Assembly (NCBI GenBank): GCA_900314635.1
Contig: OMVY01000013.1
Location: forward strand, 1-47,124
Source: an uncultured Methanobrevibacter sp.
GTDB taxonomy: Archaea > Methanobacteriota > Methanobacteria > Methanobacteriales > Methanobacteriaceae
DNA length: 47,124 nt
Direction: 5' to 3'
The notes beneath the pieces were generated by a model that saw only the letters and a program-made list of their open reading frames with translations, searched no databases and was not told the DNA's origin. The translations under genes and the position numbers were made by a program. Of this stretch, positions 1-47,124 are shown piece by piece. How positions within the stretch are numbered: the first letter of the stretch is position 1; every line of letters begins with the position of its first letter.

Positions 1-99
1 TTTGTCCTTATTTTTAAAAAATAAAAGATTTAACGAACTAAAAAGATTTTTTCAAAAAAATGCTATTTTTTTAAAATCACACCAATTTGTGACAGTCCC
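1..99. mobile_element. probable insertion-sequence terminus at window edge
   Basis: The segment ending at 99, read on the minus strand, begins GGGACTGTCACAAATTGG. This resembles the GGGGACTGTCAATTTG terminus near the other edge of the window (47027), where a transposase C-terminus lies inside the repeat. It also shares TGTCACAAATT with the left end of the insertion sequence at 39493. No transposase reading frame is visible in these 99 bases, so the call rests only on terminal-repeat similarity. Confidence 0.35.
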
Positions 100-240
100 A
101 TAATTAAAAACTTAAACCATAATTCATAGATTAAAAATGCATTAAAATCATCATTGCAGTGTTTTAACTCCATTAAATCCAATTGAATTCAATATGTTTT
201 TGGATAACTATAAATAGTTTTTTTAAAAAATATACAAGGG

Positions 241-262
241 CCTATTAATTAAAATTAATAGG
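241..262 (-). terminator. hairpin terminator candidate after the TMEM175-like gene
   Basis: CCTATTAAT and ATTAATAGG form a perfect 9-bp inverted repeat around a 4-base loop. On the minus strand it lies about 55 bases past the stop of the membrane-protein gene and is followed by a T-rich run, as expected of a hairpin plus oligo-T terminator. An operator role is possible but less likely given the position. Confidence 0.35.
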
Positions 263-316
263 AGTATTAAAATATGGGTCTCAAAAACAAAACAAAAAAA
301 ATAGGAAAAGAATTTC

Positions 317-895
317 TCATTTTAATGAAGAGCATATTGATCTTACAATAGTGATTAAACAGCAGATGCTGATTGCTATCGGATATCCGAGAACAGCTAT
401 GATAAAACCTACTATGAATATGGCAAATGGAATATATAAAGCCTCTTTAACATTCAAAGCACTTTTTAGATAATCTTCGTTTTTCTTGTTGATTTTTAAT
501 AATGACTGTGCCATGAAATACAAGATGATATCCACTATGATGAAGTCCAATCCATATAAGGCCTGTGGAATAAATGAATTAGGATTATTGGCTACAAAAG
601 TAGTTAGATATGGAATCAATGAGAAGACAAACATCAATAAAATATTCTGCCAGATGATTTTTGTATTGATCTTATCCACATGATTGTAGATTATATGGTG
701 GTATTGCCATAGATTTGCGCATACTAGAAAACTTATAACATAAGCAAAATAAGATGTTTTCAAAGCCCATAAAGAAGCAAGAGATGCAGTTGCAGGCTGG
801 GGTAGCTCCAAAACAAGCACGGTTACTATGATTGCAATAATCGCATCATAAAATGCTTCAAGCCTGCCGGTTTCCATAAAATTTTCAGTATCCAT
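317..895 (-). CDS. TMEM175/DUF1211-family membrane protein
   Basis: This is a 192-residue, strongly hydrophobic protein with about six predicted membrane segments. The first segment (residues about 11-32) carries RLEAFYDAIIAIIVTVLVLE, matching the RLEAFSDGVFAIAITLLVLE-like signature of the TMEM175 family (DUF1211). Prokaryotic members are small putative potassium channels in the cytoplasmic membrane. The signature serine-aspartate-glycine is replaced here by tyrosine-aspartate-alanine, so channel activity is less certain. The gene stands alone, with a hairpin terminator candidate beyond its 3' end. Family membership is fairly secure; ion selectivity is not shown by the sequence. Confidence 0.72.
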   Translation of the reverse strand: MDTENFMETGRLEAFYDAIIAIIVTVLVLELPQPATASLASLWALKTSYFAYVISFLVCANLWQYHHIIYNHVDKINTKIIWQNILLMFVFSLIPYLTTFVANNPNSFIPQALYGLDFIIVDIILYFMAQSLLKINKKNEDYLKSALNVKEALYIPFAIFIVGFIIAVLGYPIAISICCLITIVRSICSSLK

Positions 896-1141
896 ATGTA
901 AATATTTCTTTAAATTAACTATTTATAATTTTATAAATTGAAAAAATTGATGGTTTTAAATGTAAAATCAAAGAAGGATTATCAAAATGAACTTATTATT
1001 GTTTAAATTGTTTTTTAAAAGCTTAAAAAAAGTTTAAAAATAGAAATAAAATTAAAAGATTTAAAAATAGAAATGAAACAAAATATCTAAATAAAACTTT
1101 TAAAAAAAAAGGTGCTTAGAATTCTCCAAGCACAATTTAAA

Positions 1142-1214
<73 letters not shown>

Positions 1215-1455
1215 TAAAATCAAATAAAAATATGTATAATTATATTCACTTCTTTCTCATTAATAACTATTTCTATTCTTTAGGCAAAAAGTTCAAAAAT
1301 TTGAATTTAAAATTTTTTAAAATTCTAAAAAATTAGTGGAATTCACTAAAAAAATATCATTTCAAATCATTTGAGAAATCGTTTAAATCCACCATAGATA
1401 AAAATACAAAACTCACAAGTAAAAAAATATATTATATAAATATAAAATTATAACC

Positions 1456-2034
1456 ATGAAAGTTAATCAAAAACCAAGAACAATGATGTTTCCAGCTCCT
1501 GCCGTGGTTGCATCAGCATATGATGAAGATGGAAAAGCCGACTGCTGCACTCTGGCCTTTGCAACAATGTGCTCTCATCGCCCTCCAGCAGTAATGATAG
1601 CCATCAACACTACTTTAAAGAGAAAAACGCTGAAAAGCATTTTGCATTCGAAGGAATTCGCAGTTGCATTCCCAAGTGTTGAACATGTAGCTGAAACGGA
1701 TTACATAGGAACCGCTTCAGGATATGATACAGACAAGCTTGCAGATGTTGGATTTACTTTTAAAAATGCGGAAATGGTAAATGCTCCAATCATTAATGAG
1801 TACAAGGTATCCCTTGAATGCAAGGTCATGCATATTGCTGAAGTAGGATCACACACCCAGATAACTGGAGAAATCGTCAATGTTCAAGCAGAAGAGGATG
1901 TCTTGAATGAAAAAGGCAGGATTTCATTTGAAAAATTAAACCCCCTTGGATATGATGATGTAAGCCATACCTACTTTGAAATTGGAGAACCTACTGAGAG
2001 AGCATTCAAAATAGGGCTGAAATTTAAAAAATAG
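1456..2034 (+). CDS. flavin reductase-like (FMN-binding split barrel) protein
   Basis: This 192-residue protein fits the flavoredoxin/flavin reductase-like family, which binds FMN in a split beta-barrel and often serves anaerobes as a redox partner. Visible hallmarks are the N-terminal PRTMMFPAPAVVASAYDEDG strand pair, the CCTLAFATMCSHRPPAVMIA segment (residues about 30-50) that lines the flavin site, and the central segment ending in GTASGYDTDK. Length is typical and no membrane or secretion signal is present. It is monocistronic, with tRNA-Ala upstream on the other strand. The electron donor and acceptor cannot be read from the sequence. Confidence 0.8.
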   Translation: MKVNQKPRTMMFPAPAVVASAYDEDGKADCCTLAFATMCSHRPPAVMIAINTTLKRKTLKSILHSKEFAVAFPSVEHVAETDYIGTASGYDTDKLADVGFTFKNAEMVNAPIINEYKVSLECKVMHIAEVGSHTQITGEIVNVQAEEDVLNEKGRISFEKLNPLGYDDVSHTYFEIGEPTERAFKIGLKFKK

Positions 2035-2179
2035 CTAAAAAAAATATCTTGGAAAATAAAAAAATACATTTAATTAGCATTAACATCAATAATATAACAG
2101 GAAAACATTATCTCTAATTCGATAATGTCTTATGATTATAATTATTAAACGGCTTTTTTAAAAGAAAAGAGATGAAAAC

Positions 2180-2641
2180 ATGGCAGATGAAAAATCCAAC
2201 AATAATGTAAACCGAATGAGCAAGAATGAATATTATCTTGGAATCGCCCTTGCAGTATCAAAAAGAAGCACATGCTTGAAAAGACGCTATGGTGCGGTTA
2301 TAGTGAATAACGATGAAATAGTCAGCACTGGTTACAATGGAAATCCAAGAGGTGAGGAGAACTGCTGTGACAGAGGGGACTGTCAGAGAATGAACCTTCC
2401 ATCAAACTCAGGCAACTATAACGACTGCTTTTCAGTCCATGCTGAACAGAATGCAATGATCAGCGCAAGCAGAAATGAAATGCTCGGTTCAACAATTTAC
2501 CTTGCTGGAGAAAAGTATGATGACGGAGCTTGGGTGGAAATAGAAGATGCTGAACCATGTCCGATATGCTTTAGAATGGTAAAGAACTCAGGAGTCGACA
2601 AGATTGTCAGCAAGAAGGGAATTATGAAACTGCATGATTGA
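2180..2641 (+). CDS. dCMP deaminase family zinc enzyme
   Basis: This 153-residue cytidine/deoxycytidylate deaminase would convert dCMP to dUMP for thymidylate synthesis. The zinc site is complete: HAE at residues 87-89, with the glutamate as proton shuttle, and PCPIC at 126-130. An upstream GYNGNPRGEENCCDRGDCQR segment matches the nucleotide-binding loop of dCMP deaminases, including cysteines that often hold a second zinc. It is preceded by its own promoter-length gap and converges on the UPF0200 gene. Other deaminases share the zinc core, but the GYNG-PRG segment favours dCMP. Confidence 0.85.
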   Translation: MADEKSNNNVNRMSKNEYYLGIALAVSKRSTCLKRRYGAVIVNNDEIVSTGYNGNPRGEENCCDRGDCQRMNLPSNSGNYNDCFSVHAEQNAMISASRNEMLGSTIYLAGEKYDDGAWVEIEDAEPCPICFRMVKNSGVDKIVSKKGIMKLHD

Positions 2642-2740
2642 GACTAAAATGATTTAATTTTTCAAAATAATATTAAATTTTCCTTTGAATCTTTTTAGAA
2701 AAATAATTCTATTAAAACTATTCAAAGAATGATTAAAAAA

Positions 2741-2880
2741 TAAAAAAATAGTAAAAAAGCTATAAAATAACTAAAATAACTAAAAAAATAGTAAAAAAAA
2801 GATATAAAATAACTAAAATAACTAAAAAAATAGTAAAAAAAAGATATAAAATAACTAATAGCTAAAAAAAGTAAAAAAAT
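2741..2880. repeat. A-rich tandem repeat between convergent genes
   Basis: Three degenerate copies of a unit of about 43 bp contain AAAATAGTAAAAAA followed by GATATAAAATAACTAA. The array fills the gap between the convergent dCMP deaminase and UPF0200 genes. Oligo-T runs on the minus strand could end transcripts. No coding potential is seen. Confidence 0.7.
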
Positions 2881-2897
2881 AATAACTAAAAAATGGA

Positions 2898-3440
2898 TTA
2901 ATCCATTAGAGCATCCATGAACTCGCGGACTTGCTCTTGGAAATCCTCAAGAGAATCTTCATTTACAAGCAGATAGTCTGCAGTTGCAATTACTTCACCA
3001 AGACCGAATCCCAATTCTCTCTTGTCTCTGACCAAGAAGTCATCATAATTTTCAGGATCGTCAGCTCTGCCTCTAAGGACAAGCCTTTCAAATCTTGTTT
3101 TAGCACATGCAAATACTGAAACTGATGAAAAGTTGTCAAAATTTTCCTTAAACATTTCTATTTCATAAGGACTTCTGATGCCATCCACTAAAATAAAGTT
3201 GGCTCCTGTATCCTCTTTCAAGATTTCCTTGATTCTCTCAACAGTCAGTTCGGAAACGATATACTGGCCGAATTCCTCTCTTATTTTTCTTGCAGTTGTA
3301 CCTGTATCTTCTCCTCTTTCTTTAGCCTTTTCACGGATTATATCTCCCATGCTGACCACAATAGCTGATTTTTCAATTGCAGTGTCTAAAAAAATGCTTT
3401 TTCCAGAACCCGGCATTCCGGTAACTCCTAAAACCTTCAT
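2898..3440 (-). CDS. UPF0200 family nucleoside-monophosphate-kinase-like ATPase
   Basis: This 180-residue P-loop protein has the Walker A motif GVTGMPGSGKS at its extreme N-terminus, then a VVSMGDIIREKAKERG segment and a DGIRSPYEIEMF segment. These are typical of the archaeal UPF0200 family, which resembles adenylate and dephospho-CoA kinases. The physiological substrate is not established from the sequence. A GTG nine bases upstream (3449) is in frame, but it sits inside the GTGAT ribosome binding site for the ATG at 3440, so the ATG is preferred. Convergent with the dCMP deaminase gene. Confidence 0.8.
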   Translation of the reverse strand: MKVLGVTGMPGSGKSIFLDTAIEKSAIVVSMGDIIREKAKERGEDTGTTARKIREEFGQYIVSELTVERIKEILKEDTGANFILVDGIRSPYEIEMFKENFDNFSSVSVFACAKTRFERLVLRGRADDPENYDDFLVRDKRELGFGLGEVIATADYLLVNEDSLEDFQEQVREFMDALMD

Positions 3441-3532
3441 AATAATCACTATTCATATAAATTTTAGTTTTCTAAAAATTCATGATAATATTAAATCTTC
3501 AAATTCATTGAAAAATATATTTATATTTTTAA

Positions 3533-3600
3533 TTTCTATTATAGTTAACTTATTATTTCCATTTTAGTTAACTTATTTTTTCTATTTTAGTTAGCTTATT
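3533..3600. repeat. three 22-24 bp repeats upstream of the UPF0200 gene
   Basis: Three near copies of TTTCTATTTTAGTTAACTTATT run head to tail. They lie about 95-160 bp upstream of the UPF0200 start, so they could be regulatory, though their composition resembles the other intergenic repeats here. The rest of the 384-bp gap (3441-3824) is AT-rich and shows no gene. Confidence 0.55.
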
Positions 3601-3824
3601 CAGACTTGAATTTATAAAAAACATTTAATAAAAATTTTTCAATTACAGTTTTCCAACAACTGAATTTATTATAAAAATTGTTTTTAAATATTTCCATTCT
3701 TAAAAGCAGCTAATTTTAAAAAAAAAGCATTAATAATCAATAAAAATACAATAAGAACTCAATTGAAAGAACTAAAAAAAGATTTAAAAAAAATAAAAAA
3801 GATAAAAAATTAATTTTAAAAAAA

Positions 3825-5927
3825 TTATTTTTTACCTCTTAAAGAAACACAAGATAGTAAAATCAAAGAACAGAATAAAACAAACAATGGATTACCAGCT
3901 GCTGGTAAAGAAACAGCTTTTTGAACAGCACTTACAGGCTCTTCAACTGGTTCTTCTTGAGGTTCATCAGGAGTCTCAGGCTCGTCAGGAGTCTCCGGTT
4001 CATCAGGAGTCTCAGGCTCATCAGGTTCCTCTACTAAAACATCATCTGTACTGTTTACAGTATCATTAGTCAGATTAGTTCCAGCAACAGCTGTATTATT
4101 CTTTTCACCTGCGGTAGTTGCTTGGAATGTTAGCTCTAAAATTGCAGATTCACCAGGTGCAAGTTCAGAGTTATAATACCAAGTATCTGTACCGTCAAAT
4201 GTCCATAATTCCTTATCTGAATAATCCTTATATACAAGGCCATTAGTGTATTCATTATCCTTAATGTAAACACCAGGTAAACTGAATTTTCCGGTATTTG
4301 TATAATTAAGGGTAAATGTTACCATATCTCCAACTTGAACTGTATCATTGTTTGAGGTTTTCACAAGAGTGAATTCAGGAGTTCCTACATAAACAGAGCT
4401 GTTACCCCATGGTTCAACATGTCTGTGGATTTCCGCATCCCCATACCATTTCCATTTCCAAAACATATGAACACTATTATTTAGTTGTCCTTCTTTTTTA
4501 GCTATGAAATGGGTTGTGAAATTAAGGGAGTAACCAGGTAGCCACATACCTTGTGTAGCATATAGAATGATTATATGATGATTGTCCCCTTGATCTAAAC
4601 CAGCAGAAATATAATTCTGAGGATATGCATTAGGAGTTAAATCAATAAACTCTAATCCACTTGAATCAAACCAATCATCAATCCACATAAAGTCATAATT
4701 TTTTGGGTAACTCTCATGAAGCCACCAGTTAGTAACTGGTAGTGTACCTGTATTTTCAATGAATACATCGAAGTAAACATCATCTCCAACTTGATAAATA
4801 AGTTGATGTGGAGTTTTGGTTATTGTTAACTCAGGTTCTCCTGCAAGAACATAAGCGCTAGACTCATAGTCACCCCATAAAGTCTCAATTTTGGCAGTGT
4901 TATTTAGTTGCCCATCTTTTTTAGTCTTGAAATGAAGGGTGAAATTAAGAGTATTATACGGTTGCCAGTTACGATATGTATCATATTTTATTTCAATAAG
5001 ACCAGTAGAATTGTTTACATGATACAAATTACCCCAAGGAGTATCAGTAGACCAACCTATATACTCTAACTCATCAGGATTAAATGAATCCTTTATTACA
5101 AGTTGCCAATCAGTAAAGGAACTTGGTCCTATGTTCTGAACAAAAATATCAAAGGAAACATCTTCCCCAACTTTTACTGCAGGGGTTGATGTTGTTTTAT
5201 TGATAAGGAAATTATTTGATCCTACCTTAACAGGAGTGTAACTCCAGTACTGTTGCCATGGGGTCCAAATTTGAGTACCAGTTTGTATTTGCCCTGGTTT
5301 TTTGGCCCTGTAGTGAACAGTGAAATTAAGAGTGGAGCCACTTGGCCAATTTCCATAAGTCAAATAGTTTACTTCGAAATGAGGACCATAATCATAACTA
5401 ACATATCCTCCCTGATAATTTTGTCCCCAAGCATTTGGATGCCAATCGACATATTCAAATTCGTCAGGGTTAAAGAAATCCTTCAAGTTAATTTGCCAGT
5501 TAGTAACTGGTTCAGGCCCTACGTTCTGAACAAAAATATCAAAGTAAACATCATCCCCAACTACTACAACAGGGGTTGTTGTTGTTTTGATAATACTGAA
5601 ATCATAAGGATTATCTGTTAAAATATCTTCGTTACTATCTTTTGCACCGATAGTAGTTTGTTCTTCACTAGAAACCACTACTTCCGAATTCATATAATTT
5701 AAATTGTCATCAATAGTTTCGTCATCATTTGTTGCTTGACTTGAAACCTTGTCATCTAAATCTGAAATTGATCCATCATCATTAATAGACAAATCAACTG
5801 AATCAATAGAAGCTTCTAAGTTTTCATCTAATTCGACCGCATTTTCTGCACTTACAGATCCAATCATCAATAACAAGGTAGCTGCAACAAATAACAAGAC
5901 AAAAGTTCGTTTAATCTTATTATCCAT
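3825..5927 (-). CDS. adhesin-like surface protein with DUF11-type repeats
   Basis: This 700-residue secreted protein starts with a signal peptide (residues about 1-28, ending VSAEN). An acidic low-complexity spacer follows to about residue 100. Four DUF11/CARDB-like repeats of roughly 120-140 residues come next, each opening with a K-T-x-P-x-V-x-VGDDVYFDIFVQN-type strand. A proline-glutamate-aspartate stalk with PDEPET units leads to a C-terminal SLPAAGNP motif, a hydrophobic stretch and RGKK. That tail has the layout of a sorting signal (LPxxG-like box, membrane segment, basic end). The ATG sits five bases after GAGGT. Such proteins are thought to contact the host or other microbes; the ligand is unknown. 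Confidence 0.82.
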   Translation of the reverse strand: MDNKIKRTFVLLFVAATLLLMIGSVSAENAVELDENLEASIDSVDLSINDDGSISDLDDKVSSQATNDDETIDDNLNYMNSEVVVSSEEQTTIGAKDSNEDILTDNPYDFSIIKTTTTPVVVVGDDVYFDIFVQNVGPEPVTNWQINLKDFFNPDEFEYVDWHPNAWGQNYQGGYVSYDYGPHFEVNYLTYGNWPSGSTLNFTVHYRAKKPGQIQTGTQIWTPWQQYWSYTPVKVGSNNFLINKTTSTPAVKVGEDVSFDIFVQNIGPSSFTDWQLVIKDSFNPDELEYIGWSTDTPWGNLYHVNNSTGLIEIKYDTYRNWQPYNTLNFTLHFKTKKDGQLNNTAKIETLWGDYESSAYVLAGEPELTITKTPHQLIYQVGDDVYFDVFIENTGTLPVTNWWLHESYPKNYDFMWIDDWFDSSGLEFIDLTPNAYPQNYISAGLDQGDNHHIIILYATQGMWLPGYSLNFTTHFIAKKEGQLNNSVHMFWKWKWYGDAEIHRHVEPWGNSSVYVGTPEFTLVKTSNNDTVQVGDMVTFTLNYTNTGKFSLPGVYIKDNEYTNGLVYKDYSDKELWTFDGTDTWYYNSELAPGESAILELTFQATTAGEKNNTAVAGTNLTNDTVNSTDDVLVEEPDEPETPDEPETPDEPETPDEPQEEPVEEPVSAVQKAVSLPAAGNPLFVLFCSLILLSCVSLRGKK

Positions 5928-6498
5928 AATTTACCTCTTTAAATTTAAAAAAAATTTAAATCATGCTTTCGCATATGCTATTAAATTTTACATTTAAACT
6001 AGGAAATAAGAATAAAAATTCAATCAAAAAAAAAAACTTCCTATTAGGATGGATATAAAATTTCATCAATCAAATTTTTTTATTCAATTCATATTTAAAC
6101 CATAAAATTTCAACAACTAAATCTAGTATAAGAACATACTATATAACCATATAAAGATATTTGAATCATTTTGATTTTCAAGATAATTCAAAAAATCTTC
6201 AGGCACATCCAAAATACCAAACAAATTATATAAGCATATTCTGGAATTAAACAGTAAAACTATTATTTAATAAAACTGTTTAATATATATACATATGTAT
6301 CTTATGCTTTATAAAACTATTTGATAATCATAGAAAAAATATTGAAAAAGTCCTAATTAATTACAATTAAAAAATTAGAATCAAAAATAATTTTTTTAAA
6401 AGTTCTGAAAGATTATTATTTAAATTCAAAACTATTTTTAATGATAAAAAAAGAATGAGTGACTAAAAAAAAGAAAAAAATAAAAAAAATTAAAAAAG
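5928..6498. other. 571-bp AT-rich gap; adhesin promoter region
   Basis: No gene is seen. On the minus strand CTTTATATGG (6147-6156) is a plausible TATA box for the adhesin, implying a leader near 190 bases. An inverted repeat TAGTAT-N6-ATACTA (6124-6141) lies just downstream of that box and could be an operator. A second inverted repeat, AAACAGT...ACTGTTT, spans 6249-6281. These are readings of sequence form only. Confidence 0.35.
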
Positions 6499-7041
6499 CT
6501 AGAACTGCTTGCCTAATTCATAAGCTTCTTTTAATTTGTCTTCCTGCTCTTCTTTGACTATTCCTGCAGGACCTGCGCTTCCAGCATCAACATGGCCGAT
6601 TACATCATATCCCATGAATGTGAATGGAGAGAATTTGGTTAGTTCTATGTAGTCCTTGTAGGTTCCTTCAGGCTGGTTTTCAGTAAAGATAAGAGCTGCC
6701 TTGCCGCTCAAGCTTTTATCTGGGTTCTGGCCGATTGCATAGAAACGGTCAATGATTGTCTTTGCCTGTGCGGTCATCTGTCCATAGTAGATAGGAGTTG
6801 CGAATATCACGCCATCTGCTGCAACCAGTTCGTCGATTATCTTGTTACCATCGTCGCCACGTACGCATTCGCCATGTTCAGCACAGTACATGCATGCCTT
6901 GCATGCTGCGATGTCCTGCTTTTCAAGGTAGTATTTCACTACTTCATGACCGTTTTCCTCTGCGCCTTTAATCATTTCATCCATCAATACGTCACAGTTT
7001 CCGCCAACACGCGGACTTCCTTGTAATGCTATAATTTTCAT
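6499..7041 (-). CDS. iron-sulfur flavoprotein / NADPH-dependent FMN reductase family
   Basis: This 180-residue flavodoxin-fold protein binds FMN through GSPRVGGNCDVLM at the N-terminus. It carries the compact cysteine cluster C-x2-C-x2-C-x5-C (CKACMYCAEHGEC, residues about 46-58) typical of archaeal iron-sulfur flavoproteins, and the ATPIYYGQMTAQAKTIIDRF flavin-contact segment. It probably moves electrons in the cytoplasm, perhaps in oxygen or peroxide defence as known for some Isf proteins. The reading frame stays open for 30 codons upstream, but GGAGG lies just before the ATG at 7041, and the family begins MKI-x-GSPR, so this start is chosen. Confidence 0.85.
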   Translation of the reverse strand: MKIIALQGSPRVGGNCDVLMDEMIKGAEENGHEVVKYYLEKQDIAACKACMYCAEHGECVRGDDGNKIIDELVAADGVIFATPIYYGQMTAQAKTIIDRFYAIGQNPDKSLSGKAALIFTENQPEGTYKDYIELTKFSPFTFMGYDVIGHVDAGSAGPAGIVKEEQEDKLKEAYELGKQF

Positions 7042-7319
7042 CTTCTGCCTCCAAATCATTAATTTCAACATTTTTTTATAGTTAAAATTAGATAGATAAT
7101 CATTTAATTGATAATTCCTAAAAATCGGCAATTATGCAATAAAATGAATTACAAATATCATTAAATTATCTATTTTATCAATTATTTAAATTTTTTTTAA
7201 CAATTGATTAAAAAGTCATTATTAAATTTTTGAACCTCGATTAGCCGAATGATGTTTAGAATTTTTCATTTTAGAAAGAATAAAATATAAAAAATGACAA
7301 TAGTTATTTAGGTATAATT

Positions 7320-9230
7320 ATGATAGGTAGAAAATTCTTAATATTTCCAGTCCTGCTTTTGATTATTTTAGCGATTGGATCTGCATCAGCAACAGATGAA
7401 ATTGCTTTAGAAGATGTCACAATTAATCATGACATTGTCGAAACTCCATTAATCGAGGAAATCGAAGGGGATGAAACACCAAATGCAGAAGATGCACAAA
7501 CAAGTAAAACAACAGAAAACAATGAACCAACACATGCAGAAGACACACAAGCAAATAAAACAACAGAAAACAATGAATCAGCATCTGTTGCTGAAGATAT
7601 GCAAAGCTTGACAGACACCACAATAAAAACCAAAAACATCAATACTTATTATAAGGAAAAATGTGAATGGACAGCCTATCTTAAAGACTTCAACAATAAG
7701 CCAATATCAAACAAAATGGTATCCATTTCAATCAATGAAAAAACATATGATAAGATTACAGACAAGACTGGAAAAATTGTTTTAAAGCTCAATTTAAAAC
7801 CTGGAACATATGCTGCAACAATTAGATTCCATGGAGATGAAAACTTCGGCGAAAGCACTGCTCATGCACTGATTAAGGTTAAGAAATCAACATTGAAAAT
7901 CATTGCCAAAAACTACAAGACCTATTTCGAATCTGGATTCTACTTTAAAGCAAAAGTTATAAACAAGGTTACAGGAAACCCTGTTGAAAACGTGAAAGTG
8001 GCATTCAAAGTCTATGATTCCAATAAGAAATTCAAGACTTATCATGCAAAAACCAATGCAAAGGGCATTGCAGAACTGAGAAAAAATCTGAAAGTCGGCT
8101 CATACAAGGTTGTTGCCAAAATCAGCAAAAACAAGTATCTCAATGGGGATAAATCCGAGGCTACTTTGAAAATCAAGGAAACAGCCGAAATGGGCTGCTC
8201 CTCATTATATGTTCAAGTAAGCAATACAGAAGCAGTCATAGGATTTAGAAGGGATGCTACAAACGCCAAGAACCTGCATATTGTCAAATACGAGCTTAAT
8301 GGAATACCTGCAGTCAAGCAATACAAGACAAACAGCTATTTCTTCCATGCCATATGCGCAGCCAACGGCTGGATGGCAGGAACTGGCGGCTGGGACAATC
8401 CGACTATCAACCACAAAATCGAAAAGCTGGCAGGCAAGATGTTTAAATCCGGAAAGATAAACAAATCCTATTTAAGAATCATTCAAGGCTATGAAAGACA
8501 ACTGCGAATCGGCCACTTTTCCATCAAGGCTCCAAATGGAAGATATGCCATCGTATGGGGAAGCGGCATCAAGACAGGCAAATTGAAACCCGGCGAATAC
8601 ATAGATGTTCCAAATGCGCGTTCAATGTTCCGCCATGGAAACTACACACAATATAATAAGAACCCTGCAAAAGCAGCGATAAAAATAGCAGCTACCGACA
8701 GATTCGGTGTGAACCGCCGCGATGCTACAGCATTCCATTGGAAAGCAACAACAGAAAAGGGCAAAACAAAAGCTGTTGTTAAAGTTCGAGCAGCAAACGA
8801 TAACGGACGCCTGGCTGGAAGAAGCACAGGACATCTTAAGGACAATATATACTTCAAAGGCAAGTTCATTTCAAAAAACAGCCTCCCAAAAACCCCGTCA
8901 AGCAAGCTGCTTGGAAACTACTCACTTGGAAACATCGACAATCTTATAAAAATCAAGACAGTTGTCAATGCTCAAAATCTTACAACAAGCATTAATGAAT
9001 CAGAAAGCTTCAAGATTACTGTTAAAAACAAGAAGACAGGCAAGCCTGTGAAAGGATTGATTATAAAAGCTGAAATCGATGGAAAAACCTACACCCTCAA
9101 AACTGATAAGAACGGCGTTGCTCAACTGAAAACCAATTCATTAAGTACAGGCACTCATAAGGTGCTTTTATATACAAACAATATCAAATATCTTCTTAGA
9201 GCAAAGAACACCATTACAATTATCGAATAG
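7320..9230 (+). CDS. secreted Ig-like-repeat protein with unrecognised central domain
   Basis: This 636-residue protein has an N-terminal signal peptide (IFPVLLLIILAIGSASA), then a Thr/Glu-rich spacer with near repeats of AEDTQANKTTENNE. Two Ig-like (bacterial Ig/carboxypeptidase-regulatory-like) domains follow at about 100-190 and 196-285. A central globular domain lies at about 295-530, and a third Ig-like domain at the C-terminus. The central domain is rich in aromatic residues and contains AICAANGW, GHFSIKAPNGRYAIVWG and MFRHGNYTQYN; a Cys/His hydrolase active site is conceivable but not shown. No C-terminal membrane anchor is seen. GGT lies just ahead of the ATG. Likely a surface protein of an adhesin-like family. 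Confidence 0.72.
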   Translation: MIGRKFLIFPVLLLIILAIGSASATDEIALEDVTINHDIVETPLIEEIEGDETPNAEDAQTSKTTENNEPTHAEDTQANKTTENNESASVAEDMQSLTDTTIKTKNINTYYKEKCEWTAYLKDFNNKPISNKMVSISINEKTYDKITDKTGKIVLKLNLKPGTYAATIRFHGDENFGESTAHALIKVKKSTLKIIAKNYKTYFESGFYFKAKVINKVTGNPVENVKVAFKVYDSNKKFKTYHAKTNAKGIAELRKNLKVGSYKVVAKISKNKYLNGDKSEATLKIKETAEMGCSSLYVQVSNTEAVIGFRRDATNAKNLHIVKYELNGIPAVKQYKTNSYFFHAICAANGWMAGTGGWDNPTINHKIEKLAGKMFKSGKINKSYLRIIQGYERQLRIGHFSIKAPNGRYAIVWGSGIKTGKLKPGEYIDVPNARSMFRHGNYTQYNKNPAKAAIKIAATDRFGVNRRDATAFHWKATTEKGKTKAVVKVRAANDNGRLAGRSTGHLKDNIYFKGKFISKNSLPKTPSSKLLGNYSLGNIDNLIKIKTVVNAQNLTTSINESESFKITVKNKKTGKPVKGLIIKAEIDGKTYTLKTDKNGVAQLKTNSLSTGTHKVLLYTNNIKYLLRAKNTITIIE

Positions 9231-9342
9231 ATCAGTAAGGATTAATTAAATACATCAATATTTTTTAATATTGATTTTTTACTTTTTTTATTAAACACCA
9301 ATTAAAAATCCAAAAATTCAAAAGTCAATTAAGAATGCAAAT

Positions 9343-10569
9343 TCAAAAATCAATTAAAAAATCCAACAAGCTTATATGCCTTATACCATGCATGGATTTA
9401 TCATCTTCATCAGCACTTACAACATATTTTGGATAATTATCCTTTAATTTCAATAATGAACCGAATTCCCTGTCAATATTCCCCTCATGAATCCTTTCAG
9501 CAACTTGAACATAAAATATCTCATTATTTTTCCTGCATAAAAAATCTATTTCAAATCCATTCAGTTTTCCTATTGTAACAGAATATCCCCTTTTGATAAG
9601 TTCCAGAAAAACAATGTTCTCTATGACACGTCCTCTATTGTCATAGCGATTTTTTCCCCGTATTGCCTGTATGAAACCAGTATCCACCACATAATATTTC
9701 TCATTTGTTTTCAGTAATTCCTTACCTTTAATGTCTTCTCTTGGAACCCTATTGAACAGGCATGTGTTTTCAATATATTTCAAATAGTTTTGTATGGTAA
9801 CCGCAGAGACTGAAACATTCTCACTCTTTAAAAAATTGCTTATTGAATTAGATGAGAAAACATTTCCAACATTATCCAATAAAAATGATATGAGTTTGTT
9901 TAAAATATTAATATCTCGAATTGAATATCTTTCAATTAAATCATTATAAAGTATTGAATTGAAAATATCTTGAAGATAATCAAATCGATCCTCGCTGGAA
10001 ATGGATAATGAAAATGGGAATGATCCTTGCCATATAAATTCATCCAGCCATTGGCGCTTGTAATACCTCAAGAGGTTTTCATCAGACTCATCCAAATCAA
10101 GACTTTCCAATTTATAATCACAGAATTCATTGAAAGAAAAAGGGTACATTCTAATTTCCATATACCTGCCAGTCAAATGGGTAGACAGCTCACCTGACAG
10201 TAAATTGGAATTAGATCCTGTTATGTAAATATCGCAGTCCAAATCAGTATAATATGACACAATGCTTTTTTCCCAAAATTTAACATTTTGTATTTCATCA
10301 AAGAATAGATACATATGGCCTTGAATATTATTTATTAAATCAAGCACAAGTTCATCCAACTCATCTTGACGACGAATATTTTTATATTTTATTGAGTCAA
10401 AGTTAATTAAAATGATGTTTTCTTCGCTTATTCCACTATCTATTAATTCATCAATAAATAGCTGTAAAAGATATGACTTTCCACAACGCCTAACACCAGT
10501 TATTACTTTTATTACATCCTTGTCTTTTAGACGCCTTAACTTTTCCATATATAATTCCCTTTGAACCAT
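9343..10569 (-). CDS. DUF4143-type AAA ATPase
   Basis: This 408-residue protein has the layout of the AAA_14/DUF4143 ATPase family. Walker A is TGVRRCGKSYLL near residue 25, Walker B is MYLFFDEIQN near residue 92, and sensor-like ITGSNSNLLSGELSTHLTGR follows. The C-terminal DUF4143 half (residues about 190-400) carries a restriction-like core, FEIDFLC...IFYVQVAE. Such genes are common in multiple copies in anaerobic archaea and bacteria. A toxin-antitoxin or DNA-mobility role has been suggested for relatives but not proved. The upstream region holds three palindromes 39 bp apart that may regulate it. Confidence 0.85.
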   Translation of the reverse strand: MVQRELYMEKLRRLKDKDVIKVITGVRRCGKSYLLQLFIDELIDSGISEENIILINFDSIKYKNIRRQDELDELVLDLINNIQGHMYLFFDEIQNVKFWEKSIVSYYTDLDCDIYITGSNSNLLSGELSTHLTGRYMEIRMYPFSFNEFCDYKLESLDLDESDENLLRYYKRQWLDEFIWQGSFPFSLSISSEDRFDYLQDIFNSILYNDLIERYSIRDINILNKLISFLLDNVGNVFSSNSISNFLKSENVSVSAVTIQNYLKYIENTCLFNRVPREDIKGKELLKTNEKYYVVDTGFIQAIRGKNRYDNRGRVIENIVFLELIKRGYSVTIGKLNGFEIDFLCRKNNEIFYVQVAERIHEGNIDREFGSLLKLKDNYPKYVVSADEDDKSMHGIRHISLLDFLIDF

Positions 10570-10635
10570 TACATCAACCCAATAGTTTTTTTATTTATAT
10601 TATATTTTAACTAGTATATAAATTTAAAAGTTTTT

Positions 10636-10725
10636 TTAGTATACTGAAAAAAATTTAAAAAAATAAAAAAATTATTAGTATACTAAAAAAAAATTAAAAA
10701 AATAAAAAAATTATTAGTATACTAA
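10636..10725. repeat. three TTAGTATACT[A/G]A palindromes spaced 39 bp
   Basis: Copies start at 10636, 10675 and 10714; the first ends GA instead of AA. Each is followed by an A-rich filler, so this is also a tandem repeat of 39 bp. The array sits about 70-160 bp upstream of the ATPase start and downstream of the methyltransferase stop. A related ACTAGTATATAAATTT lies nearer the ATPase gene, where its TATATA could be the promoter. Confidence 0.6.
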
Positions 10726-10765
10726 AAAAAATTAAAAAAAATAAAAAAGATGAAAATAAAAAATA

Positions 10766-11440
10766 TTATTTTCTAGCAATCACACAAATCCAACCTGTTA
10801 CCAATTCCCTATCCAGACTATCAGGACCTTCATTTGAGAAACAAATGATGTCTGAAAATCCGGCTTCGCGCAAATATCTCTCGAATTCATCTTCAGAAAA
10901 TATTTTCATATCCAGAAGATCAATTAATTCCTTTTGACGCTCGTCCTCTTCATTTGGAATCGCTTCATTACAGATAAACAATATTCCATCTTCTTTTAAA
11001 ACCCTTCTAACCTCTTTGCAATCATTTACAAAGTCAGGCCAGAAATAAACAGTTTCAAACCCTGTTGCAATATCAAATGAATTATCTTCAAATGGCAATT
11101 GAGAAACAGAGCCCTGAATTATCTCACATCTTCCCTCATCGATGGCATTCTGATTGAGTTTTTTAGATTTATCAACAGCTATTTGAGAATAATCAAGCCC
11201 GTAAACCTTGTTCTCAGTCATTTCAAGGAACCTTTCAACATTGACTCCTCCACCGCATCCGATATCCAGAATAATATCATCTGCAGCAATATCCAAATGA
11301 GACACTCCCCATTGGGCAAGACTTTCATGACTTTCATTCATGCGGTCCAAGAGCTTATCGCCTAATTCCCCCTCAGGCTTGCGTGCATTGATGAGCAATT
11401 CTTTCTCTTCAGCGCTTCTAATACTTTTTTTATCACTCAT
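10766..11440 (-). CDS. class I SAM-dependent methyltransferase
   Basis: This 224-residue Rossmann-fold methyltransferase of the Methyltransf_11/UbiE-like group has motif I ILDIGCGGGVNVERFLE near residue 58, YGLDYSQIAVDKS as motif II, and VSQLPFEDNSFDIATGFETV as the motif III/IV region. The substrate cannot be read from the sequence. It is 23 bp downstream of the adenine deaminase gene on the same strand, so the two may be cotranscribed. The C-terminus is short and lacks a recognisable substrate domain. Confidence 0.85.
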   Translation of the reverse strand: MSDKKSIRSAEEKELLINARKPEGELGDKLLDRMNESHESLAQWGVSHLDIAADDIILDIGCGGGVNVERFLEMTENKVYGLDYSQIAVDKSKKLNQNAIDEGRCEIIQGSVSQLPFEDNSFDIATGFETVYFWPDFVNDCKEVRRVLKEDGILFICNEAIPNEEDERQKELIDLLDMKIFSEDEFERYLREAGFSDIICFSNEGPDSLDRELVTGWICVIARK

Positions 11441-11463
11441 TTCATAACTTCCCGAAAAAATGG

Positions 11464-13179
11464 CTACTCAATAACAACATCCATGAATTCAAAATTATCT
11501 CCATCAAAGAGTCCCTTGTCAGATATTTTAATTGATGGAATAACCAAGAGTGCCATGAATGCCATAGTCATGAATGGTGCTTCTACCTGACAACCAAGTG
11601 ATGATGCCATTTTATGGAGAACTCCCAGTTTATCCGCAATTTCGTACACATCCTCATTAGACATCAGCCCAGCAATCGGAAGTGGCAGTGAATCTGAAAA
11701 GTCCTCGCTGACAACGGCAATTCCTCCTTTATCATCAATAATCTGGTTTACAGCATCCGCCATCATCTGAGAGTTGTAGCCGATGACTATTATATTATGA
11801 GAGTCATGAGCGATTGATGATGCAATTGCTCCTTTTTTAAGACCGAATCCTTTAATGAATGCATTAGCAATAGTGTTTCCACCGTAGCGTTCAACAACTG
11901 CGATCTTCAAAACATCCTGATAAATATCCGGCTGAATGACTCCGTCTTTCACAGACAGCTTTGCAGTAGCTTTCTTAGTTAAAAGTTCGCCATCGAAACA
12001 TTCTATGACATTGACCTCGCATTCATCACCGTCATAATGTATGTCAAAATCTTCAGGAGTCTTTTTGCTTGCTTTGACTGTATTTTTAGTAATCATTTTC
12101 GGAGCATCAAAGAGAACATTTTCACCATCGAATACACATTCACCGCCGACATATGTTTGCAGGATGTTCAAATCATGTATGCTGTCAACAATTATAAAAT
12201 CTGCCTGCGCACCAGGTATGATGGCTCCGCAATTCAGTCTATAATGGTATGAAGGATTGATTGTCACCATGTTGATTGCTTTGAGAAGATCGATTCCCAA
12301 ATCAAATGCCTTCCGGACAGACAAGTTCAAATGGCCCTTGATTAAATCGTTTGGATGCTTGTCATCGCTGACTATGAAATCAAAGAGCGGTGAGTAGATT
12401 CCATTCTCGAATATGTCTCTTAAAAGCATATTGTTGTATTTTGAGAAATCTATGCTCTTAGAACCTTCCTCTATATCAAAAAGGCCCTCCATATTCAATG
12501 CTGATGAGCCGTCACGAACCATGATCTTCATGCCCTTAACCTTTTTTTCAAGAGCTTCAAGAACATTGCTGCACTCATGGTCTGTGCTGATGCCAGTGGC
12601 AAGGTATTTGTCCAAATCTCCCCCTGTAACTAATGGAGCATGACCATCAATCGGTTTTCCATATGCTCTTGCCAGCTCCAGCTTCCTATGAACCTCTTCG
12701 TCGCCGTTGATGACCCCTGGGAAATTCATCATTTCTCCCAATGCAACTATTTCATCTTTTTTAAGCAGATATTTTATGGCATCTGAATCTAAAACCGCAC
12801 CTGAAGTCTCAAAGACAGTAGCAGGCACGCAGGAAGGAGCGGTGAAATAGAAATTGAAAGGAACCTTGCTTGCATTTTCAATCATTGCTTCAACCCCTTC
12901 GATTCCTAAAACATTAGCTATTTCATGAGGATCGCAGACAACGGAGGTAGTTCCGTGACGCACTGCAACTCTTGCAAACTGTGCTGGTGAAACCATGCTG
13001 CTTTCGATATGAATATGAGAATCAATGAATCCAGGCATCATCAATCCAGGAAAATCCACAGAAAATGATTCATTGATTGTTATCGGAGTTACTTCTTTAA
13101 AAATACCGTTTTCTATTGTAATTCTGGCGGGATAAATAGTATTAGCTATTACATCCAATATAAATGCTGTAAATAACAT
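11464..13179 (-). CDS. ade: adenine deaminase
   Basis: This 571-residue amidohydrolase would convert adenine to hypoxanthine and ammonia in purine salvage. Hallmarks are the metal-binding HIHIESSM segment (residues about 55-62), [40 protein letters not shown] cut across the barrel (near residue 200), and a C-terminal domain with [16 protein letters not shown]. Length and motif order match the Ade family. It is followed at 23 bp by the methyltransferase gene. Its first 27 codons and upstream DNA occur again, diverged, at 26824-27261, where they mark the far end of the accessory island. Confidence 0.92.
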
Positions 13180-13562
13180 GTTATTCCTCTTTTAGTAAGA
13201 TATGATAAAAAAATCATAATTACCCATAGTTATATTTAAGTTTAGATAAACTTGTTTATAATATCTACGGTAATTTATTTTTTATTTGTTTGCATAAGCA
13301 TACTTACTAAATCAATCTTTTACACATATTTAAACTAAAAGACAGTAGTTGATAAGAAAAATTAAAAAAAGATATAGCAATTGATAAGAAAAATTAAAAA
13401 AAAGTCCAAGTTAAAAAAAATAATTAATTAATATCAATCATCCTCATCATCGCCGATGAATGGATCAATAGGGCCGATTTTTCTCCAATAACCACAATTC
13501 CAACAACGTCCCTCAATGCTTAAAGGATATCCGCAAATAGGACAATACAACATCATATCACC
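13108..13562. repeat. left copy of the island-flanking direct repeat
   Basis: This segment covers the first 25-27 codons of adenine deaminase, the upstream region and the whole zinc-ribbon gene. It matches 26824-27261 in the same orientation, with scattered substitutions and small indels. The longest run of identity is about 68 bp, just upstream of ade. The match stops abruptly inside codon 28 of ade and at the ribosome binding site of the zinc-ribbon gene. It bounds the accessory island on the left. Confidence 0.85.
13434..13553 (-). CDS. 39-residue zinc-ribbon protein, copy 1
   Basis: The protein has two CxxC knuckles, CPIC at residues 4-7 and CWNC at 17-20, then GYWRKIGPIDPF and an acidic tail. 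It fits a one-zinc ribbon of unknown role. The ATG at 13553 is preferred to the in-frame ATG three bases upstream: it lies five bases after GAGGTG, and the duplicate at 27250 has only this start. The gene precedes ade on the same strand, about 255 bp away. Conservation of the frame between two diverged copies supports translation. Confidence 0.7.
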   Translation of the reverse strand: MLYCPICGYPLSIEGRCWNCGYWRKIGPIDPFIGDDEDD

Positions 13563-13999
13563 TCATTTATTATATAATTTTTGATAATATTAATAAAAAT
13601 TATCATTTAAAAAGTTTTCTGTTTTTAAAAAAAAATTAATGAATTAATTTAGTTACTTTAAAGTAGGTAGTCTGATTTTCCTATACTAACCGTTTTTCCG
13701 TTGGACAATTCGTAAAATAAACTATTTTTTCATCAATTATAAATCTTTTTCATGTTCGTGCATGATGAAACAAATTGAATTTCATATAGTAACCGAAAAA
13801 AACTAACACCACTTAAAATCATATAGTAACCCTAAATAACTAATTATTAAAAAATTTAGCTGATTATGGAAAGGTTATACATATGGATCTCTTCTTTTTT
13901 GCATTATTTTTATTGTTTCCAATTTATCAAAAGTTTATTATGTAGTTTATATAAATAATATAATAAATTATATAATAAAATTATTTGGAAATGATAATT
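13563..13999. other. left island flank, no gene seen
   Basis: The 437 bp to the portal-like pseudogene contain no convincing reading frame on either strand. Three near copies of a motif reading GGTTACTATATGA on the minus strand occur (13678-13691, 13781-13794, 13819-13831), the first reading GGTTAGTATAGGA. They may be binding sites or remnants of the element's end. The portal promoter is annotated separately. Confidence 0.45.
13946..13999 (+). promoter_or_regulatory. shared-type promoter/leader of the portal-like gene
   Basis: TTTATATAAATAATA, a good archaeal TATA box, starts 54 bp before the ATG and is followed by an AT-only leader. The same layout is found at 19225, 26365 and 26705, before the other plus-strand relic genes. 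Confidence 0.5.
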
Positions 14000-15300
14000 A
14001 TGGGATTTGCTTCTTTTATTAAAACAAGGTTATTGAATAATCGTGTTGAGCAGTATAACACTAACGTAGCTATTGGGGTGAGGATGAAAGACAGCCTAGA
14101 ACTGATGGAATCAATACTGGCCTTGACTTGCCTGATGCACTGCCACCAGTAATCAATAAGACAATAGCTAATGCTCGTTATGCTGTTAAACTTGACGGCT
14201 ATACTTCTGGAGTTTTGAAAAACAGAATTGATAAAGCTAATGTTAATATGGTTCTGGTGGATAAGGAAAACAACTTATCTGCTGAACAGAAACTAACTTT
14301 AATCTTGTGAGCAAGGAAAATTGACATCAGCCAGGTTGCTAAAAATATTCTGCAAGGTGGAATGGTTGACGGTGAAGGACTTATTAAACCTATCAAGAGA
14401 TGGGATAAATCTATTGGCAAATACATTAAACCGGTATTCCTTGAAATAGGTGCTCATGGATATGGATTAAAGAAAGAATTCAATGATGATAATGAAGTGC
14501 AGATGTACTTGCATGAGATGCCTAAGGATATTGTAAACGGATCTCCGGAAGAGTTCGATAATTATGTTAGTGTTGAAGAGGGAACATTAACAGTTAAGTA
14601 TGAACCTGATGAGGTCATTAACTTCATGTACAATGAAATCTACTGTGAAGCTCAAAGCATTATCCTAAATTGTCTTGATGATATATACCACAAATGCAAT
14701 TTGGAACGCAACCAAGTGGAACGTATTAATAAGGACAATATCATTGAAGTAAAACCATCACTAGATTCAAACGGCCAACCTATTGTTACAGAACTTTCAG
14801 CTACTGCAAAAGAAAACTTGTATGCAGATTATGGAACAACTGCTGACAGTAATGTAGCTATTGTACCTCCCGGAATTGAATCTAAAATCTTAGGAGGTAA
14901 CAACTACCAGCCAGACTATACTAGACAGACTGAAATCTTCAGGAACAATATCTTAAGGACTTTTGTTACTCCTCAGTCTCAGGCAGGTAATGAAAAATCC
15001 AACCAGAACGTTGCAGAGTACATTAACGATTCGGCCATTACAGGTTTTATTGTTAATGTGGCCAATGACCAGAAATGGGTGTTAAAGTACTGCAATGAAT
15101 TATTAAATAGGCAGTTAGAGTTAATGGGCATTAGTGAAACTTTAGATATTTATTTCAGCTATTCAAGAGATGATGTGTTAAGATACATTATGGAACTTTC
15201 GGCTGAAGGTGACGAAATCTATAAGAATTACCTAAGTAACTTCGAAGATGAACAACCTGTAGGTGAGAGGATTGTAACCGATGCGGGCGTTGAAGTATAA
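14000..15300 (+). pseudogene. decayed phage portal-like protein gene
   Basis: The frame opens at 14000 (MGFASFIKTRLLNNR) and shifts near 14066-14075 into a frame reading YWGEDERQPRTDGINTGLD. It then meets an in-frame TGA at 14308 and continues open to 15300. Pieced together it gives roughly 430 residues. The long middle part, the IKPVFLEIGAHGYG strand and the C-terminal helix with QKWVLKYCNELLNRQLEL look like a tailed-phage portal protein (SPP1 gp6-like group). The next plus-strand gene is capsid-protease-like, the usual phage order. Two disabling lesions make it a pseudogene. The portal call is by appearance; another phage head protein is possible. Confidence 0.55.
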
Positions 15301-15328
15301 TTTAAGAAATGAAATGACCAACGTATTA

Positions 15329-18300
15329 TTAATTATATTTATCTAAGAAAGTTGGTCCATCATTATTTATTTGTGAAAAAGGAAGAATATCTATAGGTGT
15401 TTCCTTTAAATAAATTATGGGTAACTCTTGAGATACAATAAAAAATGAAAAAACTTTATAATCTGTTAAATCATACCCCATTTTATTGCCTAATTTATCT
15501 AGATTATTTTTTATCCAAATATCTCTTCTTTGATGTTTTTTTATCCATTCTTTATTATCGAAAAATTTTTCTATTTCGTGAAAAATCTCACGAGGATTTC
15601 GTGCACCTTCAATATCTTTGCATTCAATTGAAAATAAATGTTTTTCATTGTTATCTAACAATAAAATATCAATATCTCCATATTTTGGATTGGCTTTCAC
15701 TATTTTATCTATCTTTACATTTTGTTTTAAATAAAATTTTTCAGAGGCATCTAAATTATCTTCAAGCCATTTAAAAACTCTTTCATTAAATTCTTTTCCT
15801 TTTATATCTCCCATTTTACCAATAAATGATTTGAATTTTTTTGAAGAATTATCAGTTTTATATAATCCTTTAAAAATTAAATGTAATAAATTTAAACAAG
15901 AATGGAGAGCATTTCTAAAACCATAAATCACAGTTGCATCTTCATCATTTTTAATAATTAATGGTTTTAAATGATAAGATAATGGTCTTCTAAAAACCCA
16001 TGGATTGATATCGTTTTTAGTATAGCCTTCAGGAGGTGTATCCCAATTTTCGCGATGACTAAATGAAAAATTTTCAATGGCTTGTGCTGATTTTTCATAT
16101 TCCCAATCTAACTCTCTTTTCAATATATCTATTAAGTTAGATTTAGAGATAACAACAACATCTTTTTCGTCATCTACAGCTAACTTTATTAGTATAGAAA
16201 TAAAATCAGTATAATCTGTTAAATTAATCCCAAATTCTGATTTGAATGCCTCTTCTTCTTCATCACTTGGGGTTTCTCCACCATCATTATAATGAAAAAT
16301 ATTTATAGAAAGATTATTCATATGTTCTAATGTTCGTTTAGTTCTAAAAGTATCAAAAATATCCTCTAAATTAGTTTCAGTTCCAAAACGGCCAGATTCT
16401 AAAGGAGTAATTTCGAAATCCACATGTTTAGATTTTATATAATCGCTACTAAATGCCCATTCAATATAATTATAGGATAAAGCCATTAACTGGTCAAAGC
16501 TGTCATTCGATATTTTTACTTCACTATTAAATTTTTGTTCAGCAGATAAAAGTTCTATTAAAAACCTTGTTGGCAATCCCATTTTATCTAACTCATGCTC
16601 TTCATAGACAATTTCTTCCAAAATGCCGGAATCTTTATCATAATTATTAAAATAGTATACATTATTAAATGATGATCTGGCAAATAGAATATTTTCATAA
16701 TTTAAAATTAACTTTTGGATAAGGTCATCCCAATCATATTTTGTAATTTCTTTTTTAATACAATCTAAGTAATATCCAACAATTCTATGACTTAGTTCGA
16801 TAGATTGGTCTTTAGTTAACTTCTGATTATAATCATACTCACATTGGACTTTATTAACTAATCCATCCATTGCTGATTGAACATTATGTTCTTGCAATAA
16901 TCTTATTTTATTTTTTACAGGAATATTATTGATATCTTCAGAAGTATAAATTAAAATGTGTTTCTTTAAGTCTGAATGTGATTTTTTATTGATAATTTCA
17001 CGTCTACGTTCTTCTGTTAATGTATTTTCTAAGCTATTTTTTTCTAATAAATTTCCAATTAGTTTTAAAATGTTATCCATTAAAAGCAGATCTGCTTCAT
17101 TATTTTTTTGATTTGCAATAGGTATCAAATATTTACTAATTTTAAAATTAATTTCTACCTCAGATATATTGCTAGAAATAATTAAATTTTCTTTAATGTA
17201 ATTTGTTATTTCAATATTCAAATCTAAATCCTTATCTTCTTCAAGGCTAAATGAAATTAAAATAGACTTGTCATTTAATGGTTTCAAAACTTTATAAAGT
17301 TCGTCACTAAACTGCCAAATCCAAAAACCCATAGCTTTAGCAATGAATGTTTCATTGTCTTTTTCAAATTTAATCCAAATATTTTGATTAAGTAATTTGA
17401 TTAAAAATAAATGAGAGTTTGCAGCATACATAAAATCATTAATTTTATTAACAAAAATCGAAACGTCATTATAAATTTCCAAATGAGGGTCTTTATCTTT
17501 AATTGCTTTTTTTCTTAATTTTTTTGTGTATTCTGATGTTTCTTCAAAAGATAACAATAGTACATCCATTTTTTCATCAGTGACATAAAATGAATGATTT
17601 TTTTCAATATAAAAACTGAATTTATCTAAAAAACTAATCCCCTCAATATTCTTGTTTTCTAATAAAGTTGCAAATTTAAAAAGAGTCAAACTATCATAAT
17701 TGCCCGAATTGATGAGTATTTCAAATTCTTCACAATTGATTATTAATAAGTTGGTGAATTTTGGTATTTCTGTATAATACTGCCGTCCACTTATGCCACT
17801 GAATAAAATTATAAGAATATCATTAATTGATTCATCAGAATACAAATTATTTATAACAAAGTTCATCCTATTTTTTAGAATAGAACCATATTTTAAGTCA
17901 ATTCTTTCACATGGTCCATTTTTACCATAATCCTTTAAATTGTCGTTAACAAGAACACAATAAGCTAACTTATCAGTATCAATTTTAAAAACCTTATCTT
18001 TAAATAAAGTATTTTCCCATTCAGGCAATTCATAATCAAAATCTTCAAAATGTAATTTATTTTTTAAATTAAATAAAATATTAGACCATAAATCTTTCTG
18101 ATAATTTTTTATAAAATTCTCTTTTTCATTAAATTTTAAAAGAGATGATAAAATATCATGTCTAAGAGAAATAGATAATGCTCTAGGAAATATTATATAT
18201 GTGTTTTCAATTTTTATTAAAGGTGATATTAATATCGGATTTTTGTCAGAAAATTCAGAATACATATTCATCTTGAAAAAATCATAGGGAATGTTACTTT

Positions 18301-19087
18301 CTTTTAAATCTTCTATAAATTCCTTTTCAATTGATAGAACACTATTAAATCTGTCATCACCTACTTCAATAATAAAGTCATCAGCTGTATCTTTATTATT
18401 TAAAAAACCCTTAAATTTTATCATTTCGTTATCACTGAGGGCAACACTATTTTTAAGATAATCTAATTCATCAATATCTGGAAAAAATATTTCTTGCCTA
18501 AATCGATTATTAATATCTTCATAACGTCTGTGCCCTGATTTTTTAGCAATGTAATCACTTAAAAATAAAATAAACATTGAAGTTTGATAGAAATGCTCCA
18601 AAAATTCATTAGAAAAACTTGAAGAGTTTAAATGAATACAATTGAGTATTTTTTGTAAAACATAATAGTCAGAAGTAGAAGGCCCATTAAATATCACATG
18701 ATTTTTAAAGAATAATATATTATTTGTAAATAATGTATCTAAAGAATCCTCTAACAGACCTATTGGTCCTTTTGAAGGGAGGTATTTTAAAAATAGTTCA
18801 TTTAAATCGCGTATTGTAATTAGTTTATTTCCACAGTTAGTATTTGAGCATGCTATTTGAGTTGCTATTTCAAGTCGAATATATTGGGACTGATTTTTAG
18901 GACATATTGATAATGCTGCCAAAGTTTTAATTAAATCTTTCTGATTATATTTGGAAAATTCTTTTTTTAATCTTATTAATGCATCATGGGGAAGATTTCT
19001 TAAATAATTGTCTTTTTTAAAGCAACAATTTTTATATTTTTTACCACTACCACAGGGACATGGTTCATTTCTACCAATTTTTTTCAT
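15329..19087 (-). CDS. giant SEC-C protein with C-terminal nuclease-like domain
   Basis: This 1252-residue protein opens with a SEC-C zinc motif, C-x-C-x8-CC at residues 10-22 (EPCPCGSGKKYKNCC). A very long, mostly helical middle has no domain I recognise. Near the C-terminus, GDIDILL...FSIECKD (about residues 1137-1158) forms a D-x(n)-E-x-K pattern typical of PD-(D/E)XK nucleases. The ATG at 19087 has GGTGGAT just upstream; an in-frame GTG at 19096 overlaps that site and is rejected. It is transcribed against the phage relics on both sides and is extremely AT-rich. A defence role is inferred from the nuclease-like motif and the neighbours; it is not demonstrated. Confidence 0.6.
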   Translation of the reverse strand: MKKIGRNEPCPCGSGKKYKNCCFKKDNYLRNLPHDALIRLKKEFSKYNQKDLIKTLAALSICPKNQSQYIRLEIATQIACSNTNCGNKLITIRDLNELFLKYLPSKGPIGLLEDSLDTLFTNNILFFKNHVIFNGPSTSDYYVLQKILNCIHLNSSSFSNEFLEHFYQTSMFILFLSDYIAKKSGHRRYEDINNRFRQEIFFPDIDELDYLKNSVALSDNEMIKFKGFLNNKDTADDFIIEVGDDRFNSVLSIEKEFIEDLKESNIPYDFFKMNMYSEFSDKNPILISPLIKIENTYIIFPRALSISLRHDILSSLLKFNEKENFIKNYQKDLWSNILFNLKNKLHFEDFDYELPEWENTLFKDKVFKIDTDKLAYCVLVNDNLKDYGKNGPCERIDLKYGSILKNRMNFVINNLYSDESINDILIILFSGISGRQYYTEIPKFTNLLIINCEEFEILINSGNYDSLTLFKFATLLENKNIEGISFLDKFSFYIEKNHSFYVTDEKMDVLLLSFEETSEYTKKLRKKAIKDKDPHLEIYNDVSIFVNKINDFMYAANSHLFLIKLLNQNIWIKFEKDNETFIAKAMGFWIWQFSDELYKVLKPLNDKSILISFSLEEDKDLDLNIEITNYIKENLIISSNISEVEINFKISKYLIPIANQKNNEADLLLMDNILKLIGNLLEKNSLENTLTEERRREIINKKSHSDLKKHILIYTSEDINNIPVKNKIRLLQEHNVQSAMDGLVNKVQCEYDYNQKLTKDQSIELSHRIVGYYLDCIKKEITKYDWDDLIQKLILNYENILFARSSFNNVYYFNNYDKDSGILEEIVYEEHELDKMGLPTRFLIELLSAEQKFNSEVKISNDSFDQLMALSYNYIEWAFSSDYIKSKHVDFEITPLESGRFGTETNLEDIFDTFRTKRTLEHMNNLSINIFHYNDGGETPSDEEEEAFKSEFGINLTDYTDFISILIKLAVDDEKDVVVISKSNLIDILKRELDWEYEKSAQAIENFSFSHRENWDTPPEGYTKNDINPWVFRRPLSYHLKPLIIKNDEDATVIYGFRNALHSCLNLLHLIFKGLYKTDNSSKKFKSFIGKMGDIKGKEFNERVFKWLEDNLDASEKFYLKQNVKIDKIVKANPKYGDIDILLLDNNEKHLFSIECKDIEGARNPREIFHEIEKFFDNKEWIKKHQRRDIWIKNNLDKLGNKMGYDLTDYKVFSFFIVSQELPIIYLKETPIDILPFSQINNDGPTFLDKYN

Positions 19088-19224
19088 ATAATCCACCTAA
19101 CGAAAAGATTATTGACATTGCAATTATGTATTAGAATTACAATTAATTAAATTTTTTCAGAGTATTGAAAAATAAGTATTGGATTATGAAATTTTAAGTA
19201 ATGCTTATTTAAATATAATAAAGA

Positions 19225-19282
19225 TTTATATAAAATAAATAATAAAATATATAATAATTAATATAATAAAATGTGATAAATT
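19225..19282 (+). promoter_or_regulatory. shared-type promoter/leader of the capsid-protease-like gene
   Basis: TTTATATAAAATA begins 58 bp before the ATG at 19283, followed by an AT-only leader ending with GTGAT as ribosome binding site. Matches the arrangement before the portal-like gene. Confidence 0.5.
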
Positions 19283-19744
19283 ATGAGGCATGAACTTTTT
19301 GAAGTAGGAACATATGATTATTCCGACTTGGATGATCGCCTGACAAAACCGGTGAACTGGACTGAAGATGATTTAAAACTAATAGCTGAAAACTATCGTG
19401 GAGGAATTCCTTTAACTTCCGAACATGACAATATCTATGTTGGAATCGGAAACAATATTGAATACGAGGAAGGAAAACTATTCATTGAAATTCCAGATGA
19501 ACTGGACATGGAAGGAAAAGGACTGTCACCTAAAGTTGATGTCTTGTTAAAGGATAAAGGAGATTCATTTGGAATTGATACTATGAGTTTAATAGACGTA
19601 GGAGTTACCAAACACCCAAGAAAGATTAGACTGTTGAATTCTGAAATAACTGGTGAAACTGGAAATCCTGAAGTTAGAAAAGGTAGATTATATAGATTGA
19701 CTGATAAAGGTAACGACTTAGTTAAAAATTTAAATGAAATTTAG
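19283..19744 (+). CDS. phage capsid-assembly (prohead) protease-like protein
   Basis: This 153-residue protein reads VGTYDYSDLDDRLTKPVNWT at the N-terminus, then LIAENYRGGIPLTSEHD, GIGNNIEYEEGKLFIEI and GKGLSPKVDV. That order resembles the Mu I-like and prohead-protease proteins that trim phage scaffolds: a proline-rich target strand, a conserved histidine (SEHD), then a serine in GLS. It is shorter than typical proteases and may be a truncated relic or the N-terminal half. It stands alone on the plus strand, with its own promoter, between the SEC-C and type IIG genes. Whether it is still functional is doubtful. Confidence 0.45.
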   Translation: MRHELFEVGTYDYSDLDDRLTKPVNWTEDDLKLIAENYRGGIPLTSEHDNIYVGIGNNIEYEEGKLFIEIPDELDMEGKGLSPKVDVLLKDKGDSFGIDTMSLIDVGVTKHPRKIRLLNSEITGETGNPEVRKGRLYRLTDKGNDLVKNLNEI

Positions 19745-19856
19745 TCTCACTAATTTTTTTTAATTATTTCATTTATTTATTTTATAATCAAACCCTATTT
19801 TTATAAATAACAACCAACATAATTAATAGTATATTATGTGAATAAGGTGTTTCCAT

Positions 19857-22805
19857 ATGAGTGAGTTTGAAAACAGTAAAAAGCAAATTGAAGAACTTGT
19901 TCAAATGTTTAAAACAAATGAACATATTTATACAGCTGCCGAATTTGATGAAGAAAATACTAAATCAAATTTTATTAATAAATTTTTTATTGCATTAGGA
20001 TGGGATGTTAATAATGATTTACATGTCGCCCCACAATATAGGGACGTAGTATTTGAAGATAAGGTTGTCATCAATGGAAAAACCAAAGCTCCAGATTATT
20101 CATTTGGAATTGGTGCAGATAAAAGTTTTTTCGTTGAAGCTAAAGCACCACATGAAAATATAGAAAATAATAAAGAACATGCATTTCAACTAAAAAGATA
20201 TACCTGGAGTGCAAAGTTACCGGTAGGATTATTAACTGATTTTGAAGAATTAGCAATTTACGTGCCAAAAACAACACCTAAAAAAACACACCATCCAAAT
20301 ATCGATAGAATAAAATATTACCATTATTCTGAATATGTTGAAAAGTGGGAAGAGATTTATAATATTTACAGTAGAGATGCAGTATTAAGTGGAAAATTTG
20401 ATAATTATTTTAGTGAAAGAGATACAGACGGAAATAATCCAACTACCACTGTCGATGACGATTTTTTAAAAACAATAGAAAATTGGAGATTAGAACTAGC
20501 CAAAAATATTGCACTACGAAACATGGAATTAACAGTAGATGAATTAAACTTTGCAGTGCAATTAATAATTGACCGTATAATCTTTTTACGAATAGCTGAA
20601 GATAGAGGTATTGAGAAATATGGACAATTAAAAAAATTAACTGAATTAGCTAGAAATGAAAGAGATAAGTATCCTGTTTATGAAGCGTTCATTGAATTAT
20701 GTAGGGATGCTGATGATAAATATAATAGTGGTTTATTCCATTTTAGTGAGGAAAAGGATATCAGTTTAAGTGCAGATACATTAACTCCAAATTTAAAAGT
20801 TGATGATAGTAAATTAAAAAAGATTATTGATGGGCTATATTATCCTGATTGTCCATACGAATTTAGTATGATTTCCACAGAAATTTTAGGAAACATATAC
20901 GAACAATTCCTAGGAAAAGTCATTAGATTAACTGAGGGTCATCAAGCTAAAGTAGAAGATAAACCTTTAGTTAAGAAAGCAGGCGGAGTGTATTACACAC
21001 CTCAATATATTGTTGAATATATTGTTGATAATACTATTGAGAAACTTTTAAACGGAAAAACACCAAATAAGGTTACTAAATTAAAATTTGTTGATCCTGC
21101 TTGTGGTTCAGGAAGTTTTTTATTAGGAATTTATCAAAAATTATTAGATTGGCATCTTGAGTATTATTCTAATCTAGACCAACCGCCTAAAAATGTAATT
21201 TACTCCGGAAAAGATGGTATCCCTAGATTAACAATTCAAGAAAAGAAAAGAATCTTATTAAATAATATTTATGGAGTTGATATTGACTCTCAAGCAGTAG
21301 AAGTGACAAAATTAAGTTTGCTTTTAAAAGTACTTGAGGATGAAAATAAAGATTTACTTGAAGCTCAACAAAAATTAATTAAAGAAAGAGCATTACCTTA
21401 TTTGGGAGATAATATAAAATGTGGAAATAGTTTAATAAGTCCAAATGATTTAGATTTTGGTGAATTATCTTCAGAAGAAATATTTGAAATTAATCCATTT
21501 GATTGGAAAGAGCAATTTTCAGAAATTTTTGAAAATGGCGGATTCGATGCAATTATTGGAAATCCTCCATATGTTAATATTAGTAAAATACCTTCTAATC
21601 AAAAGGAAATTCTTAAATCTAATTATGAATCAGACGGTCGTTTTGATTTATATGTATTATTCATGGAAAAATCTATTAAATTATTAAAACATGGGGGATT
21701 ACATAGTTTCATTGTTCCCGATAAATTATGTAATCAGAAATATGGAACTAATATTAGAAACATGATGTTAAATTTAAATATTGAGAAAATTGTTGATTTA
21801 AGACCTGTAAAAGTATTTAAAGGAGCTTCTGTGAAGAATGTTATATATATTCTTAAAAATAATAATGTGTCACGAAAATTAGAAATTTTTAAACCTTCTG
21901 CTAAAGAAATTAATAATAACATTTTGGAAAGTAATAGTTTTACATTAAAGCAAGAATTTTATAGCAATATCCCTCAATTTATGTTTAGATTAGATTATAA
22001 GGCGAAATATAACTCAATTATTACTAAAATTAATAATAATTCAATTAAACTAAAAGAAATTTGTTATTGTGCATTCGGATTTCAACCAGGTAATTTAGCC
22101 AAGTTCACTTTCAATGTTAATGAAAATCCTGAAAGAAAGAATGAACATCCTGATGAAGTAATTAAGAAATTTATTAGAGGTAGGAACATTAAGCCATATT
22201 ATATTGATTTTTCTGATGACTATGTTTTTTATTTACCTGATAAACTTCATAGACCTGCATTTAGAGAATTATTTGAATATCCAAAAATTGTTATTTCAGA
22301 AATATCTAAAAATATAGAGGCTACTTTAGATGAAAATAAATTTTATGGTAATGAAAAAGTAATTCATGTATTACCTTGGAAATACATGAGTCTTGTTGAT
22401 GAAAAAATTATTAGGAGACGAGGAATACAATTTGATGAAAATAATATTAGTAATTCAGAGGAATATTGTTTGAAATTTATTTTGCCTTTGTTGAATTCAA
22501 AACTAATGCAATTTTATTTTAAAATTACTTTATCTGATGATTTGAATGTTTATCCTGATAATGTAAAAGAACTACCAATTTTAATTGCTGACAATTCTAC
22601 CAAAAAGACTTTCATAAATTATTGTGATAAACTGTTGGCATTAACTGAAAGTTTAGTTAGTTGCAAAACCCCTAATCAAAAAGACATATTTGAAATGCAA
22701 GTTAAAAAAATTAATGATGACATAAATCAATTAATTTATGAATTATATGATTTAAATGATGAAGAAATTGAAATTGTTGAAAATGAAGTGGGGGTAGATA
22801 GTTAA
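19857..22805 (+). CDS. type IIG restriction enzyme / adenine methyltransferase fusion
   Basis: This 982-residue single-chain restriction-modification protein begins with a PD-(D/E)XK endonuclease: APDYSFG at residues 78-84 with D80, then FFVEAKAP with E94 and K96. The N6-adenine methylase follows, with motif I DPACGSGSFLLG near residue 412 and motif IV IIGNPPYVN near residue 569. A C-terminal target-recognition region starts near residue 720, and two helices lie at the end. The layout matches Eco57I/type IIG enzymes, which cut and methylate from one chain. The recognition sequence cannot be read. Three bases separate TTTCCAT-type leader from the ATG with no strong ribosome site. It converges on the C5 methylase gene. 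Confidence 0.87.
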   Translation: MSEFENSKKQIEELVQMFKTNEHIYTAAEFDEENTKSNFINKFFIALGWDVNNDLHVAPQYRDVVFEDKVVINGKTKAPDYSFGIGADKSFFVEAKAPHENIENNKEHAFQLKRYTWSAKLPVGLLTDFEELAIYVPKTTPKKTHHPNIDRIKYYHYSEYVEKWEEIYNIYSRDAVLSGKFDNYFSERDTDGNNPTTTVDDDFLKTIENWRLELAKNIALRNMELTVDELNFAVQLIIDRIIFLRIAEDRGIEKYGQLKKLTELARNERDKYPVYEAFIELCRDADDKYNSGLFHFSEEKDISLSADTLTPNLKVDDSKLKKIIDGLYYPDCPYEFSMISTEILGNIYEQFLGKVIRLTEGHQAKVEDKPLVKKAGGVYYTPQYIVEYIVDNTIEKLLNGKTPNKVTKLKFVDPACGSGSFLLGIYQKLLDWHLEYYSNLDQPPKNVIYSGKDGIPRLTIQEKKRILLNNIYGVDIDSQAVEVTKLSLLLKVLEDENKDLLEAQQKLIKERALPYLGDNIKCGNSLISPNDLDFGELSSEEIFEINPFDWKEQFSEIFENGGFDAIIGNPPYVNISKIPSNQKEILKSNYESDGRFDLYVLFMEKSIKLLKHGGLHSFIVPDKLCNQKYGTNIRNMMLNLNIEKIVDLRPVKVFKGASVKNVIYILKNNNVSRKLEIFKPSAKEINNNILESNSFTLKQEFYSNIPQFMFRLDYKAKYNSIITKINNNSIKLKEICYCAFGFQPGNLAKFTFNVNENPERKNEHPDEVIKKFIRGRNIKPYYIDFSDDYVFYLPDKLHRPAFRELFEYPKIVISEISKNIEATLDENKFYGNEKVIHVLPWKYMSLVDEKIIRRRGIQFDENNISNSEEYCLKFILPLLNSKLMQFYFKITLSDDLNVYPDNVKELPILIADNSTKKTFINYCDKLLALTESLVSCKTPNQKDIFEMQVKKINDDINQLIYELYDLNDEEIEIVENEVGVDS

Positions 22806-22869
22806 TCCCTTCTTCCAATCAAATATATTTTTAAAAGAGTAATAAATTAAATAAAATTTACAAATAGTT

Positions 22870-24063
22870 TTATATTAATCTTGTTTGATAACTTTTTTTA
22901 GTTATTTTTCCATTTAAAGCATCCTTAATATTTTTAGCTATTTTTTGCATGATAATTGGGGGTACGGCTTCTCCAATACACTGGCGAATATTTATTTCAT
23001 TATCTTTAAGAAATTCTTCCTTTTTTTCTATAGGTAATTTATTCAACTCATCTTCATCAATATCTGTCCATTTAAATTCATTTGGAATGTTCATCAATGC
23101 CATTAACTCTCTAATGCTAAAAACTCTATCGTCTGTTGGATGTACAGTATTTTGACTTGATAAAGTATCATTTCTAGTATGGATTGTAAGTGCGACACTG
23201 TCCCATGGTTGTCTATTATACTTTCTAAATTTTTTATCAATATGATGGACAATTTCACCATTAACAATCTTATGGGGCCTTTTTAACGGATCTTCATTAT
23301 CAAATGCAGATTCTCCCTCTTTAATGTCATGTATCCAAGATCGCATTTCAGGCTTATATTTTCTAAACCCATGATAAATATCATTTTCAGAAATTTCCCC
23401 CATTATTTCGAGACTTGGCAAATTTCCGATTACATCTCTTATTGTTTTTTCTTTTTCTTCAGATGGGAATAATAAAGCAGGATCAATTTTTTTTGAAAGA
23501 TCTTTTCTAACACCAATGCATAAACTTCTAGTTCGACTACTATTGGCTCCATAATCTTTAAAGTTTAAAATTCTTTCTTCGTAAATATAATCTTCTGATA
23601 ACCAATCTTTAAACGCATCTCTAATTTTTTTATTTATGTCATGATCAATACATTTAGTATTCATAAATGCTTTAACATTTTCAGATACAAAAAATTTAGG
23701 TTTTATTTTATTAACAATTTCTAAAGCTTCTACGACCAATGAATTCTTTACAATTGTACCATCATTCTTTTTTAGATTTGCAAGACTCATTCCTTGACAA
23801 GGAGGAGTAAAAATAATCACATCTACTTCATCATTGTTTTCTTTTTCATTATATAACTTTATTGCATCAAATAATTGTTGTTTGGTAGTATCTTGGGTTA
23901 TATCACCTAATATGTAACCTTCATCATATTTAATTTTTTCATTATACTTTTGAATATTTAATCTACGTTCAATTAACTCTGAAGTAGCAATTCCTTCAAA
24001 ACCCTCTTGTTTAAAACCAAAGCATCCGACTCCACCTGCACTAAATAAACTAACATAATTCAT
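22870..24063 (-). CDS. C5-cytosine DNA methyltransferase
   Basis: This 397-residue protein has motif I FSAGGVGCFGF at its N-terminus, motif IV FTPPCQGMSLA with catalytic cysteine near residue 89, motif VI-type SENVKAFM, and motif VIII-type NSSRTRSLCIGV. Motifs IX-X lie at the end (RELMALMNIPNEF, CIGEAVPPIIMQKIA). It would methylate cytosines, either paired with a nuclease or as an orphan. The ATG at 24063 follows GTGAT by a few bases, so it is preferred to the in-frame ATG at 24078. The remnant of another C5 methylase lies immediately upstream on the same strand, suggesting replacement or decay of a former pair. Confidence 0.87.
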   Translation of the reverse strand: MNYVSLFSAGGVGCFGFKQEGFEGIATSELIERRLNIQKYNEKIKYDEGYILGDITQDTTKQQLFDAIKLYNEKENNDEVDVIIFTPPCQGMSLANLKKNDGTIVKNSLVVEALEIVNKIKPKFFVSENVKAFMNTKCIDHDINKKIRDAFKDWLSEDYIYEERILNFKDYGANSSRTRSLCIGVRKDLSKKIDPALLFPSEEKEKTIRDVIGNLPSLEIMGEISENDIYHGFRKYKPEMRSWIHDIKEGESAFDNEDPLKRPHKIVNGEIVHHIDKKFRKYNRQPWDSVALTIHTRNDTLSSQNTVHPTDDRVFSIRELMALMNIPNEFKWTDIDEDELNKLPIEKKEEFLKDNEINIRQCIGEAVPPIIMQKIAKNIKDALNGKITKKSYQTRLI

Positions 24064-24148
24064 ATAATCACGATACATAAATAAATAATAAAAAAATTAT
24101 AGATTCCATATTTTTAAAGTTTATCAAATAACTCTGTAGGATTTACTT

Positions 24149-24316
24149 TAAATTGGAGCATATTGGCAGTTTTTCCTGTTTATTATTATCTATACTAAAT
24201 AAACAGTTAGCTCCAAAAGATTCTAATGCTAATCTAAAACCTCCAATTCCACAAAATAAATCAATAAAAGGGATACTTTTTAATTTTGATTTATATTCTT
24301 CTTTAATATCTATCAT
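24149..24316 (-). pseudogene. N-terminal remnant of a second C5 DNA methyltransferase
   Basis: The 55-codon frame reads MIDIKEEYKSK and then motif I as FIDLFCGIGGFRLALESFG, followed by CLFSID, exactly the start of a C5 methylase. It then runs out of homology at a run of AATAAT. Another frame carries on through KTANMLQFKVNPTELFDKL before a stop, suggesting a frameshift. No catalytic motif remains before the next gene at 24063. It follows the 40-residue gene, so the pair may once have been one transcript. Confidence 0.75.
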
Positions 24317-24371
24317 TTTCAAAACCTTTTGTTATCAAATATGTTACTAGATATTATATATGTTAATGTTA

Positions 24372-24494
24372 CTATAAATTAATATCGTCTGATACTTTAT
24401 ATGTAGCATCATTTCTATCTTTAAATTCAACTAAATAATCATTTGGTAATTTTTCAACAATTTCTTTTAAGGTTTCAATAGTTAACTCTGACAT
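24372..24494 (-). CDS. 40-residue protein upstream of the methylase remnant
   Basis: The frame reads MSELTIETLKEIVEKLPNDY and then LVEFKDRNDATYKVSDDINL. The first half is an amphipathic helix followed by a short beta strand. It resembles small proteins found in phages and restriction loci that open with a TIKELIEKLEKLP-like helix, but I cannot name a family. There is no clear ribosome binding site. The gene lies downstream of the shared upstream element (24540-24660) and 55 bp before the methylase remnant. A functional or structural link to the methylase is inferred from position only. Confidence 0.45.
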   Translation of the reverse strand: MSELTIETLKEIVEKLPNDYLVEFKDRNDATYKVSDDINL

Positions 24495-24539
24495 GTTTGA
24501 TAATTTTATTTAAACTAATATTTTAACATTAACATTGAG

Positions 24540-24660
24540 GTTAAGCTATTTGAAATTTACTTTCTGAATCTCTTGCATATATATCCCAATTTAAAATCAG
24601 ATTTGATTTTACAAAACCTTGACGTTAAAGTAAAATCCAATTCATTAAATTAAAACAAAT
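24540..24660. repeat. upstream element, copy 1 (before the 40-residue gene)
   Basis: About 105-120 bp match 26140-26272 in the same orientation. The core CTCTTGCATATATATCCCAA and the following TTTAAAATCAGATTTGAT are nearly identical. On the minus strand it ends about 50-70 bp before the 40-residue gene and contains GATATATATG, a plausible TATA box. Substitutions change every possible reading frame, so it is probably not coding. Confidence 0.75.
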
Positions 24661-24771
24661 GCGTCACCATTATTTTTTTTATCATTAGTATCTTGTTGGA
24701 AAGGAGTCCTAAAATTAATTGTAATTTTCAAATTAATTATTCGGAATTGATTTATCAAGATGATTATGAAT

Positions 24772-26073
24772 CTACAATGATAATGGTTTTCTTTCATATA
24801 TTCTATTTAAAGTATAATCTATAAATTCCTTATCAAAATTTAATTCATTTAAAATGCATAATTCTATAAGTAATTTTAAATTAAATGAAAGGTCAATAAC
24901 ATTGTAAATGTCTGGATTATCATCTTTACTATAATGGGTATAATAATTTCGAAGACCAACAACATTATCAATGAATTCATCACGATTATCATTTATTATT
25001 TTTTGAGTAATGTTAAAATCACTTAAATATCTAATTAAATCTTTTAAACGTCTTCTAAGAGAAACTTCATTCCCATATTTGATTTTATTTTCCCAACTAT
25101 CCTTTTGGCCGCTGTCCATGATTGAATTTTTAACATATTCATTTAACTCATTTTTAACAATTTCATATTTTTCAGATTCCATAAAATTATCTTTAAAACT
25201 TTCATTTTTTCTCATATAGGCTTCTAATGCTTGAGTGTAAGATAAAAACTGATATTCTATGGTGATGTCACCTGAAAAATTAGTGAAATAAATATCGAAT
25301 AAAGGTTTGTATTTATCATAAATATTAAACCACCTTTCAAAAATATTGCTTTTTGATTCAATAGCTGAAAAATAAAGTAAACTTTTATATCTGCGGAATT
25401 CTGTAGGGGTAAAGTCCAATAATTTAGAATAAATATTAATTTTATTGTGTTTGTGAGGAGAACGTATATTGCAACTAATGGTTCTGAAGTTAGTTGGGTT
25501 ATACATAGCTAATGTTAAAAAATTTCTCAATGATCTTATATTTCTTAAAATTTGATCAAATGGGGTAGGTAGTTCATACTCAAGTTGAATATAATAGTTA
25601 TTTTTAATTGTAATCGAATTGGATTTTATGGATGTTGAATAATCTATAATAAAATTCACATCTCCTTTTCTATAACTAAATGATATTTCGTCTTTTGTTG
25701 GATTTATAATGGGGGTATTATTATCAAAATCAACATTAAATGAATCTTTTTCAATCCATTGTTCTAAATTATGGAATTGTATATTAATATTGTTAAAATT
25801 TAAGTTTGAATCATTGTTATAATTTTCAATTATGTATCTAACTAAAAATGTTTTTTTATAGGGGTCATTAGTTAAAGAGCATTTATATAATGTTAAATCT
25901 TGATTTCCAATTTTGCCGATTATGTTAAAATGTTCTTGTGGGATATTAAAATTTTTTGTCATATCTGTTTTTAAGAGAAATGTATTTGTTTCTTCAGTAA
26001 TTCTCCCACAAAATTTGTTTTCTTCATCATTTTCAAACCAAAATTCGCCTTGTTTATCAATAAAGTATTTCAT
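24772..26073 (-). CDS. ApeA-like HEPN-domain anti-phage protein
   Basis: This 433-residue protein looks like the ApeA family of HEPN ribonucleases, which act in abortive infection against phage. The N-terminal two thirds form a beta-rich ApeA_NTD-like region (IDKQGEFWFEN..., FCGRITEE, and later LEYELPTPFDQILRN). The C-terminal third is helical and holds the HEPN catalytic motif R-x4-H as RNYYTH at residues 375-380. In known ApeA this motif cleaves RNA. The gene is monocistronic and opens downstream of the second upstream element. Its island setting, next to restriction enzymes, supports a defence role. The family call is by motif and layout; activity is inferred. Confidence 0.72.
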   Translation of the reverse strand: MKYFIDKQGEFWFENDEENKFCGRITEETNTFLLKTDMTKNFNIPQEHFNIIGKIGNQDLTLYKCSLTNDPYKKTFLVRYIIENYNNDSNLNFNNINIQFHNLEQWIEKDSFNVDFDNNTPIINPTKDEISFSYRKGDVNFIIDYSTSIKSNSITIKNNYYIQLEYELPTPFDQILRNIRSLRNFLTLAMYNPTNFRTISCNIRSPHKHNKINIYSKLLDFTPTEFRRYKSLLYFSAIESKSNIFERWFNIYDKYKPLFDIYFTNFSGDITIEYQFLSYTQALEAYMRKNESFKDNFMESEKYEIVKNELNEYVKNSIMDSGQKDSWENKIKYGNEVSLRRRLKDLIRYLSDFNITQKIINDNRDEFIDNVVGLRNYYTHYSKDDNPDIYNVIDLSFNLKLLIELCILNELNFDKEFIDYTLNRIYERKPLSL

Positions 26074-26139
26074 CTTTCTTTACACCTATTAAATAATTGA
26101 ACATCATACATACTTAATAGTTCCTAATTAAATGACCTG

Positions 26140-26272
26140 TTTATGTTAATCTGTTTAAAACCACTTTTTGGAACTCTTGCATATATATCCCAATTTAAAA
26201 TCAGATTTGATTATACCAAACCTTGCCGTTAAAGTAAAATGCAATTCATTAAATTAAACAAAATAAAATTCA
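26140..26272. repeat. upstream element, copy 2 (before the ApeA-like gene)
   Basis: Second copy of the element at 24540-24660. It lies 67-200 bp upstream of the ApeA-like start on the minus strand, with the same TATA-like GATATATATG. The two copies enclose the ApeA-like gene, so either a promoter was copied or a cassette inserted between repeats. Confidence 0.75.
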
Positions 26273-26364
26273 TATCAATTAAATTAATCATATATTAATA
26301 TAAATTATAGTTTTGAATCTATCCACTTTCAAGACAAAATTTGTAGAAATAGGTTAATGATAAA

Positions 26365-26423
26365 TTTATATAATTTAAATAATAAAATATTATATTAATT
26401 ATTATATACAGGTTGTAATAGCT
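26365..26423 (+). promoter_or_regulatory. shared-type promoter/leader of the 65-residue gene
   Basis: TTTATATAATTTAAATAATA starts 59 bp before the ATG at 26424, followed by an AT-only stretch and AGGT as a ribosome binding site. Confidence 0.5.
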
Positions 26424-26621
26424 ATGGCCAATGTTAATAATACCTCATCCTACATGGATGAAGATAAAAAGCAAATTATCAAAGAGTCTAACTATACCTA
26501 TAGAGATGCTCTTGAAGTTTCAGCTTATCTCATTGAAGCAGGAAAGTTCGAAAGGTTCTATAAAGAAATGCAAATAGCTGACTTGCAAAAAGAACTTGAA
26601 GAGATGGGTGACGAAGAATAA
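26424..26621 (+). CDS. 65-residue acidic helical protein, possible phage relic
   Basis: I do not recognise a family. The protein is almost entirely charged and helical (MDEDKKQIIKESNYTYRDAL..., ending QKELEEMGDEE), without signal peptide or cysteines. Its promoter and leader match those of the portal-like and protease-like genes, which suggests the same phage-derived origin; a small head or tail accessory protein is possible. It is intact and has a plausible AGGT ribosome site. Downstream, 138 bp away, begins the truncated gene at the island junction. Confidence 0.5.
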   Translation: MANVNNTSSYMDEDKKQIIKESNYTYRDALEVSAYLIEAGKFERFYKEMQIADLQKELEEMGDEE

Positions 26622-26704
26622 CTTCAAAAAACATATCTCCCGTATAAACTCTTAAAAGAAACTATTTTTGATTTCAAAGGTAATAATAAAAATTATTATT
26701 ACTC

Positions 26705-26759
26705 TTATATTTTTTAAATAATATAATTTTATATATAATACATAATAAATTAATATATT
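26705..26759 (+). promoter_or_regulatory. shared-type promoter/leader of the truncated gene
   Basis: TTATATTTTTTAAATAATATAA starts 55 bp before the ATG at 26760, followed by an AT-only leader without an obvious ribosome binding site. Fourth instance of the arrangement seen at 13946, 19225 and 26365. Confidence 0.4.
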
Positions 26760-26861
26760 ATGATACCAGAAAAAACCAACATCAGCGCAAGAGTGGATTT
26801 AACACTTAAAAAAATAGTAGAAGAAAAAATACCGTTTTCTATTGTAATTCTGGCGGGATAA
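26760..26861 (+). pseudogene. gene truncated at the right island junction
   Basis: The frame begins MIPEKTNISARVDLTLKKIV and then, at 26824, runs into the antisense of the adenine deaminase fragment, ending after ten foreign residues at the TAA 26859-26861. Only about 22 native codons remain, too few to name. It shows that the element's own DNA stops exactly where the copied host segment starts. Confidence 0.6.
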
Positions 26862-26905
26862 ATAGTATTAGCTATTACATCCAATATAAATGCAGTAAAT
26901 AACAT
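26825..26905 (-). pseudogene. 5' fragment of adenine deaminase
   Basis: Codons 1-27 match the N-terminus of the complete ade at 13179 ([20 protein letters not shown] and then TIENGIF). The frame then meets unrelated DNA at 26824 and ends shortly after. The upstream promoter region is retained, so a short transcript into the island could be made. Confidence 0.85.
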
Positions 26906-27130
26906 GTTATTCCTCTTTTAGTAAAATATGATAAAAAATTAATTATTCATAGTTATATTTAAGTTTAGATAAACTTGTTTATAATATCTACGGTAATTTA
27001 TTTTTTATTTGTTTGTATAACCACACTTTCACATATTAAAAAAAAGAAATAATCATTGAGAAAAATTAGAAAAATAATCGCTGATAATAAAAATTAAAAA
27101 AAGTCTAATTAAAAAAATAATTTATTAATA

Positions 27131-27250
27131 TCAATCATCATCCTCATCACCGAGGAATGGATCAATAGGGCCGGTTTTTCTCCAATAACCGCATTTCCAA
27201 CAACGTCCATCCCTGCTTAAAGGATATCCGCAAATAGGACAATACAACAT
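27131..27250 (-). CDS. 39-residue zinc-ribbon protein, copy 2
   Basis: This is a paralogue of the protein at 13434-13553, with the same CPIC and CWKC knuckles and the same GYWRK-GPIDPF core. Differences are RD for IE, K for N, T for I, L for I and a shifted acidic tail. The start lies five bases after AGGTG. Retention of the frame, cysteines and tail in both copies suggests selection or recent duplication. It is the copy adjoining the host gene at 27332. Confidence 0.7.
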   Translation of the reverse strand: MLYCPICGYPLSRDGRCWKCGYWRKTGPIDPFLGDEDDD

Positions 27251-27331
27251 AATATCACCTAAATTAGAAAGAATAGAAAAAGTGTGAAAATTTGAAATAT
27301 TAATTATCAAATTTCCAAAGCAAAAAATTAA

Positions 27332-28045
27332 TTATTCTTTAATGATTTCCGGCTTGTAATACTCCCCTGGATTGAAGATGACAACCTCAATCTTTGGATT
27401 GAGCTGTTTTACAAAATTAGAGAAAACCACAGGGTCTTGTGCTATTACAGGGAAAGTATTGTAATGCATAGGAATGACAATTTGAGGATTCAGCCACATT
27501 GCAGCTAAAGCGCCTTCAAAAGGACCCATTGTAAACTTGTCTCCTATTGGAACAATTGCAATGTCAGGCTTGTAGATTTTTCCAATAATATTCTCCATAT
27601 CTCCGAATAAGGCGGTATCCCCTGCATGGAATATCTTGGTGCCGTCTTCCAAAGTAAGGAGGAAACTTGCAGGACATCCTCCAGGACGAATTTCCTCGGT
27701 AAAGTCAATTGAAGATGAGTGCCTTGCATCAAGCATTGTTATTTGAATTCCCTTGAGAGCAATTGTGCCTCCGATATTCATGCTGACACAGTCAAAGCCC
27801 TGTTCAGATAGGAACAATGATATTTCATGGTTTGCAACCAGAACAGCATTTGTGTTGTTAGCTATTTCCATGGCATCACCAAAGTGGTCGCTGTGACCAT
27901 GGGTTATGCAGATGATATCAGCATCTATCTCTTCAACCGGCACATTGCATGCTGGATTATTGCTTATGAAAGGGTCTATTACAATTTTTACATTCTCATC
28001 TGTGATTACTTGAAAGCCTGAATGGGACAACCATCTTATTTCCAT
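27332..28045 (-). CDS. UPF0173 metal-dependent hydrolase
   Basis: This 237-residue metallo-beta-lactamase-fold protein has the zinc motif THGHSDHFGD near residues 48-57 and later LDARHSSSIDF, FHAGDTALFGD and MHYNTFP, in the order of the UPF0173 family. It is a probable cytoplasmic hydrolase whose substrate is not established. Length matches the family. It lies just outside the right island repeat, with its own gap of about 80 bp to the zinc-ribbon gene, and is preceded on the same strand by the large membrane-anchored protein. Confidence 0.88.
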   Translation of the reverse strand: MEIRWLSHSGFQVITDENVKIVIDPFISNNPACNVPVEEIDADIICITHGHSDHFGDAMEIANNTNAVLVANHEISLFLSEQGFDCVSMNIGGTIALKGIQITMLDARHSSSIDFTEEIRPGGCPASFLLTLEDGTKIFHAGDTALFGDMENIIGKIYKPDIAIVPIGDKFTMGPFEGALAAMWLNPQIVIPMHYNTFPVIAQDPVVFSNFVKQLNPKIEVVIFNPGEYYKPEIIKE

Positions 28046-28121
28046 GTTTACACCTCTAAAATATACCTAAACTAAGATAATTAAAATGATTAAATAAATT
28101 TCTTAAAAGCCAATAAATAAT

Positions 28122-29786
28122 TTAAGTTTCATCTTTCTCGTTTAATTCTATGCTTTTAGCTATTTGCCATGAAGATTCAAACAAGCTTTTGATATTGCTT
28201 ATTGAATCAGCATCATTATAAACAGCACCGTATTCAACGCTGTCTTCATCAACAGCATTGGAAATCAATAATGCATAGGAATCATCACTGATTAAATTGA
28301 ATGAGTCTATTGAAGACAAGGTTCTTATATCGACGCCCTTTTCCATCAAGGAAGATAACAGGTCTTTGTAGTTTGAATCATCCAGATCCACATCTTGAAT
28401 GATGACTCTGGATTTCACATTAGTCAGACTGGAGAGGAATGAATCTGTCAGGTCATTAATTGACTGAACTTCAAGAAGCAATTCTTCCTTAGAATGCTTG
28501 GCAACTTCTTCAAAAGCTTCCTGAGAGGTGAGAATTCCCCTGTCGCAAATCACATAGCTGTTTAATAATTTTGGAATAGGCAGTGATTCTGGATCGTTTG
28601 GATCAATTTGAATAGGTTTTTTAGATTCCTCTTCCACTGCAGCATCTTTAGAATCCTTAGCATCGGCAACTGAGGAAACTGATGTAGGTCTAGGCAAGGT
28701 TTTTCTAAATGATTCTATATTATCCAAACCAAGAGTGTCCTTGGCCTTAGACTGATGTTCTTTAGATGATTCCTCCACATCGGTTTTCTTGGTTTCCTGA
28801 GGAGCAATGCCCTTGTCAACATCATTTAAAATCTCAACTGAACTTTCATAAGGATCAAAAGTGCCCTCTAAGGAGTCCTCAACCTCATCTGATACTGCTT
28901 CCTCTTCATTATGAATAGGAGTGATATAATCTTCGAATTCAAAATCGCTCTCTTCAACTTCCTCCTCGTCAAAAATCACATTGTTGTAAACTGTATTTTC
29001 TGATTGGGAGAGATTGTATGTAGGCTCCAGATACTCATCATCATGGATAGGGATGATTATATCCTCATCAAGAATATTTGGAGTGATGCTGTACTTGTCT
29101 TCATCAAGTGGGGCTTCCGGCTCGGAATATTCTTCAAGGCTTGAATTAGCCAGGGCCTGTGATATTTCGCGAGATCTTCTTGGGACAGCGGCCAGGTTCA
29201 ATTCATCTTCAGATTTTCTTTTTGGCCTTCGGGTGACTCTCATAGGCTTTTCATAATTTGGAGTGAAATATACCTGGTTTGTATTTCCTGAATTGCGACT
29301 GTCTGAGAAGTATGCAAACTGTCTTCTTCTTGAAGGAGTTATATTTGGTTTTGGATTATAAAGATCAGTGGAATTATGAGAATCTTTGAAATCATTTTTT
29401 TCATATGAGTCAAAGGTCTTATTGATAGACTCTGCATAGTTTCTTTTTGGAGTGTTTAATACAGTTTTGGAGTCTATTTCCTTTTTAGAATCCTGTAAAC
29501 GATTGCTTAAATTTTTAGCACCTTGCTTAATTTGGTCTCTATTTCTGGAATTTTTAGAATTTGAAACCTGCAATTGGGTTTGAATGCTTTTCGGTCCGGA
29601 TTTTCTGGAAAGGCTTCCTGAAAATCCTTTCAATAATACAGGAAGCAGTTTGTATAATCCAAACAAGGTCACTAAAAGACCAACAATCAAAATCAAATCT
29701 ATTAAACGATAAGCCAAACTTGCATAAACAAGCACTATACCTACAGCTGTTATTAAAACTCCAGTTAAGACATCTGTATCTGCCAC
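28122..29786 (-). CDS. membrane-anchored protein with disordered linker and sensor-like C-terminus
   Basis: The 554 residues open with two or three membrane segments (about residues 8-52). A basic then acidic low-complexity linker follows to about residue 400. A globular C-terminal domain (about 405-545) starts LLNSYVICDRGILTS and contains YALLISN and EYGAVYNDADSIS-KSLFESSWQIAKSI. That end resembles the phospholipase D-like/TrmB-type sensor domain fold used in archaeal regulators, but no catalytic HKD motif is seen. I cannot name a family. It lies upstream of UPF0173 on the same strand and divergent from the pilin genes. A signalling or surface-scaffold role is a guess. Confidence 0.5.
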   Translation of the reverse strand: MADTDVLTGVLITAVGIVLVYASLAYRLIDLILIVGLLVTLFGLYKLLPVLLKGFSGSLSRKSGPKSIQTQLQVSNSKNSRNRDQIKQGAKNLSNRLQDSKKEIDSKTVLNTPKRNYAESINKTFDSYEKNDFKDSHNSTDLYNPKPNITPSRRRQFAYFSDSRNSGNTNQVYFTPNYEKPMRVTRRPKRKSEDELNLAAVPRRSREISQALANSSLEEYSEPEAPLDEDKYSITPNILDEDIIIPIHDDEYLEPTYNLSQSENTVYNNVIFDEEEVEESDFEFEDYITPIHNEEEAVSDEVEDSLEGTFDPYESSVEILNDVDKGIAPQETKKTDVEESSKEHQSKAKDTLGLDNIESFRKTLPRPTSVSSVADAKDSKDAAVEEESKKPIQIDPNDPESLPIPKLLNSYVICDRGILTSQEAFEEVAKHSKEELLLEVQSINDLTDSFLSSLTNVKSRVIIQDVDLDDSNYKDLLSSLMEKGVDIRTLSSIDSFNLISDDSYALLISNAVDEDSVEYGAVYNDADSISNIKSLFESSWQIAKSIELNEKDET

Positions 29787-30438
29787 TTATAATCACCCAT
29801 AAATAAAAAATTATAATCCATATCTTAATAAACGGCAAAAAATTTGCATATTAAAGCGAAATTTGATAAATAAACAGTTTAAGCCATTTATTAAATTAAC
29901 CATTATTAATATTTATTTATACCATAACTTATTTATATAATTTTGTTTTTTTAAGTTCTTAAAATAAGCTATTTTTATGAAAAATTTAGTAATTCTAACT
30001 AAAAATAGTAAATAAAAATATTTAATTAAGATATAAAAAATTAAGTAAAAAAAAGCATAAGAAAATTAAAAAATAAGTTTTATTTATAAAATTTTTTTAT
30101 AAAATTGATTTCTATTTGTAAAATATTTTAGATTGGAAAAAAGTTTGAACTTGAAGAAATATTCCAAAATGATAAAAATAATTATACACTTGAAAAATAT
30201 TCCAAACTGAAAAATAATTATACACTTGAAAAATATTCCAAAATGATAAAAAATTTCAAATTATAAAATTAGTTTAAACTTAAAAAAATGCTTTAAATTT
30301 TAAAATATATTTCAAATTTGATTAAATTTTTTAAATCAATGATAATATTGATTTAAATTAGAAATATTGCATTTAAAAAAAGTTATATTTAAATATAATC
30401 AATTTAAAAGTATTAATACAAAAAATGAGGTTAAAATA
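29787..30438. other. 652-bp AT-rich gap with minisatellite; pilin promoter region
   Basis: No gene is seen. Positions 30149-30257 hold about three copies of a unit of roughly 37 bp built on ACTTGAAAAATATTCCAAAA. The segment before 30439 contains TTATATTTAAATATAA, a plausible TATA box for the pilin pair. The rest is A/T runs without further structure that I can support. Confidence 0.5.
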
Positions 30439-30699
30439 ATGTTAATTAAAAAATATAACAACAAGAAATCAAATTTGGAAAGCCTTTTTGCTGGAGCAAA
30501 AAGAACATTTGAAAAAGCAGTCAAGGAAAATTCAGCTCAAGGAGCTGCTGAATACATACTTCTCTTTGGAGGAGTCATTGTCATTGCCCTTGCAGGATTA
30601 TTGATTTACAGATCTTATTTTGCAAGCTCAGCAAGTGGATTGAATGCTACAAAGGATATCAATTCCATTAGAGACAATATGACTAGCCTTCAAATCTAG
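30439..30699 (+). CDS. class III signal-peptide (pilin-like) protein 1
   Basis: This 86-residue protein has a positively charged N-terminus and the archaeal class III motif around [12 protein letters not shown], with cleavage expected just before Q. A 20-residue hydrophobic helix ([14 protein letters not shown]) follows and assembles such subunits into type IV pilus-like filaments. The frame stays open 24 codons upstream, but TGAGGT lies ten bases before the ATG at 30439, so this start is chosen. The second pilin-like gene begins 8 bp after its stop. No prepilin peptidase or pilus ATPase is in the window. Confidence 0.85.
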
Positions 30700-30707
30700 G
30701 TTTTGAT

Positions 30708-30938
30708 ATGAAAATTGAATATCCCCTATTAGAATCCTTTGAATCGAGCTATGCTTTAAGAAGGTTTTTTAGGGAAGACAATGGCCAGACAAGTGTTGAA
30801 GTGATTCTATTGATTGGCGCTGTTCTTGTTTTAACAATAATCAGCGGAACATATATCTATAGAATTAATTCAAGCATAAATAATCAATTCAACGAGACAA
30901 TAACAAAATCTCGTGACTTTATGCTTGGCAAAATATGA
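30708..30938 (+). CDS. class III signal-peptide (pilin-like) protein 2
   Basis: This 76-residue protein has a charged N-terminal leader (about 26 residues), then GQTSVEVILLIGAVLVLTII. This has the Q-x3-E class III processing site and the hydrophobic assembly helix. A short polar C-terminus follows. It is 8 bp downstream of the first pilin-like gene with AGGT before its ATG, so the two form an operon and probably build one filament, perhaps a major and a minor subunit. Function as adhesion pilus or pseudopilus is inferred. Confidence 0.82.
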   Translation: MKIEYPLLESFESSYALRRFFREDNGQTSVEVILLIGAVLVLTIISGTYIYRINSSINNQFNETITKSRDFMLGKI

Positions 30939-31077
30939 CCTATTAAAATTAAAAACTGCAAGGTAGAGCCAAATATTTAACAGTGATTATTAGTTAATTT
31001 TAAGAAATAGCTAATAATTACTGGTTAAATTAAAAAATATTGAAATAAATAGTCTCTTTCTAAAAAAATAAAAAATT

Positions 31078-31199
31078 AGAAACTATAAGAAAAAATAATA
31101 AAATCAATAATCATTATAAAAAAAACTAGAAACTATAAGAAAAAATAATAAAATCAATAATCATTATAAAAAAAACTAGAAATTAAAGAAAAAATAATA
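31078..31199. repeat. 50-bp tandem repeat between convergent genes
   Basis: Two complete and one partial copies of a 50-bp A-rich unit (containing AACTATAAGAAAAAATAATA and then AAATCAATAATCATTAT). It fills the gap between the pilin operon and the polyferredoxin gene, which converge here. Confidence 0.75.
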
Positions 31200-31229
31200 A
31201 AAAAAGAGAAATTAAATAAAATTAATTAT

Positions 31230-32207
31230 TTAATTAAGAATCTTATCAAATGCTGCTTTCCAGGAAGCGGATGCAACATTTTCCAATTTCATTGAAGTTC
31301 TGTTGACATTGATTCTCTCAGTAGGACATACTTTAGCACAAGCCCCACATAACATGCAGGTATTAGCATCGAAGTTTGATACATTATCCACAAGTTTAAC
31401 GGATTCACAAGCGCAGATGTCCACACATGAAGCGCATCCGACACAATCAATATCATCAGCAACAGTCAAAGCGCCTTCAAATGGTTTAGTGACTTTTGCA
31501 GCATCAACAGGACAGACTTCCTCACACCATCCACAGTTAATGCACTCGCTGCCTATGAAAATATCACCGGTAATTTCAGCCTTTTCAAAGGTGTCGCTGT
31601 ACATGCATCCACTGCAGACTGCTTTAATAGCTTCCTGAGGGCAGGATCTTTTACATACAAGACAATAGACACATTTGTCCTCATCAACGCTGATGGAATC
31701 AAGTAGCTTGCCGTTGCTTGCTTCAAGGCTGATAGCCTCAGCAGGACACATCTCAGCACATACTTGACAATATATGCACTTGTCTTCATCTATTGATATT
31801 TCACCTTTAAGCAATGCGCTTCTCTCAGGCAGAATCCTTTTGTAGAAAATAGTATCCTGAGGACATACCTCATGGCATCTTCCACATAATTCACATAAAT
31901 CTTCATCAATATTAGAATCATGAGTCCAATTAGGGTAGTTAGCTAATTCCTTGGTGTCTTTTCCATCAATTTCAAAGGTTAAAGCACCGAATGCACAGGA
32001 TGATGCGCATAATCCGCATAATACACAAGTTTCATCATCTATGCGGAGATAATCTCCATCAGCTTTACCTCTCCTAATAGCTAAAACATCATTCAAACTT
32101 AAAGAATCAGTAGGACAGCAGTCTGTACAGATTCCACAAGCCACACACATATCATTGCTGTGAGTCAATTTTCTTGACTCCACTCCATCTCTTTGAACAA
32201 AAACCAT
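31230..32207 (-). CDS. fwdF: FwdF/FmdF-like polyferredoxin with eight [4Fe-4S] motifs
   Basis: The 325 residues contain eight C-x2-C-x2-C-x3-C motifs, each starting one ferredoxin half (CVACGICTDCC, CVLCGLC, CELCGRC, CIYCQVC, CVYCLVC, CINCGWC, CVGCASC, CMLCGAC). A further CSGCM pair lies between the fifth and sixth. Eight cubane clusters are what the FwdF subunit of formylmethanofuran dehydrogenase carries, wiring electrons to CO2 reduction, the first step of methanogenesis. No other fwd gene is in the window. The gene may therefore be a paralogue or serve another redox partner. Alternatively it is a different methanogen polyferredoxin; the eight-motif count and spacing favour FwdF. Confidence 0.72.
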   Translation of the reverse strand: MVFVQRDGVESRKLTHSNDMCVACGICTDCCPTDSLSLNDVLAIRRGKADGDYLRIDDETCVLCGLCASSCAFGALTFEIDGKDTKELANYPNWTHDSNIDEDLCELCGRCHEVCPQDTIFYKRILPERSALLKGEISIDEDKCIYCQVCAEMCPAEAISLEASNGKLLDSISVDEDKCVYCLVCKRSCPQEAIKAVCSGCMYSDTFEKAEITGDIFIGSECINCGWCEEVCPVDAAKVTKPFEGALTVADDIDCVGCASCVDICACESVKLVDNVSNFDANTCMLCGACAKVCPTERINVNRTSMKLENVASASWKAAFDKILN

Positions 32208-32473
32208 AATAATCCCAACATGTAATATTACATATTTATATATTTTTACATCATTATTAATAACTTTATCGAAGTGTATATATAAACATATCGATTTTAA
32301 ATTTAGTTATACCTAAAAATATGGAAGTTTTACAAGATTTTTTTAAAAATAATTAGTAAAATATGATAAAATATAAAAAAAGTATTAAAATATCTTAAAA
32401 ATTGAAAAATAAAGCCCTAGACAACTCTAAAAAATTAAAAAAACAAGCACCAAAAACTCCAGAAATTAGAAAA

Positions 32474-32581
32474 ATAAAACCAGAAACAAGTTCAAAATTA
32501 ATAGAAAAAATAAAACTAGAAACAAGTTCAAAATTAATAGAAAAAATAAAACTAGAAACAAGTTCAAAATTAATAGAAAAA
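32474..32581. repeat. 36-bp tandem repeat, three units
   Basis: Three near-perfect 36-bp units built on ATAAAACTAGAAACAAGTTC lie in the gap between the polyferredoxin and CoaD genes; the first unit has CCAG for CTAG. A degenerate fourth follows. The plus strand is open as K-x-KLETSSKLIE-type 12-residue repeats after a TTG at 32402, but there is no ribosome site or promoter evident. Probably non-coding; see the finding on 36-bp arrays. Confidence 0.8.
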
Positions 32582-32645
32582 AACTAGAAATAATCGAAAA
32601 AAAGATTAGAAAAATAAAACTAGAAACAACTTAATAGAAAAAATA

Positions 32646-33101
32646 TTAAATCAATTCGCCTTTTTTATTTATTTCTCCTTTTCTAATTCGTGTAGAAGAA
32701 ATAGGAATGCCGTCATCCGCCAGAACAAATTTAACAACAACAATATCCAAAGGCTTCATGCCTTTCTCAACTCGGATATCATTAATTTTCAAGGCATTTG
32801 GTTCTGTCTCTTCGCTGACAACAATGGCATCAAAATCAGGATCTACAACAGTGGGCCCGTAGGCATCATCCAAACGGGAAATATGGAAATTTTCATGGTC
32901 GCCTTGCAGGAAATTGTTCAAATTAGTCATACGAACCTCGCAAGGGTCGATGTCCCCTTCCTTCAATCCTGCAAAAGCATTTGAAGTAACACCAATCTCC
33001 ACGCTTTTACCTATCTCAAAAGCCTTTGCAATCAGACTTCTATGACCATAGTGAAACTTGTCGAAAGTTCCCCCAACAGCCACACGGTTATATTTCTCCA
33101 T
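32646..33101 (-). CDS. coaD: archaeal phosphopantetheine adenylyltransferase
   Basis: This 151-residue nucleotidyltransferase makes dephospho-CoA from ATP and 4'-phosphopantetheine in coenzyme A synthesis. The HxGH-type ATP motif is GGTFDKFHYGHRSL (residues 10-23) and the C-terminal ISSTRIRKGEI is the ISSTxIR signature. It is the short archaeal version, about the usual length. It has its own ATG and a gap of more than 300 bp upstream. Confidence 0.93.
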   Translation of the reverse strand: MEKYNRVAVGGTFDKFHYGHRSLIAKAFEIGKSVEIGVTSNAFAGLKEGDIDPCEVRMTNLNNFLQGDHENFHISRLDDAYGPTVVDPDFDAIVVSEETEPNALKINDIRVEKGMKPLDIVVVKFVLADDGIPISSTRIRKGEINKKGELI

Positions 33102-33407
33102 AATATCAAATCACTAGTTAAATGCCCAAATTAATACCTAAATTAAATTTAAATTTTAAATTATTTAAACTATTTGCTTAGTTTGTTAAATTATCTGTTA
33201 AATTGATAAAAAAATCAAATCCACATAATAAAAAGTTAATAAGTGGTAATTAATTAAATAGAAAAAATTCGAAATAAAGCCTAAAAAATTAGAAAAATAC
33301 TTAGAATAAATAAAATTATAAAAGTAGAATATAAAATTAATTAAAAATTTAAAAAATAATTTAAAGAATAATTCAATAGAATTATTCTAAAAAATTCAAA
33401 TTCATAT
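33102..33407. other. 306-bp AT-rich gap, nothing else seen
   Basis: Separates coaD from the 3' end of the transglutaminase adhesin. It contains short A/T runs; no hairpin or gene was noticed. Confidence 0.5.
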
Positions 33408-35687
33408 TTAAAATGGCACAAGCACATAGTTAACAGCTTTGCTGTATGAATTGGTATTCCAGTTGTTCACACATCCCAGATTGTTTCTGCGACTTGTAGG
33501 GTCAGCAACATACCATGTCTGTGTAGCAGGGTCATATATTTGAGCCCATACGTGACCGGTATACAAACCGCTGTCAAATTTACATCCTTGAGCATGTGAA
33601 TATCTTGCATAAATACCTTGAGATCTGCAAAGAGCAACAACAAGGCTTGCCTGATCTACACAGTTACTAGAACCTGCACTTAAAGTTCCTGAAGCTCCTT
33701 TCTTACTGTTTGCATAATAGCTGTATGCAATACCGCTTCTTACGAACTCATAAATAGCATTAGCTTTCTCAATGTTTGTCTTTAAATCCTTAGTCAAACT
33801 GGCTGCTTTTTTCTTTAAAGCAGAATTAAGCTTGGAATAACCACCGGTTTTCAAATACTTTGCAAATTCATCTGCATCGAATTTTTCCTTCACATTCAGC
33901 AATATCTTGTACTGTTTGGAACTTACTCCACCATAAATGGCTTTACATGCTCCAGAAGAACTGATTTTAACATTCAAAGTTTTAGACAACTTGGCGCTTT
34001 GATAACCCTCGGTTCCTCCAAATTTAATGGTTATTGGATATTTTCCTATAGGATTGTTAATTGCAAAGCTTGCCTTGCCTTTTGAATTTGTTTTCTTGGT
34101 ATATGTCTTGCCGTCAATTGTCAAGCTTACCTTTTGACCTGATAGGACTTTCTTATTAGAGTCCTTCAAGGTAACTGTAATTGAATTTCCTGATTGAACT
34201 GAAGTTGCTGATAAAGACAAGCTGGTTTTCAATTTAGCCACAGTAACATCATAATGATTTGTTTCCTTGTTGTATTTGCTGTCTCCAGCATAACTGGCTG
34301 TGACATCATATTTGCCCAATTCACCCAGCTTGATGCTAGCTACTCCATTGGAGTTTGTTTGAACTTTATGGGTGGTTCCATTCACCTTGAATGTTACAGT
34401 TCTGTTAGCCAAAGCCTTTCCTGTTGAGGAATGCTTTAAAGTAACAGAGAATGAACTTCCATAAGGAACAGTACTTCCTGAACTGCTCATGTCAACATTA
34501 GCCTTTACCGGACTTAATTCAAAGGTTTTGCTGGATTTCTTAGCATATTTGTCACCTGCATAGCTTACCTTTACAGTCACAGGATTCAGGGAATTTATAT
34601 TAACGCTGGCTTGTCCTTTTGAATTGGTAGTGCGTGTATAAGTCTTTCCTGTTGTATTAAGTGCAAAAGTGACTTTTTTACCGGATATGGCCTTGTCTGT
34701 ACCCACATTCTTTAAAGTGATTGTGAAAGGACTGTCGACAGCAATTGAAGTATCGCCTGAAATTTCAGATTTAGGCTTGTAAATGCTTACAGTGTAAGAT
34801 TTGCTAATTGCTCCGTAGTTAATGCTTCCTTTATAAATCGCTTTAACCTTCAGGGTCTTATAGGATTTTATTTTAAAGCTTGCAACTCCATTCTTATTGG
34901 TTCTAGCAGTATAAGTCTTATTCAAATTGCTTACTTTAAATTTAATCTTCTTGTTATTCAACAACCTTCCGGTCTTTGAATTTTTCAAAGTGATTTTAAA
35001 ATAACCATTGTAAGGAGCGGAACTGGATCCTGTCATAGAGGATTTGGATATCTTATGTGCCAGTTTTGCTGAAACAGAACTGCTTTTGGCACTGCTGTCA
35101 CCTGCAAAGCTTACCTTGATTTTGACAGTCTTATTATAGAAAAGGTCTTTGCTTGCATATCCTTTGGAATCTGTGGTTCTGGTATAGGTTTTACCATTGA
35201 TGGTAATTTTCACCTTTTTGCCGCTTAAAGCCTTGCCTGTATCCTGATTTAATAATCGTACCTTAAAAGTGCCTCCTCTGTAATATATTTTTGTTGAGGA
35301 AGTAATTTTAAGCTGGGTAGCACATTTAGTAGTCTTTGTGTCATTAGTGCTTGAACTGGCATTGGAGCTTAAAGTGGTAGAATCTGTAGAAGATATGGTA
35401 TTTTCACTTGTAGAAGCCACGACATCATGATTTGATGATGAACTTAAGGCTTCGGAATTTTCTTCATCGGATTCTGTTGAACCAACAGCGTTATCTTCCG
35501 CCTGACTTGAACTGTCTAAACTCTCAATTGAGTTGGTATCTAATGCAATATTATCATAATCACTGGTTCCAAGAGAATTTGAATTATTTGACACATCCTC
35601 GACATTACTTGCTGAAACTGTGGAAACACCTGCCAATAATACTAGCAAGCATAACACAAGAAGTAATGCTTTATTCTCTAACGAAAT
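33408..35687 (-). CDS. Ig-like-repeat adhesin with C-terminal transglutaminase-like domain
   Basis: The 759 residues hold a signal peptide (LLLVLCLLVLLAGVSTVSA), a Ser-rich spacer, about five Ig-like repeats (residues about 120-570, each with a K-TYTRTTDSKG-type turn), and a C-terminal transglutaminase-like domain. The catalytic triad is visible: Cys in SNCVDQAS (about 676), His in TGHVWAQ (about 712) and Asp in VADPTS (about 729). Such domains hydrolyse or cross-link peptides; in methanogens relatives act on pseudomurein peptides. No in-frame ATG exists after the last stop. ATT at 35687 lies five bases after GAGGTG and yields a complete basic-hydrophobic signal peptide, so it is taken as the start. 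GTG at 35657 would remove the basic residues. Confidence 0.75.
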   Translation of the reverse strand: MSLENKALLLVLCLLVLLAGVSTVSASNVEDVSNNSNSLGTSDYDNIALDTNSIESLDSSSQAEDNAVGSTESDEENSEALSSSSNHDVVASTSENTISSTDSTTLSSNASSSTNDTKTTKCATQLKITSSTKIYYRGGTFKVRLLNQDTGKALSGKKVKITINGKTYTRTTDSKGYASKDLFYNKTVKIKVSFAGDSSAKSSSVSAKLAHKISKSSMTGSSSAPYNGYFKITLKNSKTGRLLNNKKIKFKVSNLNKTYTARTNKNGVASFKIKSYKTLKVKAIYKGSINYGAISKSYTVSIYKPKSEISGDTSIAVDSPFTITLKNVGTDKAISGKKVTFALNTTGKTYTRTTNSKGQASVNINSLNPVTVKVSYAGDKYAKKSSKTFELSPVKANVDMSSSGSTVPYGSSFSVTLKHSSTGKALANRTVTFKVNGTTHKVQTNSNGVASIKLGELGKYDVTASYAGDSKYNKETNHYDVTVAKLKTSLSLSATSVQSGNSITVTLKDSNKKVLSGQKVSLTIDGKTYTKKTNSKGKASFAINNPIGKYPITIKFGGTEGYQSAKLSKTLNVKISSSGACKAIYGGVSSKQYKILLNVKEKFDADEFAKYLKTGGYSKLNSALKKKAASLTKDLKTNIEKANAIYEFVRSGIAYSYYANSKKGASGTLSAGSSNCVDQASLVVALCRSQGIYARYSHAQGCKFDSGLYTGHVWAQIYDPATQTWYVADPTSRRNNLGCVNNWNTNSYSKAVNYVLVPF

Positions 35688-35690
35688 GAT

Positions 35691-36540
35691 TTCACCTCAA
35701 TACACTAAAAAAATATTAAAAATATTCTAAAAGTCTGGGAAAAAAAGAACCAATTCCTCAAATTATGAAGAATTATCCAAAAAAATTTATTTCAAGAAAT
35801 GAAATTTAGAAAAAATAATTTAAAAAATATCTAGAATACATTTTCAACTATCCTTAAATCAATGCCTTTCTAGAATTAATTTTTCACAAATTAAATTTCT
35901 AAAAAAATTGAAATAACTATAATTTTTTCACCTAAAGCTAGATAATACTTTTTTAATGTTATTAGTTAATATCGTTCTTTAGGTATATAAAGGTTTTCCA
36001 TGGATTTTTAATTAAATAAGGATTAATTAAACTTCAAATTAGCTAAAAAAATCAATATGCATATTTTTTTAAAACTTACGAACTTATAAAGTGTAAATTT
36101 TTAATTGAATAGTAATTAAGAGTTTAAAGTTAATTTAAACAACATAAAATGAATAAAATTAAAAAACTATTGATTAATCTCATTTAGTCTAAAAACTAGC
36201 TAAAAATCATTATTTTATAAAAATTTAATTGAATATGAATAAAATAATAAAAATATAAACAAATATAAGGAATTTAAGTAAAAAAAGAACAAAAATCCAT
36301 CAAAATATTTTCAATATTTTTGTTTTAATTAATCCAAATAAAAAATTGACTATGGAAATAAAATTTTTAAATTAAATTATTGATTAAAATGGTTTTTAGC
36401 TAATTAAAAGGATTAAATAAATCTTTTATAAAAAATAAAGCGATTTACTGCATTTTTAAAAAAACTATAAATATTGTCAAAATAATACTTAAAAATTAGG
36501 AATTTACTTAAAAAAACAATGTTAAATTGAATAGATTTTA
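35691..36540. other. 850-bp gap with adhesin promoter; no gene seen
   Basis: The minus strand has CCTTTATATACC at 35982-35993, a strong TATA-box candidate for the adhesin, implying a leader near 270 bases. Further right only A/T-rich filler appears, with one imperfect hairpin of CAAAATATT and AATATTTTTG near 36303. No RNA gene is recognised. Confidence 0.4.
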
Positions 36541-36578
36541 AGTATGAAAATTATAAAAAAAACAAGAAAAAAAATTAT

Positions 36579-36722
36579 AAAAAACCCACAGGAAAAACCA
36601 AGAAAAAAATAGTAAAAAAACCCACAGGAAAAACCAAGAAAAAAATAGTAAAAAAACCCAAAGGAAAAACCAAGAAAAAAATAGTAAAAAAACCCACAGG
36701 AAAAACCAAGAAAAAAAAGAAG
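36579..36722. repeat. 36-bp tandem repeat, four units, lysine-rich if translated
   Basis: Four copies of a 36-bp unit (AAACCCACAGGAAAAACC, then AAGAAAAAAATAGTAAAA) follow a degenerate copy. In one plus frame the array reads KKPTGKTKKKIV repeated in register to a TGA at 36723. An ATG at 36544 opens a compatible frame (MKIIKKTRKKIIK) but is off by one base in an A run. It lies downstream of the CDF transporter gene. More likely a minisatellite than a gene. Confidence 0.7.
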
Positions 36723-36748
36723 TGAAAAAATAAATCATGAATTAAAAT

Positions 36749-37660
36749 CTATTGTTGATCAAGTTGCTGAGTGTGGTCATATTTTATTCCAACAGGACAT
36801 GTATGAACAGTCACTCCATGAATGATATCTATATCGCTTATCACTTCATCCTGCACCTCATGGGAAATCTCATGAGCTTCCACAATATTCAAGTCTTGAG
36901 GGACTTCAATATGCATGGTTACTGTAGCATAGGATCCGAAATAATTAATTCTGATATCATGTGCGCCGCATACATTATCAACAGACAATGCCGCTTTTTT
37001 TATTTGTTCCACAAGCTCTTCAGAAGGAATCTTTCCCATGATATTATCCAGATTATCCTTTGCAACTTCAAAAGCTGTTTTAAAAATCATCAAGCTTATT
37101 ATCAGACCGATTATCGGGTCCAATTTAGGATAACCCATATTTGCAACCACAACACCTACCAGGATGCTGATTGATGATATGATGTCCACCCTTTGATGCT
37201 GACCATCAGCAACAATCGCAGGACTTTTTATCTGCCGTCCAAGATTGATGATATACTGGCTCATTGCAAAGTTCACGATAATTCCAACAAAGGCCATGCC
37301 TGCAGCCAAATAACTGGGAGTGGTGATTGGAGCGCCAAAGAAGATCTTTTCAATAGCTCCGCTGAAAATTTCAAAACCTACAATTGACAGGAAAACCACA
37401 ATTATCAATCCTGCAACAGCTTCGGCTCTGCCATGTCCTAAAGGATGCTCCCTGTCTGCAGGCTTGCTACCAACAACAAAACCTGCATATGAAATAACCG
37501 ATGTGGTTATATCAGATATGGTATGAGCACCTTCGGAAATAAGAGCATAACTTCCAGAATAAAAACCGACAGCAAAGTTGAAAACTGTTAAAAAAATATT
37601 TCCCACAATTCCCACAGTCGCCGCTTTCTTTCCAGCTTTTTCTCTTGCTTTCTTACCCAT
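36749..37660 (-). CDS. cation diffusion facilitator family transporter
   Basis: This 303-residue membrane protein has about five or six transmembrane segments followed by a cytosolic ferredoxin-like domain (residues about 215-300). Metal-site residues are visible in the second helix (SEGAHTISD, giving H and D) and the fifth (GQHQRVD), and the KPADREHPLGHGRAEAVAG loop is typical of CDF proteins. It would export divalent metal ions, such as zinc, manganese or iron, in exchange for protons. The exact metal is not clear from the motif set. It stands alone on the minus strand, with a minisatellite just downstream. Confidence 0.9.
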   Translation of the reverse strand: MGKKAREKAGKKAATVGIVGNIFLTVFNFAVGFYSGSYALISEGAHTISDITTSVISYAGFVVGSKPADREHPLGHGRAEAVAGLIIVVFLSIVGFEIFSGAIEKIFFGAPITTPSYLAAGMAFVGIIVNFAMSQYIINLGRQIKSPAIVADGQHQRVDIISSISILVGVVVANMGYPKLDPIIGLIISLMIFKTAFEVAKDNLDNIMGKIPSEELVEQIKKAALSVDNVCGAHDIRINYFGSYATVTMHIEVPQDLNIVEAHEISHEVQDEVISDIDIIHGVTVHTCPVGIKYDHTQQLDQQ

Positions 37661-37971
37661 TTTATCACAGACATTTCAATACATGATTAATTTGCTTTTA
37701 AAAAATCCCAGATATTTAATTTTACTAATGAATTTCAAGCATCTAAATTTTGGTAAAACTAAATATTTTAAAATTTAATCAAACCAAATTGCTATTTTTT
37801 TGGCATAACTAAATAATAATTCTCAAAAATTAATTTATTAATAGATTATTAAGTTTTTCTAGTAAATAAATGTTTTTAATAAAAAAAAGCAAAATTGAAA
37901 AAAATAGTAATACTTTTTGAAATATAAAAAAATAAGAAATATTGAACCTGATAGTCAGGAGATAAATTTAC

Positions 37972-38060
37972 TTGGAATTAAAAAAGAAAAAAATATTTTA
38001 GTTGGAATTAAAAAAAGAAAAAAATATTTTAGTTGGAATTAAAAAAAGAAAAAATTTTAG
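37972..38060. repeat. 31-bp tandem repeat downstream of the aminotransferase
   Basis: Three copies of TTGGAATTAAAAAAAGAAAA plus a following AAATATTTTAG. It lies just past the terminator hairpin of the aminotransferase gene and supplies T runs on the minus strand. Confidence 0.75.
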
Positions 38061-38066
38061 TCCAGG

Positions 38067-38093
38067 TTTTAAATTGCCGAAGGCAATTTAAAA
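38067..38093 (-). terminator. strong hairpin terminator after the aminotransferase
   Basis: TTTTAAATTGCC and GGCAATTTAAAA form a perfect 12-bp stem with a three-base loop, 8 bp past the stop. The minus strand then runs into T-rich sequence. Symmetric, so it could serve either strand. Confidence 0.7.
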
Positions 38094-38100
38094 AGTGGGT

Positions 38101-39219
38101 TTAATATTCCAAACCATCTAAAATATCCATTGCCTTCTCAATGTTTTCATATGAAGTCGCATAGGACATTCTAACATTATCCTTACCCAGACTGCCGAAT
38201 GCTTCTCCTAAAACAGCTATCACACCAGCATCAGCTGCCGCTTTTACGAAATCATGAGGCCTTTCCACTTTAGGGAATACATAGAATGCTCCTCCGCAGT
38301 CAGGACACTCGTGACTCATTTCATTCAGTCTTGATACAATCAGGTTCTTTCGTTTTTCAAATTCACCAACCATCATCTTTACACTATCCTGAGGACCTGT
38401 AAGTGCTTCCAATGCGGCTCTTTGAGAAATGGAGCTTGCACATGCTGTGCAGTATTGGTGAACCTTGAGGAATTCATCATTGATGTTTTCATTAGCTACA
38501 AGATATCCTATTCTAAGGCCGGTCATTGCATATGTTTTTGAAAATCCATTGATTGTAATCACATTATCGCTGTACTGGGCAGGAGAATAATTCTTGTTGT
38601 TTCCATAAACAATCTTTTCATAGATCTCATCGGCGATAATGAAAAAGCCATGGTCTGTTGCAAGATCTGCTATTCCCTTGATGTCTTCCTTGTCTATAAC
38701 AGCACCGGTAGGGTTTGACGGGGAATTTATAATCAATGCCTTTGTGTTTTTGCTTAATTTCTCCTGAACATCATCGACCTTCAACTTGAATCCGTTTTCT
38801 ATTGGGGTTGAAACTTCAACCGGATTAGCTTCAGCAAGGTTTACTACAGCCGCATAAGAGAGGAATCCCGGATTAGGAATAAGCACGTCATCGCCTTTGT
38901 CGAATAATGCCTGAGCACAGGCATATAATGATTCGCTTGCACCGCAGGTGACGATTACATCATCAGGTGTGGCTTTGATGCTGTTGTCCTTGTCTAGCTT
39001 TTCAACAATAGCTTCCCTCAATTCAATGTCTCCCTTGTTTGAAGTATAATGGGAAAAATTATCATCAACAGCCTGCTTGATGGCCATTTTGATATTTTCA
39101 GGCAAATCAAAGTCCGGCTCTCCAAGACCCAGGCTGATTGCATCTGGATTTGCAACTTCAAACATTTTTCTAATCTGTGATAATTCTATTGATTCGACTC
39201 TTTTTGCAGGATTTAACAT
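38101..39219 (-). CDS. PLP-dependent class I/II aminotransferase
   Basis: This 372-residue fold-type I enzyme is close to the archaeal aspartate/aromatic aminotransferase group. It has the LGLGEPDFDLPENIK opening, the NSPSNPTGAV loop, the IADEIYEKIVYG aspartate-tyrosine segment, and the PLP lysine in NGFSKTYAMTGLRIGYL with its partner arginine (R-x-G). A C-terminal VRMSYATSYENIEKAM completes it. It would transfer amino groups to 2-oxoglutarate. The amino-acid substrate, possibly aspartate, tyrosine or alanine, is not resolved. It is followed by a clear terminator. Confidence 0.88.
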   Translation of the reverse strand: MLNPAKRVESIELSQIRKMFEVANPDAISLGLGEPDFDLPENIKMAIKQAVDDNFSHYTSNKGDIELREAIVEKLDKDNSIKATPDDVIVTCGASESLYACAQALFDKGDDVLIPNPGFLSYAAVVNLAEANPVEVSTPIENGFKLKVDDVQEKLSKNTKALIINSPSNPTGAVIDKEDIKGIADLATDHGFFIIADEIYEKIVYGNNKNYSPAQYSDNVITINGFSKTYAMTGLRIGYLVANENINDEFLKVHQYCTACASSISQRAALEALTGPQDSVKMMVGEFEKRKNLIVSRLNEMSHECPDCGGAFYVFPKVERPHDFVKAAADAGVIAVLGEAFGSLGKDNVRMSYATSYENIEKAMDILDGLEY

Positions 39220-39370
39220 TTTATCGCCTTATAATGAATTCAAATAATTTAAGTGAAAATTTTTCAAATAAGTTTTTAATAATTGAAATGAAAATTTTTC
39301 AAAATAATTTTTAAAAAATAAAACATGATTATTAATTCTATAATTATTTTGTAACTCTTAAAATTTATAT

Positions 39371-39465
39371 TTATTTAAGAATTTAACACTAAAAATAGTT
39401 TGCACCTATTAAAATCCCATTTATTTAAGAATTTTAAACCAAAAACTAGTTTGCACCCATTAAAT
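39371..39465. repeat. two-copy direct repeat beside the insertion sequence
   Basis: Two copies of a segment of about 43 bp (TTATTTAAGAATTTAACAC...AGTTTGCACCTATTAAA), 50 bp apart from start to start, lie between the aminotransferase start and the insertion sequence. They sit in the upstream region of the aminotransferase, so they may contain its promoter. Confidence 0.65.
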
Positions 39466-39492
39466 TTCATTATTAAATTTTAAAAAATAATT

Positions 39493-41262
39493 GAGGACGT
39501 GTCACAAATTAAGAATTTGTGAAAAAAATTCCTAAAAAAAAGATCAATTTTTTTCCAGAAAAAAATTTATCAGTTTTTTAAAAATCTACTTTTTTTATTT
39601 TTTTTATGTGTTTTCTTTTTTATTTATTTCATTATAAATCCGTTTAAAGTTCTGACCAGTCGCTAAAAGCTTAATTTCATTACTACAACGTTCTAAACCT
39701 GTTGTAGTGAACTCATTAAACATTAAATTATGTTTCAAGTCTGCAAACGGCAATTCAACTACCTGTGAACGCAAACTATAAATTTCCTGAGCCCACTCAG
39801 ATTCCATCTTTCGCTGCATACGAATCTTAGACGGGACACCATAATCCGTAATTGTCCTATAACGATATTTTCCAACACATTCAAGCTGTTTCGGACAATT
39901 TTTACAGTTATTTGACCAATAAACGATTTTTCGCTTGTTTTTCTTAGTCACATAGTCCTTTTGATTTTCCAATATTTGTCCTAACGGACAAATATAAGTC
40001 CCTTTTTCAACATCATAGGTAAAATTATCCTTAGAATAAGGATTCCCAGATTTTATGAGATTTTTATCTTTTCTAGCCACTTTTCTACTTGCTATATACC
40101 CATCCAAGTTTTTATCTTCAAGATAATCTGTGGCCTCATCGGTCGAATAACCATTGTCCGCCAAAATTTGAGTATTTTCTTCCAATGGTCCAACAATTGA
40201 TTCTAATGTGTCAATTTGTGGTTGAAGCTCATTAAAATCAGTTGGATTCTGAGATAAAGCAGTAGAGATTATAATTCCTTTGTAGGAGTCCACTGCGATT
40301 TGATAATTGTAACAAAATTCCCAGCGCCCTTTTTTGTTTATCATCATGCGGGCGTCTGGATCAGAAATGCTGACGATATCTTTGCCTGATTCCTCTAATT
40401 TTCCTTCAAGATAGTCTATTTGCTTTAATACTTTTTCTGCATCTTCTTTGTTAGTGCTTGCTTTTTTTAGCAGGTTTTTGCTGCTTGATCGTAGCTTTTC
40501 TTGGTTTCGGTCATTTTCTGATTTTTGCTCTATTTTTTCGGAAATTTTTTGGAATTCTTTTTTGCTTATTAAGGATTATGGGACTGAATTTCCAGATTCA
40601 TCACCAAATAATTCATCTTCTTCCTTATCCAGTTCCATGCTTCTTTCTATGTTTTCTCTGAGTGTTTTAAGTTGTTTTTTGTTGGTTATGTTGTTGAGAG
40701 ATGATTTTGCTTTGATCTTTGTTCCATCGAATCCGATTTGGTGTAATTTTATTAAACCTTCTTCTTTTGCGATTTCAACGCTTTTTTTAAATGCTTGGTC
40801 GATTAATTCTCTGTTTTGTTCTTTGAATCTTGCGAAAGTTCTGAAATCTGGCTTTTGCATCCCTGCGAGGTACATGTAAGCGATATTTGTGTTGACTTGT
40901 TCTTCTAGTTGTCTGCTGGATAATCCGCCATCATATGCTCCCATTAGGACCACTCTGAGGAGCATTGCTCTTGAATAAGCTGATTCGCCAGGTTTTCCTT
41001 GGAATTTTTTATGGACTTCTGTGAAATCCATTGTGTCGACGACGTTTTTTATAAAATAACAAGGATGGTCTTTTGGAATCAGGTTTCTCAAGTCGAGAGG
41101 AACTAAAAGTTGTTGATTAATTGTATCATCTCTTAAAACCATAAAATATACAACCTAAATTATTTGTTTCTATAATAATAGATTGTACTTCATCGTATAT
41201 AAATTTAAAGGAAAATTAGTTAAGAAAAAAAGTGAAAATGGTCACATTCGTGACACACCCTC
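39493..41262 (-). mobile_element. complete insertion sequence with 5-bp target duplication
   Basis: The left end reads GAGGACGTGTCACAAATT and the right end, on the minus strand, GAGGGTGTGTCACGAATG. These imperfect inverted repeats are flanked on both sides by TAATT (39488-39492 and 41263-41267), a 5-bp target duplication. Each end has a subterminal hairpin (CACAAATT-AAG-AATTTGTG at the left, GTCAC-ATTC-GTGAC at the right). The transposase looks IS1182/IS5-superfamily-like. About 1.77 kb long. Confidence 0.85.
39604..41142 (-). pseudogene. IS1182-like DDE transposase with an in-frame stop
   Basis: The frame from 41142 to 39604 would give 512 residues. It starts with a DUF772-type N-terminal domain (LRNLIPKDHPCYFIKNVVD... 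SSRQLEEQV). It is interrupted by a TAA at 40576-40578 and resumes in the same frame through ISKKEFQKISEKIEQK. The DDE domain follows, with DPDARMMINKKGRWEFCYNYQ and a second aspartate in ILADNGYST, then a CPLGQ...CKNCPKQLEC zinc segment. Only one nonsense change separates it from an intact transposase, so the element is probably a recent casualty, mobile only in trans. Confidence 0.85.
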
Positions 41263-41291
41263 TAATTTAAAAAAAAAGAATAAATAAAAAA

Positions 41292-42896
41292 TTAATGACA
41301 AGCTCCGCAGTCATAACATCCAAATTCCTCGCACCATGGAGTCTGATCCTTGGTTTCCATTTTCTCATGCTCACTGATTAAAAACTCCTTGCTGACACTT
41401 ACATCAATAAGATCCCAAGGCAATTCGTCGCCTAAACTGTAATTCGGAGCATTTTCCTTCCATTCCTTCATTGAAATCTTTCGAGTGAGAGATTTTTCAA
41501 GCAGTTCTCCAATATCCCTGTCACCGCAGGAGAGGACATACTGAATCAAGCCCATCTTTGCGCTATCGAATTTGATGTCGACGCCTTTGAGGTTTTTCTT
41601 AAGATATCTTATCTTAGACTTTATGTCCTTCATGTCATAGGCATTCCATTGCATTGGAGTATGGGGCTTTGGAATAAGTGGATTAACACTAAATTTAATT
41701 GAAACTTTGGCTTTTCTGCTTGAAGATTTGGAATTTGAATCAATATCATACTTCATTGAATCAATAATTTTAATGAAGTCCTTCAATTCCACAATATCTT
41801 CATCGCTTGAACTAGATAAACCTATAATAAAATATAATTTTATGTTAAAACCCAGATCCACAGCATCTCTTACCACTTCGAAAATCTTTTCATCCGGAAT
41901 ATCCTTGTTTATCTTTTTCCTAATAGATTCTATTGATTCAGGAGCTATTGTCAGGGTTTTCAATCCGCTTTTTCTTAAAGATACCAGAATATCCCTTGTG
42001 ATGGATTCAATACGCATGGATGGAGTGGAAACTACAAAACCTTTTTCTCTTAGTGTTTCTATAAGATAATCAATATGCGAATAATCTGAAACCGCAGCGC
42101 CTATAAGATTGATCTTTTTAAGTCCAGTGTTCTCGCTAATCTTTAAAGCCGTATCCACCAGCAAATCAGCTTCAACTTCTCTTTGAGGGCGATATAAATA
42201 GCTGGACATGCAGAACCTGCATCCTCTGGTGCATGCTCTGGACACATTTAGAAAAATGGAATTTGAGAAAACAGGCATCAAGTCCTCGTCATCGGTTTGA
42301 GTGATAATCGGCCGGGTCAGCTGGTAGGCATTATTCATATCATCAAGAACGGCTATTTTTGCATTATTTTTAAATTCTGAAATATACAAGCTTTCAATAT
42401 CCAGGAAAGGACTTAAATCATTCCTATTAAATCGGCCATCCTTCTTCAAATCAAGATAAAGGTCTAAAAAGTCATCAAGAACCACTTCAGCCTCCCCTAT
42501 TACAAAAACATCTATGAAATCTGAGAGAGGGAGTGGATTTGCAGTGGCGCAAGGTCCACCAGCAATGATTAAAGGATCATTGTCTGTCCGGTCCTTTCTT
42601 CTCAGTGGAATTTCAGCTTTTCTTAATATTTCCAAAACATTGAAATAGTCCTGTTCATACTGGATTGTGAATGAAATGATATCAAAATCTCTCAAGGGAC
42701 TGTTGGTTTCCAAGCTTCTAACAGATGGATAAACAACCCTTTCACAATAAGAGTCCTCTCTTTCATTCACCAAGCCGTATATTATCTGATAGCCTAAAGA
42801 GCTCATCGCTGTTTTATAAACATTAGGATAGACAGATGCAAACCTGATATCCTCCCTTAATGGATTCTTCTCACACTTGTTTAATTCATAAAACAT
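41292..42896 (-). CDS. radical SAM protein with B12-binding-like N-terminus
   Basis: This 534-residue protein is of the radical SAM family with an N-terminal B12-binding-like region (residues about 15-200; ASVYPNVYKTAMSSLGYQI, DIISFTIQYEQDY). The cluster motif is CTRGCRFCM, near residue 222, with TIAPES and the SAM-binding barrel after it. The C-terminal CEEFGCYDCGACH, with four cysteines and a histidine, may hold another metal or cluster. It resembles the TIGR03960-type group of uncharacterised radical SAM enzymes. The reaction is unknown; RNA or cofactor modification is typical of relatives. It lies immediately beside the insertion sequence, which did not interrupt it. Confidence 0.85.
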   Translation of the reverse strand: MFYELNKCEKNPLREDIRFASVYPNVYKTAMSSLGYQIIYGLVNEREDSYCERVVYPSVRSLETNSPLRDFDIISFTIQYEQDYFNVLEILRKAEIPLRRKDRTDNDPLIIAGGPCATANPLPLSDFIDVFVIGEAEVVLDDFLDLYLDLKKDGRFNRNDLSPFLDIESLYISEFKNNAKIAVLDDMNNAYQLTRPIITQTDDEDLMPVFSNSIFLNVSRACTRGCRFCMSSYLYRPQREVEADLLVDTALKISENTGLKKINLIGAAVSDYSHIDYLIETLREKGFVVSTPSMRIESITRDILVSLRKSGLKTLTIAPESIESIRKKINKDIPDEKIFEVVRDAVDLGFNIKLYFIIGLSSSSDEDIVELKDFIKIIDSMKYDIDSNSKSSSRKAKVSIKFSVNPLIPKPHTPMQWNAYDMKDIKSKIRYLKKNLKGVDIKFDSAKMGLIQYVLSCGDRDIGELLEKSLTRKISMKEWKENAPNYSLGDELPWDLIDVSVSKEFLISEHEKMETKDQTPWCEEFGCYDCGACH

Positions 42897-43495
42897 AAAA
42901 TCAACTCTTTAGACAAATTACAATATAAATTTTATTGAAACAGATTAATAAGTTTATATAATATATTTTTTGAAGTTTAAAAATTTAAAATCATGCATAA
43001 AGTTAAAAACAAATATGTCAAACCATATATAAAAATCAGCTCATTTTAGAAAAAACAATATAAATAAAATTTCAAATAAAATTTTAAAGAGATAAAAATG
43101 TTTTAAGTTAATAATACTCGACAAATATTCTTTTTATACATATATTACAAATCATAAAATAATATTTTCGCATTTTGACTAAATTTATAAGGTTTAATCA
43201 GTAAAAGAAAAGATTATCTAATCTTTAATTTTAGAAAATTTTGATAAGCTTCATCAATCGAAAGGTTATCCACAGATTTTTAAAAATTGAAAAGATTTAG
43301 GATTTATCTCCAGATAATTTTTAAAAATTGAAAAGATTTAGGATTTATCTCCAGATAATTTTTAAAAATTGAAAAGATTTGGAATATTTTAGAAAATTAA
43401 ACCAAATTGAAAAGCTTGTCTAATGATTTGAAAACAGGCCATTTTCAAGTCTCGAATTAAAGAATAGATCAAACTATTTTAAATGAGGTGTTAGT
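42897..43495. other. 599-bp leader and promoter region with 41-bp repeats
   Basis: No gene is seen. CTTTTTATACATATATT (43130-43146) is a TATA candidate for the downstream wall-binding gene, implying a leader of about 330 bases. In that leader, 43276-43383 hold nearly three copies of a 41-bp unit with TTTTTAAAAATTGAAAAGAT and a perfect TTATCT-CC-AGATAA hairpin. The repeats would be transcribed ahead of the start codon. Confidence 0.5.
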
Positions 43496-45604
43496 ATTAA
43501 TAAGAAAACGGCTTTTCTAATAGTGATAGCATTGGTCTGCATTTGCTTGAATACGGCATATGCTGCAAATGTGGATAATGCAGGATTAGAAAAACAAGCA
43601 ATGAATGATAATTCAGTTGATAATGAGTTATTGAATACTGCCTTGGACAATAGTGATGTAACAGCAAAAGAGGTTAGATTATCAAGCACAAACAATAATG
43701 CAAATGGATTATCAAGTGTGAGCAATAGTGAAAATAAAAACTTAAGTGCATCCGGCACAACAAGCGTGAAGTCAAGCAGCACAACAAATGTAAAAAGCAC
43801 TACAAGCAGTACAAGCACAAAAACTACCACAAGCACTGCAAATAATGTGAATTCCAAATACATAAAGGCTAGCAGTATTATCAAGGGATCTTCAACATTT
43901 GTCAAATATGTGGAAACAAACGGCAAGCTTCCAAGTTCCATAACAATAAACAATAAGAACTACACTTCTCCACAGTTTTTATACCTGATGTGCAAGGCAT
44001 TGAATGATACCGGCTCAAGCAAGATCATGGCAAAAAGCGTTAAAAACCCTACTAGCTTGAAATATTCGCTTAAAACAGGAAGCATTAAAAAATCCGAGTA
44101 TAAGAAGCTATCCGCAAATGTCATCAAATACATAGACAGATACAAAAAAGCTCCAAACACTATCAATTCAAGCAAAGGAAAAATTCCCTATACCCAGTTT
44201 ATTCTTGCAATAGCTAGAAACCTGGCATATCACAACAGCAATAAAAAACTGGCAAGTTCCATTGCGCTAGAGAATATTTCCAACTATGATAATAACGGAG
44301 TTCCTATCAGTAAAATCATCTCACAGGCTTCTATTGTCAAAAACCATATCGAGAAAAATGGAGAATTGCCTAAATCTGTAACTATTGATAAAAAGAGCTA
44401 TAAAACTTCCCAGTATTTATATCTGGCAGCTTATGCTTTAAAAAAGATTAATGAAAACAAAAATGTCAATAATTTTAAAATTAAATCCATAACTGTCAAT
44501 GAACCGTCAAATTTAAATTACGCTGCAGCAACAGGAACTTTGAAAAAGTCAGAATACCTGAAGCTTGCAAATTCAACCATAAAATATATGGAGAAAAATA
44601 AAAAGGCTCAGACCTGGATTAAATCATCCAATTTAAGAATACCTTATGGCGAATTGGTATATGCATTTTCAAAAAGCCTGGATTATTACAATAAGAATAA
44701 AAAGCTCTCAAGTCAGGTGAGCATTCAAAATTTAAGCAAATTCAAACCGAATACTGCGAATAAAACTAGTTCCAGCTCCAAAATCAATAGCTCCAGCATA
44801 CAAGCGAACTTATCACTTTCTTACGAAGACCAAACCACAAAGATCAACTTCAATATAAATGCAAAATTAAGTGATATAAACAGCAAGATCAATAGTCTGC
44901 TTAAGCTTAATCTAAATGGTGTAAGCGCTGCAACCAGTAATAGTACCAGCAAAACTACTGCAAGCACTAACAAGAGTACAGCTGCTAAAACAACAGCAAA
45001 AACCACAAACAAGACAGCTGCAAAAAATACTGCAACTAAAACAACAAAAACCACAAGCAAAACAACTGTAAAAACCGTGAAAATCAACAAAGCAATTATA
45101 AAATTGATTCCAAAAAGCATATTGAACTCAAAATACAAAGGAGAGCCTTTAAAGGAATATCTAAGTTCCTCCACCAATTGCCAAGTGAAGAATGCAAATA
45201 TTAAGAAACTAGCTGAATCATTAACAAAAAACTGCAAAAACAATCTGCAGAAAGCTAAAAAAATCTTCAACTGGGTTCGTGATAATATAGCTTATGAAAA
45301 ATATCCGAATACCCGCAAAGGAGCCGCTAAACTATTAGTTAGCAAAAAAGGAAATTGCGTTGACCAAGCCCACTTGACAGTTGCCCTGGCAAGGTCTGCT
45401 GGAATTCCTGCAAGATATGTGAATGCGAATAACTGCAAATTTTCTACAGGATACACATCAGGACATGTCTGGGCGGAATTCCTAATCGAGGACACATGGG
45501 TTGCAGGAGATACAACCAGCTACAGAAACTCTTTTGGAGTTGTTAAAAACTGGAATATAAAAAACTACAAGCTCTTAGGCAAATACAGTTCCATAAGCTT
45601 TTAA
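43496..45604 (+). CDS. pseudomurein-binding transglutaminase-like (C71-type) surface protein
   Basis: The 702 residues have a signal peptide (INKKTAFLIVIALVCICLNT then AYA), a Ser/Thr-rich spacer, and four pseudomurein-binding repeats between about residues 125 and 435 (for example VETNGKLPSSITINNKNYTS). A Thr/Lys-rich linker leads to a transglutaminase-like domain: Cys in KGNCVDQAH (about 621), His in SGHVWAE (about 657) and Asp in AGDTTSYRN (about 672). The architecture is that of pseudomurein endoisopeptidases such as PeiW/PeiP, which cut the peptide bridges of methanogen cell walls. A wall-remodelling role is therefore likely. Its own start is ATT at 43496, five bases after GAGGTG; GTG at 43523 would delete half of the signal peptide. 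Confidence 0.8.
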   Translation: MNKKTAFLIVIALVCICLNTAYAANVDNAGLEKQAMNDNSVDNELLNTALDNSDVTAKEVRLSSTNNNANGLSSVSNSENKNLSASGTTSVKSSSTTNVKSTTSSTSTKTTTSTANNVNSKYIKASSIIKGSSTFVKYVETNGKLPSSITINNKNYTSPQFLYLMCKALNDTGSSKIMAKSVKNPTSLKYSLKTGSIKKSEYKKLSANVIKYIDRYKKAPNTINSSKGKIPYTQFILAIARNLAYHNSNKKLASSIALENISNYDNNGVPISKIISQASIVKNHIEKNGELPKSVTIDKKSYKTSQYLYLAAYALKKINENKNVNNFKIKSITVNEPSNLNYAAATGTLKKSEYLKLANSTIKYMEKNKKAQTWIKSSNLRIPYGELVYAFSKSLDYYNKNKKLSSQVSIQNLSKFKPNTANKTSSSSKINSSSIQANLSLSYEDQTTKINFNINAKLSDINSKINSLLKLNLNGVSAATSNSTSKTTASTNKSTAAKTTAKTTNKTAAKNTATKTTKTTSKTTVKTVKINKAIIKLIPKSILNSKYKGEPLKEYLSSSTNCQVKNANIKKLAESLTKNCKNNLQKAKKIFNWVRDNIAYEKYPNTRKGAAKLLVSKKGNCVDQAHLTVALARSAGIPARYVNANNCKFSTGYTSGHVWAEFLIEDTWVAGDTTSYRNSFGVVKNWNIKNYKLLGKYSSISF

Positions 45605-45790
45605 ATTAAAATTTGTTTATTTTGTTTTAAATTGTAACTCAATTTAAAACTTTATTTTTTTGGTTAAAAATAAGATTAATTCGTGAAAAACTTCATTTAA
45701 CTCTTTTTTAAAAATAAAAAACTATGCAAAAAATAGCAGAATTCATTTTAATAAAGTTTTAAAAAAAAGAAAAATTGAAAATATAAAAAG

Positions 45791-45874
45791 CGCCGGGACG
45801 GGGATTTGAACCCCGGAGGTCTATTGACCATCGGATTAGCAGTCCGACGCCGTACCAGGCTGGGCCATCCCGAC
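45791..45874 (-). tRNA. tRNA-Ser (GCT anticodon)
   Basis: An 84-base cloverleaf on the minus strand. The acceptor is GTCGGGA with TCCCGGC, and the discriminator is G. The anticodon stem TCGGA/TCCGA encloses CTGCTAA, giving GCT. A long variable arm (TGGTCAATAGACCT) is present, as in serine tRNAs. The T arm is CGGGG-TTCAAAT-CCCCG. No CCA or intron is encoded. Confidence 0.93.
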
Positions 45875-46018
45875 TAATGCAAAAAAAGTTAACATTTACT
45901 GCCAACACACAATCATATGTTAAAACAAATATAAAAAGTTTTCTTTTTTAATAGTCAAAACTTGAGATGAAACTAAAAAATTGCTCAAAACTTAGTTGAT
46001 TACTAAAAAATGGCACAT

Positions 46019-46315
46019 AAAGGAGTGGACACACTTCATTAATAACAGTTATCTGCAAAACTAACTCCACCTCGCGGTTCTACAAGCATCAGCTGTAATT
46101 GGTAGAGCTGCTCCTTTCCAGGCCTGACACGTTCCCAAAACTAAGACAATTGAGAATTACCCTCCAGTAAGACTTTTGTCACCATTGATCCTGCAGGACG
46201 AAGTTTCAGCATTAATTTTACAGGCCGCAATTAAATCCACATGCCGCCTCCTAAATTTCGACTACACCAAAGGAGATTTGTGTTTACAGAGGACTCCTAA
46301 CCCTCCAGTCTAGCC
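46019..46315 (-). ncRNA. archaeal signal recognition particle RNA (7S)
   Basis: About 297 bases. On the minus strand it begins GGCTAGACTGGAGGGTTAGG, then AGTCCTCTGTAAAC, the Alu-domain fold that SRP9/14-less archaea share. Further in, GTGTCAGGCCTGGAAAGGAG followed by CAGC is the helix 8 core that binds SRP54, with AACCGCGAGGTGG after it. The 3' end closes with GTCCACTCCTTT, complementary to the start. Its size matches archaeal SRP RNA. It guides secretion of the surface proteins annotated here. Confidence 0.88.
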
Positions 46316-46540
46316 AATAATATATTTTATATTAATATTATTTAAACTTATGTAAAATATTAAAAAAAGTCTCTCAAACCATTGAAAAATAAAAAAACAT
46401 AGAAATAGTGAAAACAATAAAAAAAGTAAAAAACATAGAATGAAAGTAGTGAAAAAAGGATAATAAAATAAATTAAAAGAAGAGCAAATAACAAAAAAAA
46501 GATCCAAGCAATGAAAATCAAATAAAAGAATTATTAAAAA

Positions 46541-46942
46541 TTAAAATTCGTTTTTAATTGCTTTGATAATATCTCCATCAGATAAAATACCTATTAACTT
46601 TCCATCTTCAACTACTGGAAGCTGGTTTATGATATTTTCCCCAGGAGCCTTGTCAAACATTACACAGACAGCTTCTTTTAAAGTGTTTTCAGGTGAAACA
46701 CAAGCAACATCAGTTACCATTACGCTTTTAACCTTGGTTCCAAATTGATAATTGTCTAAAATCAAATTGTGTCCCAAATCAGTAGCGGTAACAATACCGA
46801 CCATTTTTTCACCATCTAAAACAGGCATTGCACTAATCTTGTTTTTCATCAGTTCTTCGAATGCGAATACAGTTTCCACTTCCTTATCAACTGTAAGAAC
46901 ATCCTTGGTCATTAAATCTTTTACAAGCAACTTATCCAACAT
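46541..46942 (-). CDS. tandem CBS-domain protein
   Basis: This 133-residue protein is made of two CBS domains, residues about 6-60 (VKDLMTKDVLTVDKEVE..., MPVLDGEKMVGIVTATDLG) and about 68-130 (VKSVMVTDVACVSPENTL, LPVVEDGKLIGILSDGDI). Pairs of CBS domains bind adenine nucleotides or S-adenosyl compounds and sense energy state. No enzyme domain is fused, so it is probably a regulator of unknown target. The SRP RNA gene lies just downstream on the same strand. Confidence 0.92.
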   Translation of the reverse strand: MLDKLLVKDLMTKDVLTVDKEVETVFAFEELMKNKISAMPVLDGEKMVGIVTATDLGHNLILDNYQFGTKVKSVMVTDVACVSPENTLKEAVCVMFDKAPGENIINQLPVVEDGKLIGILSDGDIIKAIKNEF

Positions 46943-47026
46943 AGTCTTCCTCCAAATACAATAGTTTATTAAGATATGATTAATATTTTTTATTTTACCT
47001 TTAATAAAGTTTTATATTTTATTCTT

Positions 47027-47124
47027 GGGGACTGTCAATTTGTTAGTTGATTTTTTTGATTTTCAATCCAGCCCTTTATTCGGTGTCTGATGTGGTTGAA
47101 AAATCCCAATTTTGTTCTGAATTT
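47027..47124 (-). mobile_element. insertion-sequence end with transposase C-terminus (partial)
   Basis: The left terminus reads GGGGACTGTCAATTTGTTAG, then the minus strand is open from the window edge to a stop at 47035. The 29 residues include FRTKLGFFNHIRHRIKGWIE, the kind of basic helix that closes DDE transposases. The terminal GGGACTGTCA is shared with the sequence ending at 99. The transposase family cannot be named from this much. Confidence 0.6.

Follow-up and report, generated by a model that had tools for sequence, protein, structure and literature searches.

What does a 1252-residue protein do whose gene stands by itself, in the opposite orientation to its neighbors, within a genomic island of a methanogenic archaeon? 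The gene lies in a stretch of 47,124 nucleotides of contig OMVY01000013.1 from an uncultured Methanobrevibacter sp. (assembly GCA_900314635.1), which was analyzed as a whole and is hereafter called the window. A preliminary description of this DNA had proposed a possible single-gene defense system with an N-terminal SEC-C motif, a long helical body and a C-terminal nuclease as the effector. We argue, with a probability of about 0.82, that the gene product is likely an antiviral nuclease that works as a single protein, belongs to an archaeal branch of the Upx superfamily and is equipped with an N-terminal SEC-C finger. This reading draws on full-length homology and a fold match, an intact PD-(D/E)XK site, an intact SEC-C motif, purifying selection, the one-gene cassette in a provirus and the presence of the gene in defense islands.

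An intact gene under purifying selection

15329..19087, minus strand: SEC-C-Upx-like gene, 1252 amino acids (open reading frame, translation, Upx homology)

The gene is an intact reading frame of 1252 codons, as given by the open reading frame listing and its translation. It begins with an ATG at 19087, for which TTAGGTGGATTATATG provides a good ribosome-binding site, and stops at 15329-15331; an alternative GTG start 3 codons upstream would lengthen the product to 1255 residues. When the insert was shuffled at the same base composition (n = 200), the longest open reading frame reached 116 codons. Comparison of the whole protein with homologs of 66 to 72% identity gave dN/dS values of 0.21 to 0.31, and the SEC-C part gave 0.15 to 0.18, a rough figure because the part has only 30 codons. 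Given the shuffling maximum and the dN/dS values of the whole protein, we consider the gene to encode a real protein under purifying selection. It is present as a single copy in its own genome.

Full-length homology to the antiphage nuclease Upx

Upx is a single-gene defense system that was reportedly named by Gao et al. in 2020. It is listed among the nucleic-acid-degrading systems (PMC10855318), and our literature search found no paper describing a mechanism for it. The NCBIfam model NF042954 (Upx_antiphage) matched the window protein with E = 1.5e-40 and 138.3 bits, and the PADLOC Upx model (PDLC02221) with E = 8.3e-36; in the genome scan, the Upx model matched both the N-terminal and the C-terminal parts. 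Because the score falls below the curated equivalog cutoff of 1900 bits, we call the protein Upx-like rather than a textbook Upx. A genuine Upx encoded on the IMG/VR contig L028 scores 1964.6 bits, above that cutoff, and is a whole-length relative of PDB chain 9wuf (E = 1.7e-260), the Upx structure released in February 2026. The window protein itself matched 9wuf in a sequence search through residues 946-1235 (E = 2.5e-22). Alignment of a profile of five methanogen proteins with the pair of L028 and Bosea proteins (hhalign) extended over 1117 columns, from 41-1234 of the former to 43-1244 of the latter (probability 99.8, E = 4.2e-28). This alignment, together with the Upx model matches at both ends, points to common ancestry, and by these sequence comparisons the whole protein is a remote, full-length homolog of Upx.

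An AlphaFold model of residues 54-1252, of moderate confidence (pLDDT 66.9, pTM 0.61), retrieved 9wuf ("Cryo-EM structure of Upx") as the first-ranked PDB match in a Foldseek search (E = 2.5e-32, TM 0.54, 1299 columns). The second-ranked match, BstEII, had an E value of 9e-3, and besides 9wuf nothing scored 0.001 or lower; in BFVD, the fold search returned nothing but generic PD-(D/E)XK nucleases (E of at least 8e-3). At this level of model confidence, the overall fold would be the same as that of the solved Upx. The body, in which the preliminary description could name no domain, is, according to the profile alignment and the fold match to 9wuf, the Upx body. Contrary to that description, it is not purely helical: the model has a mixed alpha/beta make-up, and residues 360 to 650 contain many strands. 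A Pfam scan of the window protein found nothing significant besides SEC-C, and direct PADLOC, Pfam and PHROGs scans named no body domain; two candidates, dDENN (0.059) and VHS (0.35), were dismissed as weak chance matches.

The window protein resembles Upx in being the product of a single gene of about 1250 residues, in sharing, according to the model, its fold from one end to the other, and in carrying the same C-terminal GD(I/V)D...ECK nuclease with an H-x-x-R motif. It differs in its extra N-terminal SEC-C finger, in its archaeal origin and in its placement in a separate tree clade (100/100). Because the protein is no more than about 15 to 17% identical to Upx over its full length and the score lies far under the equivalog cutoff, the function could have shifted.

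An invariant PD-(D/E)XK nuclease core

15434..15841, minus strand: PD-(D/E)XK nuclease core, about residues 1083-1218, alpha-beta-beta-beta-alpha-alpha-beta (AlphaFold model of 942-1252 and Foldseek)
15617..15676, minus strand: catalytic motif D1138-x-D1140 ... E1155-C-K1157 (invariant in 10 homologs from Archaea and Bacteria)
15524..15535, minus strand: H1185-x-x-R1188 motif after the core (invariant in 10 homologs)

Structure prediction and fold search recovered the nuclease core. An AlphaFold model of the last 311 residues (942-1252; pLDDT 84.6) consists of a helix, three strands, helices and a strand, with D197/D199 and E214/K216 (numbering of this model) falling on, or at, the second and third strands. 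The model would therewith have the acidic pair and the lysine on adjacent strands that define the core of the PD-(D/E)XK superfamily. Its Foldseek matches were Upx (4e-15), Card1 (1e-4), BstEII (2e-4), Cdn1 and, further down, Shedu.

We aligned ten proteins, from Methanobacteriaceae, Methanotrichaceae, Pyrinomonadaceae and Bacilli, with one true Upx and one viral contig among them (protein numbering equals alignment numbering plus 53 or plus 941). G1097, F1100, N1101, G1137, D1138, D1140, E1155, K1157, H1185 and R1188 are invariant in all ten, as is a PW...R..S....P motif around 1029-1042. The D...E-x-K core near the C terminus had been placed exactly in the preliminary description, at positions 1140, 1155 and 1157. 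In the true Upx of L028, D1138, D1140, E1155 and K1157 are aligned and identical. A point against our reading is that the usual motif I glutamate is not conserved: G1097, F1100 and N1101 are the invariant residues of that region, and an invariant Asn occupies the helix usual for the motif I acid.

According to the fold search, Card1, Cdn1 and Shedu SduA have a PD-(D/E)XK effector nuclease core in common with the window protein, but the match covers the core only (TMq 0.21-0.28). The Pfam scan found no CARF ligand-binding domain in the window protein, and Card1 was matched only with the 311-residue C-terminal model. That Card1 and Cdn1 rank so high in the fold search with the nuclease part speaks for abortive infection, a narrower form of the Upx-nuclease reading, in which a viral protein or second messenger would activate a non-specific nuclease and the nucleic acids of cell and virus alike would be destroyed, as in the use that Card1 and Cdn1 make of this fold. 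However, Pfam recognized no other nucleotide-sensing domain either, and the annotated neighbors include neither cyclase nor type III CRISPR genes. We regard this form as rather unlikely.

The SEC-C finger and the distribution of relatives

19019..19072, minus strand: SEC-C finger, residues 6-23, CxCGSGxKYKxCC, ligand pattern C10, C12, C21, C22 (Pfam PF02810, E = 1.2e-8)

The N-terminal SEC-C motif of the preliminary description was recovered by Pfam with a match that exceeds the curated cutoff. Its four cysteines are invariant across five aligned methanogen homologs, a conservation from which we predict a metal-binding finger. All full-length Methanobacteriaceae copies carry it (window, L029, L030, L031, L034 and L062, as well as the frameshifted L063), and it is present on a fragment at a contig edge (L008). 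No SEC-C motif was found near the Upx-like genes of Deinococcus (two), Bosea, Pyrinomonadaceae (two), Methanotrichaceae and Bacilli or near the true Upx of L028, nor was one seen in a short, 750-residue relative (L064); the L027 protein and a Salmonella fragment are N-terminally incomplete and carry no information on this point. Among the relatives examined, the predicted finger is therefore found in the Methanobacteriaceae clade only, and it goes beyond what is known of Upx.

In the tree, the six SEC-C proteins form one clade (100/100), and Upx groups with the Salmonella, Bosea and L027 proteins in a separate clade (100/100); because branches are long, the deeper order is unsure. The SEC-C-free proteins of Deinococcus, Pyrinomonadaceae, Methanotrichaceae and Bacilli have the same length and conserved residues as the window protein at 20 to 25% identity and sit on its side of the tree, not with true Upx, but they differ from it in that none has a SEC-C motif near the gene. 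The simplest reading is that SEC-C was acquired once, before the two methanogen groups (40% identity) diverged.

Presence of the gene is patchy, with 8 of the 139 genomes of the family carrying it, a count that excludes matches through SEC-C only (L009-L014), which were discarded as homologs. Because SEC-C could draw in false homologs, the wider searches were run without it. Phage records searched by protein (with the window protein and one L032 copy) and viral contigs searched with the window protein and with the C-terminal alignment yielded nothing, and no close counterpart of the Salmonella Upx fragment was present in the E. coli genomes.

Several gene arrangements among the relatives deserve mention in their own right. 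In Pyrinomonadaceae, two Upx-like genes stand in tandem (L032:8001-15415), the second (11699-15415) directly after the first. The 750-residue relative, from another methanogen genus (L064:4926-7178, G011), has a GEIDCL...LEAKD core and adjoins an unknown gene of 401 residues; the pair is perhaps a two-gene relative of Upx. Other Methanobacteriaceae have a family of about 480 residues with an N-terminal SEC-C (L010, L011, L013) that is separate from the Upx-like proteins, and two of its members (L010, L013) adjoin genes that resemble type I restriction R subunits, as judged by eye from the translation.

SEC-C-type fingers are known in SecA, YecA and YchJ, and these proteins have the CxCGSGxKYKxCC-type finger in common with the window protein. 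The finger of SecA binds SecB (PMC8076867). One could thus imagine a SEC-C chaperone or protein-targeting factor that has a degenerate nuclease and no role in defense. We consider this very improbable, since the nuclease residues are all invariant, the gene is patchily present and on mobile elements, and the SEC-C-free relatives share the body and the nuclease. In SecA, the finger is C-terminal (1tf5 and 3iqy match at about 820-840), whereas the window protein has it at the N terminus, in fusion with a nuclease.

A single-gene cassette in a decayed provirus

15304..19213, no strand assigned: inserted cassette holding the SEC-C-Upx-like gene only (flanks contiguous in L049 and L055/G033; insert also in L063/G097)
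13930..15303, plus strand: portal-like provirus gene, 5' part frameshifted, left neighbor of the cassette (83 to 85% DNA identity to the portal-like genes of L049 and L055)
19214..19744, plus strand: next provirus gene, 5' fragment, head protease- or scaffold-like by position (86 to 89% DNA identity to L049/L055)

As had been noted, the gene runs opposite to its neighbors, on the minus strand between provirus remnants on the plus strand. The names "portal" and "protease" rest on position after the terminase (for the portal, also on resemblance) and not on family matches: the portal-like gene (open reading frame 14362-15300, 92% amino acid identity) had no convincing Pfam or PHROGs match, and the fragment at 19214..19744 had no family match. 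Over their full extent, window positions 13930-15304 and 19214-19653 match provirus stretches that adjoin each other in L049 and L055 (83 to 89% identity). In these two, the portal-like gene is followed directly by the next head gene; the empty site, where the flanks join, lies at 6935-6943 of the IMG/VR provirus L049 and at 754-765 of the contig L055/G033, from another species of the genus. In the window, an insert of about 3.9 kb with the reverse-oriented gene separates the portal-like and protease-like genes. The same insert occurs in a different methanogen genus (L063/G097), collinear with the window for 5.3 kb (88.7% identity), with the Upx-like gene frameshifted. There, the terminal 13 bp of the portal gene (GTGTTGAAGTATA) are found on either side of the insert, as would be expected of a target duplication. 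DNA similarity to the window covers the gene alone in L029, L030 and L062, and the gene and provirus only in L063. The gene is a single-gene cassette, and as such a single-gene system, inside a decayed head-tailed provirus.

Direct repeats at 13099-13569 and 26825-27266 (90 to 96% identity in pieces) flank the whole provirus/defense element of about 13.2 kb and hold the first ~27 codons of an adenine deaminase gene with upstream DNA. Because provirus homology stops exactly at 26825, these repeats look like a scar left by integration or recombination. A second provirus fragment (26354-26825; 78 to 89% identity), which lies upstream of the terminase in L049 and L063, closes the element on the right, from which it follows that the provirus remains are rearranged. 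Synteny of the insertion site by way of the ade and MBL genes was uninformative, since in relatives the two are on different contigs.

Whom does the gene benefit? It may serve the provirus by acting on competing viruses or satellites, rather than being a host immune gene caught by chance, a possibility that is compatible with the Upx-nuclease reading and to which we give even odds. The precise insertion between two provirus genes, common to L063 and absent from L049 and L055, argues for it. Elsewhere, an Upx-like gene whose N terminus is cut by the contig adjoins Baseplate_J on an IMG/VR contig (L027:1-4912), probably that of a bacterial phage, and the L034 gene follows an XkdF-type phage protease, beside an M78/DUF4411 pair. 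Archaeal head-tailed proviruses are reported to carry defense genes, and for other archaeal proviruses superinfection exclusion has been proposed (PMC11705971). On the other side, the homologs in L029, L030, L062 and L032 lie outside recognizable proviruses, and the window provirus is decayed, so that particular virus is no longer served.

Defense neighbors and mode of action

19857..22805, plus strand: type IIG restriction-methylation enzyme (PADLOC REase_MTase_IIG, E = 3e-184; Eco57I)
22870..24078, minus strand: C5-cytosine DNA methyltransferase (Pfam PF00145)
24772..26073, minus strand: ApeA-type HEPN defense protein (Pfam HEPN_Apea and ApeA_NTD1)

All three genes belong to the same element as the window gene. 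A 111-nt direct repeat (88%; 24550-24660 and 26154-26264) flanks the ApeA-HEPN gene, and this repeat region had no Rfam match. The L029 gene is surrounded by nSTAND, TIR, FRG and KAP NTPase genes. Across the neighborhoods surveyed, copies stand among defense genes or in proviruses, not mainly in non-defense contexts. The proposal of a single-gene defense protein with a nuclease effector gains support from these contexts, from the full-length homology to Upx and from the modeled core; what the preliminary description had missed is that the Upx architecture was already known and that the gene is provirus cargo.

The type IIG enzyme and the C5 methyltransferase in the element bring to mind modification-dependent or sequence-specific restriction, in which the body would read DNA and the nuclease would cut in cis, as in type IV or stand-alone type II enzymes, with no protein trigger. 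Like abortive infection, this is a narrower form of the Upx-nuclease reading, and we rate it as possible but doubtful. It agrees with the fold searches, in which the next-best matches after Upx were the type II restriction enzymes BstEII, FokI, BsoBI, Bse634I and PfoI, and with the deposition of 9wuf under the title "Restriction endonuclease". However, the likeness to type II enzymes is confined to the nuclease core, and the Pfam scan found no known modified-DNA or modified-base reader and no target-recognition domain in the window protein. Because no methyltransferase travels with the homologs in L029, L030, L062 and L063, we do not favor restriction by analogy with the neighboring methyltransferase.

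For the Upx-nuclease reading, we suggest that the N-terminal body of about 1000 residues would recognize a feature of the incoming virus, either a form of DNA or a viral protein, and would release or direct the C-terminal nuclease. The nuclease would then cut DNA, with the metal held by D1140 and E1155 and with K1157 as the catalytic lysine. Through the SEC-C finger, the protein probably gains a docking surface for a protein or nucleic acid. Restriction-like and triggered abortive action would have similar odds. In its proviral setting, the protein may shield both the lysogenic methanogen and its resident provirus from other viruses, by superinfection exclusion. A bolder and improbable extension would have SEC-C re-wire the methanogen Upx: the nuclease would dock on the machinery of translation or protein handling, or on the viral proteins that it produces, infection would be sensed via viral protein synthesis, and proviruses would spread the variant as superinfection-exclusion cargo at the portal-protease junction.

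The Upx type is known; new are the divergent archaeal branch with its domain gain and its carriage as a provirus insert. These findings extend a poorly understood one-protein defense system from bacteria to methanogenic archaea, a branch that the curated Upx cutoff misses. The SEC-C fusion offers a concrete handle on how Upx finds its trigger, and carriage at the portal-protease junction provides a further archaeal example of a virus that arms its host.
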